Positions 1 to 64,000 of a stretch of 64,000 nucleotides of DNA are shown here, one piece after another. A program made the position numbers and the translations under genes. Position 1 is the first letter of the stretch, and each line of letters opens with the position of its first letter. Origin of the DNA: Leptolyngbya sp. NIES-3755 (GTDB lineage Bacteria > Cyanobacteriota > Cyanobacteriia > Leptolyngbyales > Leptolyngbyaceae); NCBI GenBank assembly GCA_001548435.1, contig AP017308.1, forward strand, positions 3,047,030-3,111,029, read 5' to 3'. The notes under the pieces are model-generated. The model was not told the origin of the DNA and did not search any database. It worked only from the letters and a program-made list of their open reading frames with translations.

Positions 1-550
1 CACATTCCGCCGCTTGGATATCCACCCAAGCATGGGGACGGCTCGAATTTGCCCTCTGAAAAGCTGCCATGTGATGGCGACCGATCATCGGGAAGAGCGC
101 CTTCTGAATCTTCGACTCATCTAGCGGAGCGTGGTAGTAGTGCCAAGACAACGATCGAGCAAATAAATTCGGTCGTGCCTCGGTATAGATCGTATAACGG
201 TATCGTCTCCAGGTTGCGGAAAATCGAGCGTGCCAGTCCGAAGGAACAGAGGCAGATGCCCGAATCAACACATCATCAGGAAGTCGAGCATTGATCACAT
301 CTGCCCATCGGTGTGCCGGGATCAGAGTCACCACATCGAAATGGGCGACCTGAGCCGCTGCATGAACGCCCGTGTCGGTTCGTCCTGCTGCGTGAATCAC
401 CACCGGATGACCGACTACAGACGCGATCGCAGTTTCAATCTCTTCTTGGACAGAGCGATGATTCGGTTGCCGTTGCCACCCATAAAAGCGAGTGCCCAAA
501 TACTGAATCAGTAGAGCGACTCGTTGCGGGGTCGGCTGAGCAGTTGCCAT
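1..550 (-). CDS. truA: tRNA pseudouridine(38-40) synthase TruA, C-terminus cut by window edge
   Basis: Reading from ATG at 550 towards base 1, the frame stays open to the window edge, so about 183 N-terminal residues are present and the C-terminus is missing. TruA isomerises uridine to pseudouridine at positions 38-40 of the tRNA anticodon arm. The protein starts MATAQPTPQRVALLIQYLG and carries the family's catalytic stretch GRTDTGVHA, whose first Asp is the known nucleophile, followed by QVAHFDV. It starts one base before the rplQ stop, so it is the last visible gene of the alpha operon, as in many cyanobacteria. Identification is secure; only the 3' end is unknown. Confidence 0.95.
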   Translation of the reverse strand, partial: MATAQPTPQRVALLIQYLGTRFYGWQRQPNHRSVQEEIETAIASVVGHPVVIHAAGRTDTGVHAAAQVAHFDVVTLIPAHRWADVINARLPDDVLIRASASVPSDWHARFSATWRRYRYTIYTEARPNLFARSLSWHYYHAPLDESKIQKALFPMIGRHHMAAFQRANSSRPHAWVDIQAAEC

Positions 551-551
551 C

Positions 552-902
552 TTAGGTCAATTCGATAATCGCCATTTCAGCGTTGTCACCACGACGACGA
601 ACCGTTCTCAAAATGCGGGTATATCCGCCTTTGCGATCGGCATATCGTTGGGGAGCTTGCTCGAACAAAGCGTGAACAAGCTGCTTATCGTAGATGTATC
701 CCATCGCTTGACGACGAGCCGCGAGAGAGCCGTCTTTGGCGAGGGTGATCATTTTTTCAGCTTCCGATCGCACTGCTTGAGCGCGGATCTTGGTCGTTTG
801 GATTCGACCGTTGCGGATCAGTTCAGTGGTTAATGCTCTGAGAAGAGCTTTCCGCTGATCCGCAGGTTTGCCCAACATGGGGACTCTACAACCGTGACGC
901 AT
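552..902 (-). CDS. rplQ: 50S ribosomal protein L17
   Basis: This 116-residue protein matches L17 in length and sequence: N-terminal [20 protein letters not shown] and the C-terminal [19 protein letters not shown] block. L17 binds 23S rRNA near the exit tunnel of the large subunit. It lies 9 bp after rpoA and directly before truA, the standard alpha-operon order, so it is almost certainly co-transcribed with both. The length is normal for bacterial L17 and nothing in it looks odd. Confidence 0.97.
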
Positions 903-911
903 AGCTTTTTA

Positions 912-1850
912 CTAGGATTTAGATTTTTCTTGCGGCAGGGTGATCCCTAACCGTTGTTGCAGTGCTTCGACGACTTCCTCGGCAGACTTTGCCCCGAAAT
1001 TCTTTATTTCGAGCAGGTCTTCTTGGCTGTAGTCGAGCAAGTCCGCGACCGAGTTGATTTGAGCGCGTTTCAGACAGTTGTAAGCTCTGACTGAAAGTTG
1101 CAGTTCTTCGATCGGGATTTGATTTTCGATCCGCTCATCGCTCATTCCATCATCATCCGAAGGCTCGAACGTAATGTCTTTCAGCGGATTAAACAGATCG
1201 ACTAGGATATTTGCCGCCTGACTCAGCGCTTCTTGCGGAGTCAAACTGCCATTTGTCCAAATTTCCATGATCAAACGGTCTTTTTCAGCCGTTCCACCTT
1301 GGCGAGCATCTTCGACGCTGTACTGTACCTTTCTCACGGGCATGAATACAGAGTCGATTTGCAAAAAGTCGAGCGCGGTATCATCCGTGAACTTGCCAGC
1401 CCCCCGATATCCCTTGCCCTTCTCAATCTTGAACTCCATCTCTAACGTTGCGTTAGGCGCGAGAGTTGCAATGTATTGATCCGGATCAACCATTTCCACT
1501 TCCGAAGGCAAATCAAAGCTTTCAGCCGTCACGGTCGCTTGACCCTGAACCAAAAGCCGACCGATCTGAGGCTGCGACGAATACGTTCTGAACACCAGCT
1601 TTTTCATGTTCAGCATAATGTCCAGCACATCTTCCCGAACGCCCGGAATCGTTGCAAACTCGTGAGTTACGCCTGCAATCCTTACCGCCGTTACCGCTGC
1701 GCCTTCTAAGTTCGACAGCAACACGCGACGAAGCGCATTCCCAACCGTCGTTCCTTGTCCCCGCTCTAGCGGCTCCAAAATGAACTTACTGTATTGGCTT
1801 TGATCCTTTTCCGTCGTGGTATCAATACATTCGACCTGAAACTGTGCCAC
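912..1850 (-). CDS. rpoA: DNA-directed RNA polymerase subunit alpha
   Basis: A 312-residue RNA polymerase alpha subunit. The N-terminal dimerisation and assembly domain (about residues 1-230) contains LERGQGTTVGNALRRVLLSNLEG-type sequence, and the C-terminal domain (about 245-312) has the helix-hairpin-helix LEIKNFGAKSAEEV that contacts UP elements and activators. Alpha dimerises to nucleate core polymerase assembly. It follows rpsK after a 97-bp gap, the widest spacing in the operon apart from the one before infA, and precedes rplQ by 9 bp. Length and domain order are typical of cyanobacteria. Confidence 0.98.
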   Translation of the reverse strand: MAQFQVECIDTTTEKDQSQYSKFILEPLERGQGTTVGNALRRVLLSNLEGAAVTAVRIAGVTHEFATIPGVREDVLDIMLNMKKLVFRTYSSQPQIGRLLVQGQATVTAESFDLPSEVEMVDPDQYIATLAPNATLEMEFKIEKGKGYRGAGKFTDDTALDFLQIDSVFMPVRKVQYSVEDARQGGTAEKDRLIMEIWTNGSLTPQEALSQAANILVDLFNPLKDITFEPSDDDGMSDERIENQIPIEELQLSVRAYNCLKRAQINSVADLLDYSQEDLLEIKNFGAKSAEEVVEALQQRLGITLPQEKSKS

Positions 1851-1947
1851 GGAGTAGCCTCCCTTTCTCCTTGAGTGTGAGGAAATAATCCCTCAATTTG
1901 ACATCCAACCCGTTTCGTGCTGTCCATTATAGACAGCAATTTCACGA

Positions 1948-2343
1948 TTAAACGCGACGGCGTTTCGGCGGACGACAACCGTTGTGAGGAATCGGGGTGA
2001 CATCGCGGATCAGGGTGATTTCAATTCCAGTGCCTTGCAGTGCCCGAATCGCGGTTTCGCGTCCGGCTCCAGGTCCGCTCACCATCACTTCAAGCTGACG
2101 CATTCCTTGATCCATTGCGCGACGAGCGGCAGCTTCGGCAGCGGTTTGAGCCGCAAAGGGAGTTCCCTTCTTTGCACCTTTAAAGCCACTCGATCCCGCT
2201 GATGCCCAGGAGATGACCTCGCCTTGAGTATCCGAGATCGTGACGATCGTATTGTTGAACGTCGATTGAATGTGAGCGACCCCACTGGGGATGTTCTTTT
2301 TTGCCTTGCGCGGACCCGTTTTCCGCTGCGGTTGTCTTGCCAT
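1948..2343 (-). CDS. rpsK: 30S ribosomal protein S11
   Basis: This 131-residue protein is S11, part of the small-subunit platform near the mRNA exit. Diagnostic segments are [15 protein letters not shown] near residue 25, the Gly-rich [13 protein letters not shown] near 90-102 and the basic tail PPKRRRV. It sits 58 bp after rpsM and ahead of rpoA, in standard order. The length is normal and the start ATG is the only sensible one. Confidence 0.97.
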
Positions 2344-2401
2344 GTCAAATCTCTTAATTTACGCTGCTACGTTCATACAAGCCGTGATGAAGTTCACCAC
2401 G

Positions 2402-2785
2402 TTATTTCTTACCGGGAGCCTTTTTCTTCCCTGCAACCGTCCGACGACCGCCGCGACGAGTCCGGGCATTGGTTCTGGTTCGTTGACCCCGAACAGGCAA
2501 GCCCATCCGATGCCGCCGACCGCGATAGCATCCGATATCCATCAATCGCTTGATCGACATCGATTCAAACCGTCGCAAGTCTCCTTCAATCTGATAGCCG
2601 CCTTCTACTGCTTCACGCAGAGCCGCGACATCCGCTTCGCTGAGATCTTTTACGCGGGTGTCGGGATTGACACCTGTTTTCGCGATAATTTCTCTAGACC
2701 GGGTGGGTCCAATTCCGTAGATATATCGAAGACCGATTTCCACTCGTTTGTCACGAGGTAGGTCTACGCCCGCAATCCGCGCCAC
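2402..2785 (-). CDS. rpsM: 30S ribosomal protein S13
   Basis: A 127-residue S13 protein. It begins [19 protein letters not shown], continues with the helix-two-turn-helix region [11 protein letters not shown], and ends in an Arg/Lys-rich tail containing [15 protein letters not shown]13 sits in the 30S head and contacts the P-site tRNA and the 50S subunit through bridge B1. It lies 95 bp downstream of rpmJ and 58 bp upstream of rpsK. The basic C-terminus is complete. Confidence 0.97.
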
Positions 2786-2880
2786 GCTGACTTCTCCCTA
2801 AAAAATAGATAAACAGTCGAAAAGGTCTGCCGATTTTGAGGAACGATCCCCAACTCGACAGACTCGTACACGAAAACTCG

Positions 2881-2994
2881 TTAACCCTGGCGTTGTTTGT
2901 GCTTTGGGTTTTCACAGATCACCATGACGCGCCCTTTCCGACGGATGACGCGACATTTCTCGCAAATTCGTTTGACTGACGCTCGTACTTTCAT
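2881..2994 (-). CDS. rpmJ: 50S ribosomal protein L36
   Basis: A 37-residue ORF on the minus strand, start ATG at 2994 and TAA at 2881-2883. It reads [20 protein letters not shown] at its start and ends KHKQRQG. Residues C11, C14, C27 and the following His form the Cys/His zinc site typical of the zinc-binding L36 type. It lies between infA and rpsM, exactly where L36 is expected in the alpha operon. Confidence 0.96.
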
Positions 2995-3073
2995 GCCCTA
3001 TCTCGGCAACATTACAAACACAATATCCTAACAATTTTATATATCGCTTGTCAAAGGGATCTTTTAATGCAGA

Positions 3074-3307
3074 TTACCGACCGCCTTTGTTTTTGAGTCG
3101 GTAGGTGATGCGTCCTTTGGTGAGGTCGTAGGGGGTGAGTTCGACTTTGACGCGATCGCCGGGAAGGATCTTGATATAGTTGCGTCGAATTTTTCCAGAG
3201 ATGTGTGCGAGGACGTTGAAGCCGTTGTCGAGGTCTACCCGAAACATTGCGTTGGGCAGCGAATCGACGACGGTTCCTTCCATTTCAATTAGGTCTTGTT
3301 TAGACAA
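3074..3307 (-). CDS. infA: Translation initiation factor IF-1, TTG start
   Basis: IF-1 is a single OB-fold protein that occupies the 30S A site during initiation. The residues [19 protein letters not shown] and the tail [12 protein letters not shown] are near-invariant in the family. The codon matching the family's initiator Met is TTG at 3305-3307. A strong Shine-Dalgarno sequence, GGAGGA, lies about 10 bases upstream, which supports TTG rather than the in-frame ATG 23 codons earlier. That choice gives 77 residues, close to the usual 72-76. It is the first gene of the visible alpha operon: secY and adk, often upstream in cyanobacteria, are absent here. Confidence 0.93.
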
Positions 3308-3345
3308 GCGGCATTTTCCTCCAAGTAGAAAAGGGTTGGGGTTGC

Positions 3346-3376
3346 ATTTTACCCTATATGAGTGTAGATCATTCAA
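3346..3376 (-). promoter_or_regulatory. Candidate sigma70-type promoter for infA operon
   Basis: On the minus strand TTGAAT (3371-3376) and TAAAAT (3346-3351) are separated by 19 bases, slightly long for a -35/-10 pair. They lie about 40 bases upstream of the infA TTG start. This is a consensus match by eye only; no transcript data can be seen. Confidence 0.35.
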
Positions 3377-3443
3377 CCCCCTTTCGACATTTTTCGGAAA
3401 GCAACAGGTTTGAGAACCACGATCGCAATCACAACAATAAGGA

Positions 3444-3474
3444 AGCCTGGACGGAATTCATCACAAGCCAGGCT
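3444..3474 (-). terminator. Inverted repeat downstream of SnoaL-like gene
   Basis: A perfect 7-bp inverted repeat (AGCCTGG at 3444-3450, CCAGGCT at 3468-3474) with a 17-base loop lies 15 bases past the stop of the SnoaL-like gene. No clear U-run follows, so it is at best a weak or processing-related terminator between that gene and the infA operon. Confidence 0.35.
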
Positions 3475-3488
3475 CTAAGACTCTCAAT

Positions 3489-3920
3489 TTAAGCTGCAAC
3501 TAATTCAAGCTGCTGCATCACTTCCAGCAAATTGCACTCGTACCACCACTCCACAATTTTTCCATCCACAATCCGAAGCAAGGTGAAATCATTCACTTTG
3601 ACAGCTTTGCCTGTTGGTGGAATTCCTAAAAACTCACCTGTATGAGTTCCTTGAATTGTTGTACGATACACAACCTTGTCAACGTCAGCAACCACGTCCT
3701 CCAGGATGTGATGAATATCTGGAAATCCTTGAAAGAGGCTTTCGTTAAACGCTTTATTGGCTTCTAGTCCAATAATTGGTTCTGCTGAACTGTTGAAATG
3801 ATGTACAACATCTGGACTCATCAATTCGTCCCAAGTTTGCCTCCAAGTGGGATTTGTACCCCATCCATCCTTGGCAAAACGGAGAGAGATCGCTTTGTTT
3901 TGTTCAACCAAAGTAGACAT
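3489..3920 (-). CDS. SnoaL-like / ester cyclase family protein
   Basis: A 143-residue NTF2-fold protein of the SnoaL-like family (polyketide cyclases and many uncharacterised small proteins). Family-like features are the N-terminal helix with NKAISLRFAKDGWG, the HHFN strand near residue 41, GFPDIHH near residue 86, HTGEFLGIPPTGK in the middle and KIVEWWYE near the C-terminus. No substrate can be inferred. A good SD (AGAGGAAA) precedes ATG at 3920. It is divergent from a TetR regulator and shares an intergenic region holding two identical 22-bp palindromic sites, so it is probably that regulator's target. Confidence 0.8.
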   Translation of the reverse strand: MSTLVEQNKAISLRFAKDGWGTNPTWRQTWDELMSPDVVHHFNSSAEPIIGLEANKAFNESLFQGFPDIHHILEDVVADVDKVVYRTTIQGTHTGEFLGIPPTGKAVKVNDFTLLRIVDGKIVEWWYECNLLEVMQQLELVAA

Positions 3921-3930
3921 ATATTTCCTC

Positions 3931-3952
3931 TCAATACGCTACCGTATGGATA
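3931..3952. promoter_or_regulatory. Candidate TetR operator, copy 1
   Basis: A 22-bp sequence identical to that at 3979-4000. Its core is an inverted repeat, ATACG-ctac-CGTAT (3934-3947). It lies just upstream of the Shine-Dalgarno of the SnoaL-like gene, where a bound repressor would block that promoter. Confidence 0.6.
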
Positions 3953-3975
3953 TAGACTAATGCCGTATTAGGTGA

Positions 3976-4557
3976 ATGTCAATACGCTACCGTATGGATA
4001 GAAAAGACGAAACTTCAAATTTGACACGACAAGATTGGATTAACCAAGGATTGCGAACTTTAGCAGCGGGTGGAGTTGAAGCCGTTCGGGTTGAGCCGCT
4101 TGCTAAATCTATGAAGGTCACAAAAGGAAGTTTCTACTGGCACTTTAAGAATCGAGAAGACTTGTTAGAAGCAATTCTGCAAGAATGGATCAAGCTTCAG
4201 ACCAACAGCATCATTGATCAGGTAGAAACAGAAGGTGGTACTGCTGCAAATAAACTGCTTCATCTATTTGAGTTAGCGGTTCAAGATGATGGTCGTGTAG
4301 AGACTGCAATTCGAGCTTGGGCAAAAAACGATGCTAATGTTTCTAGTTTTCTTGCTGAAGTTGATGAGCACCGTTTGAGCTACACGAAGGATTTATTTTT
4401 ACAAATAGGCTTTGCACCGTTTGAGGCAACGGTTCGCGCTCGCATGGTTTATTATGCTCTTGTTGGTGAATTTGCAATCGGAACGCGAAGCGACCAAGCT
4501 GAACGATTAGCTGAAATACGATTGCAACACAAGATCCTCACACATCAGAACCAGTAA
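3976..4557 (+). CDS. TetR/AcrR family transcriptional regulator
   Basis: A 193-residue TetR-type repressor. The DNA-binding HTH lies at about residues 18-60, ending in the family signature VTKGSFYWHFKNREDLLEAI; the rest is a helical ligand-binding domain with no recognisable ligand specificity. The ATG at 3976 is preceded by AGGTG and is preferred; an in-frame ATG at 3994 has no visible ribosome site. The second operator copy (3979-4000) lies inside the first codons, which points to autoregulation. The gene is divergent from the SnoaL-like gene. Confidence 0.9.
   Translation: MSIRYRMDRKDETSNLTRQDWINQGLRTLAAGGVEAVRVEPLAKSMKVTKGSFYWHFKNREDLLEAILQEWIKLQTNSIIDQVETEGGTAANKLLHLFELAVQDDGRVETAIRAWAKNDANVSSFLAEVDEHRLSYTKDLFLQIGFAPFEATVRARMVYYALVGEFAIGTRSDQAERLAEIRLQHKILTHQNQ
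3979..4000. promoter_or_regulatory. Candidate TetR operator, copy 2
   Basis: Exact repeat of the 22 bp at 3931-3952, start-to-start spacing 48 bp, with the same ATACG/CGTAT palindrome. It overlaps the first seven or so codons of the TetR gene. A further half-site CGTAT occurs at 3964-3968 between the two copies. Confidence 0.6.
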
Positions 4558-4614
4558 AACATTGATAATCTCGATGAAATCTCATCAATCGAATAGTTTG
4601 ATTGCTTTTTATCT

Positions 4615-5475
4615 ATGACGATCGATCACGACCGATTATTCAAAGAATTGCTCTCGACGTTCTTTATCGAGTTCCTAGAGTTGTTTTTGCCGAAAGTGGC
4701 AGAAACAATTGAGCGGGAATCGATCGTGTTTTTGCAGCAAGAGTATTTTGCTGATTTGGAGGAAGGCGAAGAGAAAATTATCGATCTACTGGTATCGGTG
4801 AGACAAGCAGATACGGACATAACCTTTCTTGTACATATTGAAGCGCAGTCCTATAGCCAGTCGAATTTTAATCAGCGGATGTTCTTCTACTTTGCGCGAT
4901 TGCATCAGAAGCATTTGCAGCGGATTTATCCGATCGTTGTTTTCTCCTTTGATCAACCGCAACGAGCAGAAAAGAACGTCTACAAAGTCGAGTTTCCCTT
5001 CCGAAAAGTTCTGGAATTTAGCTTTGAGTCGATTCAACTCAATCGATTGAACTGGCGAAATTATCTCAATCAAGCGAATCCGGTCGCGGCGGCATTGATG
5101 GCGAAGATGAAAATTGCGAAACGCGATCGACCCAAAGTAAAAGCGGAATGTCTTCGAGTTCTTGCAACTTTGCGGCTAGATCCAGCCCGAACTCGACTGA
5201 TTTCTCAGTTTATTGATACGTATCTGCGATTGGACTCGCAAGAGAATCAGAAATTTCAGAGAGAAATTAGTAAAATGGAGCCAGCAGAGCGGGAGGTAGT
5301 CATGGAAATTACAACTAGCTGGGAAATAGAGGGAAGAGAGAAAGGCACAGAGGAAACTCAGCAAAGAATTGCTCTGAAAATGCTTTCTCGAAACTATTCG
5401 ATCGAACAAATCGCCGACTTGACTGAGTTATCGATCGAACAAATTCAACAACTACGATCTCAGATACAGTCCTAA
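4615..5475 (+). CDS. Rpn family (PD-(D/E)XK) nuclease/putative transposase
   Basis: A 286-residue protein of the Rpn/YhgA-like family, common in cyanobacteria and related to RecA-independent recombination-promoting nucleases. The PD-(D/E)XK core is visible: D57 in EKIIDLLV and E76-x-Q78 in HIEAQS, with an N-terminal DRLFKELL helix. The C-terminal part (about 215-286) is charged and helical and ends in an HTH-like LSIEQIQQL repeat seen in many such proteins. It stands alone, with no transposon ends noticed. The family expands by duplication; a cellular role cannot be inferred. Confidence 0.8.
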   Translation: MTIDHDRLFKELLSTFFIEFLELFLPKVAETIERESIVFLQQEYFADLEEGEEKIIDLLVSVRQADTDITFLVHIEAQSYSQSNFNQRMFFYFARLHQKHLQRIYPIVVFSFDQPQRAEKNVYKVEFPFRKVLEFSFESIQLNRLNWRNYLNQANPVAAALMAKMKIAKRDRPKVKAECLRVLATLRLDPARTRLISQFIDTYLRLDSQENQKFQREISKMEPAEREVVMEITTSWEIEGREKGTEETQQRIALKMLSRNYSIEQIADLTELSIEQIQQLRSQIQS

Positions 5476-5537
5476 CCTTATTCTGAGCGATTGATCACGG
5501 TACACTAAGGGCTGTATCAGTTGCGGGATGATGAGTT

Positions 5538-5957
5538 ATGAAGGCATGGATTGCGATCGTAGTTTCAGCAGTAATTTGGGTAATGAGCATCTCGAATGCT
5601 TGGGCACTGACTCAAATTAAGCTGTCGGATTTGGGCTATCGGGAATGTTCGGCTGAATTGTCCAAAGGAGCAGTGACAGCGGGAGGAATTCCTCAATCGG
5701 CACGGTGTTTTATTGTGTATGGCAAAGCAACGAACCCTACGAATAAAACGATCGTCAATGCGGATATTTTCGGGCGAATCTACGATGCGAACGAAGATCC
5801 GATTATTGAAAACCGGACGCGATTAGGTGCGATCGAAGAAGTTCCCCCTGGTGTGAGTGAGTTTGAGTTTCAGGTAAATGTTCCTGAGAATCAGCCTTTA
5901 CCATTGAAGCTCTTACAGTTCAAAGCCGCAGGATTTACTGGAACCGTGAGACGTTAG
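5538..5957 (+). CDS. Conserved secreted protein, FxLYD-like
   Basis: A 139-residue protein with an N-terminal signal peptide (about residues 1-23, hydrophobic core IVVSAVIWVMSI, ending AWA). The mature part has two Cys (in RECSAE and ARCFIV) that could form a disulfide, followed by a strand-rich region resembling an FxLYD-type beta-sandwich. It is probably periplasmic. Function is not recognised. Its 3' end overlaps the converging gene by 4 bases. Confidence 0.65.
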   Translation: MKAWIAIVVSAVIWVMSISNAWALTQIKLSDLGYRECSAELSKGAVTAGGIPQSARCFIVYGKATNPTNKTIVNADIFGRIYDANEDPIIENRTRLGAIEEVPPGVSEFEFQVNVPENQPLPLKLLQFKAAGFTGTVRR

Positions 5958-6316
5958 AGATTTGCGATGTCTTTGTTCACATTGCAAAGAATGTCGATCG
6001 CTTGATCGGCGGTGATTAATCGTTTCAAAACCACTTGCCCGATCGCGCCAGATTCAACCGAAGGTGAAGGTTTCACTTCGACCATTAACACTTCATCTTC
6101 GACGCGGTAGAGCCAGAGCTTTTCGCCGTTTTCCCAGACACTTAAATCTAACTGTTCAATGCGGGGTTTGCGTCTCCAAGCGATCTCATTCCATAAGCCG
6201 CCAACTTCCCAGACTCGACCCACACACCAACCATCCGAAAGAAAGAAATACTTCACAACCGTCACCAGTCCGCATTTGTGCTTAACCCTAGCGCAAAGTG
6301 GCGCGATCGCATTCAT
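5954..6316 (-). CDS. Conserved hypothetical protein, 120 aa
   Basis: A small soluble protein with no signal peptide or membrane segment. It is rich in Trp (SDGWCVGRVWEVGGLWNEIAW in overlapping parts) and resembles a family of short cyanobacterial proteins that start near VVKYFFLSDGW, so the true start may be a GTG about 19 codons downstream of the ATG at 6316. No function is recognised. It converges on the secreted-protein gene with a 4-base overlap of the stops. Confidence 0.6.
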   Translation of the reverse strand: MNAIAPLCARVKHKCGLVTVVKYFFLSDGWCVGRVWEVGGLWNEIAWRRKPRIEQLDLSVWENGEKLWLYRVEDEVLMVEVKPSPSVESGAIGQVVLKRLITADQAIDILCNVNKDIANL

Positions 6317-6393
6317 TTTTAACTAAGATTTCATTGGCTTGGTTTGGGTGCTGTTCCCTGATCGAATCAACACCCAATCAAAACATTCATCTT

Positions 6394-6918
6394 CTATTTC
6401 CAAGCACGTTGTTGATAGTTTTGCTTACAGACGTTCAGAATTCGCTGATCGTTTTCGCTCAGATTCGAGAGGCGATGGAACCCTTCTAAGCTAATTGGAG
6501 CAACGACTGGATCGCGAGATGCAACTGAATCATTCCGCTCGGTTGCAATCACAAAGGGATTCTCAGAACGATCGTAGCTATCGACCACCATTAAGGAAAC
6601 GCGATCGGCTTCTAGCTGACCGTAGGTGCAATCGAACGACGATCGAGGCATATAAAGCGCACCGACTAATTTTCCTTGCCGTGCTTCAAAGACAAAATAA
6701 CCTTTACCAATCTCATTGGGTTTCGGAGATTGCCCATATAGGTAGACTCCATCCGGCAATGTGGTGTTTTGTGCAATGACAGTCTTTTCCAGATTGCGGG
6801 GAGCAGCTTGAGCAGGTGCATTCGTCGCCATCAAGCCGGACAATGCAAGCGAAAAACCTGCAATCATTGGAGCGGCTTGCTTAACAGAGGCGAGGAGGTA
6901 AGTCGATAGTACTTTCAT
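6394..6918 (-). CDS. Secreted hypothetical protein
   Basis: A 174-residue protein from ATG at 6918, which has the ribosome site GAGAGGG; an in-frame upstream ATG five codons earlier is less well placed. A long signal peptide (about 1-38, ending AQA) directs export. The mature part contains LPDGVYLYGQSPKPNEIGK and GYFVFEARQGKLVGALYMP, a pattern found in unnamed cyanobacterial exported proteins, and two Cys. No function is recognised. Confidence 0.65.
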   Translation of the reverse strand: MKVLSTYLLASVKQAAPMIAGFSLALSGLMATNAPAQAAPRNLEKTVIAQNTTLPDGVYLYGQSPKPNEIGKGYFVFEARQGKLVGALYMPRSSFDCTYGQLEADRVSLMVVDSYDRSENPFVIATERNDSVASRDPVVAPISLEGFHRLSNLSENDQRILNVCKQNYQQRAWK

Positions 6919-7414
6919 GGAATGCCCTCTCAAATTTAAGTAGTCTTCAGCAGGGGAATTAAAAAAGTGTTGTTGTTCCTGATTTCACCAGGGGGCTAGT
7001 GAATAGTCTGCAACACGGTCTCGGTATTACTACTCCCTCTAGGGAAGTCATTTCGGAAAGCGTAGGGCAGAGAATTCAAAAAAGTTCTCGGCGAGACTTG
7101 TGGCGAGAAAAAAGCGAACACAAAAACTAGCAGGATCAATGTTGTGAGGAAGATTCAACAAAAATCACACTAGGCTTGCTTGATAACTATCAAATCATTG
7201 CTGTCGAATAGAGGGATCTGACAGAGTGACAGTCTGTAATTTGGCGATCGATGTAAATTTGTCTTAACCGTTCAAGGAGTTACGACGCTTTGCTTTCCTC
7301 GATTCGCTACCTGTAAATCCTCATTTAATCTACCATGCGCGTTTAATGCAATTCATTTCCGCAACAAAGGTTAATCGGAAGCTAAATCACTCAATAGGAA
7401 TGAAGCAACCTAAT
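6919..7414. other. Gene-free interval between secreted-protein gene and rimM
   Basis: Nearly 500 bp with no convincing ORF and no tRNA-like fold. A short hairpin CCTG-gtgaaat-CAGG lies on the minus strand near 6977-6991, upstream of the secreted-protein gene. The half near 7260-7410 is AT-rich. The interval could hold the leader and promoter of the secreted-protein gene or a small RNA, but I could not match it to a known family. Confidence 0.4.
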
Positions 7415-7951
7415 CTATAAATCAAGCAGTCCGGGAGGTGGAGTGATTTCGATTCGCTGTCGATCGAGGTCAACGACGGGCACGATCGCTTCGACAAATG
7501 GAATCAAAATTAACTTTTCTTCTCCATCTTCAGAGGTAGCTTTAGAGACTTGTAATAAATCATGTCCAGCGGGAATGACATCTTTAACTTTGCCGATTAA
7601 TTCTTGAGTTACTTGTTCATAAACGGACAAACCGATGAGATCAGCAACATGAAATTCGCCTTCTTCAAGTTCGGGTCGATCAGTATCAGGAACGAGCAAT
7701 TTACAATCTCGAAGACCCTCGGCAGTGGTGCGATCGCGAATTCCTTTGATCTGAATGACATAGAGTCCTTTGCCGTCGATGTAGCGACCGGAAAGAAGCT
7801 CGATCGATTCGGGTTCGGTTTGATTTGGGCGCAATAACCAGCGTGTTCCCGGTTCCTCGAATCGTTCTGGAAAGTCCGTGTTGGGATAGACGCGCAGTTC
7901 GCCTTTGATGCCTTGAGCCGCGACGATTTTACCGATTTCTATATATCCCAT
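7415..7951 (-). CDS. rimM: Ribosome maturation factor RimM
   Basis: A 178-residue RimM, which binds S19 and helps mature the 30S head. The N-terminal domain shows [20 protein letters not shown] and the C-terminal PRC-barrel contains [14 protein letters not shown] and [17 protein letters not shown], both family hallmarks. It starts 5 bases after the avtA stop on the same strand, so the two genes are likely co-transcribed. Cyanobacterial RimM is often unlinked to rpsP-trmD, as here. Confidence 0.95.
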
Positions 7952-7956
7952 GCGTT

Positions 7957-9225
7957 TTATGATGCGTAAACTTGCTGTGCAACGTCTGCGAGTCGTTCCA
8001 TTGCTGTTTGTAATTCTACATCTGTTCCCGTTAGGCTAATTCTGAGACATTGCTGTTTGTGTTGCCATTCTTCTTGTAAGCCTGGGAAAAAGGTGCTGCC
8101 AGGAACAACGATCACGCCGACTTTTTTGAGTTCTTGGTAAAACTCCCAATCGGTTGTTGGTAATTGATCAAGCCATAACCAAGCGAAAATTGCACCTTCT
8201 CCACGATGAAGGAACCAGGGAAGCGATCGAGGCATTGTTCGATCGAGTGTTTCCTCAATGATGGCAATCTTGCGCTGATAAAACGGACGAATGACGTTTG
8301 CAGAAATATCCGCAAGTTGACCGGAGCGAATAGCACGAGCCGCGATCGCTTGTCCGTATCGAGGGGAGTGAATGCAAAGATTCGTTTGGAAGCATTCGAG
8401 CGTTTGAATAATTTCGGGTTCACCGATCGCAATTCCAATTCGCTCTCCAGGCAATCCAGCTTTCGATAAACTCATACAGTGAACCACGTTCCCACCAAAC
8501 ATCGGAGCCATTTCGGTAAAGTTCAAAGCAGGGAACGGAGGCGCGTAAGCAGAATCGATCAAAACCGGAACATCATGAACGGCTGCCAGTGAAGTAATTT
8601 TATTCACCTCATCATTGCTCAAAACGTTTCCAGTTGGATTACAAGGACGTGAGAAAATTACACATCCGGTCTGTTCATCGATCTGTAATTGATTGAAATT
8701 CGGGCGATATTTGAAACGATGATTTTCCTGATCGATTTCTAATTCCGGTTTGTATGCGATCAGTGCCTCTGGAGTGAGCGTCACACCCCCATATCCCGTG
8801 TAGTCAGGACTTAATGGAAGCACAATTTTTCTAAGTTCACCGCTTGCTGTGTAGCCCCCAAAAGCGTTTGCCGCATAGAAGTAAAGACTTTGACTGCCGG
8901 GAGTAATCAAGATATGTCGATCGCTTAATTGCAATCCATAGCGCTGATTGAACTCTTGTACGATCGCATCGATCAGCGGTTGATATCCTTGACTTGCGCC
9001 ATAGCGACACACCACATCGCCATATTCAGGACTAGCTAACAATTCCGCAGTACAATCGCGCCAAAGCTGTTCGACTTCCGGCAAGATTACTGGATTGCCT
9101 GCACTGAGATTAATAAAACTCTGTCCGGCTCCTGCTCTCAGCGTTTCAATAATGTCCTTCATGATCGCCCGAACACCGGACAAGCGCGACATTTCGATTC
9201 CAAGTTGGCTAAGAGCAGGGTTCAT
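7957..9225 (-). CDS. avtA: Valine--pyruvate transaminase
   Basis: A PLP-dependent fold type I aminotransferase of about 422 residues, matching the AvtA family (exchange of the amino group between alanine and 2-oxoisovalerate to give valine and pyruvate). The N-terminus [20 protein letters not shown] and INLSAGNPV are characteristic. SRPCNPTGN contains the conserved cofactor-site Asn, and the Schiff-base Lys sits in [13 protein letters not shown]. Two Met codons open the frame; the second is used here. rimM follows after 5 bases. Confidence 0.9.
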
Positions 9226-9310
9226 CACAAATCGTAATTTTTAGGTCGATCTTGATGCTACCGATTTAGAGGCGCAATCGAGCATTAATTTTTGCTGCGA
9301 TTGGGATTGA

Positions 9311-9658
9311 TCAAAACAAGAGTGCTCTTATCTTTGCTTGAATCTCTTCAATAATTTCTTCTGCAACAGACTCTACGAACTGAACATTCCGTCCTCGCCA
9401 ATCAATAGATTTAATTTGGTCAGTCAGAATCACACCATGCGTTTTGAGTCCATCAGGCAGAAGCACCTCAAACGGATATCCCTTTTGGTGTTTCGTAATT
9501 GGCATCACTAACGCAAGGGAAGATTTTTGATTGTAAGACCGTGGCGAAAGGACAAACCCTGGTCTAGCTCCTTTCTGTTCGCGCCCGATCGTGGGGTCAA
9601 AGTCGAGATAGATGATGTCTCCACGATCGGGAATATGAGGATTCGATCGCTTTACCAA
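9311..9658 (-). CDS. MazF/PemK family mRNA interferase toxin, TTG start
   Basis: A 115-residue PemK-fold endoribonuclease. GDIIYLDFDPTIGREQKGARPGFVLS is the typical N-terminal region, including the conserved Arg, and KSIDWRGRNVQFVE matches the C-terminal strand with the conserved Asp. There is no suitable ATG; TTG at 9656-9658 fits and overlaps the end of the antitoxin gene by 7 bases, giving translational coupling. It forms a type II toxin-antitoxin pair with the gene just upstream. Confidence 0.9.
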   Translation of the reverse strand: MVKRSNPHIPDRGDIIYLDFDPTIGREQKGARPGFVLSPRSYNQKSSLALVMPITKHQKGYPFEVLLPDGLKTHGVILTDQIKSIDWRGRNVQFVESVAEEIIEEIQAKIRALLF

Positions 9659-9894
9659 ACTTCGTTCCCCACTGGTCTGCCGAAGTCAACGGCTGCATGA
9701 AGATTTTCTGGCGTAATATCTTCTAGTAATTCATCGAGTGAATACTCTTTGCGCTTTCTCGGTTTCACCACTAAAGTTCCATCAATTGCACTGATTTCGA
9801 CCTCTGCACCTTCGGAAATCTGAAGCTCTTTCGCTAAATTTTGTGGGATACGAATCGCAAGACTGTTTCCCCACTTTGCAACCATTGAAGCCAT
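9652..9894 (-). CDS. MazE/AbrB-type antitoxin
   Basis: An 80-residue swapped-hairpin AbrB/MazE protein. VAKWGNSLAIRIPQNLAKEL is the DNA-binding beta-hairpin region and the acidic C-terminus (SLDELLEDITPEN) would wrap the toxin. It precedes the MazF gene and overlaps it by 7 bases, the usual antitoxin-first order. MazE-MazF complexes normally autorepress their own promoter, here somewhere in 9895-9942. Confidence 0.9.
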   Translation of the reverse strand: MASMVAKWGNSLAIRIPQNLAKELQISEGAEVEISAIDGTLVVKPRKRKEYSLDELLEDITPENLHAAVDFGRPVGNEVW

Positions 9895-9942
9895 AAGTAA
9901 AGTGGTATGGAGAGTAGATACATTATATCTACTTTGAAAGCA

Positions 9943-10428
9943 CTAGGGTTTGTCTGCCCACGGAATCCACTTTAGAAAACATCGATTTCCATGCTGCTCA
10001 GTAATTTCTGCGCCAATACGATCGTAAAATTCCAACCCACGAGTATTCCGAGCATCCGCATTCCAGGCAAGATGAGTACAATCACGTGTCTGAGAAATTT
10101 CGGCAAGACGCTGCATCAACAATGCTCCTGCTCCTTGGCTTCTCATGTCTCGATCGACATACAAATCATCTAGCCAAATACTCGGCTGACCTGCAAACGA
10201 GGAATATCGAAAACCATAGAGCGCAAAGCCAATCTCACAATCTGCCGACTCTGCAAACAAAACATAGGAAAAAGGAACGGTTCCGAATAGCGTCTTTCTC
10301 AGCTTGTCTTCGGAGGTTTGCAGCACACCCAAAAACGCACCAATTTCTCGATCGAATTTCGATTTCTTTTGAATAAACGAGAAAATTAGCGGCACATCCT
10401 CTAGGGTTGCAGATCTGACGATCAACAT
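9943..10428 (-). CDS. GNAT family N-acetyltransferase
   Basis: A 161-residue GNAT-fold acetyltransferase. The acetyl-CoA pyrophosphate loop is RSQGAGALLMQ at about 113-123, preceded by the strand WLDDLYVDRD; ARNTRGLEFYDRIGAE is the typical C-terminal substrate and CoA segment. It looks most like the diamine-acetyltransferase subgroup, but the substrate is not determinable. It overlaps the short TPR gene upstream by 7 bases (ATG within ATGTTGA), so it may be translationally coupled to it. Confidence 0.85.
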   Translation of the reverse strand: MLIVRSATLEDVPLIFSFIQKKSKFDREIGAFLGVLQTSEDKLRKTLFGTVPFSYVLFAESADCEIGFALYGFRYSSFAGQPSIWLDDLYVDRDMRSQGAGALLMQRLAEISQTRDCTHLAWNADARNTRGLEFYDRIGAEITEQHGNRCFLKWIPWADKP

Positions 10429-10604
10429 TGCCGCAATGCCTGTTCGATTTTTTGTACAGCTTCGACTTCGTTTAGGAGTTGATCGGCTTGGCGAAGGGTT
10501 TCGCTGGTTTTAGTGGCATCCCCGATCGCAGAATAGGTCACTCCAAGCTGATAGAACGCCTGAGCAATCTCTGTCTTGATTTGATAAACCTGTGCCAGTG
10601 CCAT
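10422..10604 (-). CDS. Short TPR-like protein, possibly a remnant
   Basis: Sixty residues containing one and a half tetratricopeptide repeats (AQAFYQLGVTYSAIGDATKTSETLRQA). A lone TPR unit cannot form a stable superhelix, so this may be the surviving 3' end of a longer gene or a tiny adaptor. The ATG at 10604 has no strong ribosome site. It overlaps the GNAT start by 7 bases. No frame upstream of it (10605-10882) continues the TPR pattern. Confidence 0.45.
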   Translation of the reverse strand: MALAQVYQIKTEIAQAFYQLGVTYSAIGDATKTSETLRQADQLLNEVEAVQKIEQALRQC

Positions 10605-10882
10605 ACAGTAACTCAGTGGAGGGTTTTACTGATGCGGAAAATTCGGAGACAAACTCTCAGGGGCAGTGAGAGCTTGTTCTGATGCGTGATATCTCTGATA
10701 CCACTATCTTAGAGAATGTTCCACCCACGAGGGCTGAGGGGTGAGACCCTTCCTAAGAAAACGTCCTTACTCGGTAGACTTGCCTATCTATGTAAGAGCA
10801 TACCTACGGGATTTCCTCAGCACATCCGTAGATACGCATAAGTTTCTCAGTAATTTCTAGTGAGTGTACTGAAATCCAACTG
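10605..10882. other. Intergenic stretch with inverted repeat
   Basis: No convincing ORF. An inverted repeat CTACGG (10804-10809) / CCGTAG (10826-10831) has a 16-base loop, and the interval 10725-10760 is GC-rich with several short self-complementary runs. It may be the leader of the TPR/GNAT genes or a small RNA. I do not recognise a family. Confidence 0.3.
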
Positions 10883-11836
10883 TCACACAGTTCCGGTTTG
10901 CAAGTCATCTGGAAGATCCAAAGTGTCACCCATGCGATCGCCTGTGTGATACGCCGCTAAAAGAACTTCGCTGGTTTTCCCCCATCCGATCGTACCGTTT
11001 GCAGAAAGTCCGATCGCTCCTAAATCACGCCGATTCTGATGTGCTTCTTTAAACGATTTTTCAAACGCCTGATGTAACGACTGTCCATCTGTCACACGAA
11101 TGACGATTTTTGCGGCTAAACATTCGTCGATAATGTCCTCGCCAATCCCCGTACAGCTAATTGCCGCTTCTGGGTTTGCGTAATTTCCCGCAGGCATCGC
11201 AGAATCGCTCACTCGTCCAATTCGCTCAAAGCCTTTTCCACCTGTCGAAGTTCCAACTGCGATCCGACCGTGACTATCCAAAGCGACGACCCCGATCGTG
11301 CCTCGTCCCGCTGATTCCGAAATCAATTCTTTTTCTGCAACCACACCCGCCATCGCCCGATTAAAGTTGCCTTCCCGCTCTTGAATCCATTCCTGCAAGC
11401 GCAGTTCAGTCAACGGATCGTATAAAGGAAGCTGCAATTCGCGCAGTAACTCAGCAGAACCCATATCAGAGAGAACGCGATCGTCAGACGTTTGCAGAAA
11501 TAACGCAAGCTCGATCGGGTTCTTGACTCGTGACGTATTAATCACACCGCTGAATCGTTGTCGCGCTCCATCCATTAAAGCCGCACTCATCCGAATCTGC
11601 CCATCTGATTGCAACACTGATCCGGTTCCTGCATTAAAGCGGGGATCATCTTCGAGCAATTGGCATCCCGTCACTACAGCTTCGGTTGCGGTAGCTCCTG
11701 CGAGTAAGAGGGCATACACTTCTTCCACCACTTTGTAGAGCGATCGACGAACTGCATCGGCTCCTCCTTTGCCTTTGAGCGAACTTCCTGCACCCCCGTG
11801 GAGGATCAATTTGGGCTGAACTCGATCGACAGACAT
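10883..11836 (-). CDS. Isoaspartyl peptidase / plant-type L-asparaginase (Ntn hydrolase)
   Basis: A 317-residue Ntn hydrolase that cleaves isoaspartyl dipeptides and L-asparagine after autoproteolysis into alpha and beta subunits. LILHGGAGS near the N-terminus and FNAGTGSVL are family motifs; the cleavage site and nucleophilic Thr lie in GRGTIGVVALD, followed by GGKGFERIGRVSDS for substrate binding. ATG at 11836 with GAGG upstream is preferred to a Met 11 codons earlier. Isoaspartyl peptidases in cyanobacteria also process the dipeptides released from cyanophycin. Confidence 0.92.
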   Translation of the reverse strand: MSVDRVQPKLILHGGAGSSLKGKGGADAVRRSLYKVVEEVYALLLAGATATEAVVTGCQLLEDDPRFNAGTGSVLQSDGQIRMSAALMDGARQRFSGVINTSRVKNPIELALFLQTSDDRVLSDMGSAELLRELQLPLYDPLTELRLQEWIQEREGNFNRAMAGVVAEKELISESAGRGTIGVVALDSHGRIAVGTSTGGKGFERIGRVSDSAMPAGNYANPEAAISCTGIGEDIIDECLAAKIVIRVTDGQSLHQAFEKSFKEAHQNRRDLGAIGLSANGTIGWGKTSEVLLAAYHTGDRMGDTLDLPDDLQTGTV

Positions 11837-11887
11837 GACAAACAACCTCGCAGAAAACGGATAGCACAAAAGCTTATCACGTCTGGC

Positions 11888-12052
11888 TTACGGTAATTCA
11901 GGTTTTGCTTGTGATTTACGTTTTCGGCAGCGATCGCTACAGTATTTCACGTCGTCCCAGCAGTCCTCCCACTTCTTTCGCCAGGTAAACGACAGACCAC
12001 AGACGGGACAGACTTTTGTTGGTAAATCAGATTTAACACGATGACGTGGCAT
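11888..12052 (-). CDS. DUF2256 zinc-ribbon-like protein
   Basis: A 54-residue protein, start ATG at 12052. It carries [14 protein letters not shown] and [10 protein letters not shown], two paired Cys motifs (CxxC and CxxxC) with the Trp-rich spacer that defines DUF2256. In many bacteria this family occurs near cryptochrome/photolyase genes; here the only such gene in view is about 44 kb away. It is probably a small zinc protein of unknown role. Confidence 0.85.
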
Positions 12053-12345
12053 GACGAAGCTTTATGAAGGAGGGTTTCAAAAAGTGATACTGCTGTGACA
12101 GTTATACAAGTGTGTGTCAATCTAAATTATAGCGCTCAGGAAAGCACCACAACTCTCTGAGGCTTCAGACGCGGTTGCGAGGTCAATAGTATAGGGGCAC
12201 TTACTTAGCTAGACGGTTTGTGGTTTTTGCATAGACTCACGAAATCGTGAGAACAGGCTGTAGACGATAGACAAAGTGATTGAACTGTTTCAGGTTTGAG
12301 CGCCACTTTCGAGCACACCTCAATAGAAGACAGGAAGAAGTAGAT
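12053..12345. other. Intergenic region upstream of protease gene, with palindrome
   Basis: About 290 bp without an ORF. It contains the near-perfect palindrome CTCACGA-aa-TCGTGAG at 12236-12251, about 95 bases upstream of the protease ATG. This is a plausible regulator-binding site for the protease/TPR-CHAT pair, but no regulator can be named. Confidence 0.4.
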
Positions 12346-13281
12346 ATGAGTATGAAACGATTCGCCTCAATGATCGTGATTACGGGTGCAATTTTTGCTG
12401 GGTGGGAAACGACGCGAATGGCAAGTGGTGTCTCGATCGAGCCTCAGCGTCCGTCGTTCACCCTGAAGGTCGCAACCTCTCAAACGACTCAAGCATCGGT
12501 TCGGGGAGAGGGCTACATTCCGAAAACGCTACAAAAATCGAACCAGCCTTCTGAAGCATCCCGCAACGTTTTTGGACGGGATCAGCGGGTTCCGATGACT
12601 TCCTCAGCGTATCCGTGGTCTGCGATCGGGCGAATCATTGAGATCGATCAGGACGGCGGATCGATGTGTACTGGAAACCTGATTGCAAAAGATCTGGTCG
12701 TGACCAATGCCCACTGCGTCTTTGGGGAAAATGGGGAACCTGCTCAAAAGATATCGTTTGAACCAAATTTCGCGAACGGAGCCTCTCAAGATCGAGCGAA
12801 TGTGGTCAGCGTAGTGGTTGGAACGGACAAGCCCGAACAGAACCGAGCAAAGGATTGGGCGATTCTGAAGCTGGATCAGCCTTTAGGAGAGAAATATGGC
12901 TGGATGGAATGGGCAAGCGAGCCTGTTTCGACGCTGACTCAGTTACCAAAGCAGTTTAACTTGGCGGGGTATTCTGGAGATTTTCCGACTAAAAAAACGG
13001 GAGGATCGACGGCGGGAGTGCATGTGGGATGTAGTATTCGTGGGTTTGAACCTGCGTTGAATTTAGCTACCCATGACTGTGATATGACTAGAGGCGCTTC
13101 AGGCGGTGCAATTTTCACAATTTCTGATACAGGAATGGCGGTGATTGTGGCGCTGAATGATGCAGAGAACACCTCGGAGGGTGAGTATCCCGCGCAGTTT
13201 GGTCAATCGACCGCGAACTATGCAGTATTGACGCAAGCTTGGGCAGGTGCAGCACAGCAGCTACGCGATCAGGAGCAATGA
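12346..13281 (+). CDS. Trypsin/V8-like serine protease, exported
   Basis: A 311-residue S1-fold protease. From ATG at 12346 (ribosome site AGGAAG) there is a signal-like N-terminus (about 1-28). The catalytic triad is visible: H123 in TNAHCVFG, D170 in KDWAILKLD and S252 in RGASGGAIF. The AHC and GASGG patterns are closest to the glutamyl endopeptidase (V8) group. Cys residues at SMCTGN, AHC, GCS and HDCD could form disulfides. The TPR-CHAT gene starts 61 bp downstream on the same strand, so the two are probably one transcription unit; a functional link is inferred. Confidence 0.85.
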   Translation: MSMKRFASMIVITGAIFAGWETTRMASGVSIEPQRPSFTLKVATSQTTQASVRGEGYIPKTLQKSNQPSEASRNVFGRDQRVPMTSSAYPWSAIGRIIEIDQDGGSMCTGNLIAKDLVVTNAHCVFGENGEPAQKISFEPNFANGASQDRANVVSVVVGTDKPEQNRAKDWAILKLDQPLGEKYGWMEWASEPVSTLTQLPKQFNLAGYSGDFPTKKTGGSTAGVHVGCSIRGFEPALNLATHDCDMTRGASGGAIFTISDTGMAVIVALNDAENTSEGEYPAQFGQSTANYAVLTQAWAGAAQQLRDQEQ

Positions 13282-13342
13282 TCAGCACGATCGTCGTTTT
13301 AGCTTTGTCGTCCGAATCAAACCCTTTACTGTGAGATCAGAA

Positions 13343-16300
13343 ATGATGCGCCCTTCAATTCAAGCTTGGCTAGTGAAGTCTGGAAGTTTCGTGTTCGCGA
13401 TCGCGCTTCTGTTGAATGTCGCGGTACTCCCGCGATCAGGTGTGGCTCAAACAGTTCCGAAAACTTCAGTGCAGCAGACCGGGCGGAAAGCGGAGGGCGA
13501 TCGATTACTTCAGCAAGGGAATCAACAATATCAAACGAGTCAGTATCAGGAGGCATTGCGGTCTTATGAACAGGCATTGCAGATTTATCGGGAAATTGGC
13601 GATCGATACGGTGAAGCAAGGGCACTAAACAATCTGGGTGATGCTTATAATTCTTTTTCGCGGTATGAAGAAGCAATCAATTATCTCAAACAAGCCTTGC
13701 CCATCTCCCAAGCGCTGAAAGACCAAGATGGTGAAGCAATGGAACTGACGAATCTAGGTAATGCTTACAAGTCTCTCTCGCGGTACGAGGAAGCGATTAG
13801 TTACTATAAGCAAGCCTTGCCCATCTTCCAAGCGCTGAAGGATCAAGACGGTGAAGCAAAGGTACTGAACAATTTGGGTAATGCTTACTATTCCTCTTCG
13901 CGGCATAAAGAAGCAATCAACTATCTCAAACAAGCCTTGCCCATCTTTCAAGCGCTGAAGGATCAGGATGGTGAAGCAACAGTACTGGACAATCTGGGTG
14001 ATGCTTACTATTCTCTCTCGCGGTACGAGGAAGCGATTAGCTACTACAAGCAAGCCTTGCCCACCTTTCAAGCGCTGAAGGATCGACCGAGCGAAGCAAG
14101 GGAACTGAACAATCTGGGTGATACTTACTATTCTCTCTCACGATATGAGGAAGCGATTAGCTACTACAAGCAAGCCTTACCCATCTTTCAAGCGTTGAAG
14201 GATCAACCGGCTGAAGCAAGCGCGCTGATGAGTCTAGGTAATGCTTACAAGTCTCTCTCGCGGTATGAGGAAGCGGTCAGCTCCTTCAAACAAGCCTTGC
14301 CCATCTCCCAAGCGCTGAAAGATCAAGATGGTGAAGCAAGGGTGCTGATGAGTCTAGCTAATGCTTGCAATTCTCTCTCACGGTATGAGGAAGCGATCGG
14401 GTACTTACAACAATCATTAGGAATTGCGCGGAATTTCAAAGATCCCAAGAGTGAAACAATTGCGCTACACAATTTGGTCACACTTTCTCTAGCAATGGGC
14501 GATTTTGCCAAAGGAGTTGAATACGGACAGCAGTTCTTAACAATCTTTCACCAATCCTCAATAAACACACAGGATCTCGAAGACCGTAAGCGTGAACTAG
14601 ACGTGCTAAATGAACTTGGTAATGCTTACATTGAGTTGAACAATTACGACAAAGGGATCGAGTATCTACAGCGATCGTTGAAAACTGCACAGGACATCAA
14701 AGATGCTCGGAGCGAAGGACTAATACTAAGCAGTTTAACCGATGCCTACCTTGCATTGGGAAATAATGGCAAAGCTATTGAGTACATTCAAACAGCTTTA
14801 GCAGTCGCAAAGGAAACCGAAGACGAGGAAACCGTAATGCTTGTGCTGACTCACATGGGGCAAGTATTCGGTCGTCTGGGCGAACACGCTGATGCCATTC
14901 AGTGTTTACAAATCGCCTTAACAAGTGCAAGGGATATCAAAAACTGGCGCGAGGAAGAATCGATCCTAATCGGTCTGGAATCGAACTTCATAGATTTGGG
15001 AAACTACCCGAAAGCGATCGAATATTCACAGCAAGCATTCGCGATCGCACGGGAAAACAAAGACCGCGATGGCGAAGGAAAGATACTGCTCAATCTAAGT
15101 AATATGTATGCCCAAGTTGGTAACTACGCCAAAACAACTGAGTTTCTACATCAAGCGTTGGAGATCGCACAGGAAGTCAAAGACCGCGAGCTTGAAGGTA
15201 ATGTACTCAACAATTTAGGACTGTACCTCTTTGAATCTGGTAATCCCAGGGCGGCTGAGAAACCCCTTTTCGATAGCATCGGTATTTGGGAGTCACTTCG
15301 CCAAATGGGAACGAGTAATGATGCTAACAAAGTATCAATTTTTGAACAGCAAGCTAGAACTTATGCCACTTTACAAGAAGTTCTCGTTGCTTTGAAGAAG
15401 CCGAACGCTGCCTTGGAGATTGCTGAACGGGGACGCGCCCGCGCTCTTGTGGAGCTATTAGAGAAGCGTCTTTCTCCAACTGTCACGACATCTACCCCAA
15501 TCCTTGCTCCCACCTTTGAGCAAATCCAACACATTGCCCAAACGCAAAAAGCTACACTGATTCAGTACTCAATCATCAACAAAGACGCTCCGATTCAGGG
15601 TGGAATCCAATCAAAAGAATCACAACTATATATTTGGGTCATTTCCCCCAGCGGCAAAGTCACTTTTCGTTCTGTAGACCTCAACCAAACACAGAATCAC
15701 TCTTTGTCAGACCTAGTACAAACGAGCCGCGAAGCTTTAGGGGTAATAAGAAGTGGAGAGCGCATTTCCCTTACGCCCGAAGTCACTCCTGCTCAACGCA
15801 CTCAGAAGTTGCAAGCCTTACACAAGATCCTGATTGATCCGATCGCTGATTTACTCCCCACTAATCCAAACGATCGCGTCGTCTTCGTTCCTCAAAGAGA
15901 ACTATTCCTCGTGCCCTTTGCCGCACTGCAAGATACCAATGGCAAATACCTAATCGAACAGCACACAATTCTCACGGCTCCTTCGATTCAGGTATTAGAT
16001 CTTACCCATCAGCAACGAAAAGAAGTTGCAGGAATGGGCAAAGCATTGGTTGTGGGCAATCCCACCATGCCCAGTGTGCCACCAGCACCCGGAGAAACGC
16101 CTCAGCCCTTGCCTCCCCTACCCGGTGCAGAAAAAGAAGCGGATGCGATCGCTCCTCTGCTTCATACCCAAGCGATCACAGGCAACCGAGCCACCAAAGC
16201 CGCGATCGTTCAACAAATGCAGCAAGCCGACATTATTCACTTGGCAACACACGCCTCGTTCGATGATCAAAACGGCTTAAATAGCGTAATCGCGCTTGCT

Positions 16301-16681
16301 CCCAATCCAAATCAACCCGCAGAAGACCAGTTCGGACACGAGAATGGCTTACTCACCGCCGAAGAAATTCTCGATCTCAAGCTCAAAGCAAATCTGGTCG
16401 TGCTGAGTGCCTGCGATACGGGACGCGGCAAAATTACGGGGGATGGCGTGATTGGATTATCTCGATCGCTGATTTCTGCGGGTGTTCCGAGCGTGATTGC
16501 GTCGCTCTGGTCGATTCCTGATGCTCCGACTGCTGAACTGATGACTGATTTTTACAAAAACTGGCAGGAGCGACATCTCGACAAAGCCCAAGCCTTACGC
16601 CAAGCAATGCTCGACACGATGAAAACTCATCCGAATCCGATCGATTGGGCAGCCTTTACGCTGATTGGCGAGGCACAGTAG
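13343..16681 (+). CDS. TPR-CHAT protease-like protein, exported
   Basis: A 1112-residue protein from ATG at 13343. A signal or anchor segment (about 12-36) is followed by a long TPR array (about 45-680) and a C-terminal CHAT domain (about 780-1112). The CHAT caspase-like dyad is intact: H970 in LATHASF and C1024 in VLSACDTGRG. Seven consecutive TPR units are near-identical 40-residue copies (120 bp each, from 13613), which indicates recent duplication. The preceding gene is a secreted serine protease. TPR-CHAT proteins elsewhere act as regulated proteases; the role and partner here are unknown. An upstream in-frame start at 13247 would overlap the protease gene and is rejected. Confidence 0.9.
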   Translation: MMRPSIQAWLVKSGSFVFAIALLLNVAVLPRSGVAQTVPKTSVQQTGRKAEGDRLLQQGNQQYQTSQYQEALRSYEQALQIYREIGDRYGEARALNNLGDAYNSFSRYEEAINYLKQALPISQALKDQDGEAMELTNLGNAYKSLSRYEEAISYYKQALPIFQALKDQDGEAKVLNNLGNAYYSSSRHKEAINYLKQALPIFQALKDQDGEATVLDNLGDAYYSLSRYEEAISYYKQALPTFQALKDRPSEARELNNLGDTYYSLSRYEEAISYYKQALPIFQALKDQPAEASALMSLGNAYKSLSRYEEAVSSFKQALPISQALKDQDGEARVLMSLANACNSLSRYEEAIGYLQQSLGIARNFKDPKSETIALHNLVTLSLAMGDFAKGVEYGQQFLTIFHQSSINTQDLEDRKRELDVLNELGNAYIELNNYDKGIEYLQRSLKTAQDIKDARSEGLILSSLTDAYLALGNNGKAIEYIQTALAVAKETEDEETVMLVLTHMGQVFGRLGEHADAIQCLQIALTSARDIKNWREEESILIGLESNFIDLGNYPKAIEYSQQAFAIARENKDRDGEGKILLNLSNMYAQVGNYAKTTEFLHQALEIAQEVKDRELEGNVLNNLGLYLFESGNPRAAEKPLFDSIGIWESLRQMGTSNDANKVSIFEQQARTYATLQEVLVALKKPNAALEIAERGRARALVELLEKRLSPTVTTSTPILAPTFEQIQHIAQTQKATLIQYSIINKDAPIQGGIQSKESQLYIWVISPSGKVTFRSVDLNQTQNHSLSDLVQTSREALGVIRSGERISLTPEVTPAQRTQKLQALHKILIDPIADLLPTNPNDRVVFVPQRELFLVPFAALQDTNGKYLIEQHTILTAPSIQVLDLTHQQRKEVAGMGKALVVGNPTMPSVPPAPGETPQPLPPLPGAEKEADAIAPLLHTQAITGNRATKAAIVQQMQQADIIHLATHASFDDQNGLNSVIALAPNPNQPAEDQFGHENGLLTAEEILDLKLKANLVVLSACDTGRGKITGDGVIGLSRSLISAGVPSVIASLWSIPDAPTAELMTDFYKNWQERHLDKAQALRQAMLDTMKTHPNPIDWAAFTLIGEAQ
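13613..14452 (+). repeat. Seven tandem 120-bp repeats encoding TPR units
   Basis: The phrase beginning GAAGCAA recurs at 13613, 13733, 13853, 13973, 14093, 14213 and 14333, exactly 120 bp apart, and most of each unit is the same at nucleotide level. The repeats code for 40-residue TPRs within the CHAT protein. Such high DNA identity implies recent expansion and possible copy-number change by slippage or recombination. Confidence 0.9.
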
Positions 16682-16707
16682 CATAGGCGAATCTATAACG
16701 GTTGAAC

Positions 16708-17436
16708 ATGTCGGAAACTTTGCCTGCTGAAGTGCGAATCGTTCTGGTTGAGCCTGCCGGGGCGCTGAATGTTGGTTCGATCGCTCGTGTAATGAAAAAT
16801 ATGGGCTTGCATCAATTAGTACTTGTGAATCCTCAGTGTGATTTACAGTCGGATGATGCCCGGAAAATGGCAATGAGAGCGATCGACGTTTTGGAAGCAG
16901 CACAGATTGTCAAATCAATTCCAGAAGCATTGGTCGGATGTCATCGGGCGATCGCAACTGCGGTTCGATCGAGAATTGATGCCCCGTTAGAACATCCACG
17001 TGAAGCCTTACCTTGGTTATTAGAACCAGGACTAAACACTGCATTGTTATTTGGTTCTGAAGATCGAGGACTGAGTAATGAAGAACTGAAATATGCTCAG
17101 CGGTTTGTATATATTCCAACTAGCAGTAACTATCAATCACTGAATCTTGCTCAGGCAGTAGCACTCTGTTGTTACGAGCTATTTCAAGCTCCGATACCGA
17201 TCGCACCTGAAGCAATTCCTTGTTCATTGGATGCACTCGATCGAGCTTATCAGCATCTCGAATCCGTACTACTCGATATTGGATACTTGCAACCGCATAC
17301 CGCCGCGAGTCGGATGGAAAAATTTAGACACATCTTCAATCGAGCCAATCTTTCAGAAAATGAATTATCCTTGCTGCGCGGCGTTTTGCGGCAGATTGAA
17401 TGGGCAGCGAAAACCCGAACTGCTGAAGATTCATAG
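16708..17436 (+). CDS. SpoU-class RNA 2'-O-methyltransferase, TrmJ-like
   Basis: A 242-residue SPOUT methyltransferase. Motif 1 is LNVGSIARVMKNMG, motif 2 LLFGSEDRGLSNEE and motif 3 YQSLNLAQAVALCCYEL, which together form the knotted SAM site. The extra C-terminal helical domain (about 165-242) is typical of TrmJ, which methylates position 32 of tRNA. ATG at 16708 is chosen over the TTG two codons earlier. It lies 26 bp past the CHAT gene but is probably an independent housekeeping gene. Confidence 0.88.
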   Translation: MSETLPAEVRIVLVEPAGALNVGSIARVMKNMGLHQLVLVNPQCDLQSDDARKMAMRAIDVLEAAQIVKSIPEALVGCHRAIATAVRSRIDAPLEHPREALPWLLEPGLNTALLFGSEDRGLSNEELKYAQRFVYIPTSSNYQSLNLAQAVALCCYELFQAPIPIAPEAIPCSLDALDRAYQHLESVLLDIGYLQPHTAASRMEKFRHIFNRANLSENELSLLRGVLRQIEWAAKTRTAEDS

Positions 17437-17568
17437 ACTTGATCGGATCAAATCTACGAAGTCAATGTAAAATCCCTAAAACATATCGTGTGGCGAAAAT
17501 TGTAAAGCGTTCTGAACTTGGAACTGCTTTTGTTAACCCTTGTTCCTGACGAACGGAGAACAGCATCA

Positions 17569-18912
17569 ATGTGGGATGATACGGATGATTCAGCGGCATC
17601 AAATTTAGAGCGCAACGGGCGGACAGCACAACGCCGCCGTTCTCGTCGTCGGGCAGTTGAAACTCCACCGAAACCGATTCCCCTTCCGTCACGTCGGGAA
17701 CGAGCACGTAAACCAATTCCAACTGAGCGATCGAAACCTCGCGACTTTGCCACCACAGTTCGATCGTTTGGCACTGATCGTCCGCGATCGAAAGAACGTC
17801 GTCTCGAAGTGGTTCCCCCGCCAGAAGTTCGACGCACTCCTGCAAGAAAACCGCCCGCACCTAAAAGTCGATCGGCATTAGCATTTCTCTATGGCACTCG
17901 ATTGTTAATTCTAGGTGTTGGAATTGGTGTGATTGCTGGAACTAGCTTATCGATTTGGGACCCAGCGACGAGATTTGGCGGAACTCCTCAACCTGAAAAA
18001 ACTGAACAAGCAACGCCTTCTCCTACTCCTGCTGTCGCGTCTCAACTTCAACTGAATCAAGAGATTACGGGGCTGAAAACGCAAATTCAAACTGCGATCG
18101 CGTCCCAAACCCAATTAACTCCAGGCTTCATGATCGTCGATGCCGATACTCACGCTTATGTGGATGTCAATGGCTCCAATCCGATTCCTGCTGCTAGTAC
18201 AATCAAATTTCCGATTCTCGTTGCCTTTTTCCAAGCGGTCGATGAAGGAAAGATTCGACTTGATGAACCGTTGACCATGCGAAAAGAACTTGTTGCGACT
18301 GAATCTGGAGAGCTTCAAAATCTGCCTGTCGGTTCACAGTTTCCCGCGATCGAAGTGGCAACCAAAATGATCGATATCAGCGACAACACCGCGACAAATA
18401 TGATTATCGATCGCTTGGGTGGCAAAGATGCTGTCAATCAGCGGTTTCAATCTTGGGGCTTAACGAATACTGCCGTTCAAAACATGCTCCCCGATTTGCC
18501 AGGGACGAATACGAGTAGTCCGCGTGATATGGTCGCGCTCTTAGATGCGGTGAATCGTGGCGAATTAGTCACGATGCGATCGCACGATCGCATGCTCAGC
18601 ATCATGCGGAAAGTCGTCAACAATTCGCTGCTGCCACAAGGATTGGGAGAAGGATCAGCGATCGCTCATAAAACCGGAGACATCGGAATTATGCTCGGTG
18701 ATGTTGGCATGATCGATTTACCGAATGGGAAACGCTATTTGATGGCGGCAATGGTGAAACGTCCACACAATGACGATCGAGCCGGAGACCTGATTCGCCA
18801 AGTGTCGAAGATGACGTTTCAGTATTTCAATCAATTGAATGCGGCTCCACCGAGTCCGACACCGAGTCCACAAGGAGCAGAACCCCCGAAATCCACGATC
18901 GCACAACCCTAA
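17569..18912 (+). CDS. Class A beta-lactamase-like serine hydrolase with basic N-terminal extension
   Basis: A 447-residue membrane-anchored serine hydrolase. Residues 1-100 are Arg/Pro-rich and low in complexity, a single membrane helix follows (about 103-128), then a Pro-rich spacer and a penicilloyl-serine-transferase fold. All three active-site motifs are intact: S210-T-I-K213, S271-D-N273 and K368-T-G370. The fold is class A-like but the usual omega-loop Glu motif is not obvious, so it may be a cell-wall-related enzyme rather than a resistance enzyme. ATG at 17569 has GGAG upstream. The C-terminus is a short Pro-rich tail. Confidence 0.85.
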   Translation: MWDDTDDSAASNLERNGRTAQRRRSRRRAVETPPKPIPLPSRRERARKPIPTERSKPRDFATTVRSFGTDRPRSKERRLEVVPPPEVRRTPARKPPAPKSRSALAFLYGTRLLILGVGIGVIAGTSLSIWDPATRFGGTPQPEKTEQATPSPTPAVASQLQLNQEITGLKTQIQTAIASQTQLTPGFMIVDADTHAYVDVNGSNPIPAASTIKFPILVAFFQAVDEGKIRLDEPLTMRKELVATESGELQNLPVGSQFPAIEVATKMIDISDNTATNMIIDRLGGKDAVNQRFQSWGLTNTAVQNMLPDLPGTNTSSPRDMVALLDAVNRGELVTMRSHDRMLSIMRKVVNNSLLPQGLGEGSAIAHKTGDIGIMLGDVGMIDLPNGKRYLMAAMVKRPHNDDRAGDLIRQVSKMTFQYFNQLNAAPPSPTPSPQGAEPPKSTIAQP

Positions 18913-18924
18913 TGTTCATTGTGT

Positions 18925-19291
18925 CACCGGGAAACCCAATTCCCTTGTGGGTTGGGAGGGATAGGTGCGCGGACTGATGGGGTTCAATGCCCCGGAAGCC
19001 CGCACTAATCAGGCACTAATCAGTGCGAGAAACGATGGTCTCTCTGGTATAATTGTCGGCATGACAAGCCCACTCCTTTAACAAAGGCACGACCTGCAAG
19101 GCTACGCACTACAGGAGATACAGTTTCGGAAGCTTTAGCTTTCTGGGAGAGAGGGATGAGCATAACGCTCCTTGCAAAATCAATTGAATACTTCGGGTGG
19201 CAGTCAATCCGCCTATTGCGCTCCGACTTCTAGACGGCTAGTTGGATGTGGAAGTGCAAGCCCCATCCCCTTGTGGGTGAGGTAGTTGACA
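18925..19291 (+). mobile_element. IS200/IS605-like right end with omega-RNA-like folds, no transposase
   Basis: This gene-free segment is rich in hairpins: AACCCA/TGGGTT (18933-18953), GTGCG/CGCAC (18965-19005) enclosing GGGG/CCCC, and a terminal stem CCCCATCC/GGGTGAGG (19261-19282) followed by TAGTTGAC. The last feature resembles the right-end hairpin of cyanobacterial IS200/IS605 elements next to tnpB, where the guide RNA is encoded. An 11-bp direct repeat, CCCTTGTGGGT, recurs at 18942 and 19268. No tnpA or tnpB reading frame remains. Recognition is by resemblance; the left boundary is unknown. Confidence 0.4.
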
Positions 19292-19325
19292 TAATGAAAA
19301 ACGTATCGATCGTAGTTTTGGACTT

Positions 19326-19559
19326 ATGACATTAATCACAGTTTTAAGATCGATTTGGGTATTTTCTGCGGTCGGAATTGTCATTCTGGTACTGTTGCAT
19401 AGTCCGAAAGGCGATGGTTTGGGTGGATTGGGCGGTCAAGCTCAACTGTTTACCAGTACCAAAAGCGCAGAAACGACTCTGAATCGTGCCACTTGGCTAC
19501 TCACCATTCTATTTATGGGAATCACCGTTGTTCTGAGTGCAGGATGGCTCGGTCGCTAG
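19326..19559 (+). CDS. secG: Preprotein translocase subunit SecG
   Basis: A 77-residue protein with two membrane helices (about 5-25 and 52-74) flanking the conserved cytoplasmic loop SPKGDGLGGLGGQAQLFTS. SecG assists SecYE in protein translocation. It starts about 35 bp after the IS-like segment; TTGACA at 19286-19291 could act as its -35 element. The next gene's likely start overlaps its last 16 bases. Confidence 0.93.
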   Translation: MTLITVLRSIWVFSAVGIVILVLLHSPKGDGLGGLGGQAQLFTSTKSAETTLNRATWLLTILFMGITVVLSAGWLGR

Positions 19560-20212
19560 GATTTCGATGGTTTAAAGCGCATTCGATTGTTTCATTGACG
19601 ATCGGATGCGTTTTGTTTTGGGCAATTTCTAGCCAAGCGTTACCTGCTCCAAGAATTCATCCTCTTCCAACAGTTTTGGCGCAGTGGAGCGATCAATCTG
19701 GCGATTACTTCGATCGAGTTGAGAAGACCGCTCCGGAGTATCTAATTTGGTCGCGCTTTCCGGTGAGAGTTTATATTCAGCCTGCGGATGCTCGGAGTCA
19801 GACTTGGAACAATTTGATGATGCAAGCGGTGAAGGAATGGCAGGCTTATTTTTCACTGGAATTGGTCGATCGACAAGAGAACGCGGATATTTTTATCGAT
19901 CGATCTTCGATTCCATTACGATTTCCGCCGACGGAGCGAATTCGATTTGCAGACACTCGATTTGAACTGTTTGAACAAGATAGTATTCTGCGGCATCGAA
20001 TGAAGATTCGGATTCAACCCAATCGACCGGATCTTTCAATGCTTGCGGCGGCGCGTCATGAGTTGGGACATGCTCTTGGCATCTGGGGACATAGCCCACT
20101 GGAAACCGATGTGATGTATTTCTCGCAAGTCCGAACGCCGCCTGTCATTTCTGCAAGAGATGTGAACACCTTGAAGCGAGTGTATGAACAGCCCACACGA
20201 CTCGGTTGGTGA
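19544..20212 (+). CDS. Matrixin-like zinc metalloprotease, exported
   Basis: A 222-residue protein with a signal peptide or anchor (about 10-30) and a metzincin-type zinc motif HELGHALGIWGHS (HExxHxxGxxH). A downstream VMYF supplies the Met-turn. These features fit the matrixin (M10-like) group. The likely ATG at 19544 overlaps secG by 16 bases, so translation may be coupled; earlier in-frame starts lie deeper in secG. The substrate is unknown, and the periplasm or cell surface is the expected location. Confidence 0.8.
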   Translation: MARSLGFRWFKAHSIVSLTIGCVLFWAISSQALPAPRIHPLPTVLAQWSDQSGDYFDRVEKTAPEYLIWSRFPVRVYIQPADARSQTWNNLMMQAVKEWQAYFSLELVDRQENADIFIDRSSIPLRFPPTERIRFADTRFELFEQDSILRHRMKIRIQPNRPDLSMLAAARHELGHALGIWGHSPLETDVMYFSQVRTPPVISARDVNTLKRVYEQPTRLGW

Positions 20213-20318
20213 ATTTCAGAATTTGCCGAATCCCCATCTCTAGACAGTCGAAAAGATTTCGCGATCACCTGCAATCTGGAGAGTACACTCGATAAGGTTC
20301 GGTAAGGAGTGGAAAACG

Positions 20319-21443
20319 GTGGGACTCGGCAAATGGATTGGATTTTTGGCATTCGCAATTTCGCTGTATATCCTGTGGCAGCTTAACCAGGTATTGCTGC
20401 TTGTGTTTGCGGCAGTCGTGTTTGCAACGGCGCTCAGTAGTTTGGTGAAATCGCTACAACGGTTTGGGTTAAAGCGTGGAGGAGCGGTACTCGCCTCGAT
20501 CGTCGGGCTGATTATTCTGATCATTTTGTTTGTCGGGCTGATTGTGCCGCCGTTTATTTCGCAGATTCAGCAACTGATCGAATTAGTGCCTAGAGGATTC
20601 GCTCAATTGCAAATCTGGTTTGATCAAATGCAGCAAATGATCCCAGGCTCTTCGCAGTATTTACCTGGTGTTGATGATTTGCTGCGGCAGGTTCAGCCGT
20701 TGGTAACGAGAGCATTGGGAAACTTTGTTGCACTATTCCGTGATGCGTTGGCAGTTCTGTTAAACATTCTGTTGGTGTTGATTTTGACAATTATGTTGTT
20801 GATCAATCCTCAACCGTATCGCAAAGGATTCATAGCGCTATTTCCTTCGTTTTATCGCAGACGTGCGGATCAAATTCTTTCACTGTGCGAAGTGTCGCTG
20901 GTGAATTGGATTATCGGAATTTTGATCAATATGGTTGTGATTGGCTTAGTAAGTGGGATTTCGCTGTTGATATTAGGCGTACCGCTTGTGTTGGCGAATG
21001 CACTTTTGGCAGGACTTTTAGAAGCGATTCCGAATGTGGGTCCGGTTTTAAGTGTAATTCCTCCGATCGCAGTTGCGCTTTTAGATGCTCCCTGGAAAGC
21101 GGTCGCGGTTTTGATCGTTTATGTTTTGATTCAGCAGCTTGAACAGTATTTGCTGGTTCCATTTGTGATGTCGAAACAGGTGTCGATTTTGCCTGCGGTG
21201 ACATTGATTTCGCAAGTTGTATGTGCGATCGCATTCGGCTTTCTCGGTCTATTTCTGGCAATTCCGCTCGTGATCGTGGGTCAAATTTGGGTGCGAGAAG
21301 CTTTAGTTCGCGACATTCTCGATCATTGGCGCAAAGATGAGTACGAAGCTCGAATCATTGATCACGCTCAGACAGAACTGCAAAAACTTCCCGAAGCGCC
21401 TCAAGAAGTGATTGATTTACCGGATGAATCGGATTCGGAGTAG
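20319..21443 (+). CDS. AI-2E family transporter (YdiK/TqsA-like)
   Basis: A 374-residue integral membrane protein with about seven or eight hydrophobic segments. The family pattern is clear: the N-terminal helix pair, a long central periplasmic region (PPFISQIQQLIELVPRG), then GLLEAIPNVGPVLS and GFLGLFLAIPLVI. Members export small molecules such as autoinducer-2, or exchange Na+/H+; the substrate here is unknown. The start is GTG at 20319 with AAGGAG upstream. The C-terminal tail is acidic. Confidence 0.88.
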   Translation: MGLGKWIGFLAFAISLYILWQLNQVLLLVFAAVVFATALSSLVKSLQRFGLKRGGAVLASIVGLIILIILFVGLIVPPFISQIQQLIELVPRGFAQLQIWFDQMQQMIPGSSQYLPGVDDLLRQVQPLVTRALGNFVALFRDALAVLLNILLVLILTIMLLINPQPYRKGFIALFPSFYRRRADQILSLCEVSLVNWIIGILINMVVIGLVSGISLLILGVPLVLANALLAGLLEAIPNVGPVLSVIPPIAVALLDAPWKAVAVLIVYVLIQQLEQYLLVPFVMSKQVSILPAVTLISQVVCAIAFGFLGLFLAIPLVIVGQIWVREALVRDILDHWRKDEYEARIIDHAQTELQKLPEAPQEVIDLPDESDSE

Positions 21444-21485
21444 AACATCAGAGATAGAATACTCAGCGATCTTGTTTGAAGTCTC

Positions 21486-22277
21486 ATGTTTCTATTTCTT
21501 TCTAAACTGCTGCCAATCTTCATTTATCCGCTGGGTTTGAGTTGTGTCCTGCTCATTCTTACGTTTGTTCTGATTCTGAGAAAGCGATCGCGTTTAGCGC
21601 TAATTCCAATCACGCTCACATTTCTGATTTTGGCTCTAAGTTCGAGTGCTTGGGTCAGTAACGCGATCGTTCAATCCTTAGAATTCCAGTACATTACCCA
21701 AGGTGAAATTCCGACCGCAGATGCGATCGTCGTTCTGGGTGGCGCAACCGAGTCTGCATTACCGCCGCGTCCGTGGATTGAACTGCGAGAAGAAGGCGAT
21801 CGAGTTCTTTACGCTGGCAAGTTGTACCGCGACAAAAAAGCGCCACGATTGATTTTGAGTGGAGGACGAGTCGATTGGCGACCGAGTTCAACCTCAGAGG
21901 CAGAAGATATGGCGATTGTATTGGAAATGATGGGCGTTCCGCGATCGGCAATGTTACTCGAATCTCGATCGCTCAATACTCGCGAAAATGCCGTCTACAC
22001 TCAGGAAATTATGCAGGCACAGAAGATTCAGAAAATTCTGTTAGTCACTTCTGCCATGCACATGCCGCGATCGATGTTGATTTTCAAGAAGCTTGGAATT
22101 GATGCGATTCCTGCTCCGACTGATTACATCACGAGTTTTGCTGATCAAGGAGCGCGATCCAGCCTAGAAGCAACGATCTTAGATACTTTACCGGACGCGG
22201 ATCAAATGCGTCGCACCACTCGCGCTCTGAAGGAATACATCGGGATTCTGGTATATCGCTTGCGAGGATGGGCTTAG
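21486..22277 (+). CDS. YdcF/ElyC family (DUF218) protein
   Basis: A 263-residue protein with two N-terminal membrane helices (about 8-30 and 38-58) and a DUF218 domain. ADAIVVLGGATES, LILSGGRVDW and SLNTRENAVYT are the typical motifs, and MHMPRSMLIFKKLG follows. ElyC-type members act in envelope and peptidoglycan precursor homeostasis in E. coli; the exact role here is inferred only. It follows the AI-2E gene after 42 bp on the same strand. Confidence 0.88.
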   Translation: MFLFLSKLLPIFIYPLGLSCVLLILTFVLILRKRSRLALIPITLTFLILALSSSAWVSNAIVQSLEFQYITQGEIPTADAIVVLGGATESALPPRPWIELREEGDRVLYAGKLYRDKKAPRLILSGGRVDWRPSSTSEAEDMAIVLEMMGVPRSAMLLESRSLNTRENAVYTQEIMQAQKIQKILLVTSAMHMPRSMLIFKKLGIDAIPAPTDYITSFADQGARSSLEATILDTLPDADQMRRTTRALKEYIGILVYRLRGWA

Positions 22278-22307
22278 ATCGATTTTCCGCTCTCAAGACT
22301 GGCTGTT

Positions 22308-22354
22308 AGTACGCGCAGGCGTACTTTGTTTGTATAGGAGCGAATTCTATTCGC
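22308..22354. repeat. Two adjacent palindromes upstream of acsF
   Basis: AGTACGC-gcag-GCGTACT (22308-22325) and GCGAAT-tct-ATTCGC (22340-22354) lie 14 bp apart. Hairpin pairs of this sort are common dispersed intergenic repeats in cyanobacteria, but could also bind a regulator. The rest of 22278-22566 shows no other gene. Confidence 0.5.
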
Positions 22355-22566
22355 CACGGCATCCGATTCGCTCAGACGCAATGATGACCACAAAATTACT
22401 GTTCTAAATTGTAAAGACTCGTTGCAACTCTTAATAAAACAGCGGAAAAGCGTTGCAGGAAGCTTGGTAAACTAAGAGGCGTATGAAAACTTGGAATGCT
22501 GATGGCGAAGTAATTTGCCGCATTCCTCAAACCCACTTAGACCACACTGCGCGAATCGTAAAACTC

Positions 22567-23643
22567 ATGGTAGATTCTCTTAAAAAACCAGGCTTTGAAG
22601 AACTGCGCCCCGGAATCAAGGTTCCAGCGAAAGAAACGATTCTCACGCCGCGCTTCTACACCACCGACTTTGACGAGATGGCGCAGATGGATCTCTCCGT
22701 CAATGAGGAAGAGTTTGAAGCATTGGTCGCAGAATTGCGAAACGACTATAATCGCCACCATTTTGTGCGCGATCAAGAGTTCGAGCAATCCTGGGATCAT
22801 ATTGATGGCGAGACCCGCAAAGTCTTTATCGAATTCCTAGAGCGCTCCTGTACGGCTGAATTCTCAGGTTTCTTGCTGTACAAGGAACTGTCTCGCAAAC
22901 TGAAAGACCGTAATCCTTTGCTGGCTGAAGGTTTTTCGCTGATGTCCCGCGATGAAGCTCGTCACGCTGGATTTTTGAACAAAGCGTTGTCTGACTTCAA
23001 TTTGTCGCTCGATTTAGGTTTCTTGACCAAGAGCCGCAAGTATACGTTCTTTAAGCCGAAGTTCATCTTCTACGCAACTTATCTGTCTGAGAAGATTGGC
23101 TACTGGCGCTACATTACGATTTTCCATCACCTCAAAGCGCATCCTGAAGACCGGATCTATCCGATCTTTAAGTTCTTTGATAACTGGTGCCAAGATGAGA
23201 ACCGTCACGGCGATTTCTTCGATGCTTTGATGCGAACTCAGCCCCAATTCTTGAATGATTGGAAAGCGAAACTCTGGTGTCGGTTCTTCTTGCTGTCGGT
23301 GTTTGCGACGATGTATCTCAACGACATTCAGCGCAGTGACTTCTACGAAGCGATCGGGCTGAACACTCGCGAATTTGAGTACACCGTGATCGAGAAGACG
23401 AACGAAACCGCAGGTCGCGTCTTCCCAGTCATTCTCGATGTCAAGCATCCGAAGTTCTATGAGCGCTTGGAAACTTGCGTTCAAAACAACGAGAACTTAA
23501 GAGCGATCGACAGCACAAACGCACCGAAACTGGTGAAGACACTGAAGAAGCTGCCTTACTACGTCTCGAACGGGGTTCAACTGGCGACATTGTATTTCAC
23601 GAAGCCGATCGATGTCACACCGACTCACGGTCAAGTTCGATAG
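22567..23643 (+). CDS. acsF: Mg-protoporphyrin IX monomethyl ester (oxidative) cyclase, aerobic
   Basis: The oxygen-dependent diiron cyclase that forms ring E of chlorophyll. From ATG at 22567 it has 358 residues, the family length, starting [16 protein letters not shown]. Ferritin-like iron ligands are visible in ExxH-type motifs [10 protein letters not shown] and [10 protein letters not shown], with further Glu in the [11 protein letters not shown] helix. An in-frame ATG at 22483 would add 28 residues of low family similarity and is considered less likely. A strong terminator follows the stop. Confidence 0.95.
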
Positions 23644-23667
23644 ATCCTGAGTACCCCTTGGTCTGGA

Positions 23668-23695
23668 GCGGTTCCAATTCGGAACCGCTTTTTTT
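23668..23695 (+). terminator. Rho-independent terminator of acsF
   Basis: GCGGTTCC-aattc-GGAACCGC forms a perfect 8-bp stem (23668-23688), followed by seven T (23689-23695). It lies 24 bases after the acsF stop and its T-run touches the end of the convergent raf1 gene. Confidence 0.9.
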
Positions 23696-24746
23696 ATTCG
23701 TCAATTTGCCAAAGCTCGGTTGTATAAGCCTCATCAAGAACCTTTTTCGGACGCATCACTAAGATTACTCGTCCCAATAGTGGCATTGTTGGCGCTTCCT
23801 CGAACCATTGCAATTCAATCTGCTCTTCGTTTGCGATCGCGAAATAACTATCCATCTGCCATTCCTGCCGAGCACGATCGAGCACAACGATGACTTCTTC
23901 TGCATTACCGGGTAACGGATTCGGAAGTCGATCGCTATCACACAGCATTGCAACCGGGTCTTCAGCGCTCCGAATCACTTGCCAGCCCGGAACCGTCATC
24001 CATGCACCCGTTCCCGAAAATTGGATAATGCCAAACACGCCAGTTTCTTCGGTCATCGGTACAGCGTGAAGATCTGTCACTTTTAAGGGAAGCTTTCCAG
24101 CCACCGGAAGAATGCGCGGGAGTTGTTCATCAGACTCTAAGCGATAAACGGGAAGGCGAGGAGCAGGACGCTTTGGAGTCACCGTGAAATCGGTTAAGAG
24201 AGCTTCGATCGCTTTTCGAGCCGTTTCACTGTGAGCGAACTTTAGACCTCTAGCGATGTAGCGCGATCGCTCTTGTAAATCGGTCTTTTCTTTCGCAGTT
24301 TTCCAGGCTTGATATGCGATCGCGTCCCCTGGATGGGATGTAAACGCTTCGGGCACTTTAGTCAATCGTGAGAAGTCTTTCAGCGCACGAGCCACTTCAT
24401 GCACTTCATCGGTATCCAAGTTCTTCTCGAAGACTAATTCTGCTGCCGCTGCCCGTTCCGATTGTGAAAGGACTCGCAGTTCATACAGAATATCGCTGGC
24501 TCTTTGACCAAAATGCGATCGAACGGCATCCGAAACGCCCACTTTCAGCATCGAATCGTAAACCTGAGCCGCAACGATAATCTGATTTTGATGAATTGGC
24601 TCAAATCCAGTCGCTTCAAAAATAGCATTTGGCGTATATCCTGCCTTTTGCAAAGTTTGGCAAGATTGCGCCCAATCGACCCACGATCCTTCTTTACGAC
24701 GCAGCGACAACAGTAATTCATCTGCGTTTGATAATTCCTCAGTCAT
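23694..24746 (-). CDS. raf1: RuBisCO accumulation factor 1
   Basis: A 350-residue Raf1, the chaperone that brings RbcL dimers together during Form I RuBisCO assembly. The N-terminal helical domain starts LLLSLRRKEGSWVDWAQSCQ, continues YTPNAIFEATGFEP, and is joined by a Pro-rich linker (near RPAPRLPVYRLES) to the C-terminal beta domain that mediates dimerisation. Length and two-domain plan match cyanobacterial Raf1. It converges on acsF. Confidence 0.93.
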   Translation of the reverse strand: MTEELSNADELLLSLRRKEGSWVDWAQSCQTLQKAGYTPNAIFEATGFEPIHQNQIIVAAQVYDSMLKVGVSDAVRSHFGQRASDILYELRVLSQSERAAAAELVFEKNLDTDEVHEVARALKDFSRLTKVPEAFTSHPGDAIAYQAWKTAKEKTDLQERSRYIARGLKFAHSETARKAIEALLTDFTVTPKRPAPRLPVYRLESDEQLPRILPVAGKLPLKVTDLHAVPMTEETGVFGIIQFSGTGAWMTVPGWQVIRSAEDPVAMLCDSDRLPNPLPGNAEEVIVVLDRARQEWQMDSYFAIANEEQIELQWFEEAPTMPLLGRVILVMRPKKVLDEAYTTELWQIDE

Positions 24747-24828
24747 AGCGCGGTTTTTCCCATTGAATCCTCAATTAGATTAGCAAAGGGAGATTCGCAA
24801 GATCATTTAGATTATTGGAACGATCGCA

Positions 24829-24972
24829 CTATGTAATGCTGAGCGTGTCTTTGTCGATCGGGAAAATATAGCGATTTGCCACTTGTTGATAATGAAAAAT
24901 GCCGATCGCAGCCCCGATTCCAATCAATATAGCGAGAGCGAGTCCCAAACGATAATGCGACTGAACCTTCAT
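24829..24972 (-). CDS. Small membrane protein, 47 aa
   Basis: A short ORF, ATG at 24972 and TAG at 24829-24831, in the gap between lpxB and raf1. One strongly hydrophobic helix (LGLALAILIGIGAAIGIF, about residues 9-26) is followed by a short polar tail. The positive N-terminus would place the tail outside the cytoplasm. The ribosome site is weak. No family is recognised, but the clean single-helix design argues against chance. Confidence 0.5.
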   Translation of the reverse strand: MKVQSHYRLGLALAILIGIGAAIGIFHYQQVANRYIFPIDKDTLSIT

Positions 24973-25047
24973 AGCTCAATGAACGAATGACGAACATCTC
25001 TAATATGTTTAAGTCTGAAATGTTCTGCCTCGTGCTATCGAATGATT

Positions 25048-26217
25048 TCAGACCCCAATCCCTAAATCTTCCAAAATCGATCGAGCAACTCGATCGCAAG
25101 CACCTTCTCCCCCCAAAGCCGATCGCATTTCCTGATAATCCGTGATCGTTTTCTCCCGATTCTCAGGTTGCAACAATTCCAAAGCGGACATTGCTAAATT
25201 CTCAGGAGTCGCAGCATCTTGAATAAACTCTGGAACAATCCCTTTCATTTCCACCAAATTCGGCGGTGAAACATACTGCACTTTCAGCTTCAGAATGTTC
25301 TTTGCAATCCAGTAAGTCACAGGCGATAAGCGATACATCACCACTTGAGGCACATTGAGCAATGCAATTTCAAGGTTAACCGTTCCGCTTTTGGTAATCG
25401 CTAAATCTGAAGCTGCGATCGCATCCAATGGCGAACCCTCGATAATCTCAGCTTGCAATTGATAGTTCTCAATCCCTTGAACAATTGCCGATCGATATTT
25501 CTCCAACGACAAGGGAACTAAAAATCGTACATCAGGAATTTTCGACTGAATCTGCTTCGCTGCCTCAAACATAGCAGGCATCATGTACTTAATTTCCTGT
25601 TGGCGCGAGGCGGGAAGAAGCACGATCGTAGTTTGATCCGGAGCAATCCCCAATTTAGTACGAGACGATTCTCGATCGGGAGCACTCTTCATTCGATCGA
25701 CTAACGGATGCCCTACTAGAATTGCGTTTGCGCCCTTAGATTTGTAATACGCTGCTTCACCTGGAAAGATCGAATAAATGCGATCGCTAATCTGTACAAT
25801 CCACTGCGTTTTCTTCTCATTAATCGCTAAGACCCATTCTTGTGGCGCAATAAAATACGCAGTCGGAACATTCGGTAAATGTTTACGAACATGCAGACCG
25901 ATGCTGATATTCGGATCGCTGTAATCGATCATTACCACCATATCCGGTGGATTCTCTTGGAGATACTGTTTCGCCCGTCGCTGAACATTCATCGTCGGAA
26001 ATAGATAAGGCAATCCTTCGACAGCACCTATCGAGCCGATTTCAGTAGTTTTTCCTAACAGTTTTGCACCAGCGGCTTCCATCCGATCGCCACCCAAAGC
26101 CAAAACTTCGATCTCGGCTCCCGCTTTCTCGGCTTGTTCGTGCAGTGACTTCACCAGTAATGCGCCTTGCAAATCGCCAGACACTTCACCTGTACTAATA
26201 AAAATTCGCTTCTTCAT
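25048..26217 (-). CDS. lpxB: Lipid-A-disaccharide synthase
   Basis: A 389-residue GT-B-fold glycosyltransferase that condenses UDP-2,3-diacylglucosamine with lipid X to form the lipid A disaccharide. ISTGEVSGDLQGALLV, GGDRMEAAGA and the C-terminal VTKSGTVNLEIALLNVPQVVMYR are hallmark segments. Its ATG overlaps the lpxA stop (ATGA), so translation is coupled. It closes the minus-strand omp85-lpxC-fabZ-lpxA-lpxB cluster. Confidence 0.95.
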   Translation of the reverse strand: MKKRIFISTGEVSGDLQGALLVKSLHEQAEKAGAEIEVLALGGDRMEAAGAKLLGKTTEIGSIGAVEGLPYLFPTMNVQRRAKQYLQENPPDMVVMIDYSDPNISIGLHVRKHLPNVPTAYFIAPQEWVLAINEKKTQWIVQISDRIYSIFPGEAAYYKSKGANAILVGHPLVDRMKSAPDRESSRTKLGIAPDQTTIVLLPASRQQEIKYMMPAMFEAAKQIQSKIPDVRFLVPLSLEKYRSAIVQGIENYQLQAEIIEGSPLDAIAASDLAITKSGTVNLEIALLNVPQVVMYRLSPVTYWIAKNILKLKVQYVSPPNLVEMKGIVPEFIQDAATPENLAMSALELLQPENREKTITDYQEMRSALGGEGACDRVARSILEDLGIGV

Positions 26218-27023
26218 TCGCTTTTCAGAGTTGCGCTGGGTGTCAGTCCTCTACGTCCCGGTGAAAGAGACAGTTGAATGAATTGTTGAAAGTGCTGAAT
26301 ATGTTCGTTTTCGGGCAGCAAATCTAATCGCTCTAACGCTTCATTCATCGTTAAGCCCGATCGAAACACCGTTCGATACGCTTTTTTCAGCAAACCAATT
26401 TCTTCTGATGAAAAGCCCGATCGCTGAAGTCCCACCTGATGAAATGCCCGAATTCGCGAAGGATTGCCTTCTACGATCGTAAACGGTGGCACATCTCGAT
26501 CAATCCGACTCATGCCCCCAATCATTGCATGTCGCCCAATCCAAACAAATTGGTGAATTCCCAAAACTCCACTTAATCTCGCTTTCGATTCGATATGAAC
26601 GTGACCCGCCATCTGAACCGAATTCGCGATAATCACTTGATCTTCAATCACGCACTCATGTCCAACGTGAACATAAGCCATCAGGAGATTTCCGTTACCG
26701 ATCAGCGTAATCCGATCGGCAAACGTCGGACGGTGAATCGTCACAAATTCGCGAATCTGATTCCCGTTCCCAATCCGAACGAGACCAAGCGACCCATCGT
26801 ATTTCAGATCTTGCGGCTCAAGACCGATCGCGGCTCCAGGAAAAATCTGATTTCGCTCCCCAATCTCCGTCCAACCCTCAATCACTGCATGATGACCCAC
26901 ACTTGATCCCGCCCCTATTTTGACGTGTTCCCCAATCACCGCGTAAGCTCCAACTTGGACAGTTGGATGAAGTTGAGCATTCGGGTGGATCACAGCAGTC
27001 GAGTGAATCAAAGTGGTGGTCAT
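26214..27023 (-). CDS. lpxA: UDP-N-acetylglucosamine O-acyltransferase
   Basis: A 269-residue left-handed beta-helix enzyme, first step of lipid A synthesis. Hexapeptide repeats run from about residue 5 to 190; the catalytic His lies in VGHHAVIEGWTEIG or the nearby AYVHVGHECV, and GIHQFVWIG and PPFTIVEGNPSR are family motifs. ATG at 27023 (MTTTLIHSTAVIHP) matches family starts; a Met 31 codons upstream would reach into fabZ. It overlaps lpxB by 4 bases. Confidence 0.94.
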   Translation of the reverse strand: MTTTLIHSTAVIHPNAQLHPTVQVGAYAVIGEHVKIGAGSSVGHHAVIEGWTEIGERNQIFPGAAIGLEPQDLKYDGSLGLVRIGNGNQIREFVTIHRPTFADRITLIGNGNLLMAYVHVGHECVIEDQVIIANSVQMAGHVHIESKARLSGVLGIHQFVWIGRHAMIGGMSRIDRDVPPFTIVEGNPSRIRAFHQVGLQRSGFSSEEIGLLKKAYRTVFRSGLTMNEALERLDLLPENEHIQHFQQFIQLSLSPGRRGLTPSATLKSE

Positions 27024-27099
27024 AGATAGAGGGTAGAGGGACGAAGGGACCAGAAGAAAGAGAAGCGATCGACGATCGTGGCGTAGAATCCCGCTGTCC

Positions 27100-27594
27100 T
27101 CAATCGACCAGCGCAAACATTAAATCACCTTCACAGGCAAGTTGTCCGTCAACTTCGGCACGACCGCGCATCTTACCAAAACGACGTGCCTTCACCGAGA
27201 GCAGTTCCACCTTCATCACCAGTTGGTCACCTGGCACAACCGGACGACGAAACCGCACTCCATCAATTCCAGCAAACATGAAAAGTCCGCCCTGGACATC
27301 TGCCATTTGTGTCAGAACGACTCCGCCAACTTGCGCCATCGCTTCGACAATTAATACACCCGGCATAATCGGACGACCGGGAAAATGTCCTTGAAACTGC
27401 GGCTCGTTGAATGAGACATTTTTGATACCGATCGCCATTTTTGCGGGTACATAATCGATAATGCGATCGACCAATGCAAACGGATAGCGATGCGGTAAAA
27501 GCTGGTGAATTTCTTCGATCGTGAAGGTTGTTTTGATCGGAGCCTCGTCGGGAGTCTCGGCAGGCACGGTATGAGTTTCAATCAAGGTTGACAT
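27100..27594 (-). CDS. fabZ: 3-hydroxyacyl-ACP dehydratase FabZ
   Basis: A 164-residue hot-dog-fold dehydratase that acts on beta-hydroxyacyl-ACP in fatty-acid elongation. The catalytic His is in [14 protein letters not shown] and the catalytic Glu in [22 protein letters not shown] lies between them. About 15 N-terminal residues are extra and disordered-looking. Its place between lpxC and lpxA links acyl-chain supply to lipid A, as in many Gram-negatives. Confidence 0.96.
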
Positions 27595-27629
27595 TGGCGT
27601 TGGAGTAAAGGGCTAGAGGACAGACTTCG

Positions 27630-28481
27630 TTAGAGATTCAACAATTGACGCACCAGTTGAGTATGTAACCCATGACTCGCTTTGTATGCCAAAAAGTGTG
27701 CGATCGGGAACGTCCCCAATAAACTGAGATCTCCTATTAAGTCTAGAAGTTTATGGCGTACCGGTTCATTTGAAAAGCGCAATGGAGGATTTATCCATCC
27801 GTCTGTGCTGCAAACGAGCGCATTTTCGAGCGAACCGCCTTTAATTAAACCATTTGCCCGTAACTGTTCGATCTGATGTGCGAATCCAAATGTCCGGGCG
27901 GGTGCAATTTCCACCGCAAACGTCTCTGGATCAAATCGCCAACTGTGCCATTGATTCCCGATCGCGCTCAATTCAAAGTCGATCCCATACGAAAATCTCA
28001 ACTCATCTGACGGTAATGCGGCAACAAACGCATCTCCTTTGCGAACGAAAACAGGTTCAGTGATTTGAATTGCCGAGTTCGATTCGGATTGCTCCACGAT
28101 TCCTGCTTGTGCGATCGCGCTGGTCCACGATCGCGCTGATCCATCCATCAAGGGCACTTCCGATCCATCGACCTCGATTCGAGCATTGTCGATCCCCATA
28201 CCTGCCAATGATGCCAACAGATGCTCGACGGTACGGATTTTTGCTTCCCCATCTACAAGTTCTGTCGAAAGCATCGTTTCCCGTACCGCTTCAATTCGAG
28301 CCGGAATCTCAGGCTGCCCCGGCAAATCGGTTCGCACGAAATACCGTCCCTGTCCCGGTTCTGCGGGCAATACTCGTGCAGTCGTCATTTCTCCTGTATG
28401 CAGTCCAACCCCGTAACAGGAGAAAGCCGACGAGAGCGATCGCTGAACATTTTGAGTGATGCACCCTTGTGTCTTGACCAT
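27630..28481 (-). CDS. lpxC: UDP-3-O-acyl-N-acetylglucosamine deacetylase
   Basis: A 283-residue zinc deacetylase, the committed step of lipid A synthesis. [32 protein letters not shown] and the zinc-ligand segment [18 protein letters not shown] are diagnostic; [21 protein letters not shown] matches the substrate channel. It starts 2 bases before the omp85 stop region and is followed by fabZ after 35 bp, consistent with one operon. Confidence 0.95.
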
Positions 28482-28483
28482 GA

Positions 28484-30907
28484 TTAGAATCGTTCTCCAA
28501 ATCCGAAGCGAATATTACTTCCGCCCTGATCATTGATACCGTAGTCAATCCGAATCGGACCCAACGGACCCGCCTGCACCCGAATCCCGATCCCGTAACC
28601 GAATCCGCTACCAGGCTTACCGCGCACACCTGCTGGATTTCCAGGAACGCGATCGCCCGATCCTAAATCTGTTGCCGCATCAAAGAACAGTGCACCAGAA
28701 ATAATCGAGAAAATTGGGAATCGATATTCCGCTGTTGCCTGAACAAAGCTCCGACCGCTTCCAACTTCGCCTTCGTCATACCCCCGGACTGAGTTCGCTC
28801 CCCCTAACGGAAACGCTTCATACGGCGGCAAATCTCCGAAAACTGATCCTGCTTGCACGTTGAACGCAAAAGCCTGAGCACATCGTCCTTGAGGGGTCTG
28901 CTGTAAATCGACCCGACGCGGATCACGTTCTCGACACTCTGGAGTGAATTTCGTCAACCGAGTTGGAATATAGAAGCTGTAACTTCCCCGCACTCGGTTG
29001 TAGAGGATACTGCCAGAACCCAGCGGAACGGATTGCTCGGTACTGAATTGCAGAACTGATCCGCTAGTTGGACGGAGGAAATCATCCCGTCGATCGCGTC
29101 TCACTAATAACTGCCCGGTGAACAGATCATCTTTACCCGATGGATCAAACGTCAGCGGATTACCCAGTTCATCGACTCTTCGACGAACTCCATCGGCATC
29201 AGTCGCGGTGACTCGCTGATATTGCAAGCCCAGTGATGCCACCCATTCTGCCCGTTCAAACACATTTCTCGATAGCGGGCGCGAGAAGCTGATTCCGCCT
29301 CCAGTCCGATTGATTCTCGGTCGATCGCGATCGGCATTTCCCAATCGCACTTCTGGATCGCCCCCATCAAAGACCAGCGAAATGGTTCTACGACGGAACA
29401 CGCTCAACGTATAAGACGTGCGGAACGGGTCGCCTCCAATCCACGGGTCAGTAAAGCTCAATTCGTACTGTTGATCCCGCTGACCGATTTGAACTTCAGC
29501 ATTCAATCTCTGGTTGTTTCCACCAAAGTTCTGTTGTCCATAGCTCACACTTCCGAACAAACCGCTGGCAGAACTAAAACCACCCGCAAGTCCAATGTTT
29601 CCAGTGTTGCGCTCAACCACATCTACGAAAAGAACCACCTTACGCGGATCTTGACCAACATCGAAGTTCGGACGAGTTCCTTCATCAAACAGACCCAATC
29701 CAAACAAGCGCTCAAAGTCGCGTTGAATCGTATTTCGATTGACGATCGTGCCCGGTTGAGATTGGAGTTCACGAGTCACGATGAAGTCGCGAGTTCGTCC
29801 CCGAATCGGTCTACCTTGAGCATCCTGAAGCTGTCCTTCCTTATTGATGAATCGCACCTGAATCCGTTCAATTTCCCCTTCAGTTACGTCCAAGACAACG
29901 GTTCCATCAGGGTTCACTTGTGGCTGTTGAGCGTTCACAACCTGCGCTAATACGAAACCGCGATCTTGATAGAACTTCGTCAGTTCTTGAATCCCTGTTT
30001 GCAAATCGCGGAAGTTCGTAATTCTGCCATACTGCGGTCCAAAAATCCGATCGATATCCGCCTGTTGAAGAACTTTCGTATTCGGAATCTGCACCGATCG
30101 TAAAACCGGATTCGCTGCAACTTCAAACGTGACCCGGACTCCAAGCGGTGTATCTTCCGGGGTCGCTCTCACATTCGAGAAGAATCCAGTCGCAAAAATC
30201 GCATTAATGTCATTCTGAAGCTGAGTTTTAGTCGTGGTTCGTCCCGCCTGGGTCTGAATCACACGATAAACTTCATTCTGCAATTCTCCTTCGACACCCG
30301 TGACCAAGACTTCTGAAACCAAAACTCGCGGTTCATCCGGTGCGGGAGTTGGCTGAGTCGGTTGAGCGGGCTGGGTTGGCTGACCAGGCTGAAGGGGCTG
30401 AGTCTCTGTCGGCGTTTGGGGCGTTCCAGTTGGCGTTTGAGGCGGAGTCTGCTGTCCTTCAGGAGTTGGAGGGGTCGTCGGAGCTTGTGGACTTCCTGGC
30501 GGAACCGTTGGAGTCGTTCCTGGATTTGGAATGGTTGGAATATTTGGACTCGTTGGAACTGGAGCCGAGGGATTGATTTGAATCTGATTCGGCGTTTCTT
30601 GCTCGATCGTGCCTTGTGCCACTTGTTTGATTTCGGACAAAGCAGGCAATTTCGCTGTGGTGCGAGTTTGCATCACTGGAATGGTTTCGACCACGACATT
30701 TCCCACTGGAGCGGGAGGAATCTTTGCAACCGTCGTCGATGCCTTTGGCACAGGGGAACCTGACCGAGAATTTAATTTTGCCTGCGGTTGAGTTGGCTGA
30801 TTGGGGGTTTTTGCCACAGCAGACCGAGACAAGCCAAGCGTTGCCGTTAATGCAAACGCCGCCATCACAACAGGAGATAAGCGCATAATATTCACAGGTT
30901 TTCGCAC
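28484..30907 (-). CDS. BamA/Omp85 family outer-membrane assembly protein
   Basis: An 807-residue Omp85 (cyanobacterial BamA/Toc75-like). A signal peptide (about 8-33), then a long Pro/Thr/Gln-rich linker (about 95-190), POTRA domains (about 195-440) and a 16-strand barrel (about 450-807) ending in FGFGERF with the C-terminal Phe. The barrel L6-type motif is near the end, [13 protein letters not shown] at 30907 or ATG at 30886 could start it. It heads the lipid A cluster, coupling protein insertion and lipid supply for the outer membrane. Confidence 0.93.
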
Positions 30908-31039
30908 GTCCTCACACTTCGCTGCTCAAGGCAGACACAACACTAAACAGATTCCGATTAAACGGCAAAATTGTACCGCACCCTGAGTAACGAGACTCAT
31001 GTTAGATGGGACTGATTTTCAACTGGCAGTTCGTCCGAA

Positions 31040-31771
31040 TCATACCGTTTGTCCGAGGACTCGTTCCATCACTTGCCGATACGCATCTTCGACGTTACCC
31101 AGATCGCGCCGAAATCGATCTTTGTCCATCACTCGTCGATCGGGGTCGGTTTCTGCCTGATTCCACAATCGACAAGTATCGGGGCTGATTTCGTCTGCGA
31201 GTAAAAGCTGCCCCTGAGTATCAGTGCCAAATTCTAGTTTGAAGTCAACGAGGGTAATGCCACATTGTTCAAAGAAGGTTTGTAGCACTGTATTGATTCG
31301 GGATGCCATGCGTTTGAGCGGTTCGACTTGGTCTGCCATTGCGGGATTCAGTGCCCGAATGCGATCGACGGTCAGTAATGGATCTCCCAGCGCATCGTCT
31401 TTAAGATAGAACTCGACTAGCGGCGGATTGAGAATGGTCCCTAACTTGAGTCCGGTTTGCTGGCAGAGGCTTCCGGCAGCAATATTTCGCACCACAACCT
31501 CTAACGGGATAATGGTGACGGCTTTTACAAGCATTTCGTTCCCGGAGATCCGATCGATAAAATGCGTCGGGATGCCGTTCTTCTCCATCAGCTTGAATAA
31601 GTGGGATGCGATCGCACAGTTGATCTCGCCTTTGCCCTGAATACTGCCGCGTTTCTGAGCATTGAACGCCGTTGCATCGTCTTTGAAGTAGGTCAGCAGT
31701 ACATTCGGATCATCGGTGCTGTAGAGAATTTTGGCTTTGCCTTCGTAGAGTTTCTGACCCGTTTCAGACAT
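31040..31771 (-). CDS. purC: Phosphoribosylaminoimidazole-succinocarboxamide synthase (SAICAR synthetase)
   Basis: A 243-residue purine-synthesis enzyme that joins CAIR and aspartate using ATP. MSETGQKLYEGKAKILYST is the standard N-terminus, QGKGEINCAIASHLF and EVVVRNIAAGSLCQQ follow, and LVDFKLEFGTDTQGQLLLADEISPD-type sequence closes the active site. ATG at 31771 is chosen over a start 44 codons upstream, which lies in unrelated sequence. It is separated from omp85 by 132 bp. Confidence 0.95.
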   Translation of the reverse strand: MSETGQKLYEGKAKILYSTDDPNVLLTYFKDDATAFNAQKRGSIQGKGEINCAIASHLFKLMEKNGIPTHFIDRISGNEMLVKAVTIIPLEVVVRNIAAGSLCQQTGLKLGTILNPPLVEFYLKDDALGDPLLTVDRIRALNPAMADQVEPLKRMASRINTVLQTFFEQCGITLVDFKLEFGTDTQGQLLLADEISPDTCRLWNQAETDPDRRVMDKDRFRRDLGNVEDAYRQVMERVLGQTV

Positions 31772-31912
31772 AATGCGATCGCTCTTGAAAATTGAGAATT
31801 TCATCATTGTAGCGGTCGGGTGAATCGGTTTGGCGGTGAATCGATCGCTATAATTTGTTGAATTCCTATGTTCGTAATTGGGATGGATTTTGGAGGAGCG
31901 CAACAGAACCGA

Positions 31913-32575
31913 ATGAGAATTGCAATTCTGACTCCCCTTCCAGAAGAGTTGTCGCTTTTAGTCGCTGAATTAGACCGATTAGGACTGCGAAGACACTCAA
32001 AACAGTTCGGCAAGTTAGACGGGTTTGAGTTCAGCGAAATTAGTTTATTTGTTGCTCAGGGCGGACATGGTAAAACTCAATTTGGAATTCAAGCTCAATA
32101 TTTGTTTTGTCAAGCTCCTGAAATTGAATTATTGCTCTGTGCTGGAGCCGCTGGAGCATTATCAAACTCGTTGAATATTGGAGATGTTGTTGTTGCGACT
32201 GAAACGATCGAGCATGACTACAATTTGAAATTTGTCAGTCGTCCGCTACCTCGATTTGCTGGAGATGAAACCACGATCGAACAATTCCGCGCTCTATCGC
32301 CTGAATCATTCTCAATTCATTTTGGCGGCGTTGCTAGTGGCGATGAAGATGTGATCGATACAGCAAGAGGGCAGGAGTTAGCAAAAATGACAGGATGTAT
32401 TGCGGTAGCTTGGGAAGGCGCGGGTGGCGCAAGAGCTTGTCAGTTTAATCAGAAAGCCTTTCTGGAGTTGCGTGGCATCACTGATACAGCAAACCACACG
32501 GCAGCAGATTTTGAAGTCAATTTAGCAACAGCGATGAACAATTTAGCTCGATTGATTGTGTCTTGGATTCGGTAA
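31913..32575 (+). CDS. Nucleoside phosphorylase family (MTA/SAH nucleosidase-like)
   Basis: A 220-residue PNP/UDP family protein. MRIAILTPLPEELSLL is the N-terminal strand with catalytic acidic residues, LCAGAAGALSNSLNIGDVVVA binds the base/ribose, and AWEGAGGARACQFN with GITDTANH contain the family's Glu and Asp. It resembles 5'-methylthioadenosine/S-adenosylhomocysteine nucleosidase, but substrate specificity is not certain. A GGAGGA lies about 15 bases before ATG 31913, rather far. It is divergent from purC. Confidence 0.78.
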   Translation: MRIAILTPLPEELSLLVAELDRLGLRRHSKQFGKLDGFEFSEISLFVAQGGHGKTQFGIQAQYLFCQAPEIELLLCAGAAGALSNSLNIGDVVVATETIEHDYNLKFVSRPLPRFAGDETTIEQFRALSPESFSIHFGGVASGDEDVIDTARGQELAKMTGCIAVAWEGAGGARACQFNQKAFLELRGITDTANHTAADFEVNLATAMNNLARLIVSWIR

Positions 32576-32670
32576 AGTTCTGCTACGAAGCCGCAAAATT
32601 TGCGAAAAGTATCATAAGCTACAAAATATCTTGATTGCGTTTGCAGTCCTCGCTACAAGAAGGTTTTGTT

Positions 32671-32904
32671 ATGGCTCTTGATTCTCCGAACTCTACGGCA
32701 TGGGACACTCTTCGATCGATTCCCTGTGCCCCACGCTTCATGCCATCCATGTGGGTGCAATTGCTCAAATCTCCAACCGCATACAGTTTTGATCAAGCCT
32801 GGTTACTGTGTCAATGCGCCGAAGATCAATGGCTTGCTTGGGTTCCAGAGTACGGCGAACTATTGCTGAGAACGGATGAGTTTCATAGTTTGACTGACGA
32901 CTAA
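32671..32904 (+). CDS. Conserved hypothetical protein, 77 aa
   Basis: A short soluble protein, ATG at 32671 with AGAAGG upstream. It contains three Cys (IPCAP, LLCQCAED) and several Trp (WVQLLKSP, QWLAWVPEYGE). It looks like a conserved small cyanobacterial protein; no function is recognised. A longer in-frame TTG start 12 codons upstream has no support. Confidence 0.6.
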   Translation: MALDSPNSTAWDTLRSIPCAPRFMPSMWVQLLKSPTAYSFDQAWLLCQCAEDQWLAWVPEYGELLLRTDEFHSLTDD

Positions 32905-32989
32905 TTGCTGTGATCAAACCATTGGAAGATTTTTTGCAAATTTTCAGGATTTAGAGTGAAGCAACCGGCAATCTTTGGAGTCACTTGCT

Positions 32990-33169
32990 ATGAACGATAC
33001 TGATTCTTTGCAGCTTGACCAAGAATGGTTCGATCGTGGAAAAGAAGATGCTTGGGCAGGTCGATCGAAACAACCCCCAGAACATGATCCACAAGCCGCA
33101 AGCTTCTATGATCTTGGCTACAGTGAAGGCGAAATCGAACGTCCTCCTGTTAGCCTTGTTGAGCAGTGA
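32990..33169 (+). CDS. Conserved hypothetical protein, 59 aa
   Basis: A small acidic protein, ATG at 32990 with GGAG upstream. The central WFDRGKEDAWAGRSKQPPEHDP and FYDLGYSEGEIE-type pattern (in segments) recalls short cyanobacterial proteins of unknown function. It has no membrane segment and no Cys. It converges with the ABC ATPase gene, whose stop follows after one base. Confidence 0.6.
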   Translation: MNDTDSLQLDQEWFDRGKEDAWAGRSKQPPEHDPQAASFYDLGYSEGEIERPPVSLVEQ

Positions 33170-33170
33170 T

Positions 33171-34223
33171 TTAGGGATAGAGACGATCGCCAGAAATTGA
33201 ATCAAATACAAACAGTCGATCGAGATCAAACTGTAAGGGTAATCGATCGCCTAATTTCAGATTCAATGCTGGATCAGTCTGCAAATTGATCGATCGACCT
33301 TCTATCACTGCACGAACTAATACTTCTCGTCCCAATGGCTCGATCACGCTCACTTCTGCAAGACATTGTGGCTCTTGAGTATTGACAGAGATATGTTCTG
33401 GACGAATTCCTAGATCGTATTGTCCTGATGGAAGATTGAGCGCGATCGAAAAGGATTGTCCTCCGATCTGAACTTCTGACCCAGTAAACATTGCTGGAAT
33501 GAGATTCATCGGAGGGCTACCGAGAAAAGTTGCAACCATGCGATTGATTGGTCGATCGTAGATTTGCTGCGGTGTTCCAATTTGCTGAATTTTTCCACGA
33601 TCGAGAACCACGATGCGATCGGCTAATGTCATCGCCTCAACTTGATCGTGCGTGACATAGATTGTAGTAATCCCTACTTGTTGATGCAGTTGTTTTAACT
33701 CGGTTCTTGTTCCATCTCGTAACTGAGCATCAAGATTCGACAGCGGTTCATCTAGGAGAAAAACTTGGGGCTGACGTGCGATCGCTCTTCCTAATGCGAC
33801 TCGTTGCTGTTGTCCACCCGATAACTGTCTTGGTTTACGATCGAGCAAGTGACCAATCTCCAGAATTCTTGCAACCGATTCGACGCGCTCTTGGATTGTT
33901 TTTGGTTCCGCTTGCCGCATCCTTAGCCCGAACGCAATATTTTCTGCCACGCTCAGATGCGGGTAAAGTGCGTAGTTTTGAAACACCATTGCTACATCAC
34001 GCTGACGAGCAGGAACTTGATTGACTAAGCGATCGCCAATATACAGATTTCCAGAAGTTGCCGTTTCAAGACCCGCGATCGTTCTTAAAATCGTAGATTT
34101 TCCACAGCCTGAAGGACCAACTAGCACCCAGAATTCTCCATCAGGAATCTCAAAGGTGATCTCTTCAACCGCTGCGGATTTGCTGAACCGTCGAGTAATA
34201 CGATCGAGTCGAACAGTTGCCAT
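33171..34223 (-). CDS. ABC transporter ATP-binding protein, MalK/UgpC type
   Basis: A 350-residue carbohydrate-type ABC ATPase with a C-terminal TOBE/OB domain (about 240-350). Walker A is GPSGCGKST, the signature LSGGQQQRVALGRA, Walker B VFLLDEPLSNLDAQ, and the switch His is in IYVTHDQ. Such ATPases energise sugar, glycerol-3-phosphate or similar uptake, and one can serve several systems. No matching permease is adjacent (the Dpp-type permeases downstream belong to another class). Substrate is unknown. Confidence 0.9.
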   Translation of the reverse strand: MATVRLDRITRRFSKSAAVEEITFEIPDGEFWVLVGPSGCGKSTILRTIAGLETATSGNLYIGDRLVNQVPARQRDVAMVFQNYALYPHLSVAENIAFGLRMRQAEPKTIQERVESVARILEIGHLLDRKPRQLSGGQQQRVALGRAIARQPQVFLLDEPLSNLDAQLRDGTRTELKQLHQQVGITTIYVTHDQVEAMTLADRIVVLDRGKIQQIGTPQQIYDRPINRMVATFLGSPPMNLIPAMFTGSEVQIGGQSFSIALNLPSGQYDLGIRPEHISVNTQEPQCLAEVSVIEPLGREVLVRAVIEGRSINLQTDPALNLKLGDRLPLQFDLDRLFVFDSISGDRLYP

Positions 34224-34344
34224 AAAAAAGGTGGATTCTTCTGTAAAACGTGCCCGAAGTTAGAGAAACCAGTCTATCTTAAGGCGTATTATTTTAATAC
34301 CATTGTAGTTTAATGTTGTTTAGTGACATTCACCTGAATCTGTT

Positions 34345-34758
34345 TTGGTTATCTCCACTTCTGTCCTTCATTCGTCACAGGTCTTGATCGTAGAAGATGA
34401 AGCAGTGACGCGAACTGCGCTAGCTGTCCTTCTAGAGCATCAAGGCGCGATCGTGATTTCGGTTGGTTCTATTCAGGAGGGAATTCAGGCACTCCAGTCT
34501 GGATTTCAGCCCGATCTGTTAGTGAGTAATATTCGATTGCCAGATGGCAACGGGGCGCGAGTCCTAGAAGCGATTCGGCAACAAGATGCGGAATACAAAC
34601 GACAAACGCCTGCAATCGCGCTCACCGGAGAAGCGATCGAGATGATTCGGCACGATCCAGATTCAGCCGGATTTGAGATCTATTTACCGAAGCCGTATGA
34701 TTCTGAGATTCTATTAACGACGATCGCCCGACTGATGAGCGATCGTGCAAGAGAATGA
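34345..34758 (+). CDS. Receiver-domain protein lacking the phospho-acceptor Asp
   Basis: A 137-residue single receiver domain, TTG start at 34345. The acidic pair E17-D18, switch T94 (ALTGEA) and conserved K116 (LPKP) are present, but the phospho-Asp position reads Asn: VSN62IRLPDGNG where family members have D. It therefore probably cannot be phosphorylated in the normal way and may be a constitutive or ligand-controlled partner. There is no output domain. It is followed 33 bp later by the permease genes. Confidence 0.82.
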   Translation: MVISTSVLHSSQVLIVEDEAVTRTALAVLLEHQGAIVISVGSIQEGIQALQSGFQPDLLVSNIRLPDGNGARVLEAIRQQDAEYKRQTPAIALTGEAIEMIRHDPDSAGFEIYLPKPYDSEILLTTIARLMSDRARE

Positions 34759-34791
34759 TACAGTTGCGACTGTGAGATGGCTTGAGAATCT

Positions 34792-35793
34792 ATGTCGCAG
34801 TATTTTCTAAGACGGCTTTTGGGCTTGATTCCGGTGTTGTTTGGGATTACGTTGGCGGTCTTTGTGTTGTTGCGGTTTATTCCAGGTGATCCTGCGATCG
34901 TACTTGCAGGTGAACGCGCAACTCCAGATCAAATTGCTGCACTCCGGACTCAATTGGGACTCGATCGACCTTGGTATATTCAATATTTCGCTTTTGTTGG
35001 CAATCTATTGCAGTTAAATTTAGGCAATAGTATTTTGAGCGGAATTCCAGTGCTGGATGAGATTCGATCTCGATGGGCAGCAACGTTTGAATTGTCGATC
35101 GCGGCGATGTTTGTGGCGATCGTGCTCGGAATTCCAGCGGGCATTATTGCGGCAGTACAGAAGAATCGCTGGCAAGATCAAATGACGATCGCAGGATCGT
35201 TACTGGGTGTTTCACTTCCGGTTTACTGGTTGGGATTGTTATTAATCTATCTATTCTCAGTCACGTTAAGATGGTTGCCTCCGAGCGGTCGAATTAGTCT
35301 TGGCTTTGATATTCAACCAATTACGGGATTTTATTTATTAGATACATTGCTAAGATTTAATCTGCCAGCATTCATCGATGTGATTACGCATTTGATTCTT
35401 CCAGCATTGACTTTAGGAACCATTCCACTCGCGATCGTAGCCAGAATCACCCGCAGTGCAATGTTAGAGGTGCTTTCTCAAGATTATATTCGGACAGCTA
35501 AGGCGAAAGGACTCTCTAATCATCTAGTCGTTCTGCGTCATGCGTTGAAGAATGCACTATTACCGATTAATACGACGATCGGGCTTCAGTTTGGAACTTT
35601 ATTAAGTGGCGCAGTCTTAACCGAGACAATCTTCTCTTGGGCTGGAATCGGCTCCTGGATCTACGAAGGAATTCTGGCGCGAGATTATCCGGTGGTTCAA
35701 GGCGGTGTAGTATTCGTTGCGATCGTATTTGTGTTAATCAATCTACTCGTTGATCTGTCGTATGCAATCATTGATCCAAGAATTCGATATTAG
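34792..35793 (+). CDS. ABC transporter permease, DppB/OppB type
   Basis: A 333-residue permease with about six membrane helices. LRRLLGLIPVLFGITLAVF is the family N-terminus, and the EAA loop reads DYIRTAKAKGLSNHLVVLRHALKNALLP. It would form the membrane channel with the next gene's product for peptide, nickel or similar uptake. No solute-binding protein or DppD/F-type ATPases are next to it, so these must be encoded elsewhere. Confidence 0.9.
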   Translation: MSQYFLRRLLGLIPVLFGITLAVFVLLRFIPGDPAIVLAGERATPDQIAALRTQLGLDRPWYIQYFAFVGNLLQLNLGNSILSGIPVLDEIRSRWAATFELSIAAMFVAIVLGIPAGIIAAVQKNRWQDQMTIAGSLLGVSLPVYWLGLLLIYLFSVTLRWLPPSGRISLGFDIQPITGFYLLDTLLRFNLPAFIDVITHLILPALTLGTIPLAIVARITRSAMLEVLSQDYIRTAKAKGLSNHLVVLRHALKNALLPINTTIGLQFGTLLSGAVLTETIFSWAGIGSWIYEGILARDYPVVQGGVVFVAIVFVLINLLVDLSYAIIDPRIRY

Positions 35794-36685
35794 TCGCTCA
35801 CGTTCATGGAAACGATTTTGGCGATCGACTTCGGGCAGAATCGGATTGGTGTTAACGCTTGGATTATTTGCGATCGCGCTTTTAGCTCCGATTCTACGAC
35901 CCGCTGAACTAGGAATTACTCCCGATGTCGTTTCGCGTTTACAGCCTCCAAGCTCGACTCATTTACTTGGAACGGATGGATTAGGACGCGATTTGTTCAC
36001 ATTGATTTGGTATGGAATTCGCACCTCGTTGTTAATTAGCTTAGTATCAGTCGGAATTGGAGCGATATTTGGTTTGATTCTCGGTTTGATTGGCGGCTAT
36101 TTTCGAGGATTGATCGATGCTTTAATTCGTTGGTTTACCGAGATTTTGCTGGCATTTCCTTCGATTTTATTAGCGATCGTCATTCTTACGATCGCCACTA
36201 ATCCAAATCTAAGCGTCAGCTTTGCCGGAATCACACTCTTTACAATTCGCCTCACCAGTCTACAAACAGTCATGCTTGCAGTTGGAATTGTTCAAATCCC
36301 GATTTTTATTCGTCTTACTCGCAGTATCGTTTTATCCTTGAGAGAACAAGATTATATCCAAGCGGCAAAAGCGATCGGTGCGACAACTCCACAAATTCTG
36401 ATTAAACACATTCTGCCTGGAAGTCTAGCGCCAATCATTGTTCAAGCCTCTTTATCTCTAGGAACCGCCACACTCGAAGCTGCGGGACTGGGATTTTTAG
36501 GACTGGGAGCACAACCCCCAACCCCAGAACTAGGCACAATGTTAGCCGATTCATTTCGAGGTGGATATTTTCTCACTTCGCTTTGGACAACTCTCTTTCC
36601 AGGATTAGCGATCACATTGATTGTGTTGGCATTTAACTTATTAGGCGATGGACTACGCGACGGGTTTGATCCTCGATCGCAATAG
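35762..36685 (+). CDS. ABC transporter permease, DppC/OppC type
   Basis: A 307-residue permease with about six helices; the N-terminal cytoplasmic helix is followed by GRIGLVLTLGLFAIALLAP and the EAA loop is DYIQAAKAIGATTPQILIKHILPG. HLLGTDGLGRDLF is characteristic of the DppC branch. The ATG at 35762 overlaps the upstream permease by 32 bases, pointing to coupled translation of the pair. Substrate is unknown. Confidence 0.9.
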   Translation: MQSLIQEFDISRSRSWKRFWRSTSGRIGLVLTLGLFAIALLAPILRPAELGITPDVVSRLQPPSSTHLLGTDGLGRDLFTLIWYGIRTSLLISLVSVGIGAIFGLILGLIGGYFRGLIDALIRWFTEILLAFPSILLAIVILTIATNPNLSVSFAGITLFTIRLTSLQTVMLAVGIVQIPIFIRLTRSIVLSLREQDYIQAAKAIGATTPQILIKHILPGSLAPIIVQASLSLGTATLEAAGLGFLGLGAQPPTPELGTMLADSFRGGYFLTSLWTTLFPGLAITLIVLAFNLLGDGLRDGFDPRSQ

Positions 36686-36720
36686 TTGTTATCCTGTTTT
36701 CGATACCTGCTGCATCTGTT

Positions 36721-37185
36721 ATGAAAGAAATCGAAGTTCTGCTCGAAGCGTTGAAGAATCCTGATGAAGAAGTCCGATCCGATGCAACTCAGGCATTGTG
36801 GCAAATTTGGTTTAACCAAAAAGGTGTAGCAGGTCTTCAAACTCTACAACGAGCACAGGTACTTTTAGAGTCGGGTGAAGCGAGTCATGCAGAAACCGTT
36901 TTATCCGAACTCATTGAGCAGTTACCAGATTTTGCAGAAGCTTGGAATCGAAGAGCCGTTCTGTATTTTGTGCAGCAACAGTATCGAAAAGCGATCGCTG
37001 ATTGTCAAAAAGTGATCGAGCTAAATCCGATCCATTTTGGAGCGTTACACGGATTGGGCTTATCTTATGCGGCACTTGGAGAGTATCGAGATGCGATCGC
37101 GGCTTTTCGCCAAGCTCTAGAGATTCAACCTTATGCGATCGAGAATCAGCGCTTGATCCTCGAATGTACCGCAAAGCTCAGTTAA
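36721..37185 (+). CDS. TPR protein with HEAT-like N-terminus
   Basis: A 154-residue soluble protein. Residues 1-40 (LLEALKNPDEEVRSDATQAL) look like a HEAT/PBS-type repeat, and residues 45-150 contain two or three TPRs, for example AWNRRAVLYFVQQQYRKAI and ALHGLGLSYAALGEYRDAI. It probably mediates protein-protein contacts; a partner is not recognised. It starts 35 bp after the permease genes. Confidence 0.8.
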   Translation: MKEIEVLLEALKNPDEEVRSDATQALWQIWFNQKGVAGLQTLQRAQVLLESGEASHAETVLSELIEQLPDFAEAWNRRAVLYFVQQQYRKAIADCQKVIELNPIHFGALHGLGLSYAALGEYRDAIAAFRQALEIQPYAIENQRLILECTAKLS

Positions 37186-37304
37186 ATCACTGAAGTTCTA
37201 TGTCTATCACAATGGATCTCAAGCTAATTTTACGGCTGAAGAATACGATAGGACGAATAAACAGACGGGCATGATAACAGGGACAAATCTTTTCCAACGC
37301 TCCC

Positions 37305-39890
37305 ATGTCTGTTCATCGTTCGCAACATCGATTTAACTCGATCGGCTCTCGTCTTTTTATCAATGTGCTTGCAGGTGCATTGATCGGTTTGGGCGGTATG
37401 GCACTCTGCTTTTACTTCACGCTAGAGCAACTCGCTCAAAACGAGATTCAAGGAAACCTCAATACTCAAGTTAAATCGATCGAAGGACAGCTTGCAGAGG
37501 TTGAGCAATCGACAAAAATCCTTTCTTCCGCTGTTAAAACCTTACACAGAAGCGGTAACGCCGATCCAAATCTGTATAAACAACTCGTTCTAGACAGTTT
37601 TCAACAGCGATCGACACTCAGCGTTGGAACCGGATTTGCACAGTCGCCATTCAAACTGAATCCCAATCAAAAAGGCTACCTGCCTTATTTCTGGCTCGAC
37701 CAAAATGTTCCAGAACAAGTTGGAAAAGCACTACCCGTCCCGAATCAAACCATTCGCTATTCGGAAGTGTTCAAAGAAGTTGAAGACTATCTGACAAAGG
37801 AGTATTACACGATTCCACTCGCAGCAGGGAAAGGAACTTGGCTTGAGCCTTATCAATGGTACGGGCTTTCAGTCACTTCATATTATTTACCCACGTTTGA
37901 CGATCGCAATCAACTAATCGGCATGAGTTTGATTGATGTCAACGTCTCCGCACTGAGTGAGCAAGTCAAGCAGCCCGTAATTTCCAATGGCGGACACTAT
38001 GCCATTCTGAGCGAGAAAGGAAATCTGCTTGCCTATCCACCGAAACCAGAAAAAGCGAAAACACTGGCAACCTATCAGGATGTTCCCCAGTTGCAGCCTG
38101 TTTGGAACCAGTTTCAGCAAGATTCGGGGCTGATTCGGGCAGAAGGAGCTTACTGGGCATACCGACGCATTCAGAAAACCAACTGGATCATGATCGCAGT
38201 CGTACCGCAAGCTGTTGTCCTGACTCCGGTATTGACCATTACGATCGCGGCAACATTGAGTGCAGGAATTGTGCTTGCAGGCGTTGTTTTTCTGTTTGTG
38301 CGGCAACTCAATCGACGGTTACAGCCGATTGTCGAGGAATGTCGTCAACTTGCAACCCAAAGTGATTCGGATGCGATCGTGATTCAAGCGGCGGGCGATG
38401 AGATTGACAGCCTATCGAATTCGTTCCATCAAATGTCGGAGCAACTTAAGCGATCGTTCCAAGTTCTAGAGCGTCGAGTCGAAGAAAGAACCATTGAACT
38501 CAAGCAAGCGAAAGAACTGGCGGACTCGGCGAACCAGGCAAAAAGCGAATTTTTAGCCAACATGAGTCATGAACTCAGAACACCGCTGAATGGAATTTTA
38601 GGATATGCTCAAATCTTGCAGCGAACAGAGCCAGTCACAGAGAAGGGGTACAAAGGATTAGATGTCATCTATCAGTGTGGAACTCATCTTTTAACTTTAA
38701 TCAATGATGTGCTAGACCTCTCCAAGATCGAGGCTCGAAAGATGGAACTGCACCCAACAGGAGTCCATTTTCCTTCATTCCTCGATAGTGTTGCTGAGAT
38801 TTGCCGAATTCGGGCAGAGCAGAAAGGCATTGAGTTCATCTACCAACCTGAGTCGGACTTGCAGATCGGACTCTCCCTCGATGAAAAACGTCTGCGTCAA
38901 GTGCTGATCAATTTATTGGGGAATGCGATTAAATTTACTGAGCACGGCAGCGTTCGCTTTATTGTTAAAGCTCAGAAGCTAGACAAAACCTATCGAATTC
39001 GCTTCCGGATTGAAGATACTGGAGTCGGAATGTCTGAAGATCAGCTTAGTAAAATCTTTCTTCCGTTTGAACAAGTTGGAGATACGAAAAAACAAACCGA
39101 AGGAACGGGACTCGGACTCTCGATCAGTCAGAGCATTACCGCATTGATGCAAAGTGAACTACAGGTTAGTAGCGAACTTGGAAAAGGCAGCTTCTTTTGG
39201 TTTGATGTTGAGCTTCCAGAAGCAGCAGATTGGGCAGAAACTTCGCGCTCCCACTCTAATGGAACCATGATTGGTTATGAGGGAGCAAGACGAAAGGTAC
39301 TTGTGATTGACGATCGATGGGAAAATCGTGCTGTTGTGATGAATCTACTAGAGCCGCTTGGATTTGAGGTGAGCGAAGCTTGTAACGGCAAAGAAGGCTT
39401 GGAAAGCGCGATCGCACTGCAACCCGACTTTATCATTACCGACTTGCTGATGCCTGTGATGACTGGGTTCGAGTTTCTGGAACAATTGAGAAAGATTGAC
39501 TCTCTGAAAGATGTGATTGCGATCGTTTCTTCTGCAAGTGTCTTTGAATCTGAACAATATAAGAGCATTGAGGCAGGTGCGAATGCGTTCTTGGCAAAAC
39601 CAATTCAAGCCGATCAACTGTTCCAGATTCTAGAACAATCGCTTGGACTAACTTGGATTCATCAAGCACATGAGCAAACTGAACCAGAATCAGATGCGAT
39701 CGTCCTTCCATCCGATGAGCTATTGCAGCAGTTTAGAACCTTAGTTAAACGTGGCGATTTAGATGCGGTTGTGAGTGAAGCCGAACGAGTTGGAAAAGTA
39801 CATCCTGAGTTTTCTGCTTTTGCTCAGAAATTGATTTCTTTGGCTGAAGGTTACGAACTAAAAGCGCTTGAAAACCTTGTTCAACTCTAG
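37305..39890 (+). CDS. Cache-HAMP hybrid sensor histidine kinase
   Basis: An 861-residue hybrid kinase. A membrane helix (about 20-40), periplasmic Cache sensor (about 45-305), second helix (about 310-332), HAMP and coiled coil (about 335-405), HisKA with H421 in [12 protein letters not shown], HATPase with [10 protein letters not shown] and GTGLGLSIS, and a receiver (from about 663) with phospho-Asp in [11 protein letters not shown] helical tail (about 800-861) may be an Hpt-like or contact region but lacks a clear Hpt motif. The next gene, a receiver-kinase, starts 11 bp later. Its closest relative in the window is the gene at 42449-45166. Confidence 0.92.
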
Positions 39891-39901
39891 GCTTAAAGAT
39901 C

Positions 39902-41158
39902 ATGCAGATTGAAACTACTGGATTTATTCTCGTTGTGGATGACAACACAACGAATTTGTCTGTCTTGTCTCAGGCTTTGAAGCAAGTGGGCTGGAAAGTG
40001 CGAGTCGCAATGGATGGAGAAAGCGCGTTGCAAAAAGTACAGGAAGAGCGCCCAGAATTGATTTTGCTCGATGTGATGATGCCAGGAATTGATGGCTTTG
40101 AAACGTGCCGTCGTCTTAAAGCAGATGCAGCAACGCACGATATTCCAGTCATCTTTATGACGGCACTTTCAGACACCGAAAGCAAAATCAAAGGTCTTTC
40201 CATTGGAGCCGTTGACTACATCGCAAAACCGTTTGAACAAGAGGAAGTGATTGCAAGAGTTAAAATTCATCTACAACTCAGGCAGCTTCAATCTAACCTG
40301 GCACGAGAAGTCGAAAAACGAACCTGCGAACTTTCTGCAACCTTAGAAGAATTGCAGCGATCGCAACAACAACTCATTCAGAGCGAGAAGCTATCGACCT
40401 TGGGGCAGTTAGTTGCTGGAGTTGCACACGAACTCAATAATCCGATCGGCTGCATTGTCAGTAACATCCATCCTGCTCTGGAAACTGTCAGTGAACTAGA
40501 GCAAGTTATTCGCTTTTATCAGCAACGCTTTCCGGAGGCGACGGAGCGATTGGAACAAGAACTTGACATTGATGTTGAATTCAATTTAGCCGATCTTCCA
40601 AAACTTCTTAATTCGATGCAGTTGAGTGCCGATCGAATTCAAGCGATGTCTGTTTCTTTGCGGAGTTTTTCTCGATCGGATTCCGAGCGTAAAGTCAGAG
40701 CAAACTTGCGCGACGGATTAGATTGTACTTTAGTGATTCTGGAGCATCGATTAAAAGCGAACTCGATTCGTCCCAGGATTGAAGTTCTCAAGCAATACGA
40801 TGATATTTTTGTCGAATGCTATCCCGGACCACTGAGCCAAGTCTTCATGAATCTACTTGCAAATGCGATCGATGCACTCAACGAAGCTTGTTCTGCTGCA
40901 CCTCAGATTCAGATTCAAACTGAGGTAACTGATAAAGCTGCCATTGTGCGGATTCGAGACAATGGTGGAGGAATTCCGCTAGAAGTGCAATCTCAGATTT
41001 TTGAATCGACCTTTACGACGAAAGCGGCTGGAAAAGGAACCGGATTAGGACTTTCAATCAGCCATCAAATCATCGTTGAAAAGCATGGTGGGCAATTGAC
41101 TTGCACTTCAGAAATGGGTCAGGGCACAGAGTTTACGATTTCAATTCCGCGACTCTAA
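39902..41158 (+). CDS. Receiver-histidine kinase (REC-HK)
   Basis: A 418-residue soluble kinase. An N-terminal receiver (1-120; LLDVMMPGIDGFE), a coiled coil, then a dimerisation domain with VAGVAHELNNPIG (His about residue 178) and a HATPase with NLLANAIDAL and [12 protein letters not shown]. It has no membrane segment. It is co-directional with the hybrid kinase 11 bp upstream, so it may receive phosphate from it. It is homologous throughout to the convergent gene at 41160-42452. Confidence 0.92.
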   Translation: MQIETTGFILVVDDNTTNLSVLSQALKQVGWKVRVAMDGESALQKVQEERPELILLDVMMPGIDGFETCRRLKADAATHDIPVIFMTALSDTESKIKGLSIGAVDYIAKPFEQEEVIARVKIHLQLRQLQSNLAREVEKRTCELSATLEELQRSQQQLIQSEKLSTLGQLVAGVAHELNNPIGCIVSNIHPALETVSELEQVIRFYQQRFPEATERLEQELDIDVEFNLADLPKLLNSMQLSADRIQAMSVSLRSFSRSDSERKVRANLRDGLDCTLVILEHRLKANSIRPRIEVLKQYDDIFVECYPGPLSQVFMNLLANAIDALNEACSAAPQIQIQTEVTDKAAIVRIRDNGGGIPLEVQSQIFESTFTTKAAGKGTGLGLSISHQIIVEKHGGQLTCTSEMGQGTEFTISIPRL

Positions 41159-41159
41159 C

Positions 41160-42452
41160 TTAGGTTGTGTACTGACAAACTGGGATTTGAATCACGAATT
41201 CGGTTTTCTCTGGGGATGAACTACAAAATAATTTGCCCTGGTGAGTCTGACTCACAATCTGATAAGCGATCGCAAGTCCCATTCCTGTGCCTTGTCCAAT
41301 CGGCTTTGTCGTGAAGAATGGGTCAAAAATCTGTTCTAGAATCGCTTCAGGAATTCCAACCCCATTGTCTGTAATCCGAATTTCAACGTGTTCTGAATCT
41401 AATAATCTAGTTTGAATCCAAATCGCTGGAGTCCAGGTTGGATCTGACTCTGTACACCGAAGCTCTAGAGAATCGATCGCATTACTCATCAAGTGCATAA
41501 AAACCTGATTCAGTTGTCCTGCATAACATTCAATTCGTGGCAACGGATCGTATTGTTTGAATACCTCAATTTCTGGATGCTTCGAGGTTGCTTCCAGTCG
41601 ATGTCGCAAAATCATTAAAGTACTATCCAACCCTTCGTGCAAATCTGCGGCTTTCACTTCAGCCTCATCTAAACGCGAAAACGTCCGCAAAGAGGTCACA
41701 ATCTCACGAATGCGATCGGCTCCGGTTTGCATCGATCGAATGATTTTCGGAAAATCAGCGACTAAAAAATCAAGATCAATGTCTTCGGCAATGATTTCAA
41801 CTGATTCATTCGGCTCAGGATATTGACTCTGATAAGCCTGAACTAATCTAAGAAGATCTTGAGTATAAGTTTCAGTGTGGTTCAGATTGCCATGAATAAA
41901 ATTGATTGGATTGTTGATTTCATGAGCAATTCCCGCAACCAACTGACCGAGAGAAGACATTTTTTCACTATGGATTAATTGACTCTGAGTTTGGCGCAGA
42001 TCCGTTTCAGCTTTCTCACGCTGTTCGATTTCCTGTTTTAAGCGATCGTTCTGCGTTTCCAAAGTTCGAGCAAAGTTTCTCAATTGCAAATGTGTCCGCA
42101 CTCTCGCGATCACTTCCTCTTGCTGAAACGGTTTTGTGATGTAATCGACGGCTCCAAGCGAGAAGCCTCTAATCTTGCTGTCGGTATCTGAAAGCGCCGT
42201 CATAAAAATGAGTGGAACCTGCTGAGTGAGAGTGTCGCATTTAAGTTGCCGACAAGCTTCAAACCCGTCCATCTCCGGCATCATGATGTCCATGAGAATG
42301 AGTTCTGGCAGACGATACCGGGCTTGTTTAATCGCCCGCTCACCACTCGTCGCCACAGCAACTTGAAATCCAGCGATCGTTAATGCTTCAGATAAAACCT
42401 GGAGGTTCGTCGGATTGTCATCTACGATTAAAATAGCTTGCGAGGGAGTCAT
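41160..42452 (-). CDS. Receiver-histidine kinase (REC-HK), mirrored paralog
   Basis: A 430-residue REC-HK with the same order as its neighbour at 39902-41158: receiver ([13 protein letters not shown]), coiled coil, HisKA-like [13 protein letters not shown], and HATPase ([12 protein letters not shown]). The two genes converge with a one-base gap between stops. Its ATG overlaps the stop of the upstream hybrid kinase (ATGA), a tight coupling not seen in the other module. Confidence 0.92.
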
Positions 42453-45166
42453 AGAAATTGCTCAAGAAAAGTTTGAATCGCATCAAGTTGGAATTGTTCT
42501 GCTGATCGGCGAATCGTTTGCGTAAAGGGAATTAACTTCGGGTCTCCCTCTAAGCGATCGCACTGTTTGATCAGTTCATTCACCAGTCCTTGCATGGTTA
42601 AGTCATAGAGCAGTGCTAGATTGTCCTCGGAAGGAGCAATTATTTCATTCGTAGATTCCGCGTCAGTCATGGGTTCTACTTTTTCTGAGCTTCCATAGAT
42701 CCACTGAAGGTGCAAAAATTGCTGCAATTGGTCGAGTAACGCATCTGCCTGTACAGGTTTTGCCAAGAAAGCGTTCGCACCTGCTTCAATACTTTGATGC
42801 TGATCAATCTCAAACACACTAGCAGAAGAAACAATCACAGGCGTTTGGCGGAATTCTTCTGACTGTCGCAGGTGTTTCAGCAACTCAAAGCCATCCATCA
42901 CGGGCATGAGCAAATCGGTAATGATCAAATCTGGTACAACGGTTTTCGCTTTTTCTAATCCTTCCCGACCGTCGATCGCTTCAATGATTTCAAATCCAAT
43001 CGTTTCCAGTAATCCCGTAAGAATGGCACGATTTTCCCATCGATCGTCTACGACTAGAATTTTGCGTCTCTGTCCTTCGTATCCTGTAATTGTGCCTTGT
43101 CGATCGGTTCGAGAAGTGACTGACCAATTCAGCGCTTCTGGCACATCAATCTCAAACCAGAATGTACTCCCCACTCCCGCTTCACTCTCAACGTGCAATT
43201 CACTGCCCATCAACGCAACAATGCTTTGACTAATAGACAGCCCTAATCCGGTTCCTTCTGCTTGACGGCGCGTATCTCCGACTTGCTCAAACGGTAGGAA
43301 AATCTTCTCAAGCTGATCGGGAGACATTCCGACTCCGGTATCTTCAATCTCAAAGCGAATTCGGTAGGCTTCGTCAAGCTTCTGCGCTCTGACTATGAAA
43401 GTTACTTTGCCATCACGATCGGTAAACTTAATCGCATTCCCCAATAGATTGAGCAGCACTTGACGCAGACGTTTCTCATCGGCTGAAATGGCAGTGACTA
43501 AGTCTTGAGCTTCAACATATTGGAAGGTAATGGTTTTCTGTTCTGCTTTGATTCTGCAAATTTCAACAACACTTTGCAAAAATGCAGGAACATAAAACTC
43601 AGTTGTTTGCAGTTCTAGCTTACGAGCTTCAATCTTTGATAAGTCCAGAACATCATTGATCAGCGTTAACAAATGTGACCCGCATTGATGAATAATCTCG
43701 ATTCCTTTTTGGTCTTTTGGATTGATGGACTGCGATCGCTGCAAAATTTGAGCATAACCCAGAATTCCATTCAACGGTGTTCTGAGTTCATGGCTCATGT
43801 TGGCTAGAAACTCGCTTTTTGCTTGGTTTGCTACATCTGCTTTGAGCTTTGACGCTTCAGCCTCTTCTTTCGCGGTTTGGAGTGCTGCGGTGCGTTCTTC
43901 AACTCGCTGTTCTAAGACATTAAAAGACTCTCGAAGCTGTTTCGCCATTCGATTAAACGAAGTTCCTAACGCATTTACTTCAATCACTCTCGACGGTTGA
44001 ATCGTTTGATCTAAGTCGCCGGAAGCGATCGCTTCTGATGCCCGTCCTAAATCGAAAATTGGTTGAATAATCCAGCGCGAAGTATAAATTCCAAAGATAA
44101 TCGCAATGCCTAGTGCACCCAAACATAGGAAAATCGTGGTTTGAGCATTCGCATTGATTTGAGCCATGAAATCATGCTCAGGAACAACTACAACCACAAG
44201 CCAATCTAGACCATACTGATCTTTCCAAGGTGTAAGCTCAACAAACTGCCGTTCACCCTTGAAATCGAATTGAACTCGTTGAGATTTCGCAAGCGATGAT
44301 AAGTTCTGAATGTGCTGTGCGGTTGCTTGAATCAGTGGATCTTGTGATGCGATCGCACGAACTCGCTCTGGTTTACCATTGACACTTTTGAACGGTTGTT
44401 CCCCGATCGAATTTGCAACCAGTAACCCACTCTTTTCAATGATGAAAACTCGCCCCGCTTGACTGAACTTGAGTTGACGTAGAAAATCACCAATTCCCGT
44501 CAGCAACAGATCAACGCCAACCACGCCGATCATTCTTTGATTTTTATCGTAGATCGGAGCACTAGCAGAAGCTGCTACATACGATTCGTATCCTTCTGCT
44601 GCATAGATGCGAGTCCAAATTGGCTTCTTTGCTTTAGTAACATCGGTAAACCAAGTATCTTGAGTCGCATCATACGGCATCGTCTCGACAACTTTAGTGC
44701 GATCGCCATTCGGATTTGTAGCGTAGGCGATGTCAGTCTGATTCACATTCTCATTGACAACCAAATCTTGCCCTTTAATCCATCGCCCCGCGCCTGCTCC
44801 ATCTCCATTGTTGAGGTTATAGCCGATATAGCTAAGGCTTGGATAGATTTGGGCTTGTTTCCAGAAATGCCGTCCTGCTTGCTTGCGATCGTTCAGATTC
44901 AGAGTTCCGCGCTCGATCGCATCAAGATTCAATTGATTGATCTGCCAAGGAGTTGCAAGATAGTCATCCAAATGTTGAACCACCAACTGATTTGTCTTTT
45001 CAATCACTTGATTCGCTAGATCGTTGACAGCTTTTTGCCCATTTTTGAACGAAAAATAACCAACCAGTCCAACCGTTGCAAAGGTTTGTAGAACGAAGGG
45101 GACGACTAAAACAAGACGTAACCGGACTCGACTTGACTTAGAGAGCGTTTTGATAGAGAAAGGCAT
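42449..45166 (-). CDS. Cache-HAMP hybrid sensor histidine kinase, mirrored paralog
   Basis: A 905-residue hybrid kinase with membrane helix (about 15-40), dCache-type sensor (about 45-340, with [17 protein letters not shown]), second helix (about 345-365), HAMP, HisKA ([12 protein letters not shown]), HATPase ([19 protein letters not shown]) and receiver ([15 protein letters not shown]). The kinase and receiver halves are very close to the protein at 37305-39890, while the sensor regions are more divergent, suggesting duplication with change of ligand. The stop overlaps the next gene's start. Confidence 0.92.
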
Positions 45167-45213
45167 AGTGAATGAATCGGGAACTTGCGTTTAAAGTACC
45201 CATTAGATTCAAT

Positions 45214-45242
45214 AAAAAAAGAGACGCATTGAATTACGTCTC
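45214..45242 (-). terminator. Rho-independent terminator
   Basis: On the minus strand GAGACG-taattcaatg-CGTCTC is followed by seven T. It lies just past the stop of the small secreted-protein gene at 45266-45523 and separates that gene from the kinase module. Confidence 0.8.
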
Positions 45243-45265
45243 CGAAGTGCAATTTTTAGAACGAT

Positions 45266-45523
45266 TTATTGTTCCATTGAGGGGACGGCAAAAATCCGGC
45301 TACTGAGCGGAATTCGAGTCACTTCTACAGGTTTTGGAGCTTCTTGCGGTTTAGCAATCTCAGTTTGTGACACGACGACAGGTTTTTCTGATGTTACTTC
45401 TGGTTTAGCAATCCCGGTTTGAGTGGGTGCGGTTTCAGGAGCAGATTCGGCGATCGCAGGTAACGAAATCGAACTAGCCAAACTGAGAATGACGATCGAT
45501 CGGAACAATCTAGACATAAACAC
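45266..45523 (-). CDS. Small secreted protein, Pro/Glu/Val-rich
   Basis: An 85-residue protein with a signal peptide (about 1-26, ending AIAES) and a low-complexity mature part containing three related TxIAKPE/Q motifs, for example TGIAKPEVTSEKP and TEIAKPQEAPKP. The length is short and there is no folded domain visible. Function is not recognised. ATG at 45523 or 45517 may start it. A terminator follows its stop. Confidence 0.55.
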   Translation of the reverse strand: MFMSRLFRSIVILSLASSISLPAIAESAPETAPTQTGIAKPEVTSEKPVVVSQTEIAKPQEAPKPVEVTRIPLSSRIFAVPSMEQ

Positions 45524-45614
45524 ACTGAGAAAATGGTGAGTTCACTCTAGCTTTAGGGGTAGATTGATCCGGATGCGAATGATTACGGAATCTGCATCAA
45601 GACAGGATGAATTT

Positions 45615-47219
45615 TTAGAACGCGAATGTCGATCGAATTACCCCAGTCACGAAAGAATCACTATCCGGAGTGTGTCCTGGTTTCACAATCCAAATCAAGC
45701 CAGGAGTAATACTGAGATTATCAGTCACCTGCCAGCGATAGAAAGCTTCAATATGCGTCGTTGTTCCAGGTTGTCCGCCCGATCGACCCAGCCCAGTATT
45801 AAGAAAGTCCGGAACATTGTTTCCAGTTGGTAAAGTACTCCGAGTAATCTTCGGCGGCTGACCAATATACAATCCGCCTAAATTCCCTTTTCCAAACAGA
45901 TCGGGAAAGTTCAGATATGCCATATAGTTCGTGGTTTCAACTCGTCCAGATTCACCCGGAATGTAGGAATTTGTATAGCCAAACCATCCTCCCAAACTCA
46001 GACGGGAATTGATTTGCCAATTGATAGTTGCACCAAAGGCATTCGTTTGCAGGGGTGCTGAAGCTCCGATCGCAGGATTCACGGCGGTCAGTTGCTCATC
46101 GCCTACATAGCTGAGGAGATTCCCGTCTGGTGAATAGTCGTTGATATAGTACAGAGCAATGTCGATCGGGTTAATCGGAGTTAATGCAAGCTGTACACCT
46201 GCCGTGTTATGTCCCTTGCCGCCTAAAGAATTGGGAAAGAATCCGACAATGTTCGTGGTGTAAAAAGCTTGCAAACTAGCGCGTTTTGCGAGTTGCCAAT
46301 CGAGCGCTGCTCCACCGCGTCCAAATCCAATATTCAGAATGGGATTGCGTTGGGCAAAGTAAGAGAGGGGTCCGGTGAATGAACTTTCGACCCGATTTGG
46401 ACCTCGAAACGCCAAGCTCGTATACACACCTTCGGTTCCAACCATTGCAGCAAGCTTGTCTGTAATCAAAAAGTGATAGTTCAAATCACTCAAATACAAA
46501 TCAAAAGCTTCTCCGTCATATCCAACTCTTCCATCATTGGTCAAACGAGGACTACCACTGCCTGTTTGATTCCAGAAGCCGAAATAGAGATAGTCACGCG
46601 GGCTGAATTGCGTGGTGAAATAAAGGTAATTTTGATTGATGACATTAATGTTAGTTCCAGGATCGTTCGTGTCGCGCTGCCCATCTCTGGGATTACGATC
46701 GCCTCGATTTTCGGTCCGTCCCTGCACTCCAACCACGACAAATCCATTCATCTTGGTCGTAGTGGAGAACTGCTGTGATTCTAGTGTCGCAGTTCGAGCT
46801 TCTAAAGTATCTACTCGTCCTTTTAAGGTTGCGAGTTCAGACGAAAATTGAGTTTGCAGCGTTTGTAACTTCTCTAAATCTTCTCGCTTGACTAAATCTG
46901 CGGTACTAGCAGCAATGAGTTCGTTCACTCGATCGAGACAAGCGTTCAACCCGGCTGCAAATTCATAGCGAGTCAGGGCACGATTTCCCCGAAAGGTTTT
47001 GTCTGGATAGCCTGCAATGCAGCCATATCGTTCGACTAGGGACTGGAGCGCTTGAAATGCCCAGTCGGTTGGCTGTACATCCGTAAGCTGAGAAACAGAA
47101 GTAACTTGATCAAAGGTTGGACTTGGATCTTCTGCGGGTTGCGTTTCAGCTTGACTGACAGAATGGAGACTGAGACTCAGGAACAAAGGAAGAATTGGGA
47201 GAACAAAACGGAGATTCAT
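45615..47219 (-). CDS. SLH-OprB porin (iron uptake porin type)
   Basis: A 534-residue outer-membrane porin of the cyanobacterial SLH/OprB type. A signal peptide (about 1-25) is followed by an SLH domain (about 42-110, AFQALQSLVERYGCIAGYPD), a coiled coil (about 115-155) that reaches towards peptidoglycan, and a beta-barrel ending in FAF. Proteins of this kind are annotated as iron uptake porins; the substrate here is inferred from the family only. No Fur site was identified. Confidence 0.88.
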   Translation of the reverse strand: MNLRFVLPILPLFLSLSLHSVSQAETQPAEDPSPTFDQVTSVSQLTDVQPTDWAFQALQSLVERYGCIAGYPDKTFRGNRALTRYEFAAGLNACLDRVNELIAASTADLVKREDLEKLQTLQTQFSSELATLKGRVDTLEARTATLESQQFSTTTKMNGFVVVGVQGRTENRGDRNPRDGQRDTNDPGTNINVINQNYLYFTTQFSPRDYLYFGFWNQTGSGSPRLTNDGRVGYDGEAFDLYLSDLNYHFLITDKLAAMVGTEGVYTSLAFRGPNRVESSFTGPLSYFAQRNPILNIGFGRGGAALDWQLAKRASLQAFYTTNIVGFFPNSLGGKGHNTAGVQLALTPINPIDIALYYINDYSPDGNLLSYVGDEQLTAVNPAIGASAPLQTNAFGATINWQINSRLSLGGWFGYTNSYIPGESGRVETTNYMAYLNFPDLFGKGNLGGLYIGQPPKITRSTLPTGNNVPDFLNTGLGRSGGQPGTTTHIEAFYRWQVTDNLSITPGLIWIVKPGHTPDSDSFVTGVIRSTFAF

Positions 47220-47347
47220 AGCTCGATCGAGAATTGCTACCCCAATTTACTGATCCGTCTCTGAATTTAATCCGTGATTCTGTCATTCCTCGATCGTCTG
47301 AAATTTCCAAAAATGCGATTTTTACTGTTTGTGCTTTTGAACGCAGA

Positions 47348-47381
47348 AAAACTCTAAGCCTCCTGGGAAGCCTAGAGTTTT
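47348..47381 (-). terminator. Strong hairpin downstream of the thrC cluster
   Basis: AAAACTCTA (47348-47356) and TAGAGTTTT (47373-47381) pair, and the inner GGCTTCC/GGAGGCT segment extends the stem with G-U pairs to about 16 bp. On the minus strand it is followed by a short T-run, and lies 20 bases after the MoaD-like gene, so it should terminate that transcript before the porin gene. Confidence 0.75.
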
Positions 47382-47400
47382 AAGTGAAGATTTTGAGGAA

Positions 47401-47676
47401 TCAGCCGCCCGCGATCGCAGGAATAATGCTTACTTCGTCGCCATCTTTCAGCGCAGTATTCTCATTATCAAGAAATCGAATATCTTCGCTGTTGACATAG
47501 AAATTGACGAAGCGACGGAGCTTGCCTTGCTCATCACACAAACGTGCTTTGATACCCGGACAGCTAGATTCAAGCGACTCTAACAATGCACTGATCGTTT
47601 CACCACTGCATTCGACAGTGGCTTGATCATTAGTGAGTTTTTGCAGCGGGGTTGGAATTAGAACTTTGACAGCCAT
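47401..47676 (-). CDS. MoaD/ThiS family ubiquitin-like protein
   Basis: A 91-residue beta-grasp protein ending in Gly-Gly (IIPAIAGG), the C-terminus that is thiocarboxylated in MoaD, ThiS and CysO. Two Cys occur in VECSGE and [12 protein letters not shown]. It lies 27 bp downstream of thrC on the same strand, so it is probably co-transcribed with it. ThiS-like carriers next to PLP enzymes are known in sulfur-transfer amino-acid synthesis, but a role here is inference. Confidence 0.85.
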
Positions 47677-47703
47677 AACCTTGATGTGGAGTTAACTAGA
47701 ACA

Positions 47704-48999
47704 TTAAACCAAAACTTGTTGCCACTCTAAGCGATCGAGCGTTCTGGATCTTTCCAATGCCCGCTCGAAGCTGTCGAGTTTCGGCTCGATCGTGAACGGT
47801 TCGCTGATGTAGCCTTGAACCGCTTCTTGAGTTTTCAGACCGTTTCCAGTGATGTAAACGACAGTTGTTTCATCTGGATCAATCTTGCCAGCCTCGACCA
47901 ATTTTTTCAGAACTGCGATCGTCGTTCCACCAGCAGTCTCGGTAAAGATACCTTCGGTTTCAGCCAGCAGTTTGATGCCTTCGATGATTTCAGCATCATT
48001 CACAGATTCGATGTTTCCGTTGGTCTTACGAGCGATATCGACTGCGTACACACCATCAGCGGGATTTCCGATGGCGATCGATTTTGCAATCGTGTTCGGT
48101 TTTTCAGGTGAGATAAAGTCGCGTCCTTCTTGGAATGCTTTCGCGATCGGGGAACATCCTTCCGCTTGTGCGCCACTGAATCGAACGGCTTTCTCATCAA
48201 CCAATCCGACTTCAACGAATTCTTTGAATCCTTTGTAGATCTTGGTGAAGAGTGAACCTGATGCTAACGGAGCAACAATATGATCCGGAAGTTGCCATCC
48301 GAGTTGTTCGATCACTTCGTAGCCAAGCGTTTTCGAGCCTTCAGAATAGTAAGGACGAAGATTGATGTTGACGAAGCCCCAACCGTGAGTGTTTGCTACC
48401 TCAGAACAGAGGCGATTCACTTGGTCGTAGTTGCCGTGAACTGCCATTACAGTCGGACCATAAATCAAAGTTCCGAGCACTTTTCCAGCTTCAAGGTCGG
48501 ACGGAATGAACACACAACAATCTAAGCCTGCATGAGCCGCGATCGCTGCGGTCGAGTTTGCCAAATTTCCAGTACTCGCACAAGAAACCGTCGTAAAGCC
48601 CAATTCACGAGCGCGACTGAGAGCAACTGAAACCACGCGATCTTTGAAGCTCAGAGTCGGCATATTCACCGCATCATTTTTGATGTAGAGCTTCTTCAAA
48701 CCGAGGCGACGTGCCAAACGATTAGCTTGCAACAAAGGAGTCATTCCGGTTCCAACATCGATCACGTTGTCGGTTGCAACAGGCAGGAACGGACGATACC
48801 GCCAAATCGAGTTCGGTCCTGCTTGAATGGTTTCGCGTGTGACCGTTTTACGAAGCCAGTCATAGTCGTATTTCACTTCCAACGGACCAAAACAAAGCTC
48901 ACACACGTGAGTTGCTTTCGGTTCATACTCTGCTCCACACTCTTTACATTGGAGCGCTTCAAAAGCAGATTGACTGGTTCTTGTGTAGGTGGCGGTCAT
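47704..48999 (-). CDS. thrC: Threonine synthase
   Basis: A 431-residue PLP enzyme that converts O-phosphohomoserine to threonine. An N-terminal zinc-ribbon-like Cys set (CKECGAEYEP, HVCELCFGP) precedes the catalytic domain; the Schiff-base Lys is in TLSFKDRVVS and the phosphate loop in CASTGNLANSTAA. ATG at 48999 (GGGAG upstream) is preferred to a start 22 codons earlier. It is flanked by two MoaD/ThiS-like genes, at 47401 and 49114, on the same strand. Confidence 0.93.
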   Translation of the reverse strand: MTATYTRTSQSAFEALQCKECGAEYEPKATHVCELCFGPLEVKYDYDWLRKTVTRETIQAGPNSIWRYRPFLPVATDNVIDVGTGMTPLLQANRLARRLGLKKLYIKNDAVNMPTLSFKDRVVSVALSRARELGFTTVSCASTGNLANSTAAIAAHAGLDCCVFIPSDLEAGKVLGTLIYGPTVMAVHGNYDQVNRLCSEVANTHGWGFVNINLRPYYSEGSKTLGYEVIEQLGWQLPDHIVAPLASGSLFTKIYKGFKEFVEVGLVDEKAVRFSGAQAEGCSPIAKAFQEGRDFISPEKPNTIAKSIAIGNPADGVYAVDIARKTNGNIESVNDAEIIEGIKLLAETEGIFTETAGGTTIAVLKKLVEAGKIDPDETTVVYITGNGLKTQEAVQGYISEPFTIEPKLDSFERALERSRTLDRLEWQQVLV

Positions 49000-49113
49000 G
49001 TCTCGAAACTCCCTAACTGCAAGCTTTCTATCGTTTGACTGTGATTTCGTTTGAAATCGTATCATGCAGAAAATACGGAGTCAAACAATCCCGATAAAAA
49101 GAGTCGGGTTTAC

Positions 49114-49371
49114 TCAACCTCCACTCACCGGGGGAATTAGCACGATTTCATCCCCATTTTGGACGATCGTATCTGGCGAAACAAATTCCAAATTTACGCC
49201 GAATTGAGTAATTTCTTTGAGTGGGGCGAGTTGAGGACGATCGAGCAAAATGCGATCGCACACGTCCATCACAGTCGCGCCTTCGGGCAGTTCTAGCTTC
49301 AATTCGGGCGATCCATACGCATCTTGATACGCCGCAAACAGTTTTACGGTCACAGAAATCGAGTCAGACAT
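49114..49371 (-). CDS. MoaD/ThiS family sulfur-carrier-like protein
   Basis: An 85-residue beta-grasp protein ending PPVSGG, closer to MoaD than to ThiS in length and in the VTVKLFAAYQDAYG start. MoaD carries sulfur for molybdopterin synthase with MoaE; no moa gene is adjacent. It lies 114 bp upstream of thrC, with the other Gly-Gly protein on thrC's other side. Confidence 0.85.
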   Translation of the reverse strand: MSDSISVTVKLFAAYQDAYGSPELKLELPEGATVMDVCDRILLDRPQLAPLKEITQFGVNLEFVSPDTIVQNGDEIVLIPPVSGG

Positions 49372-49447
49372 TTTTGACGAGTGTGAATGTTCAAAATTTG
49401 GCGAAAAAGATCAATCTAAGAAAGACGATCCGCGCCCTCCTCTGAGT

Positions 49448-51418
49448 ATGACGTACTGTATTAACCCTGATTGCCCTCACCCGAATAATCCTGACGGTCT
49501 CGAATTCTGTCAGACCTGCGGGACAAAGTTAATTGAAAAACTCAGAGGACGATATCGAATTCTGCAACCACTGGGACAAGGCGGATTTGGTAAAACTTTT
49601 CTCGCAGTGGATGAGGATCGCTTGGGAACTCGATGCGTGATCAAGCAATTCTCACCACAGCTAAAAGGAACAAAGGCACTCGATAAAGCGATTCAACTAT
49701 TTGAACAAGAAGCCGTTCGACTGCATGAACTTGGTGAACATCCGCATATTCCCGCGCTTCTCGCTTATTTTGAGCAGGATCAACGACTCTATTTAGTGCA
49801 GCAATTCATTGAAGGTTCGACGCTGGCGCAAGAATTAGCACAGATGGGAGCGTTCAACGAGCAAAAGATTCGAGAAGTCTTGGTGCGACTGTTGCCGATT
49901 TTGAAATTTGTCCACGATCGACATGTGATTCACCGCGACATCACTCCCGCAAATATCATTCGTCGCAAGCTTGACGGGCGATTGGTTTTAATCGATTTCG
50001 GAATTGCAAAAGTACTGACTGAGACAAGTTCGGTACAGCCTGGAACGAGGATTGGAACAGAAGGATATGCGCCGATCGAACAATTGCGAAATGGAAAAGC
50101 GTATCCTGCGAGCGATTTGTACAGTTTAGGTGCGACTTGTTTGTATTTAATGACGCAGGTTCGACCAGAAGAATTGCATGATCCGCTCTCCGGTCGCTGG
50201 CTCTGGCGTGAACATTTAGAACTGCGAGGTGGCGGAATCAGTGAGCGGATTGGGGAAATTCTCGATCGAATGCTAAAAGATCTCGTCAGCGAACGGTATC
50301 AAACCGCTGATGAAGTGATGCACGATTTGAGAATGGCACTTTCGACTCCTGCGATCGCGACTCCTGCAAAGCAGTCTACGAACGGAAAAAGCGCAAATTT
50401 CTCCATGCCATTTCCGATGACCGAGCCACCCTTAGAAGCACGACCTTCTCAGCCAAAACCCTCTGCACCAAAAGTATCTGCGCCACCGCCGCCCCCTTCA
50501 GTTCCGGTCAGTGCATCTCGAAAAAGTTCTCAACCTCGGAAATGCCTCTACACGCTGTATGGTCATACGGCTTGGGTGATCTCGATCGCCATGAGTCCCG
50601 ATCGCAAAACTTTAGTCAGCGGCAGTTTAGACGATCGTATTTTGATCTGGGATTTGAACACGGGCGATCGTTTAGGAACATTAACCGGACATACAAAATC
50701 GATTAACAGTCTAGCTTTCAGCCCAGAAGGAGGACGATTAGCAAGCTGTAGCGATGATGATTCGATCAAGATTTGGCGATTCCCAAACGGAGATTTAATG
50801 CGATCGCTCTCTGGTCATTTGCGCGATGTCAATTCGGTTGGATTCAGCCCAGACGGACAATTCTTAGTCAGTGGCAGCGAAGATCGAACGATTTGTGTTT
50901 GGCGATCGACCACGGGAGAACTTTTACAGAAATTCATCACACCCGGAATGGTGCGATCGATTGCAATCAGTCCAAACGGTCAAATTGTTGCCAGTGGCGG
51001 ACTCGATCATCAAATCACCCTATGGAATCTAATCACAAGTCAACAGATTCGGACATTAAGTGGACATCAGAATTCAATTTTGTCGATCGCGATTAATCCC
51101 CAAGGCGATCGATTAGTCAGCGCAAGCAAAGATAAAACAATCCGAATTTGGCAACCCAACACAGGCGAATTGCTCCAAACCTTAATCGGACATTCTGATA
51201 TTGTGAACGCGATCGCAATTAGTCCCGACAGCAAAACCTTAATCAGTGGGAGCAACGACAAAACAATCAAGCTTTGGAACTTACAAACAGGCGAATTGAT
51301 TTGTACGCTAAATGAACATACACACGCGGTCAATGCGATCGCGATCAGCACAGATGGAAAGATGTTTGCCAGTGGCAGTTCTGACAACACGATCAAAGTT
51401 TGGCAAATGTCTGTATGA
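49448..51418 (+). CDS. Ser/Thr protein kinase with WD40 repeats
   Basis: A 656-residue kinase. A short zinc-ribbon-like N-terminus (C4, C9, C21, C24) is followed by a Hanks-type kinase domain (about 34-300) with GQGGFGKTF, VIKQF, HRDITPAN and LIDFGIAK, all catalytic residues intact. A Pro/Ala-rich linker (about 300-365) leads to seven WD40 repeats (about 366-656), each ending in a WD-like dipeptide such as IWDL, which could form a beta-propeller for substrate or scaffold binding. No membrane segment. Such kinase-WD40 fusions are frequent in filamentous cyanobacteria; the substrate is unknown. Confidence 0.92.
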   Translation: MTYCINPDCPHPNNPDGLEFCQTCGTKLIEKLRGRYRILQPLGQGGFGKTFLAVDEDRLGTRCVIKQFSPQLKGTKALDKAIQLFEQEAVRLHELGEHPHIPALLAYFEQDQRLYLVQQFIEGSTLAQELAQMGAFNEQKIREVLVRLLPILKFVHDRHVIHRDITPANIIRRKLDGRLVLIDFGIAKVLTETSSVQPGTRIGTEGYAPIEQLRNGKAYPASDLYSLGATCLYLMTQVRPEELHDPLSGRWLWREHLELRGGGISERIGEILDRMLKDLVSERYQTADEVMHDLRMALSTPAIATPAKQSTNGKSANFSMPFPMTEPPLEARPSQPKPSAPKVSAPPPPPSVPVSASRKSSQPRKCLYTLYGHTAWVISIAMSPDRKTLVSGSLDDRILIWDLNTGDRLGTLTGHTKSINSLAFSPEGGRLASCSDDDSIKIWRFPNGDLMRSLSGHLRDVNSVGFSPDGQFLVSGSEDRTICVWRSTTGELLQKFITPGMVRSIAISPNGQIVASGGLDHQITLWNLITSQQIRTLSGHQNSILSIAINPQGDRLVSASKDKTIRIWQPNTGELLQTLIGHSDIVNAIAISPDSKTLISGSNDKTIKLWNLQTGELICTLNEHTHAVNAIAISTDGKMFASGSSDNTIKVWQMSV

Positions 51419-51553
51419 TTTGTAGCAAAAAATTAGACGCAAGGAAGATGAGCAACCCGATCGAATGCGGGTAATCTAATAGCATTCAGAGGCTTGAAAT
51501 GCTTCTGAAGTTTCGGCTTCGCTACGTTGTCCTTACTCCGGAACCCTAAATCA

Positions 51554-51835
51554 ATGGATGCAGCTAGATCCCCGCGACGAATCGATTATTTATTGCGTAA
51601 AGCGGATTATGTAAACTGGCATCGTCAGCAAAGTAATCGGCAAATTTTACGATCGCAACAAGGATTCAGCGAGGTCGAGTCGTCCCGCCCTAAAGCCTGT
51701 CGTGGCTGTGTGAACTATCACGGAGTTTCGTATGGTTACAGTCGCGATCGACGCACTCCATTAATTTGTGGCTTCCATCCATTCGGTTGGGAGGGTTCCG
51801 ATTGTCCGGACTGGGAAGCGATTAGGAATTCATAA
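51554..51835 (+). CDS. Conserved hypothetical protein with Cys motifs
   Basis: A 93-residue protein from ATG at 51554. The C-terminal half has four Cys (CRGCVNYHG, CGFHPFGWEGSDCPDW) in a pattern suggesting a zinc or iron-sulfur site; the N-terminal half is basic and rich in Arg. It resembles short cyanobacterial proteins of unknown function. Its stop overlaps the convergent coaBC gene by 14 bases. Confidence 0.65.
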   Translation: MDAARSPRRIDYLLRKADYVNWHRQQSNRQILRSQQGFSEVESSRPKACRGCVNYHGVSYGYSRDRRTPLICGFHPFGWEGSDCPDWEAIRNS

Positions 51836-53024
51836 AATCAAAAAGCTGATGAGCGAGTTCTAACTTGCTGCAAGGTGGAATTGTAAGTTGATGACCTGAT
51901 CGATCGATCATCACTGCCTGATTCGTATCACTGCCAAATCCGCTGTTGGGTTGATCAACCGGATTCGCAACGATCGCATCTAAGTTCTTTCGCTTTAGTT
52001 TGTCGATCGCAGGGGTCACATAGTCGCCCGTCTGTGCCGCAAATCCAATCAAAGTCTGATGTGGTTTCTTCAATGTGGATAGTTCAGCCACGATATCAGG
52101 AATCGACACTAACTCTAATGATTTTGGCAACTGCTCTTTCGGAAGTTTGGAATCACTATAAAGATCAGATCGAACATCACCTACAGCAGCAGACATCACA
52201 ATATAATCCGCGATACTAAAATGCTCTTTCATTGCTTGCTGCATTTCTGCGGAGCTAGTCACAGGAACGAGACGAACATTTTGAATTGGGGCGAGAAGAT
52301 GAGCATCAATTGGGGCGTGAACTAAGGTAACTTGTGCGCCTCGATGTAAAGCAGCTTGAGCGATCGCAATTCCCATTTTTCCAGTCGAAGGATTGCCAAT
52401 AAACCGCACTGGATCAAAGTGCTCGCGTGTTCCTCCTGCACTGATTAAGATATTTTTTCCTGCTAAATCTCGTTTTCCATTCGTATGTAACAGCGATCGA
52501 ATCTGTACTAACAATTCTTCCGGTTCTGCCATGCGCCCGGTTCCAACGCGATCGCAAGCCAGAATTCCAGAGCCTGGATCAGCCGAATGATATCGAGGAT
52601 CAGAAAGCAATTCTTTCCAGTTGCGTTGTGTCGATCTCTGTTCCCACATGTCCGTGTTCATTGCAGGTGCTAACAACACCGGACAAACCGAAGCAAGAAC
52701 CGTATTCGTCAGCAAATTATCCGCCATACCATAAGCGAGTTTTGCTAACGTATTCGCAGTCAAAGGAGCAATCACGAACAGATCCGCCCATTCACCGAGT
52801 TCAATGTGTAAAGGACGAGGATTAGAAGCATCCCAAAATTGTCGATCGACATAAGCTGAATTTCGACTCAGTGTTGCAAACGTCAAAGGCGAAACAAATT
52901 CTTGAGCAGAATCCGTGAGAATGACTTTTACTTCGATTCCCTCTTTTGCTAATGCTGAAACCACATTGCACACTTTATAAGCTGCAATTCCGCCACTGAT
53001 GCCAATTAGAACTCGTTTTGCCAC
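51822..53024 (-). CDS. coaBC: Bifunctional phosphopantothenoylcysteine decarboxylase/synthetase
   Basis: A 400-residue coenzyme A enzyme. The N-terminal flavoprotein CoaC domain (about 1-180) starts VLIGISGGIAAYKVCN, has LHIELGEWAD with the active His, PAMNTDMW, and the catalytic Cys in ILACDRVGTGRM. The C-terminal CoaB domain (about 185-400) begins ILISAGGTREHFDPVRFIGN. Length and fusion are standard for bacteria. Confidence 0.95.
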   Translation of the reverse strand: MAKRVLIGISGGIAAYKVCNVVSALAKEGIEVKVILTDSAQEFVSPLTFATLSRNSAYVDRQFWDASNPRPLHIELGEWADLFVIAPLTANTLAKLAYGMADNLLTNTVLASVCPVLLAPAMNTDMWEQRSTQRNWKELLSDPRYHSADPGSGILACDRVGTGRMAEPEELLVQIRSLLHTNGKRDLAGKNILISAGGTREHFDPVRFIGNPSTGKMGIAIAQAALHRGAQVTLVHAPIDAHLLAPIQNVRLVPVTSSAEMQQAMKEHFSIADYIVMSAAVGDVRSDLYSDSKLPKEQLPKSLELVSIPDIVAELSTLKKPHQTLIGFAAQTGDYVTPAIDKLKRKNLDAIVANPVDQPNSGFGSDTNQAVMIDRSGHQLTIPPCSKLELAHQLFDFMNS

Positions 53025-53151
53025 AGGTGTTACTTCGAGAGAGACAGCGCTGACTTTAGCAATCGGATGACTTTAGTGGATCGCGATCGAGGTTCTGAGT
53101 CAAGCACAGAGGAGTCGGAGATTCCCTTAGAATCTTGAAAGAGCTTTCTGC

Positions 53152-53589
53152 CTAGATGTAATACATTGTGACAGGCTGTTCTAGATAGTTCCGCTTTTCC
53201 AGAAGGTCTTGCAAGCTATTTCTCTCTAAAACATCATCGGCTGCCCGTTTTACAGTTTGCCAAATCTGACAGATAGCTTTGACTGAAACCGAGTCACCAT
53301 CGTCATTGGTTTCAACCGGATCGCCACCCTCCATACAGTTCACAATCTCTAGCAGCGTGATCTTTCTGGGAGGTCGTGAGAGAAGATAACCCCCCTTTTT
53401 GCCACGCTCACTTGAAATTAGTCCACCGCGTCTGAGGGTTGCCAGCAATTGTTCTAAATAGCGATCGGGAATGTTCTGTGCGGCTGCAATTTGCCGAATC
53501 TGAAGAGTTTCACCGCTATCGTAGATCGTGGCGAGTTCGAGCATCGCCATCAGCGCATATTTCGTTCGACCTGAGAGTTCTAGGATCAT
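53152..53589 (-). CDS. Rrf2 family transcriptional regulator
   Basis: A 145-residue Rrf2 protein. LSGRTKYALMAMLELA and the winged HTH with IAAAQNIPDRYLEQLLATLRRGG and KGGYLLSRPP are diagnostic. Only two Cys (VNCMEGG and AICQIW) are in the region where IscR-type members have three for an Fe-S cluster, so cofactor binding is uncertain. Members often control cysteine or Fe-S metabolism. It is divergent from the SbcD-like gene across 286 bp. Confidence 0.9.
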   Translation of the reverse strand: MILELSGRTKYALMAMLELATIYDSGETLQIRQIAAAQNIPDRYLEQLLATLRRGGLISSERGKKGGYLLSRPPRKITLLEIVNCMEGGDPVETNDDGDSVSVKAICQIWQTVKRAADDVLERNSLQDLLEKRNYLEQPVTMYYI

Positions 53590-53875
53590 GACGGGATTTA
53601 GCGGAAATGAGCAGGCGACAACACTGGAATAGTTCGTTTTATCGATCGAGTTATAGATTTTTTCTCAAGATATCGACTCTAAACCATAAATTCAAATATT
53701 ATTGATTTTCAAACGCATCACCTGAATTTATTATGCACTCAAACGGTTTCACTTGACTGAGGCAGTGGTCTAAAGTGTGACATCGGATAGATTCAATGTC
53801 CTAAAGATCGGTCATCTTAAGGGATTTTGCGACTGAATCGTTTTTAATAGAATAAGACTGTCTCGGCGGTATTCT
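53590..53875. other. Intergenic region between Rrf2 and SbcD-like genes
   Basis: This 286-bp divergent spacer is AT-rich in its middle (53640-53720) and should hold promoters for both genes. No ORF, tRNA or clear palindrome is visible, and an Rrf2 binding site cannot be named. Confidence 0.4.
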
Positions 53876-55174
53876 ATGGTCAAAATTCTTCATCTATCTG
53901 ACATTCATCTTGGAAGTGGATTCGTTCACGGCAAGATTAATCCTGAAACTGGATTGAATACGCGATTGGAGGATTTCGTCGCGACTTTGGGAAAATGTCT
54001 CGATCGAGCACTTTCTGAACCTGTAGACTTGGTGCTTTTCGGGGGCGATGCTTTTCCTGATGCGACTCCGCCACCGTATATTCAGCAAGCCTTTGCCAGC
54101 CAATTTCGTCGTCTCGCAGATGCGGGAATTCCTGCGGTTTTATTGGTAGGAAATCATGATCAACATTCTCAAGGGGCAGGCGGCGCAAGTTTATGTATCT
54201 ATCGAACGCTAGGGGTTCCTTATGTAATTGTGGGCGATCGATTAGAAACGCATCGGATTCAAACCCAAAATGGCGACATTCAGGTGATCACGCTGCCTTG
54301 GTTAACGCGATCGACATTGCTCACTCGTCCTGAAACAGAAGGATTATCGATGTCGGAAGTCGGACACTTATTACTCGATCGATTACGAGCGGCAATGGAA
54401 GGCGAAATCCGAAAGCTCGATCCAACCATTCCGACTGTGTTACTCGCTCACTTGATGGTAGATGCTGCAAATTATGGTGCAGAGCGTTTTCTAGCGGTTG
54501 GAAAAGGATTCACGATTCCATTGGATTTTCTCACTCGTGATGCGTTCGATTATGTGGCTTTGGGTCATGTTCATCGCCATCAAATTTTGTCAGAAAACCC
54601 GTTCGTTGTTTATCCCGGTAGCATTGAGCGAGTTGATTTTAGTGAAGAGGAAGAGGAAAAAGGATACGTTCTGGTAGAAGTCGGTGCTCCGCTCACCGAA
54701 GGTGTTCGAGGTTCTACAGCACTCGAATTTTGTTCGTTACCTGCACGATCGTTTTGCACGATCGAGGTTGATTTAACCGACTCCGAAGAGCCTCATACCG
54801 ATTTACTAGCCGCGATCGAGGAAAAGTCGATCGAAGATGCGGTCGTTCGTGTCTTGTATCAAGTTCGACCAGAGCAAATTGATTTGATTGATGATGCAGA
54901 CTTGCACACTGTGTTGGAAATCGCACATACGTACACGATTCAGGCAGAATTAGTCTCGCAAATGTCTCGATCGCGTTTACCTGAATTGGGAGTTGGAACC
55001 GCGATCGAGCCTTTAGATGCACTGAGAGCTTATCTTGCGAATCGAGAAGATTTGAAGCTACTAGCCGATCCAATTTTAGAAGCTGCCAAAGCATTACTCG
55101 CACAAGGAGAGTTCTATATCGAATCCGATTCTGGAGAGATGGAAATCGTACAAACTCAACTTCGACTGCTGTAG
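53876..55174 (+). CDS. SbcD/Mre11-like metallophosphoesterase (DNA repair nuclease)
   Basis: A 432-residue exonuclease-type metallophosphoesterase. The five metal motifs are ordered as in SbcD: LHLSDIHLGS, LFGGDAFPDA, LVGNHDQHS, LLAHLMVD and ALGHVHRHQ. A capping region (from about 265) and a helical C-terminus follow. The usual SbcC/Rad50 partner is not adjacent, and the C-terminal part is longer than in typical minimal SbcD. It could be a stand-alone DNA repair exonuclease. Confidence 0.85.
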   Translation: MVKILHLSDIHLGSGFVHGKINPETGLNTRLEDFVATLGKCLDRALSEPVDLVLFGGDAFPDATPPPYIQQAFASQFRRLADAGIPAVLLVGNHDQHSQGAGGASLCIYRTLGVPYVIVGDRLETHRIQTQNGDIQVITLPWLTRSTLLTRPETEGLSMSEVGHLLLDRLRAAMEGEIRKLDPTIPTVLLAHLMVDAANYGAERFLAVGKGFTIPLDFLTRDAFDYVALGHVHRHQILSENPFVVYPGSIERVDFSEEEEEKGYVLVEVGAPLTEGVRGSTALEFCSLPARSFCTIEVDLTDSEEPHTDLLAAIEEKSIEDAVVRVLYQVRPEQIDLIDDADLHTVLEIAHTYTIQAELVSQMSRSRLPELGVGTAIEPLDALRAYLANREDLKLLADPILEAAKALLAQGEFYIESDSGEMEIVQTQLRLL

Positions 55175-55178
55175 AAAG

Positions 55179-56075
55179 CTAAACCCCAAAACTAATGTGA
55201 TCTTCTTGATACGACGGCGGTTCAACGTGAATCATCACTCGGACTGGACTGTATCGATCGATTAATCGAGCTTCGACTTCTTCGGTAATCCGATGAGCAG
55301 TCTCGACATCTTTCGCATCAACAATCAAGTGCATTTCGATAAAGGTCTGTCGTCCCACTACACCGCGAGAGGCAATATCGTGACAGTTCAGCACACCCGG
55401 AACGTCCGATGCGATCGCATGAATTGCTTCTGGTGCGATCGCAATTTCATCTACTAACCACGGTAAATTCTGCTTGAGCACTGACCAACCGCTATAAAAC
55501 ACGAGAATTGCAACCGGAAAAGACAGGACAACATCTAACCACTGCCAATTCAATAACCAGATCCCGATTAGTCCTGCTAAAACGCCGATCGTTACCCAAA
55601 TATCACTGGCGGTATGTCGGGCATCAGCAATCAGAATCGGACTATTCACGCGCAGTCCTTCTCGCCGCTCGTAGAACGTGACAAAGACATTCACACCCAG
55701 CACAATCAGCAATAACCAAAGTTCTGAAGCACTAATCTGCACAGGTTGACTAGGATGCGTCAGTCGATCGATCGCACCTTGCAAAATTTCAAAGCAAGCA
55801 ATCCCTAAAAAAGCTGCAATTCCTAAAGCGCCGATCGCTTCGTATTTCTGATGTCCGTAGGGATGATCTCGATCCGGAGTCGGTGACGAAAATCGGCTCG
55901 ATATCAATCCCAGAACATTACTGGCACTATCAGTCAAACTATGTAGCGCGTCCGCAAGCAGGCTTAATGATCCAGTGAGCCATCCGACCACGGCTTTGAG
56001 CACTAGAACAAAAATATTTAATAGCAATGTAATGAGTAGAACTTTGCGAACGGTCGATCGATTATCTACAACCAT
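55179..56075 (-). CDS. Cation diffusion facilitator (CDF) transporter
   Basis: A 298-residue CDF with about six membrane helices and a C-terminal cytoplasmic domain (about 205-298). Metal-binding acidic/His motifs are HSLTDSASNVLG in helix 2 and DARHTASDIWVT in helix 5, with HPYGHQKYEAIG between helices. Members export zinc, iron, manganese or cobalt by H+ exchange; metal choice is not certain. Its stop is 4 bases from the converging SbcD-like gene. Confidence 0.9.
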   Translation of the reverse strand: MVVDNRSTVRKVLLITLLLNIFVLVLKAVVGWLTGSLSLLADALHSLTDSASNVLGLISSRFSSPTPDRDHPYGHQKYEAIGALGIAAFLGIACFEILQGAIDRLTHPSQPVQISASELWLLLIVLGVNVFVTFYERREGLRVNSPILIADARHTASDIWVTIGVLAGLIGIWLLNWQWLDVVLSFPVAILVFYSGWSVLKQNLPWLVDEIAIAPEAIHAIASDVPGVLNCHDIASRGVVGRQTFIEMHLIVDAKDVETAHRITEEVEARLIDRYSPVRVMIHVEPPSYQEDHISFGV

Positions 56076-56308
56076 ACGAATTTAGGATAGCGATGGCTTC
56101 AGTGTAGATCTCAGATTCAAAAAATGCTCGAAAGCTTTGTCGCTAATAGATTCTAGGTTCTCATAGTAACAAAAGCCATTTGAGAAAATTCTCAAGATTG
56201 AAGCGCGATCGCATCACTGCTAAACCTGATCTGCGATCGCGTTCTCGAAATTGTTGTGAAAGATTATCAGCTAAAAATTAGAATAACGAAGACGATAAAA
56301 AAATAATC

Positions 56309-56647
56309 ATGACTCAATTCACGTTAAATCTAGAGACTGGCTCTGTTACTTTCCGCTTCACGCCCGAAGCCGCTCAGGAACTAAAAACAAATCTGAATGA
56401 ACTAATGGGACGTTTGAAGACGACTGCTACGACAACCGGAGGCAGACCCGCACCCCAATCTTCTATGGAATATCGCTACACTGGAGATGTCTTTCTAGAG
56501 TTATTTTGCAATCCGAACATCTGGGCTTCTCCATTTGCGGCGCGAGTTCTTGTGACGTTGAGAGACGATCGCATTCGACTAAACACCGAAGCTGAATTGA
56601 GTCGCCTGATCGAAGATGTGAATCAATTTCTCGAACAATATTCATGA
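56309..56647 (+). CDS. Conserved hypothetical protein, 112 aa
   Basis: A small soluble protein with no signal or membrane segment. The N-terminal MTQFTLNLETGSVTFRF suggests a beta-strand-rich start and the C-terminus is helical (LSRLIEDVNQFLEQ). No family is recognised. Its stop overlaps the photolyase ATG by 4 bases (ATGA), indicating co-translation, so it may be a partner or regulator of the photolyase-like protein. Confidence 0.65.
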   Translation: MTQFTLNLETGSVTFRFTPEAAQELKTNLNELMGRLKTTATTTGGRPAPQSSMEYRYTGDVFLELFCNPNIWASPFAARVLVTLRDDRIRLNTEAELSRLIEDVNQFLEQYS

Positions 56648-58296
56648 AGCGCACGATCGTTTGGTTTCGTCGAGATTTACGTATTAGTGATCATGCTCCA
56701 CTACATCGAGCGGTTTCGCGTGGAGCAGTCATTCCAGTTTTTATCTTCGATCGTGCTTTGCTGCATCATCCCGAAACAGGTTCAGCACGAGTCGCTTTTA
56801 TGCTGGACAGTTTGCGATCGCTCGATGAGAATTTGCGCGATCGAGGTGGACGTTTAATTCTCAGATTCGGCAACCCGGTTGAAATTTTACCGAACTTAAT
56901 TCGAGAAACTGAAGCGGATGGCATCTATGCTTACATCGACTACGAACGCATCTATGGTCGAGTTAGAGATGCCCGACTTAATCGAGTCTTAGAAGAACAG
57001 AATCTAAGAATTCGCTGGTTTGAGCCAACTGCTGGAACTTCAGAGTTGATGCCCTACAACGACTATCGAAAGTTCTGGTATCGCGAAATGACTGCGGAAA
57101 TGTTACCGACTCCGATTAATATTCCGACTCCAGATGATGTGTTCAGTGAGTCGATTCCAACATTGACAGATTTAGGATTATTGCCTGATAACAAACCGAT
57201 TCCACCGACTGGAACGATCGCGGCAAGAAGATTACTCCAAGAATTTTTAACAGAAAAAGTCGATCGATATTATTGGCAACTTTCTTACCCCGGTGCAGAT
57301 ATTACATCTGGTTTAAGTCCACATATCAAATTCGGAGTCATCTCAATCCGAGAGTGTTACCAAACTGCACAACGCTTATTGAAATACGACAGTAATCAGA
57401 AAATACAACGCAGTCGAAAACAATTTATCTCACGATTACGTTGGGGAAGTGGATTCACTCAGAGATTCCGATATCTTCCTCAACTAGAACTACGATCGCT
57501 TTATTCAGTGTTCGATCAAGAGGGTTGGAACTTTGACGAAACCCTTTACGAAGCTTGGAAAAGTGGAGAAACAGGATTTCCAATCATTGATGCGACTGCT
57601 CGATGTTTAGAAGCGACGGGCGGATGGCTATCGATGAACTTTCGATCGCGTGCTCTGTACTCCAGTTTCTTAAGCAACTTACTTGGAATGGATTGGCGGT
57701 ACGGTGCGCTTCATTTCATGCGGCATTTGATTGATGGCGATTGTCCGATCGATCATTATCAATGGGCAATGCAAGCTGGAGTCACACATTGTTTAGATAA
57801 GAGTTGGACACGAATTTATAACCCAGAACAAGCGGCGGTCGATCGATGTGATCCAAATGGCGAATTTATCAAAAAATGGGTCCCAGAGCTTGCGAATGTT
57901 CCCGCAGTTCAATTAGGTTTACCGCCACGAGTCAAAGGCTATCCTGCACCAATTCTGAACTATCGAGAAGCGCGATCGAATCGAGTTCAACAATTAGAAC
58001 AACAGCGATCGGACTTCCGCCAAAGTTCCAATGTTCTCCCACATCTCGCTCGAATGCCTGAATCAGTTGTGCCTTTTGGACACGACCATTTTGAAAGCGA
58101 GATTCGATGGGCACAGTTACCTTCGCCTGATCTATTTCCCGCTGCATTGGATTTAGACAACTTAGATTTAGAGCGATCGACATGGCTCAGAACTTGGCTC
58201 GTCGCTCATGTAGAAATCAAGCCGCACAAAACGACCTCTCGCCGTAAAAAGCCTAAAACCGATCCCAATATCATTCAGTTAAGCTTGCTCGACTGA
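56644..58296 (+). CDS. Divergent photolyase/cryptochrome family protein
   Basis: A 550-residue protein with an N-terminal photolyase alpha/beta domain (about 1-135, TIVWFRRDLRISDHAPL) and a C-terminal FAD-binding helical domain (about 200-470). The FAD-binding core reads TGFPIIDATARCLEATGG, MNFRSRALYSSFL and MDWRYGALHFMRHLIDGD. The segment near the flavin normally written with NNGGWQW reads IDHYQW, so the Asn usual at the flavin N5 is missing and the enzyme may be a cryptochrome or an atypical photolyase. The last 60 residues are a basic extension. It is translated with the 112-aa gene upstream. Confidence 0.82.
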   Translation: MKRTIVWFRRDLRISDHAPLHRAVSRGAVIPVFIFDRALLHHPETGSARVAFMLDSLRSLDENLRDRGGRLILRFGNPVEILPNLIRETEADGIYAYIDYERIYGRVRDARLNRVLEEQNLRIRWFEPTAGTSELMPYNDYRKFWYREMTAEMLPTPINIPTPDDVFSESIPTLTDLGLLPDNKPIPPTGTIAARRLLQEFLTEKVDRYYWQLSYPGADITSGLSPHIKFGVISIRECYQTAQRLLKYDSNQKIQRSRKQFISRLRWGSGFTQRFRYLPQLELRSLYSVFDQEGWNFDETLYEAWKSGETGFPIIDATARCLEATGGWLSMNFRSRALYSSFLSNLLGMDWRYGALHFMRHLIDGDCPIDHYQWAMQAGVTHCLDKSWTRIYNPEQAAVDRCDPNGEFIKKWVPELANVPAVQLGLPPRVKGYPAPILNYREARSNRVQQLEQQRSDFRQSSNVLPHLARMPESVVPFGHDHFESEIRWAQLPSPDLFPAALDLDNLDLERSTWLRTWLVAHVEIKPHKTTSRRKKPKTDPNIIQLSLLD

Positions 58297-58297
58297 G

Positions 58298-58696
58298 CTA
58301 CCAAATCACATTAATCAAACCTGAAGCCGTCATATTTTGATCCAAAGTCAGAAGAGAAACACTTTCGCCCTGATCTTGAAGCACTAAGGCAGTCGCAACA
58401 ATTTGTCGATCGTGCATTTCATTAATTTCAACCAATCCTAAACTCTTCTCAACGACCAATGCAGTGAGTGGATAAATCACGAAACGCGGATCACGACCAA
58501 TAGCAGTTAGAACATCACGAGCAGATGGAATTGAAGTTTTGCCACGATCGACAATCCATGCTGCTTCTGCAAGTGCGATCGCAGGTAAAACCAATTGACT
58601 ACCCGCATCTGAAAGAACGAGGTCAGCATTGCTCCCCAAGCGTGAATCATCTTGTAAAAACCACAAAAGTGCGTGTGTATCGACTACATATTTCAT
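58298..58696 (-). CDS. VapC-type PIN-domain toxin
   Basis: A 132-residue PIN-domain ribonuclease. The acidic residues are in VVDTHALLW (D5), LAEAAWI (E44 region), EINEMHDRQIVA (Asp near 95) and a final Asp in LLTLDQN, the usual catalytic set. It follows the antitoxin gene by 6 bp on the same strand. VapC toxins cleave tRNA or rRNA; target unknown. Confidence 0.9.
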   Translation of the reverse strand: MKYVVDTHALLWFLQDDSRLGSNADLVLSDAGSQLVLPAIALAEAAWIVDRGKTSIPSARDVLTAIGRDPRFVIYPLTALVVEKSLGLVEINEMHDRQIVATALVLQDQGESVSLLTLDQNMTASGLINVIW

Positions 58697-58702
58697 TTCA
58701 AG

Positions 58703-58936
58703 TTATGACCAATCCAGCCCATCATCAGAATCACCATGAAACTCAGCAATCTGAAAATCTTCTTCATTTGTTTTGATTTCACCAGCAAACATTCCACGCT
58801 TGATCGTTTGTGGGGCTTCTGGAGCAGACTGCTCAACTAAAAATGTCACAATCACTCGACTCTCTGACACTCCTTCGGGCGTTTCAGACAGATGAATCAT
58901 TCCATTTTTGTAAACCCCTTCAACCGCTTTTAACAT
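58703..58936 (-). CDS. VapB-like antitoxin
   Basis: A 77-residue protein beginning MLKAVEGVYKNGMIHLSETP, which resembles the AF2212/DUF104-like antitoxin family, with an acidic C-terminus that would bind the toxin. ATG at 58936 has GGAG at the right distance and is preferred to ATG at 58951. It precedes the PIN-domain gene by 6 bp, the usual VapBC order. Confidence 0.82.
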   Translation of the reverse strand: MLKAVEGVYKNGMIHLSETPEGVSESRVIVTFLVEQSAPEAPQTIKRGMFAGEIKTNEEDFQIAEFHGDSDDGLDWS

Positions 58937-58954
58937 CTGAGGAATCTCCATTTC

Positions 58955-59728
58955 TCAAGGCAAGGATAACTGATGCTTTTGCCAATACACTCGCTCGACA
59001 TCAGCCCGTCTAAACAAGTGTATTCCGGTTCGCTGAGAGATGTAAGGCTCAACACCTGCCGCATCTAATCGAGCACGTGCTGTCTTTTGCGATCCTCCAA
59101 TAATCTTTGTTACATCGCTAATTGAGAGTAATTGCTGTCCAATTCTGGCTAACACGGCTTCATCATCTTCATTGGCAATCTCTTTCAATAGCATTTCCGC
59201 TAAGAGCCAACATGCCATCGTGTCTGATTCTGCGCGATGGGATTCGCCAACTGGAAATTTGAAGTGTTTGACTAAGTTCGGTAAGCTGCGCGATGGAAGT
59301 TCCGACAACATTAATCGAGCAAACTTCACGGTGCAGAACTGTTCGGATCTCGATCGATAAAATGGAATCCCTAACCGAGCATATTCCGATCGAATAAACG
59401 GATAGTCAAAGCTAATATTATGCGCGGTCAAAATGCCCTGCTCTAACAAGGGTAAGCACTTCGTCCAAACTTCCTCTGGTGGCGGCGCATCTTCCAACAT
59501 TTCGTGAGTGATGCCCGTAATCTGGGTGATGATCGGCGGAAGATTCACACCCGGATTGATCAGATACGTTTCTTGATTGAGGATGCCATCTTTGAGGCTT
59601 GCATTTAAAACGGAAACCTCGATCGCTCGACTGCGAGGCGGCTTGTGTCCCGATGTTTCGAGATCGACCACCGTTAAAGTTCGCGAACAGATGTCTCGAT
59701 AAAATGCAAGCAAATCAGTAGAAAGCAT
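58955..59728 (-). CDS. DnaQ-like 3'-5' exonuclease with C-terminal HTH
   Basis: A 257-residue protein. The DEDDh exonuclease domain (about 15-185) has VVDLETSGHKPP, SFDYPFIRSE and HRAESDTMACW, giving all four acidic residues and the general-base His. A C-terminal region (about 200-257) with ISDVTKIIGGSQKTARARLDAAG looks like a MerR/excisionase-type HTH. This fusion suggests a DNA-bound proofreader or regulator rather than the polymerase III epsilon subunit. Confidence 0.85.
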   Translation of the reverse strand: MLSTDLLAFYRDICSRTLTVVDLETSGHKPPRSRAIEVSVLNASLKDGILNQETYLINPGVNLPPIITQITGITHEMLEDAPPPEEVWTKCLPLLEQGILTAHNISFDYPFIRSEYARLGIPFYRSRSEQFCTVKFARLMLSELPSRSLPNLVKHFKFPVGESHRAESDTMACWLLAEMLLKEIANEDDEAVLARIGQQLLSISDVTKIIGGSQKTARARLDAAGVEPYISQRTGIHLFRRADVERVYWQKHQLSLP

Positions 59729-59745
59729 ATCGATGAGTCCAGAAG

Positions 59746-59781
59746 CTTGAAAACTCCGACCTCAATAGAGAAGCCGGAGTT
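59746..59781 (-). terminator. Candidate terminator downstream of DEAD-box gene
   Basis: On the minus strand AACTCCG (59775-59781) pairs with CGGAGTT (59752-59758) across a 16-base loop and is followed by TTTTC. The short U-run makes it a moderate terminator between the helicase and exonuclease genes. Confidence 0.45.
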
Positions 59782-59804
59782 CTGATCATACAAGAGAGTT
59801 AGCG

Positions 59805-61241
59805 CTACTTAGATTGTGCAGGCTGGCGACGGTGATGATTCGAGGAACCAGAAGGTCTCGATCGCTTCACAGGTTTCGGTTTTGCTCCACCTGAACCGCG
59901 TCCACCACTGGTTTCTTCAGGAGTCGGATCTGATCCGATCGTCAACCAAGCGGGACGAGTACGATCGTAAATCATCTGAAGGGCAGCCGCCGCGACTGTA
60001 TGCGGTTCGTAGTCTTCGGCTAACTGAGCCACGATCGGCAAGAAGGATGCCACGCGCTCACCTGCAAGCGTTTCACGCACTTGAGACTGCAATTTATCCA
60101 GATAACGCGCTTCAATTTCAGCACGAGTCGGAATCGATTTGATCTCTAAACGCTGACGAACGTGGTTCTCGATATCACGCAATTTACGTCGATCGAGCGG
60201 ATGCACCAACGAAATCGCGGTTCCTTCTTTGCCTGCACGACCTGTCCGACCAATCCGGTGAACATAGCTTTCGACGCTATCCGGCAAGTCGTAGTTAATC
60301 ACGTGAGTGAGATCATCAACGTGAATGCCTCGTGCTGCAATGTCGGTCGCAACCACCCATTTGATCTGTTGCTGACGGAACCGAAGCAGTAAACGCTCCC
60401 GTTGGCTCTGGCTCAAATCACCGTGGTACTCATCCACACTGTGTCCAGCTGCTTGCAATTGGCTGGTCAATTCAGCAGCAGCGCGACGAGTCCGCACAAA
60501 GATGATTGCTGCTTCTGGATCTTCGAGTTCGAGAATCGGCAGAATTGCTTTCGCTTTCGTCCAGCCGCGAGGAATCGTATACGCGACTTGATTGATTCGA
60601 GACGGAGCGGCTTTCGGTTGCTCGATCGTCACCGTTACAGGCGAATTCAAGAACTTGTTTACCAACTTCCGAATCGATGGCTCCATTGTTGCGGAGAAGA
60701 AAGTCGTCTGACGTTCAGCAGGTGCTTGGCTCAGAATCTTCTCGACATCTTGGATAAAGCCCATATTTAACATCTCATCGGCTTCATCCAATACGAGCCA
60801 ATCGAGATGATCGAGTTTAAGATCGCCACGACCGAGTAAATCGATCACTCGTCCGGGAGTTCCCACCACGATTTGAGCACCGCGACGTAAGCGATCGACT
60901 TGCATATCGATCGATTGTCCACCGTAGATCGTCACGACTTTGACTCGTCGATCGTTTGTAAAGGAACGAATGGCTTGGCAAACTTGCATCGCTAGCTCGC
61001 GAGTCGGAGTCAAGATCAACGCTTGAACAGTGGGAGATTTAAGATCAATGCGCTCCAGAATCGGAAGACCAAACGCCGCAGTTTTTCCGGTTCCGGTTTG
61101 TGCTTGACCGACTACATCGCGCCCAGCAAGTAGATGAGGAATAGCTTGGGCTTGAATCGCAGTCGGGGCAGTAAATCCGAGTTCTTCCAGATGGCGAATT
61201 CGTTCTTCAGACAGTCCGAGGCTTTGAAAAGAAAGGGTCAT
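59805..61241 (-). CDS. DEAD-box ATP-dependent RNA helicase
   Basis: A 478-residue DEAD-box helicase. Q motif FTAPTAIQAQ, I AQTGTGKT, II DEAD, III SAT and VI HRIGRTGRAG are all present across two RecA-like domains (about 1-215 and 225-370). The C-terminal tail is basic and Gly/Ser/Pro-rich (about 445-478), resembling the RNA-binding tails of the cold-induced cyanobacterial CrhR-type helicases, but CrhR identity is not proven. ATG at 61241 has AGGAGA upstream. 61242-61467 shows no gene and would hold its 5' leader. Confidence 0.92.
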   Translation of the reverse strand: MTLSFQSLGLSEERIRHLEELGFTAPTAIQAQAIPHLLAGRDVVGQAQTGTGKTAAFGLPILERIDLKSPTVQALILTPTRELAMQVCQAIRSFTNDRRVKVVTIYGGQSIDMQVDRLRRGAQIVVGTPGRVIDLLGRGDLKLDHLDWLVLDEADEMLNMGFIQDVEKILSQAPAERQTTFFSATMEPSIRKLVNKFLNSPVTVTIEQPKAAPSRINQVAYTIPRGWTKAKAILPILELEDPEAAIIFVRTRRAAAELTSQLQAAGHSVDEYHGDLSQSQRERLLLRFRQQQIKWVVATDIAARGIHVDDLTHVINYDLPDSVESYVHRIGRTGRAGKEGTAISLVHPLDRRKLRDIENHVRQRLEIKSIPTRAEIEARYLDKLQSQVRETLAGERVASFLPIVAQLAEDYEPHTVAAAALQMIYDRTRPAWLTIGSDPTPEETSGGRGSGGAKPKPVKRSRPSGSSNHHRRQPAQSK

Positions 61242-61467
61242 TGAGTCTCCTAGATATAAGTAGTCGTCTTGCGCCAAAGTGGGCGGAACTCAGGGACGGT
61301 CTTTAGCGGATCAAAGCCAACCGTCTGAATCGGGCATAGAGTCGTGTAACACTCTATACAATTGCCAACTGAAGGGCGCGGGAAAGGGTAAGAAATTTAG
61401 AAGCGATGAAGGTCTAACATTTCGGGATCAAACAGGGTACATCGTCATTTCAACACAGCACTTTGCA

Positions 61468-62820
61468 TTAAACGGTCAGGGCTGGAACCTGGATCAAATC
61501 CGCAGCAGTCGCCACTCGACCGTATAAATCGTATACATCGGCATCAACGATCGTGACTGGCACAATCGACCCTAAGGGGGCATCGCCTTCGACATATACA
61601 AGTCCATCCACATCAGGAGAGAATCGGTTCGATCGACCAATTCGTGCTCCGGTTTGGGGATTCTCTTGCTCGATTAGCACATCCACGACCTTGCCAATCT
61701 GAGCGCGATTCTTTTTGAGCGAAATCGGTTGTTGAAGCTGCATCAAGGCATCTCGACGCGCATCCATCACCGACTGGGGCAATTGATTCGCCAAAGTGTA
61801 AGCGGGAGTTCCTTCTTCGGCTGAGAAGGTAAACACTCCGACGTGATCAAACTCGTGACGCTGAAGGAACTGCTTGAGGTGTTCAAAGTGTTCCTCCGTC
61901 TCGCCGGGAAATCCAACAATCAGGGTCGTTCTCAAAACTGCATTCGGAATCTCAGCTTTGAGCCGTTCAATGATGCCATCGTTCACTCGACCTTGCCAGG
62001 GACGATTCATCGATCGAAGCACTTCCGGGTGAGAGTGCTGAAGCGGTAAATCGAGGTAAGGTAGCACATTTGGAGTTTCGCGAATCGCTTCGATCACTTT
62101 GGGAGTGAGTCCGGTTGGATAGGCGTAGTGCATGCGAATCCAAGGAACATCCACTTGACCCAGAGCGCGAAGAAGTTCCGCAAGTTTTGGCTCTCCGTAA
62201 AGATCAAGCCCGTAATTCGTCGTAATCTGTGAGATCAGGATGATCTCTTTCACGCCTTCGGAGGCTAAATGTTCAGCTTCTTGGACGATCGATTCAATTG
62301 TGCGCGATCGTTGGTTTCCTCGCAAGTGCGGGATAATACAAAAGGCGCAACGGTAATCACAACCCTCTGAGATCCGAAGATAGGCAACGCCTTCGGTGGT
62401 CGTGCGATACCGGGGAGTCGTTTCGTCGGCGATATAAACTGGCTCTTGAGAAACTTCTGTAACGCGCTCTCCTGCTTCTGCGCGTTCAATTACGCTCACT
62501 ATTTTATTATAGTCGCCTGTGCCTACAAGTGCGACAGCTTCCGGCAATTCTTCCAAAAGCTGCTCCTGGAAGTGCTGCGCCATACAGCCAGTGATGACGA
62601 TTCTTTTATCGGCTTCCGCGAGTTCGACCAAGGTTCGCACCGATTCTTCGCGGGCGGCTTGGATAAAACTACAAGTATTGACAATAACGTAATCAGCGAG
62701 TTCTTCGTCAGCATCGACAGAATATCCTGCCTGGACGAGTAAGCCAAGCATGTGTTCGGTATCGATTCGATTTTTTTCGCAGCCCAAATGAGAAAAGGCG
62801 ATCGTTGGCTTGTTGCCCAT
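61468..62820 (-). CDS. rimO: Ribosomal protein S12 methylthiotransferase RimO
   Basis: A 450-residue radical SAM enzyme that methylthiolates S12 Asp88. The N-terminal UPF0004 domain has [16 protein letters not shown] with cluster-binding Cys, the radical SAM core has [14 protein letters not shown] (CxxxCxxC), and a C-terminal TRAM domain (about 375-450) follows. All expected Cys are seen. Confidence 0.94.
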
Positions 62821-63118
62821 GTAGAACTTCAGAAATGTGTAAGTAGAAAGAGAATCAAACTGGAATCTTCGATCAAGAGCGAAAGCTGGGGAAAATTAGC
62901 TCGATCGCGATTGGAGTTTCCTCACTATTACTCACCACTCGAAGATGCGGTGCGGTCTGACGCAATCGTTTCGCTACACTATGCTCTATCATAGCGCAGA
63001 TGTGAATTATTACGTTCTGTTAAATCAGAATTTTTTCTAAAGCGTTTCTGTGTTCTGAGATACGGGATGAATTGAAAAAAATGGGACAGCCAAAAGACCA
63101 TCCCCCAGCGTTTGAAAT
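62821..63118. other. Intergenic region between rimO and HlyD-type gene
   Basis: Just under 300 bp. It should contain the rimO promoter, and near 63075-63104 the terminator of the HlyD gene. A short palindrome CTATG-ctctat-CATAG occurs around 62980-62995. No gene is visible. Confidence 0.5.
63075..63104 (-). terminator. Rho-independent terminator of HlyD-type gene
   Basis: On the minus strand GGGATGGTC-tttt-GGCTGTCCC (63083-63104) forms a 9-bp stem with some G-U pairs, followed by a run of seven T at 63075-63081. It lies 14 bases after the HlyD stop. Confidence 0.8.
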
Positions 63119-64000
63119 CTAACGAACCGAGAAGGCTTCGCTGAATCGTCTTGTGATTGGCTCGATCAAGAATGAAAGAATCGATCGATCTCTGGTGACA
63201 ATATCCGCCGTTCCTGCCATCCCTGGAGAAAGTTCAACTTCACGACCTCGAACCACCAGCGCTTTACGATCAAGTCTGACTTTCGCGGGAAACACAGGAC
63301 CCAATTCGCGCCCATTCTCATCGCGTTCGACGACCGCATCGGGGCTAATCGAAATCAATTCCCCCTCAATAATCCCAAACTCCTGATAGGGGAAGGTCGC
63401 CAATTTCACTTTCGCTTTCATTCCCGGTTTCACAAATCCGATGTCCCGGTTGAGAATCTTCACTTCCAGCACCAGATCGCGATCTTCAGGTAACAGCGAA
63501 AGCAGTTCTTCCCCTTGCTGGATCGGTCCTTGAGTCGCTTTCAAGTTATAAACCACACCATCAAACGGAGCCGTAATCGCTTCGCGGTCTTTCTGTTGCT
63601 GAGTTGCGACGGCAAGTTCACCCTGTTTCCGGGTCAATTCTTCTCGACGCTGTTTCAACTGATTCAAAATTTCCGATTGTCGCTGAGGTGCTAACCCTGA
63701 GGCAGAACTTCTTGCTGACTCGAAAGCCTGTTGCGCTTGACGAATTCTTTCTTGCTGAGCATCTAATTGCCGTCTCAAAGACTCGATTTGACCCTGAGCA
63801 TCATTCACCTGATTGATCGCACTGGTTAATTGCTGTCTTGCTTGCGTCACTCTCGCTGCCGATTCAAGAATCTGCTGATTGGGAACCGCACCTGTGTTTT
63901 CTAGACGTTTCAACTGATCTCTCTGTTTCTGAGCAATTTCTACCGCTTCTCGTGCCTGCTCTTTACTCGTATTCGCATTTACCAATGTCGTTTGGGCCGT
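63119..64000 (-). CDS. HlyD/MFP-type periplasmic adaptor, N-terminus cut by window edge
   Basis: About 293 C-terminal residues of a membrane-fusion protein; the frame is open to the last base, so the start lies outside the window. A coiled coil with many Gln/Arg/Glu heptads (about 10-150 of the visible part) leads to a lipoyl/barrel-sandwich half with APFDGVVYNLKATQGPIQ and a beta-barrel with GMKAKVKLATFPYQEFGIIEG. The C-terminal LSFLIEPITRRFSEAFSVR matches cyanobacterial HlyD adaptors of type I secretion and ABC exporters. The partner ABC and outer-membrane genes must lie beyond base 64000. Confidence 0.88.
   Translation of the reverse strand, partial: TAQTTLVNANTSKEQAREAVEIAQKQRDQLKRLENTGAVPNQQILESAARVTQARQQLTSAINQVNDAQGQIESLRRQLDAQQERIRQAQQAFESARSSASGLAPQRQSEILNQLKQRREELTRKQGELAVATQQQKDREAITAPFDGVVYNLKATQGPIQQGEELLSLLPEDRDLVLEVKILNRDIGFVKPGMKAKVKLATFPYQEFGIIEGELISISPDAVVERDENGRELGPVFPAKVRLDRKALVVRGREVELSPGMAGTADIVTRDRSILSFLIEPITRRFSEAFSVR

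Follow-up and report, generated by a model that had tools for sequence, protein, structure and literature searches.

A complete non-autonomous transposable element of the IS200/IS605 type was found upstream of secG in the window, the 64,000-nucleotide stretch of Leptolyngbya sp. NIES-3755 DNA that was analysed. The element contains a conserved, structured 5' module where a tnpB gene should be, followed by a 3' part that is homologous, as judged from covariance models, to the omega-RNA scaffold ending a clade of cyanobacterial tnpB genes. The element is probably a PATE-like satellite transposon; it would make its own guide RNA for TnpB and use both TnpB and TnpA in trans. The module that replaces tnpB, the promoter-like motif in front of it, and the sister elements in other genera extend a preliminary description of this DNA. 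Feature coordinates are provided in Table 1.

Table 1. Features of the element and its flanks, in window coordinates
Feature	Position	Strand	Basis or remark
Beta-lactamase2-family gene, other neighbour of the element	17518-18912		Pfam
Target motif TTCAT, predicted TAM	18915-18919	+	Belongs to the pre-existing site, outside the element
Whole element, non-autonomous, IS200/IS605 type	18920-19290	+	371 bp; comparison of filled and empty sites; 2 further copies in the genome
Left-end subterminal hairpin, CCCAA..TTGGG	18935-18956	+	Aligned with left ends of tnpB elements
Second left-end hairpin	18966-19004	+	Sequence variable, pairing kept in other copies
Extended -10 TGGTATAAT, putative omega-RNA promoter	19045-19053	+	TGRTAYMRT in 10/10 aligned modules
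5' module of the putative RNA, orphan-specific, where tnpB should be	19063-19172	+	Model R3
3' module, TnpB-type omega-RNA scaffold	19173-19290	+	Model R2, E=5.6e-19; 118 nt
Fossil TnpB C-terminus, LRVAVNPPIALRLLDG plus stop	19191-19241	+	In frame; compared with the L112 TnpB tail LRAAVNPPIALRSLDG
Core hairpin GGGTGG-CAGTCAAT-CCGCCT	19195-19214	+	Covarying pairs
GTCAA in core loop, putative pseudoknot partner of 19286-19290 (TTGAC)	19203-19207	+	5/5 pairs, invariant
Second stem TTGCGCTCC...GGAAGTGCAA	19216-19259	+	Covarying pairs
Right-end hairpin GCCCCATCC..GGGTGAGGT	19260-19283	+	Covarying pairs
Right terminus TAGTTGAC	19283-19290	+	Sequence; empty-site comparison
Predicted guide source in the flank, 16-20 nt	19291-19310	+	secG side
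secG, downstream neighbour outside the element	19326-19559	+	Pfam SecG, E=3.7e-18

Extent, insertion site, and ends

The boundaries of the element were set from uninterrupted sites upstream of secG in three genomes of the same genus (G002, G005, and G001; TTCAT|ATAATGAG; TTCAT|ATAATG), which identify TTCAT as the old target and 19291 as the first flanking base; the interval 18925-19291 of the preliminary description was corrected on this basis. In G002 and G005 the Beta-lactamase2-family gene and secG are joined by ...AATGTTCAT|ATAATGAGAAACGTATCGATCG..., and in G001 TTCATATAATGAGAAACG lies ahead of secG with a different upstream gene. The remaining four genomes of the genus have secG or the upstream gene and no uninterrupted stretch. 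Comparison of the empty and filled sites placed the insertion exactly 3' of TTCAT and revealed no target duplication. The element was inserted after the split from these close relatives. A secG leader conserved at this position, raised earlier as an alternative, is ruled out by the three empty sites.

Two more copies, 82% identical, are located at different loci of the same genome, each after TTCAT. The same motif precedes all nine tnpB-less copies with an available left flank and seven of the eight tnpB elements viewed, the eighth (L119) having no visible left end. A right end had been reported in the preliminary description; it is present, including the CCCCATCC/GGGTGAGG hairpin and the terminus listed in Table 1, and the label does not cover the left end, which is there as well. 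Nor is the term relic supported, since the element is complete: its left end is present, its insertion site is precise, and two further copies lie at other sites.

Assignment to the IS200/IS605 group was based on the subterminal hairpins at both ends and on insertion behind a fixed short motif, with no duplication of the target. Both the left end (CCGGGAAACCCAATTCCC...GGGTTGGGAGGGATAGG) and the right end can be aligned with the corresponding ends of tnpB elements from this and other cyanobacterial genomes. Being transposase-free and present in several copies, with IS605-like palindromes and no target duplication, the element is also PATE-like and non-autonomous, as had been proposed. A classical MITE was rejected because target duplication is absent and the ends are hairpins rather than inverted repeats of one another.

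No tnpB or tnpA frame is left in the element according to the list of open reading frames and a scan with a TnpB HMM, in agreement with the preliminary description. The HMM was built from L060 and from those TnpB loci of the own genome that passed a motif filter (9 of 16), and absence of tnpB here means that none was detected by it. What remains of TnpB is a C-terminal tail, 17 codons long and closed by a stop, that translates as ILRVAVNPPIALRLLDG; the TnpB of L112 ends in LRAAVNPPIALRSLDG. No tnpB was detected within about 1.5 kb on either side of the window copy, L002, L003, L053, or L055, and the scaffold is therefore regarded as an orphan form. A DNA similarity search of the interior of the element against 386 genomes of the phylum returned its own copies and short, chance-length matches only, and the element was unmatched in plasmid, phage, and viral collections.

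The insertion split a TATAAT present at the empty site in G002, G005, and G001, and the hexamer at 19291-19296 now reads CATAAT. The split hexamer could have been the -10 of secG. In the window, secG may now depend on the promoter of the element, in which case the secG message and the putative guide RNA could form one transcript.

The omega-RNA scaffold and the 5' module

Two covariance models were constructed, R1 trained solely on five tnpB-less copies and R2 trained solely on ten tnpB-linked right ends. When the 64-kb window was searched with R2, the 3' module was matched (Table 1), and the one other match with E up to 10 (E=1.7) was the left-end hairpin of the element itself. Other tnpB-less copies were matched by R2 with E values from 6.6e-24 to 1.2e-16. 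In the reverse direction, R1 had matches at E<=0.1 in 7 of 42 genomes of the family and in 30 of 388 genomes of the class, the latter drawn from a larger group. Of 56 match rows, 40 were fetched and inspected: a same-strand tnpB overlapped or adjoined the match at 14 loci, tnpB was located elsewhere at 2, and none was detected at 24. Several of these 24 match weakly or at an end alone, and no guide RNA is claimed for them. Since R2 finds the window element and R1 finds the 3' ends of tnpB genes, the 3' part is identified as a TnpB-type omega-RNA scaffold by sequence and structure comparison. The omega-RNA-like character and the IS200/IS605-type right end suggested earlier are both borne out by these searches, and the possibility that the segment resembles no IS605 end is eliminated by the matches to tnpB-linked ends.

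Evidence for the fold was obtained from the alignments. Among the tnpB-linked rows (alignment A5), 97.3% of cells were paired and two-sided pairs numbered 13, against 4.1 in shuffles; in alignment A6 the corresponding values were 13 and 6.3. When the tnpB-linked structure was laid on 10 tnpB-less copies, 281 of 300 cells were paired, compared with 37.5-46.9% when it was slid. Two-sided changes were found in 10 of the 30 scaffold pairs in the tnpB-less rows, some of which are near-duplicates, and 28 of the 30 pairs are kept in the window copy. The nested hairpins of the preliminary description are thus upheld as conserved, covarying stems, although the folding energy of the window RNA was not below that of dinucleotide shuffles (z=+0.71; 140 of 200 shuffles folded at least as well), and minimum free energy was discarded as support for structure.

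The terminal TTGAC and the GTCAA of the core loop are complementary at five of five pairs in every row of A5 and A6. These pairs never vary and so provide no covariation support; that the two segments can pair as a pseudoknot is suggested by their conservation and by analogy with ISDra2, in which the 3' end of the scaffold pairs about 100 nt upstream (PMC10097598). No Rfam family was matched at the cut-off, and a permissive search produced one chance snoRNA match. Transposon-nuclease guide RNAs without a nuclease gene nearby are also found among the orphan IscB omega RNAs (HEARO). Unlike these, the element has no match to the Rfam HEARO family, and an IscB omega RNA was ruled out for this reason.

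The 5' module is a structured segment of about 110 nt located behind an extended -10. The -10 pattern fits all ten aligned modules, which come from six genomes (alignment A8); by itself the motif is not rare, with 7 occurrences in the window against 4.46 expected. A sigma-70 scan identified no full promoter, and a consensus scan no terminator. Model R3, derived from the 5' module, was used to search the same class genomes with stricter filters and eight candidates scored per genome, and found 12 places in 6 of the 388 genomes and none in 17 tnpB-bearing loci. A seventh genome (G550) has a fragment of the module at a contig edge. Of the 12 places, 8 have the scaffold 3' of the module on the same contig, 3 are truncated by the end of a contig, and the last is a fragment (G594:C441). 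Two-sided changes were present in 4 of the 25 modelled pairs of the module. A minus-strand open frame at 19020-19163 is also open in other copies and is probably a by-product of the structured RNA.

Sister elements and nucleases in the genome

Identities between the window element and its relatives in other genera, given for module, scaffold, and left end in that order, were 95%, 86%, and 86% for L053 (G395), 92%, 71%, and 76% for G594, 91% (89% in the reverse run), 76%, and 73% for L109 (G519), and 77%, 81%, and 64% for L055 (G399). The module was better conserved than the ends or scaffold in three of these four comparisons, L055 being the exception. Within the genome, comparison with L003 displayed the reverse pattern (85%, 97%, and 73%). 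The scaffold and left end of L109 are 93% and 96% identical to those of a co-resident tnpB element (L121, also in G519), in which the module is unmatched. From these patterns the history of the elements would seem to be mosaic, the ends and scaffold having apparently been swapped with local elements and the module having stayed.

A second, different group of tnpB-less loci with R2 matches (E of 2.6e-9 to 3.5e-7) was noted, comprising L126, L130, L131, L128 (G564), L136 (G006, of the same genus as the window), and L138 (G174). Several of these have in common a GGTTTGTCCGTGAC-like sequence and an upstream GGTACAAT motif, and the group looks like another type of orphan omega RNA. A weaker scaffold match was recorded in L140 (G422; positions 2457-2635; R2 E=8.2e-6), the upstream part of which contains CAGCAAGGCTACGCACTGCTG, the loop sequence of the CTGCAAGGCTACGCACTACAG hairpin of the window element, on a different stem. 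Other loci (L137 in G444, near 2550-2595, L142, L143, and L148) are very short, with one hairpin common to the left and right ends; L137 measures 46 bp after TTCAT, and these are terminal-only PATEs, as in Haloquadratum.

The presence of TnpB-like proteins elsewhere in the genome, anticipated in the preliminary description, was confirmed: 16 TnpB genes were found, two of which (372 aa, intact) belong to the clade of the element. The right ends of these two genes match R1 with E=2.4e-13 and 1.9e-12, and the scaffolds of the own TnpBs differ from that of the element in the second stem. One of the two proteins was aligned with four partners from other genomes, to which it is 85-89% identical; D180, E261, and D344, which we take to be the RuvC residues, are invariant. 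Three Y1 TnpA genes are present in the genome, and none of the three was tied to the ends of the element. One of them is interrupted by a TAG codon (C1:479288-479632).

As proposed earlier, the guide would be taken from the secG side. The predicted guide begins ATAATGAAAAACGTATC..., and the corresponding target is TTCAT+ATAATGARAAACGTATC (TTCAT+ATAATGAGAAACGTATC), which is present without a mismatch in G002 and G005 and with 2 mismatches in G001. No intact TAM plus target was found in the own genome with up to 3 mismatches; the sole match of the guide there within 3 mismatches is the junction of the element itself, where the TAM is replaced.

Proposed mode of action, alternatives, and significance

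The following sequence of events is proposed. Transcription driven by the extended -10 would start at about 19060 and yield a single RNA that crosses the scaffold and runs on into the flank. TnpB produced by tnpB elements elsewhere in the genome would bind this RNA, its terminal TTGAC being paired to the loop with GTCAA, and some 16-20 nt at the start of the flank would serve as guide. Excision by TnpA acting in trans would rejoin TTCAT and the flank, and this site would be cut by TnpB; repair from a sister chromosome bearing the element would then retain the satellite, which codes for no protein. The 5' module might, as a guess, make up for the tnpB mRNA, which lends processing or stability to an ordinary omega RNA. 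Transcription, ribonucleoprotein formation, and cleavage are predictions from sequence for the RNA of this element.

In ISDra2, as published, TnpB uses RNA from the right end with a flank guide of about 16 nt and cuts next to the TAM; a role in bringing the element back to the joined donor site has been proposed for it (PMC8612924). As in the ISDra2-type omega RNA (reRNA), the scaffold stops at the right end, the guide would come from the flank, the TAM lies at the left of the joined site (PMC8612924, PMC10097598), and the 3' end of the scaffold can pair with an upstream loop (PMC10097598). Unlike it, the scaffold of the element does not end a tnpB gene in cis, and it is preceded by a separate promoter-like motif and by the module, some 110 nt long, that is absent from the 17 tnpB-bearing loci searched. 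The tnpB-only (IS1341-like) elements L112 (G588), L121 (G519), and L061/L062 (own genome) have the same TTCAT target, left-end layout, scaffold, and GTTGAC terminus but differ in having an intact TnpB and no 5' module. The PATEs of Haloquadratum are transposase-free with IS605-type subterminal palindromes and no target duplication, like the present element, and some were derived from tnpB elements by core deletion; unlike them, the element has a structured RNA module conserved across genera (PMC3119063). One of these PATEs, HqIRS71, retains part of the 3' coding end of tnpB, is not treated as a guide RNA in the passages describing it (PMC3119063), and may perhaps be comparable to the window element. 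In the open-access literature, to which the search was confined (subscription papers being outside its scope), no description was found of tnpB-less TnpB guide-RNA elements, or of an omega RNA that stands alone behind a promoter with a 5' module.

A TnpA requires only the ends of its element, and an ordinary PATE or decayed tnpB element could have lost tnpB by internal deletion and kept the scaffold only as an overlap of the right end that TnpA needs, with no function as a guide RNA. This explanation, which we consider unlikely, would account for the fossil TnpB tail and has precedents in the terminal-only elements of related genomes such as L137 and in the core deletions of Haloquadratum (PMC3119063); repeated exchange with live tnpB elements could, moreover, keep compensated scaffolds in dead copies. 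But deletion cannot create a 5' module that is common to several genera, was not seen in the tnpB loci searched, has two-sided changes in its pairs, and is better conserved than the rest of the element in three of four comparisons across genera. A dead passenger is disfavoured because tnpB elements do not have the 5' module. Since terminal-only copies demonstrate that the ends suffice, the retention of more than the ends suggests selection. Within the favoured reading of a satellite that encodes its own guide RNA, a more specific history is put forward tentatively, namely that of a distinct cyanobacterial lineage in which tnpB was replaced by a promoter-driven, trans-acting omega RNA with a conserved 5' domain, which homes by means of the TnpB of co-resident relatives and swaps its ends and scaffold with the tnpB element of the genome to stay compatible (as for L109 and L121 in G519).

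The preliminary description had also considered a domesticated guide RNA working with a TnpB-like protein encoded elsewhere; as a rival reading, such an RNA would regulate secG or some other gene of the host. The position between the Beta-lactamase2-family gene and secG, a guide that coincides with the secG leader, and the splitting of a TATAAT whose promoter role is presumed would suit this idea, which is nevertheless extremely improbable: the element is missing at the site in three genomes of the genus, no TAM plus target occurs in its own genome within the mismatches allowed, and other copies are located at different loci with different flanks. Domestication at secG is unsupported because the guide would target the empty site of the element itself. 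It is highly improbable, too, that the 5' module is an antisense gene for a small protein rather than an RNA structure. The frame is open in five of five aligned copies, and a tblastn search at E<=0.1 matched it in 5 of 39 genomes of relatives, the match in one genome being weak (E=0.02). In comparisons with L055, the most diverged copy, the substitutions are spread evenly across codon positions (9, 9, 11 to 12, 11, 14); in closer pairs, which have few changes, position 3 is favoured (4, 3, 8). The ends of the frame vary between copies, and no Pfam match was found for a small protein on either strand of the element.

TnpB is usually viewed as a selfish retention device with an RNA derived from the 3' end of its own gene. 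If the proposed reading is true, the guide can spread by itself as a parasite of the nuclease, a situation reminiscent of CRISPR-Cas12, where guide and nuclease are separate. The element would then also be a natural stand-alone omega-RNA gene, the 5' domain of which might help to express TnpB guides in trans. It makes testable whether retention driven by TnpB serves elements that do not encode TnpB.
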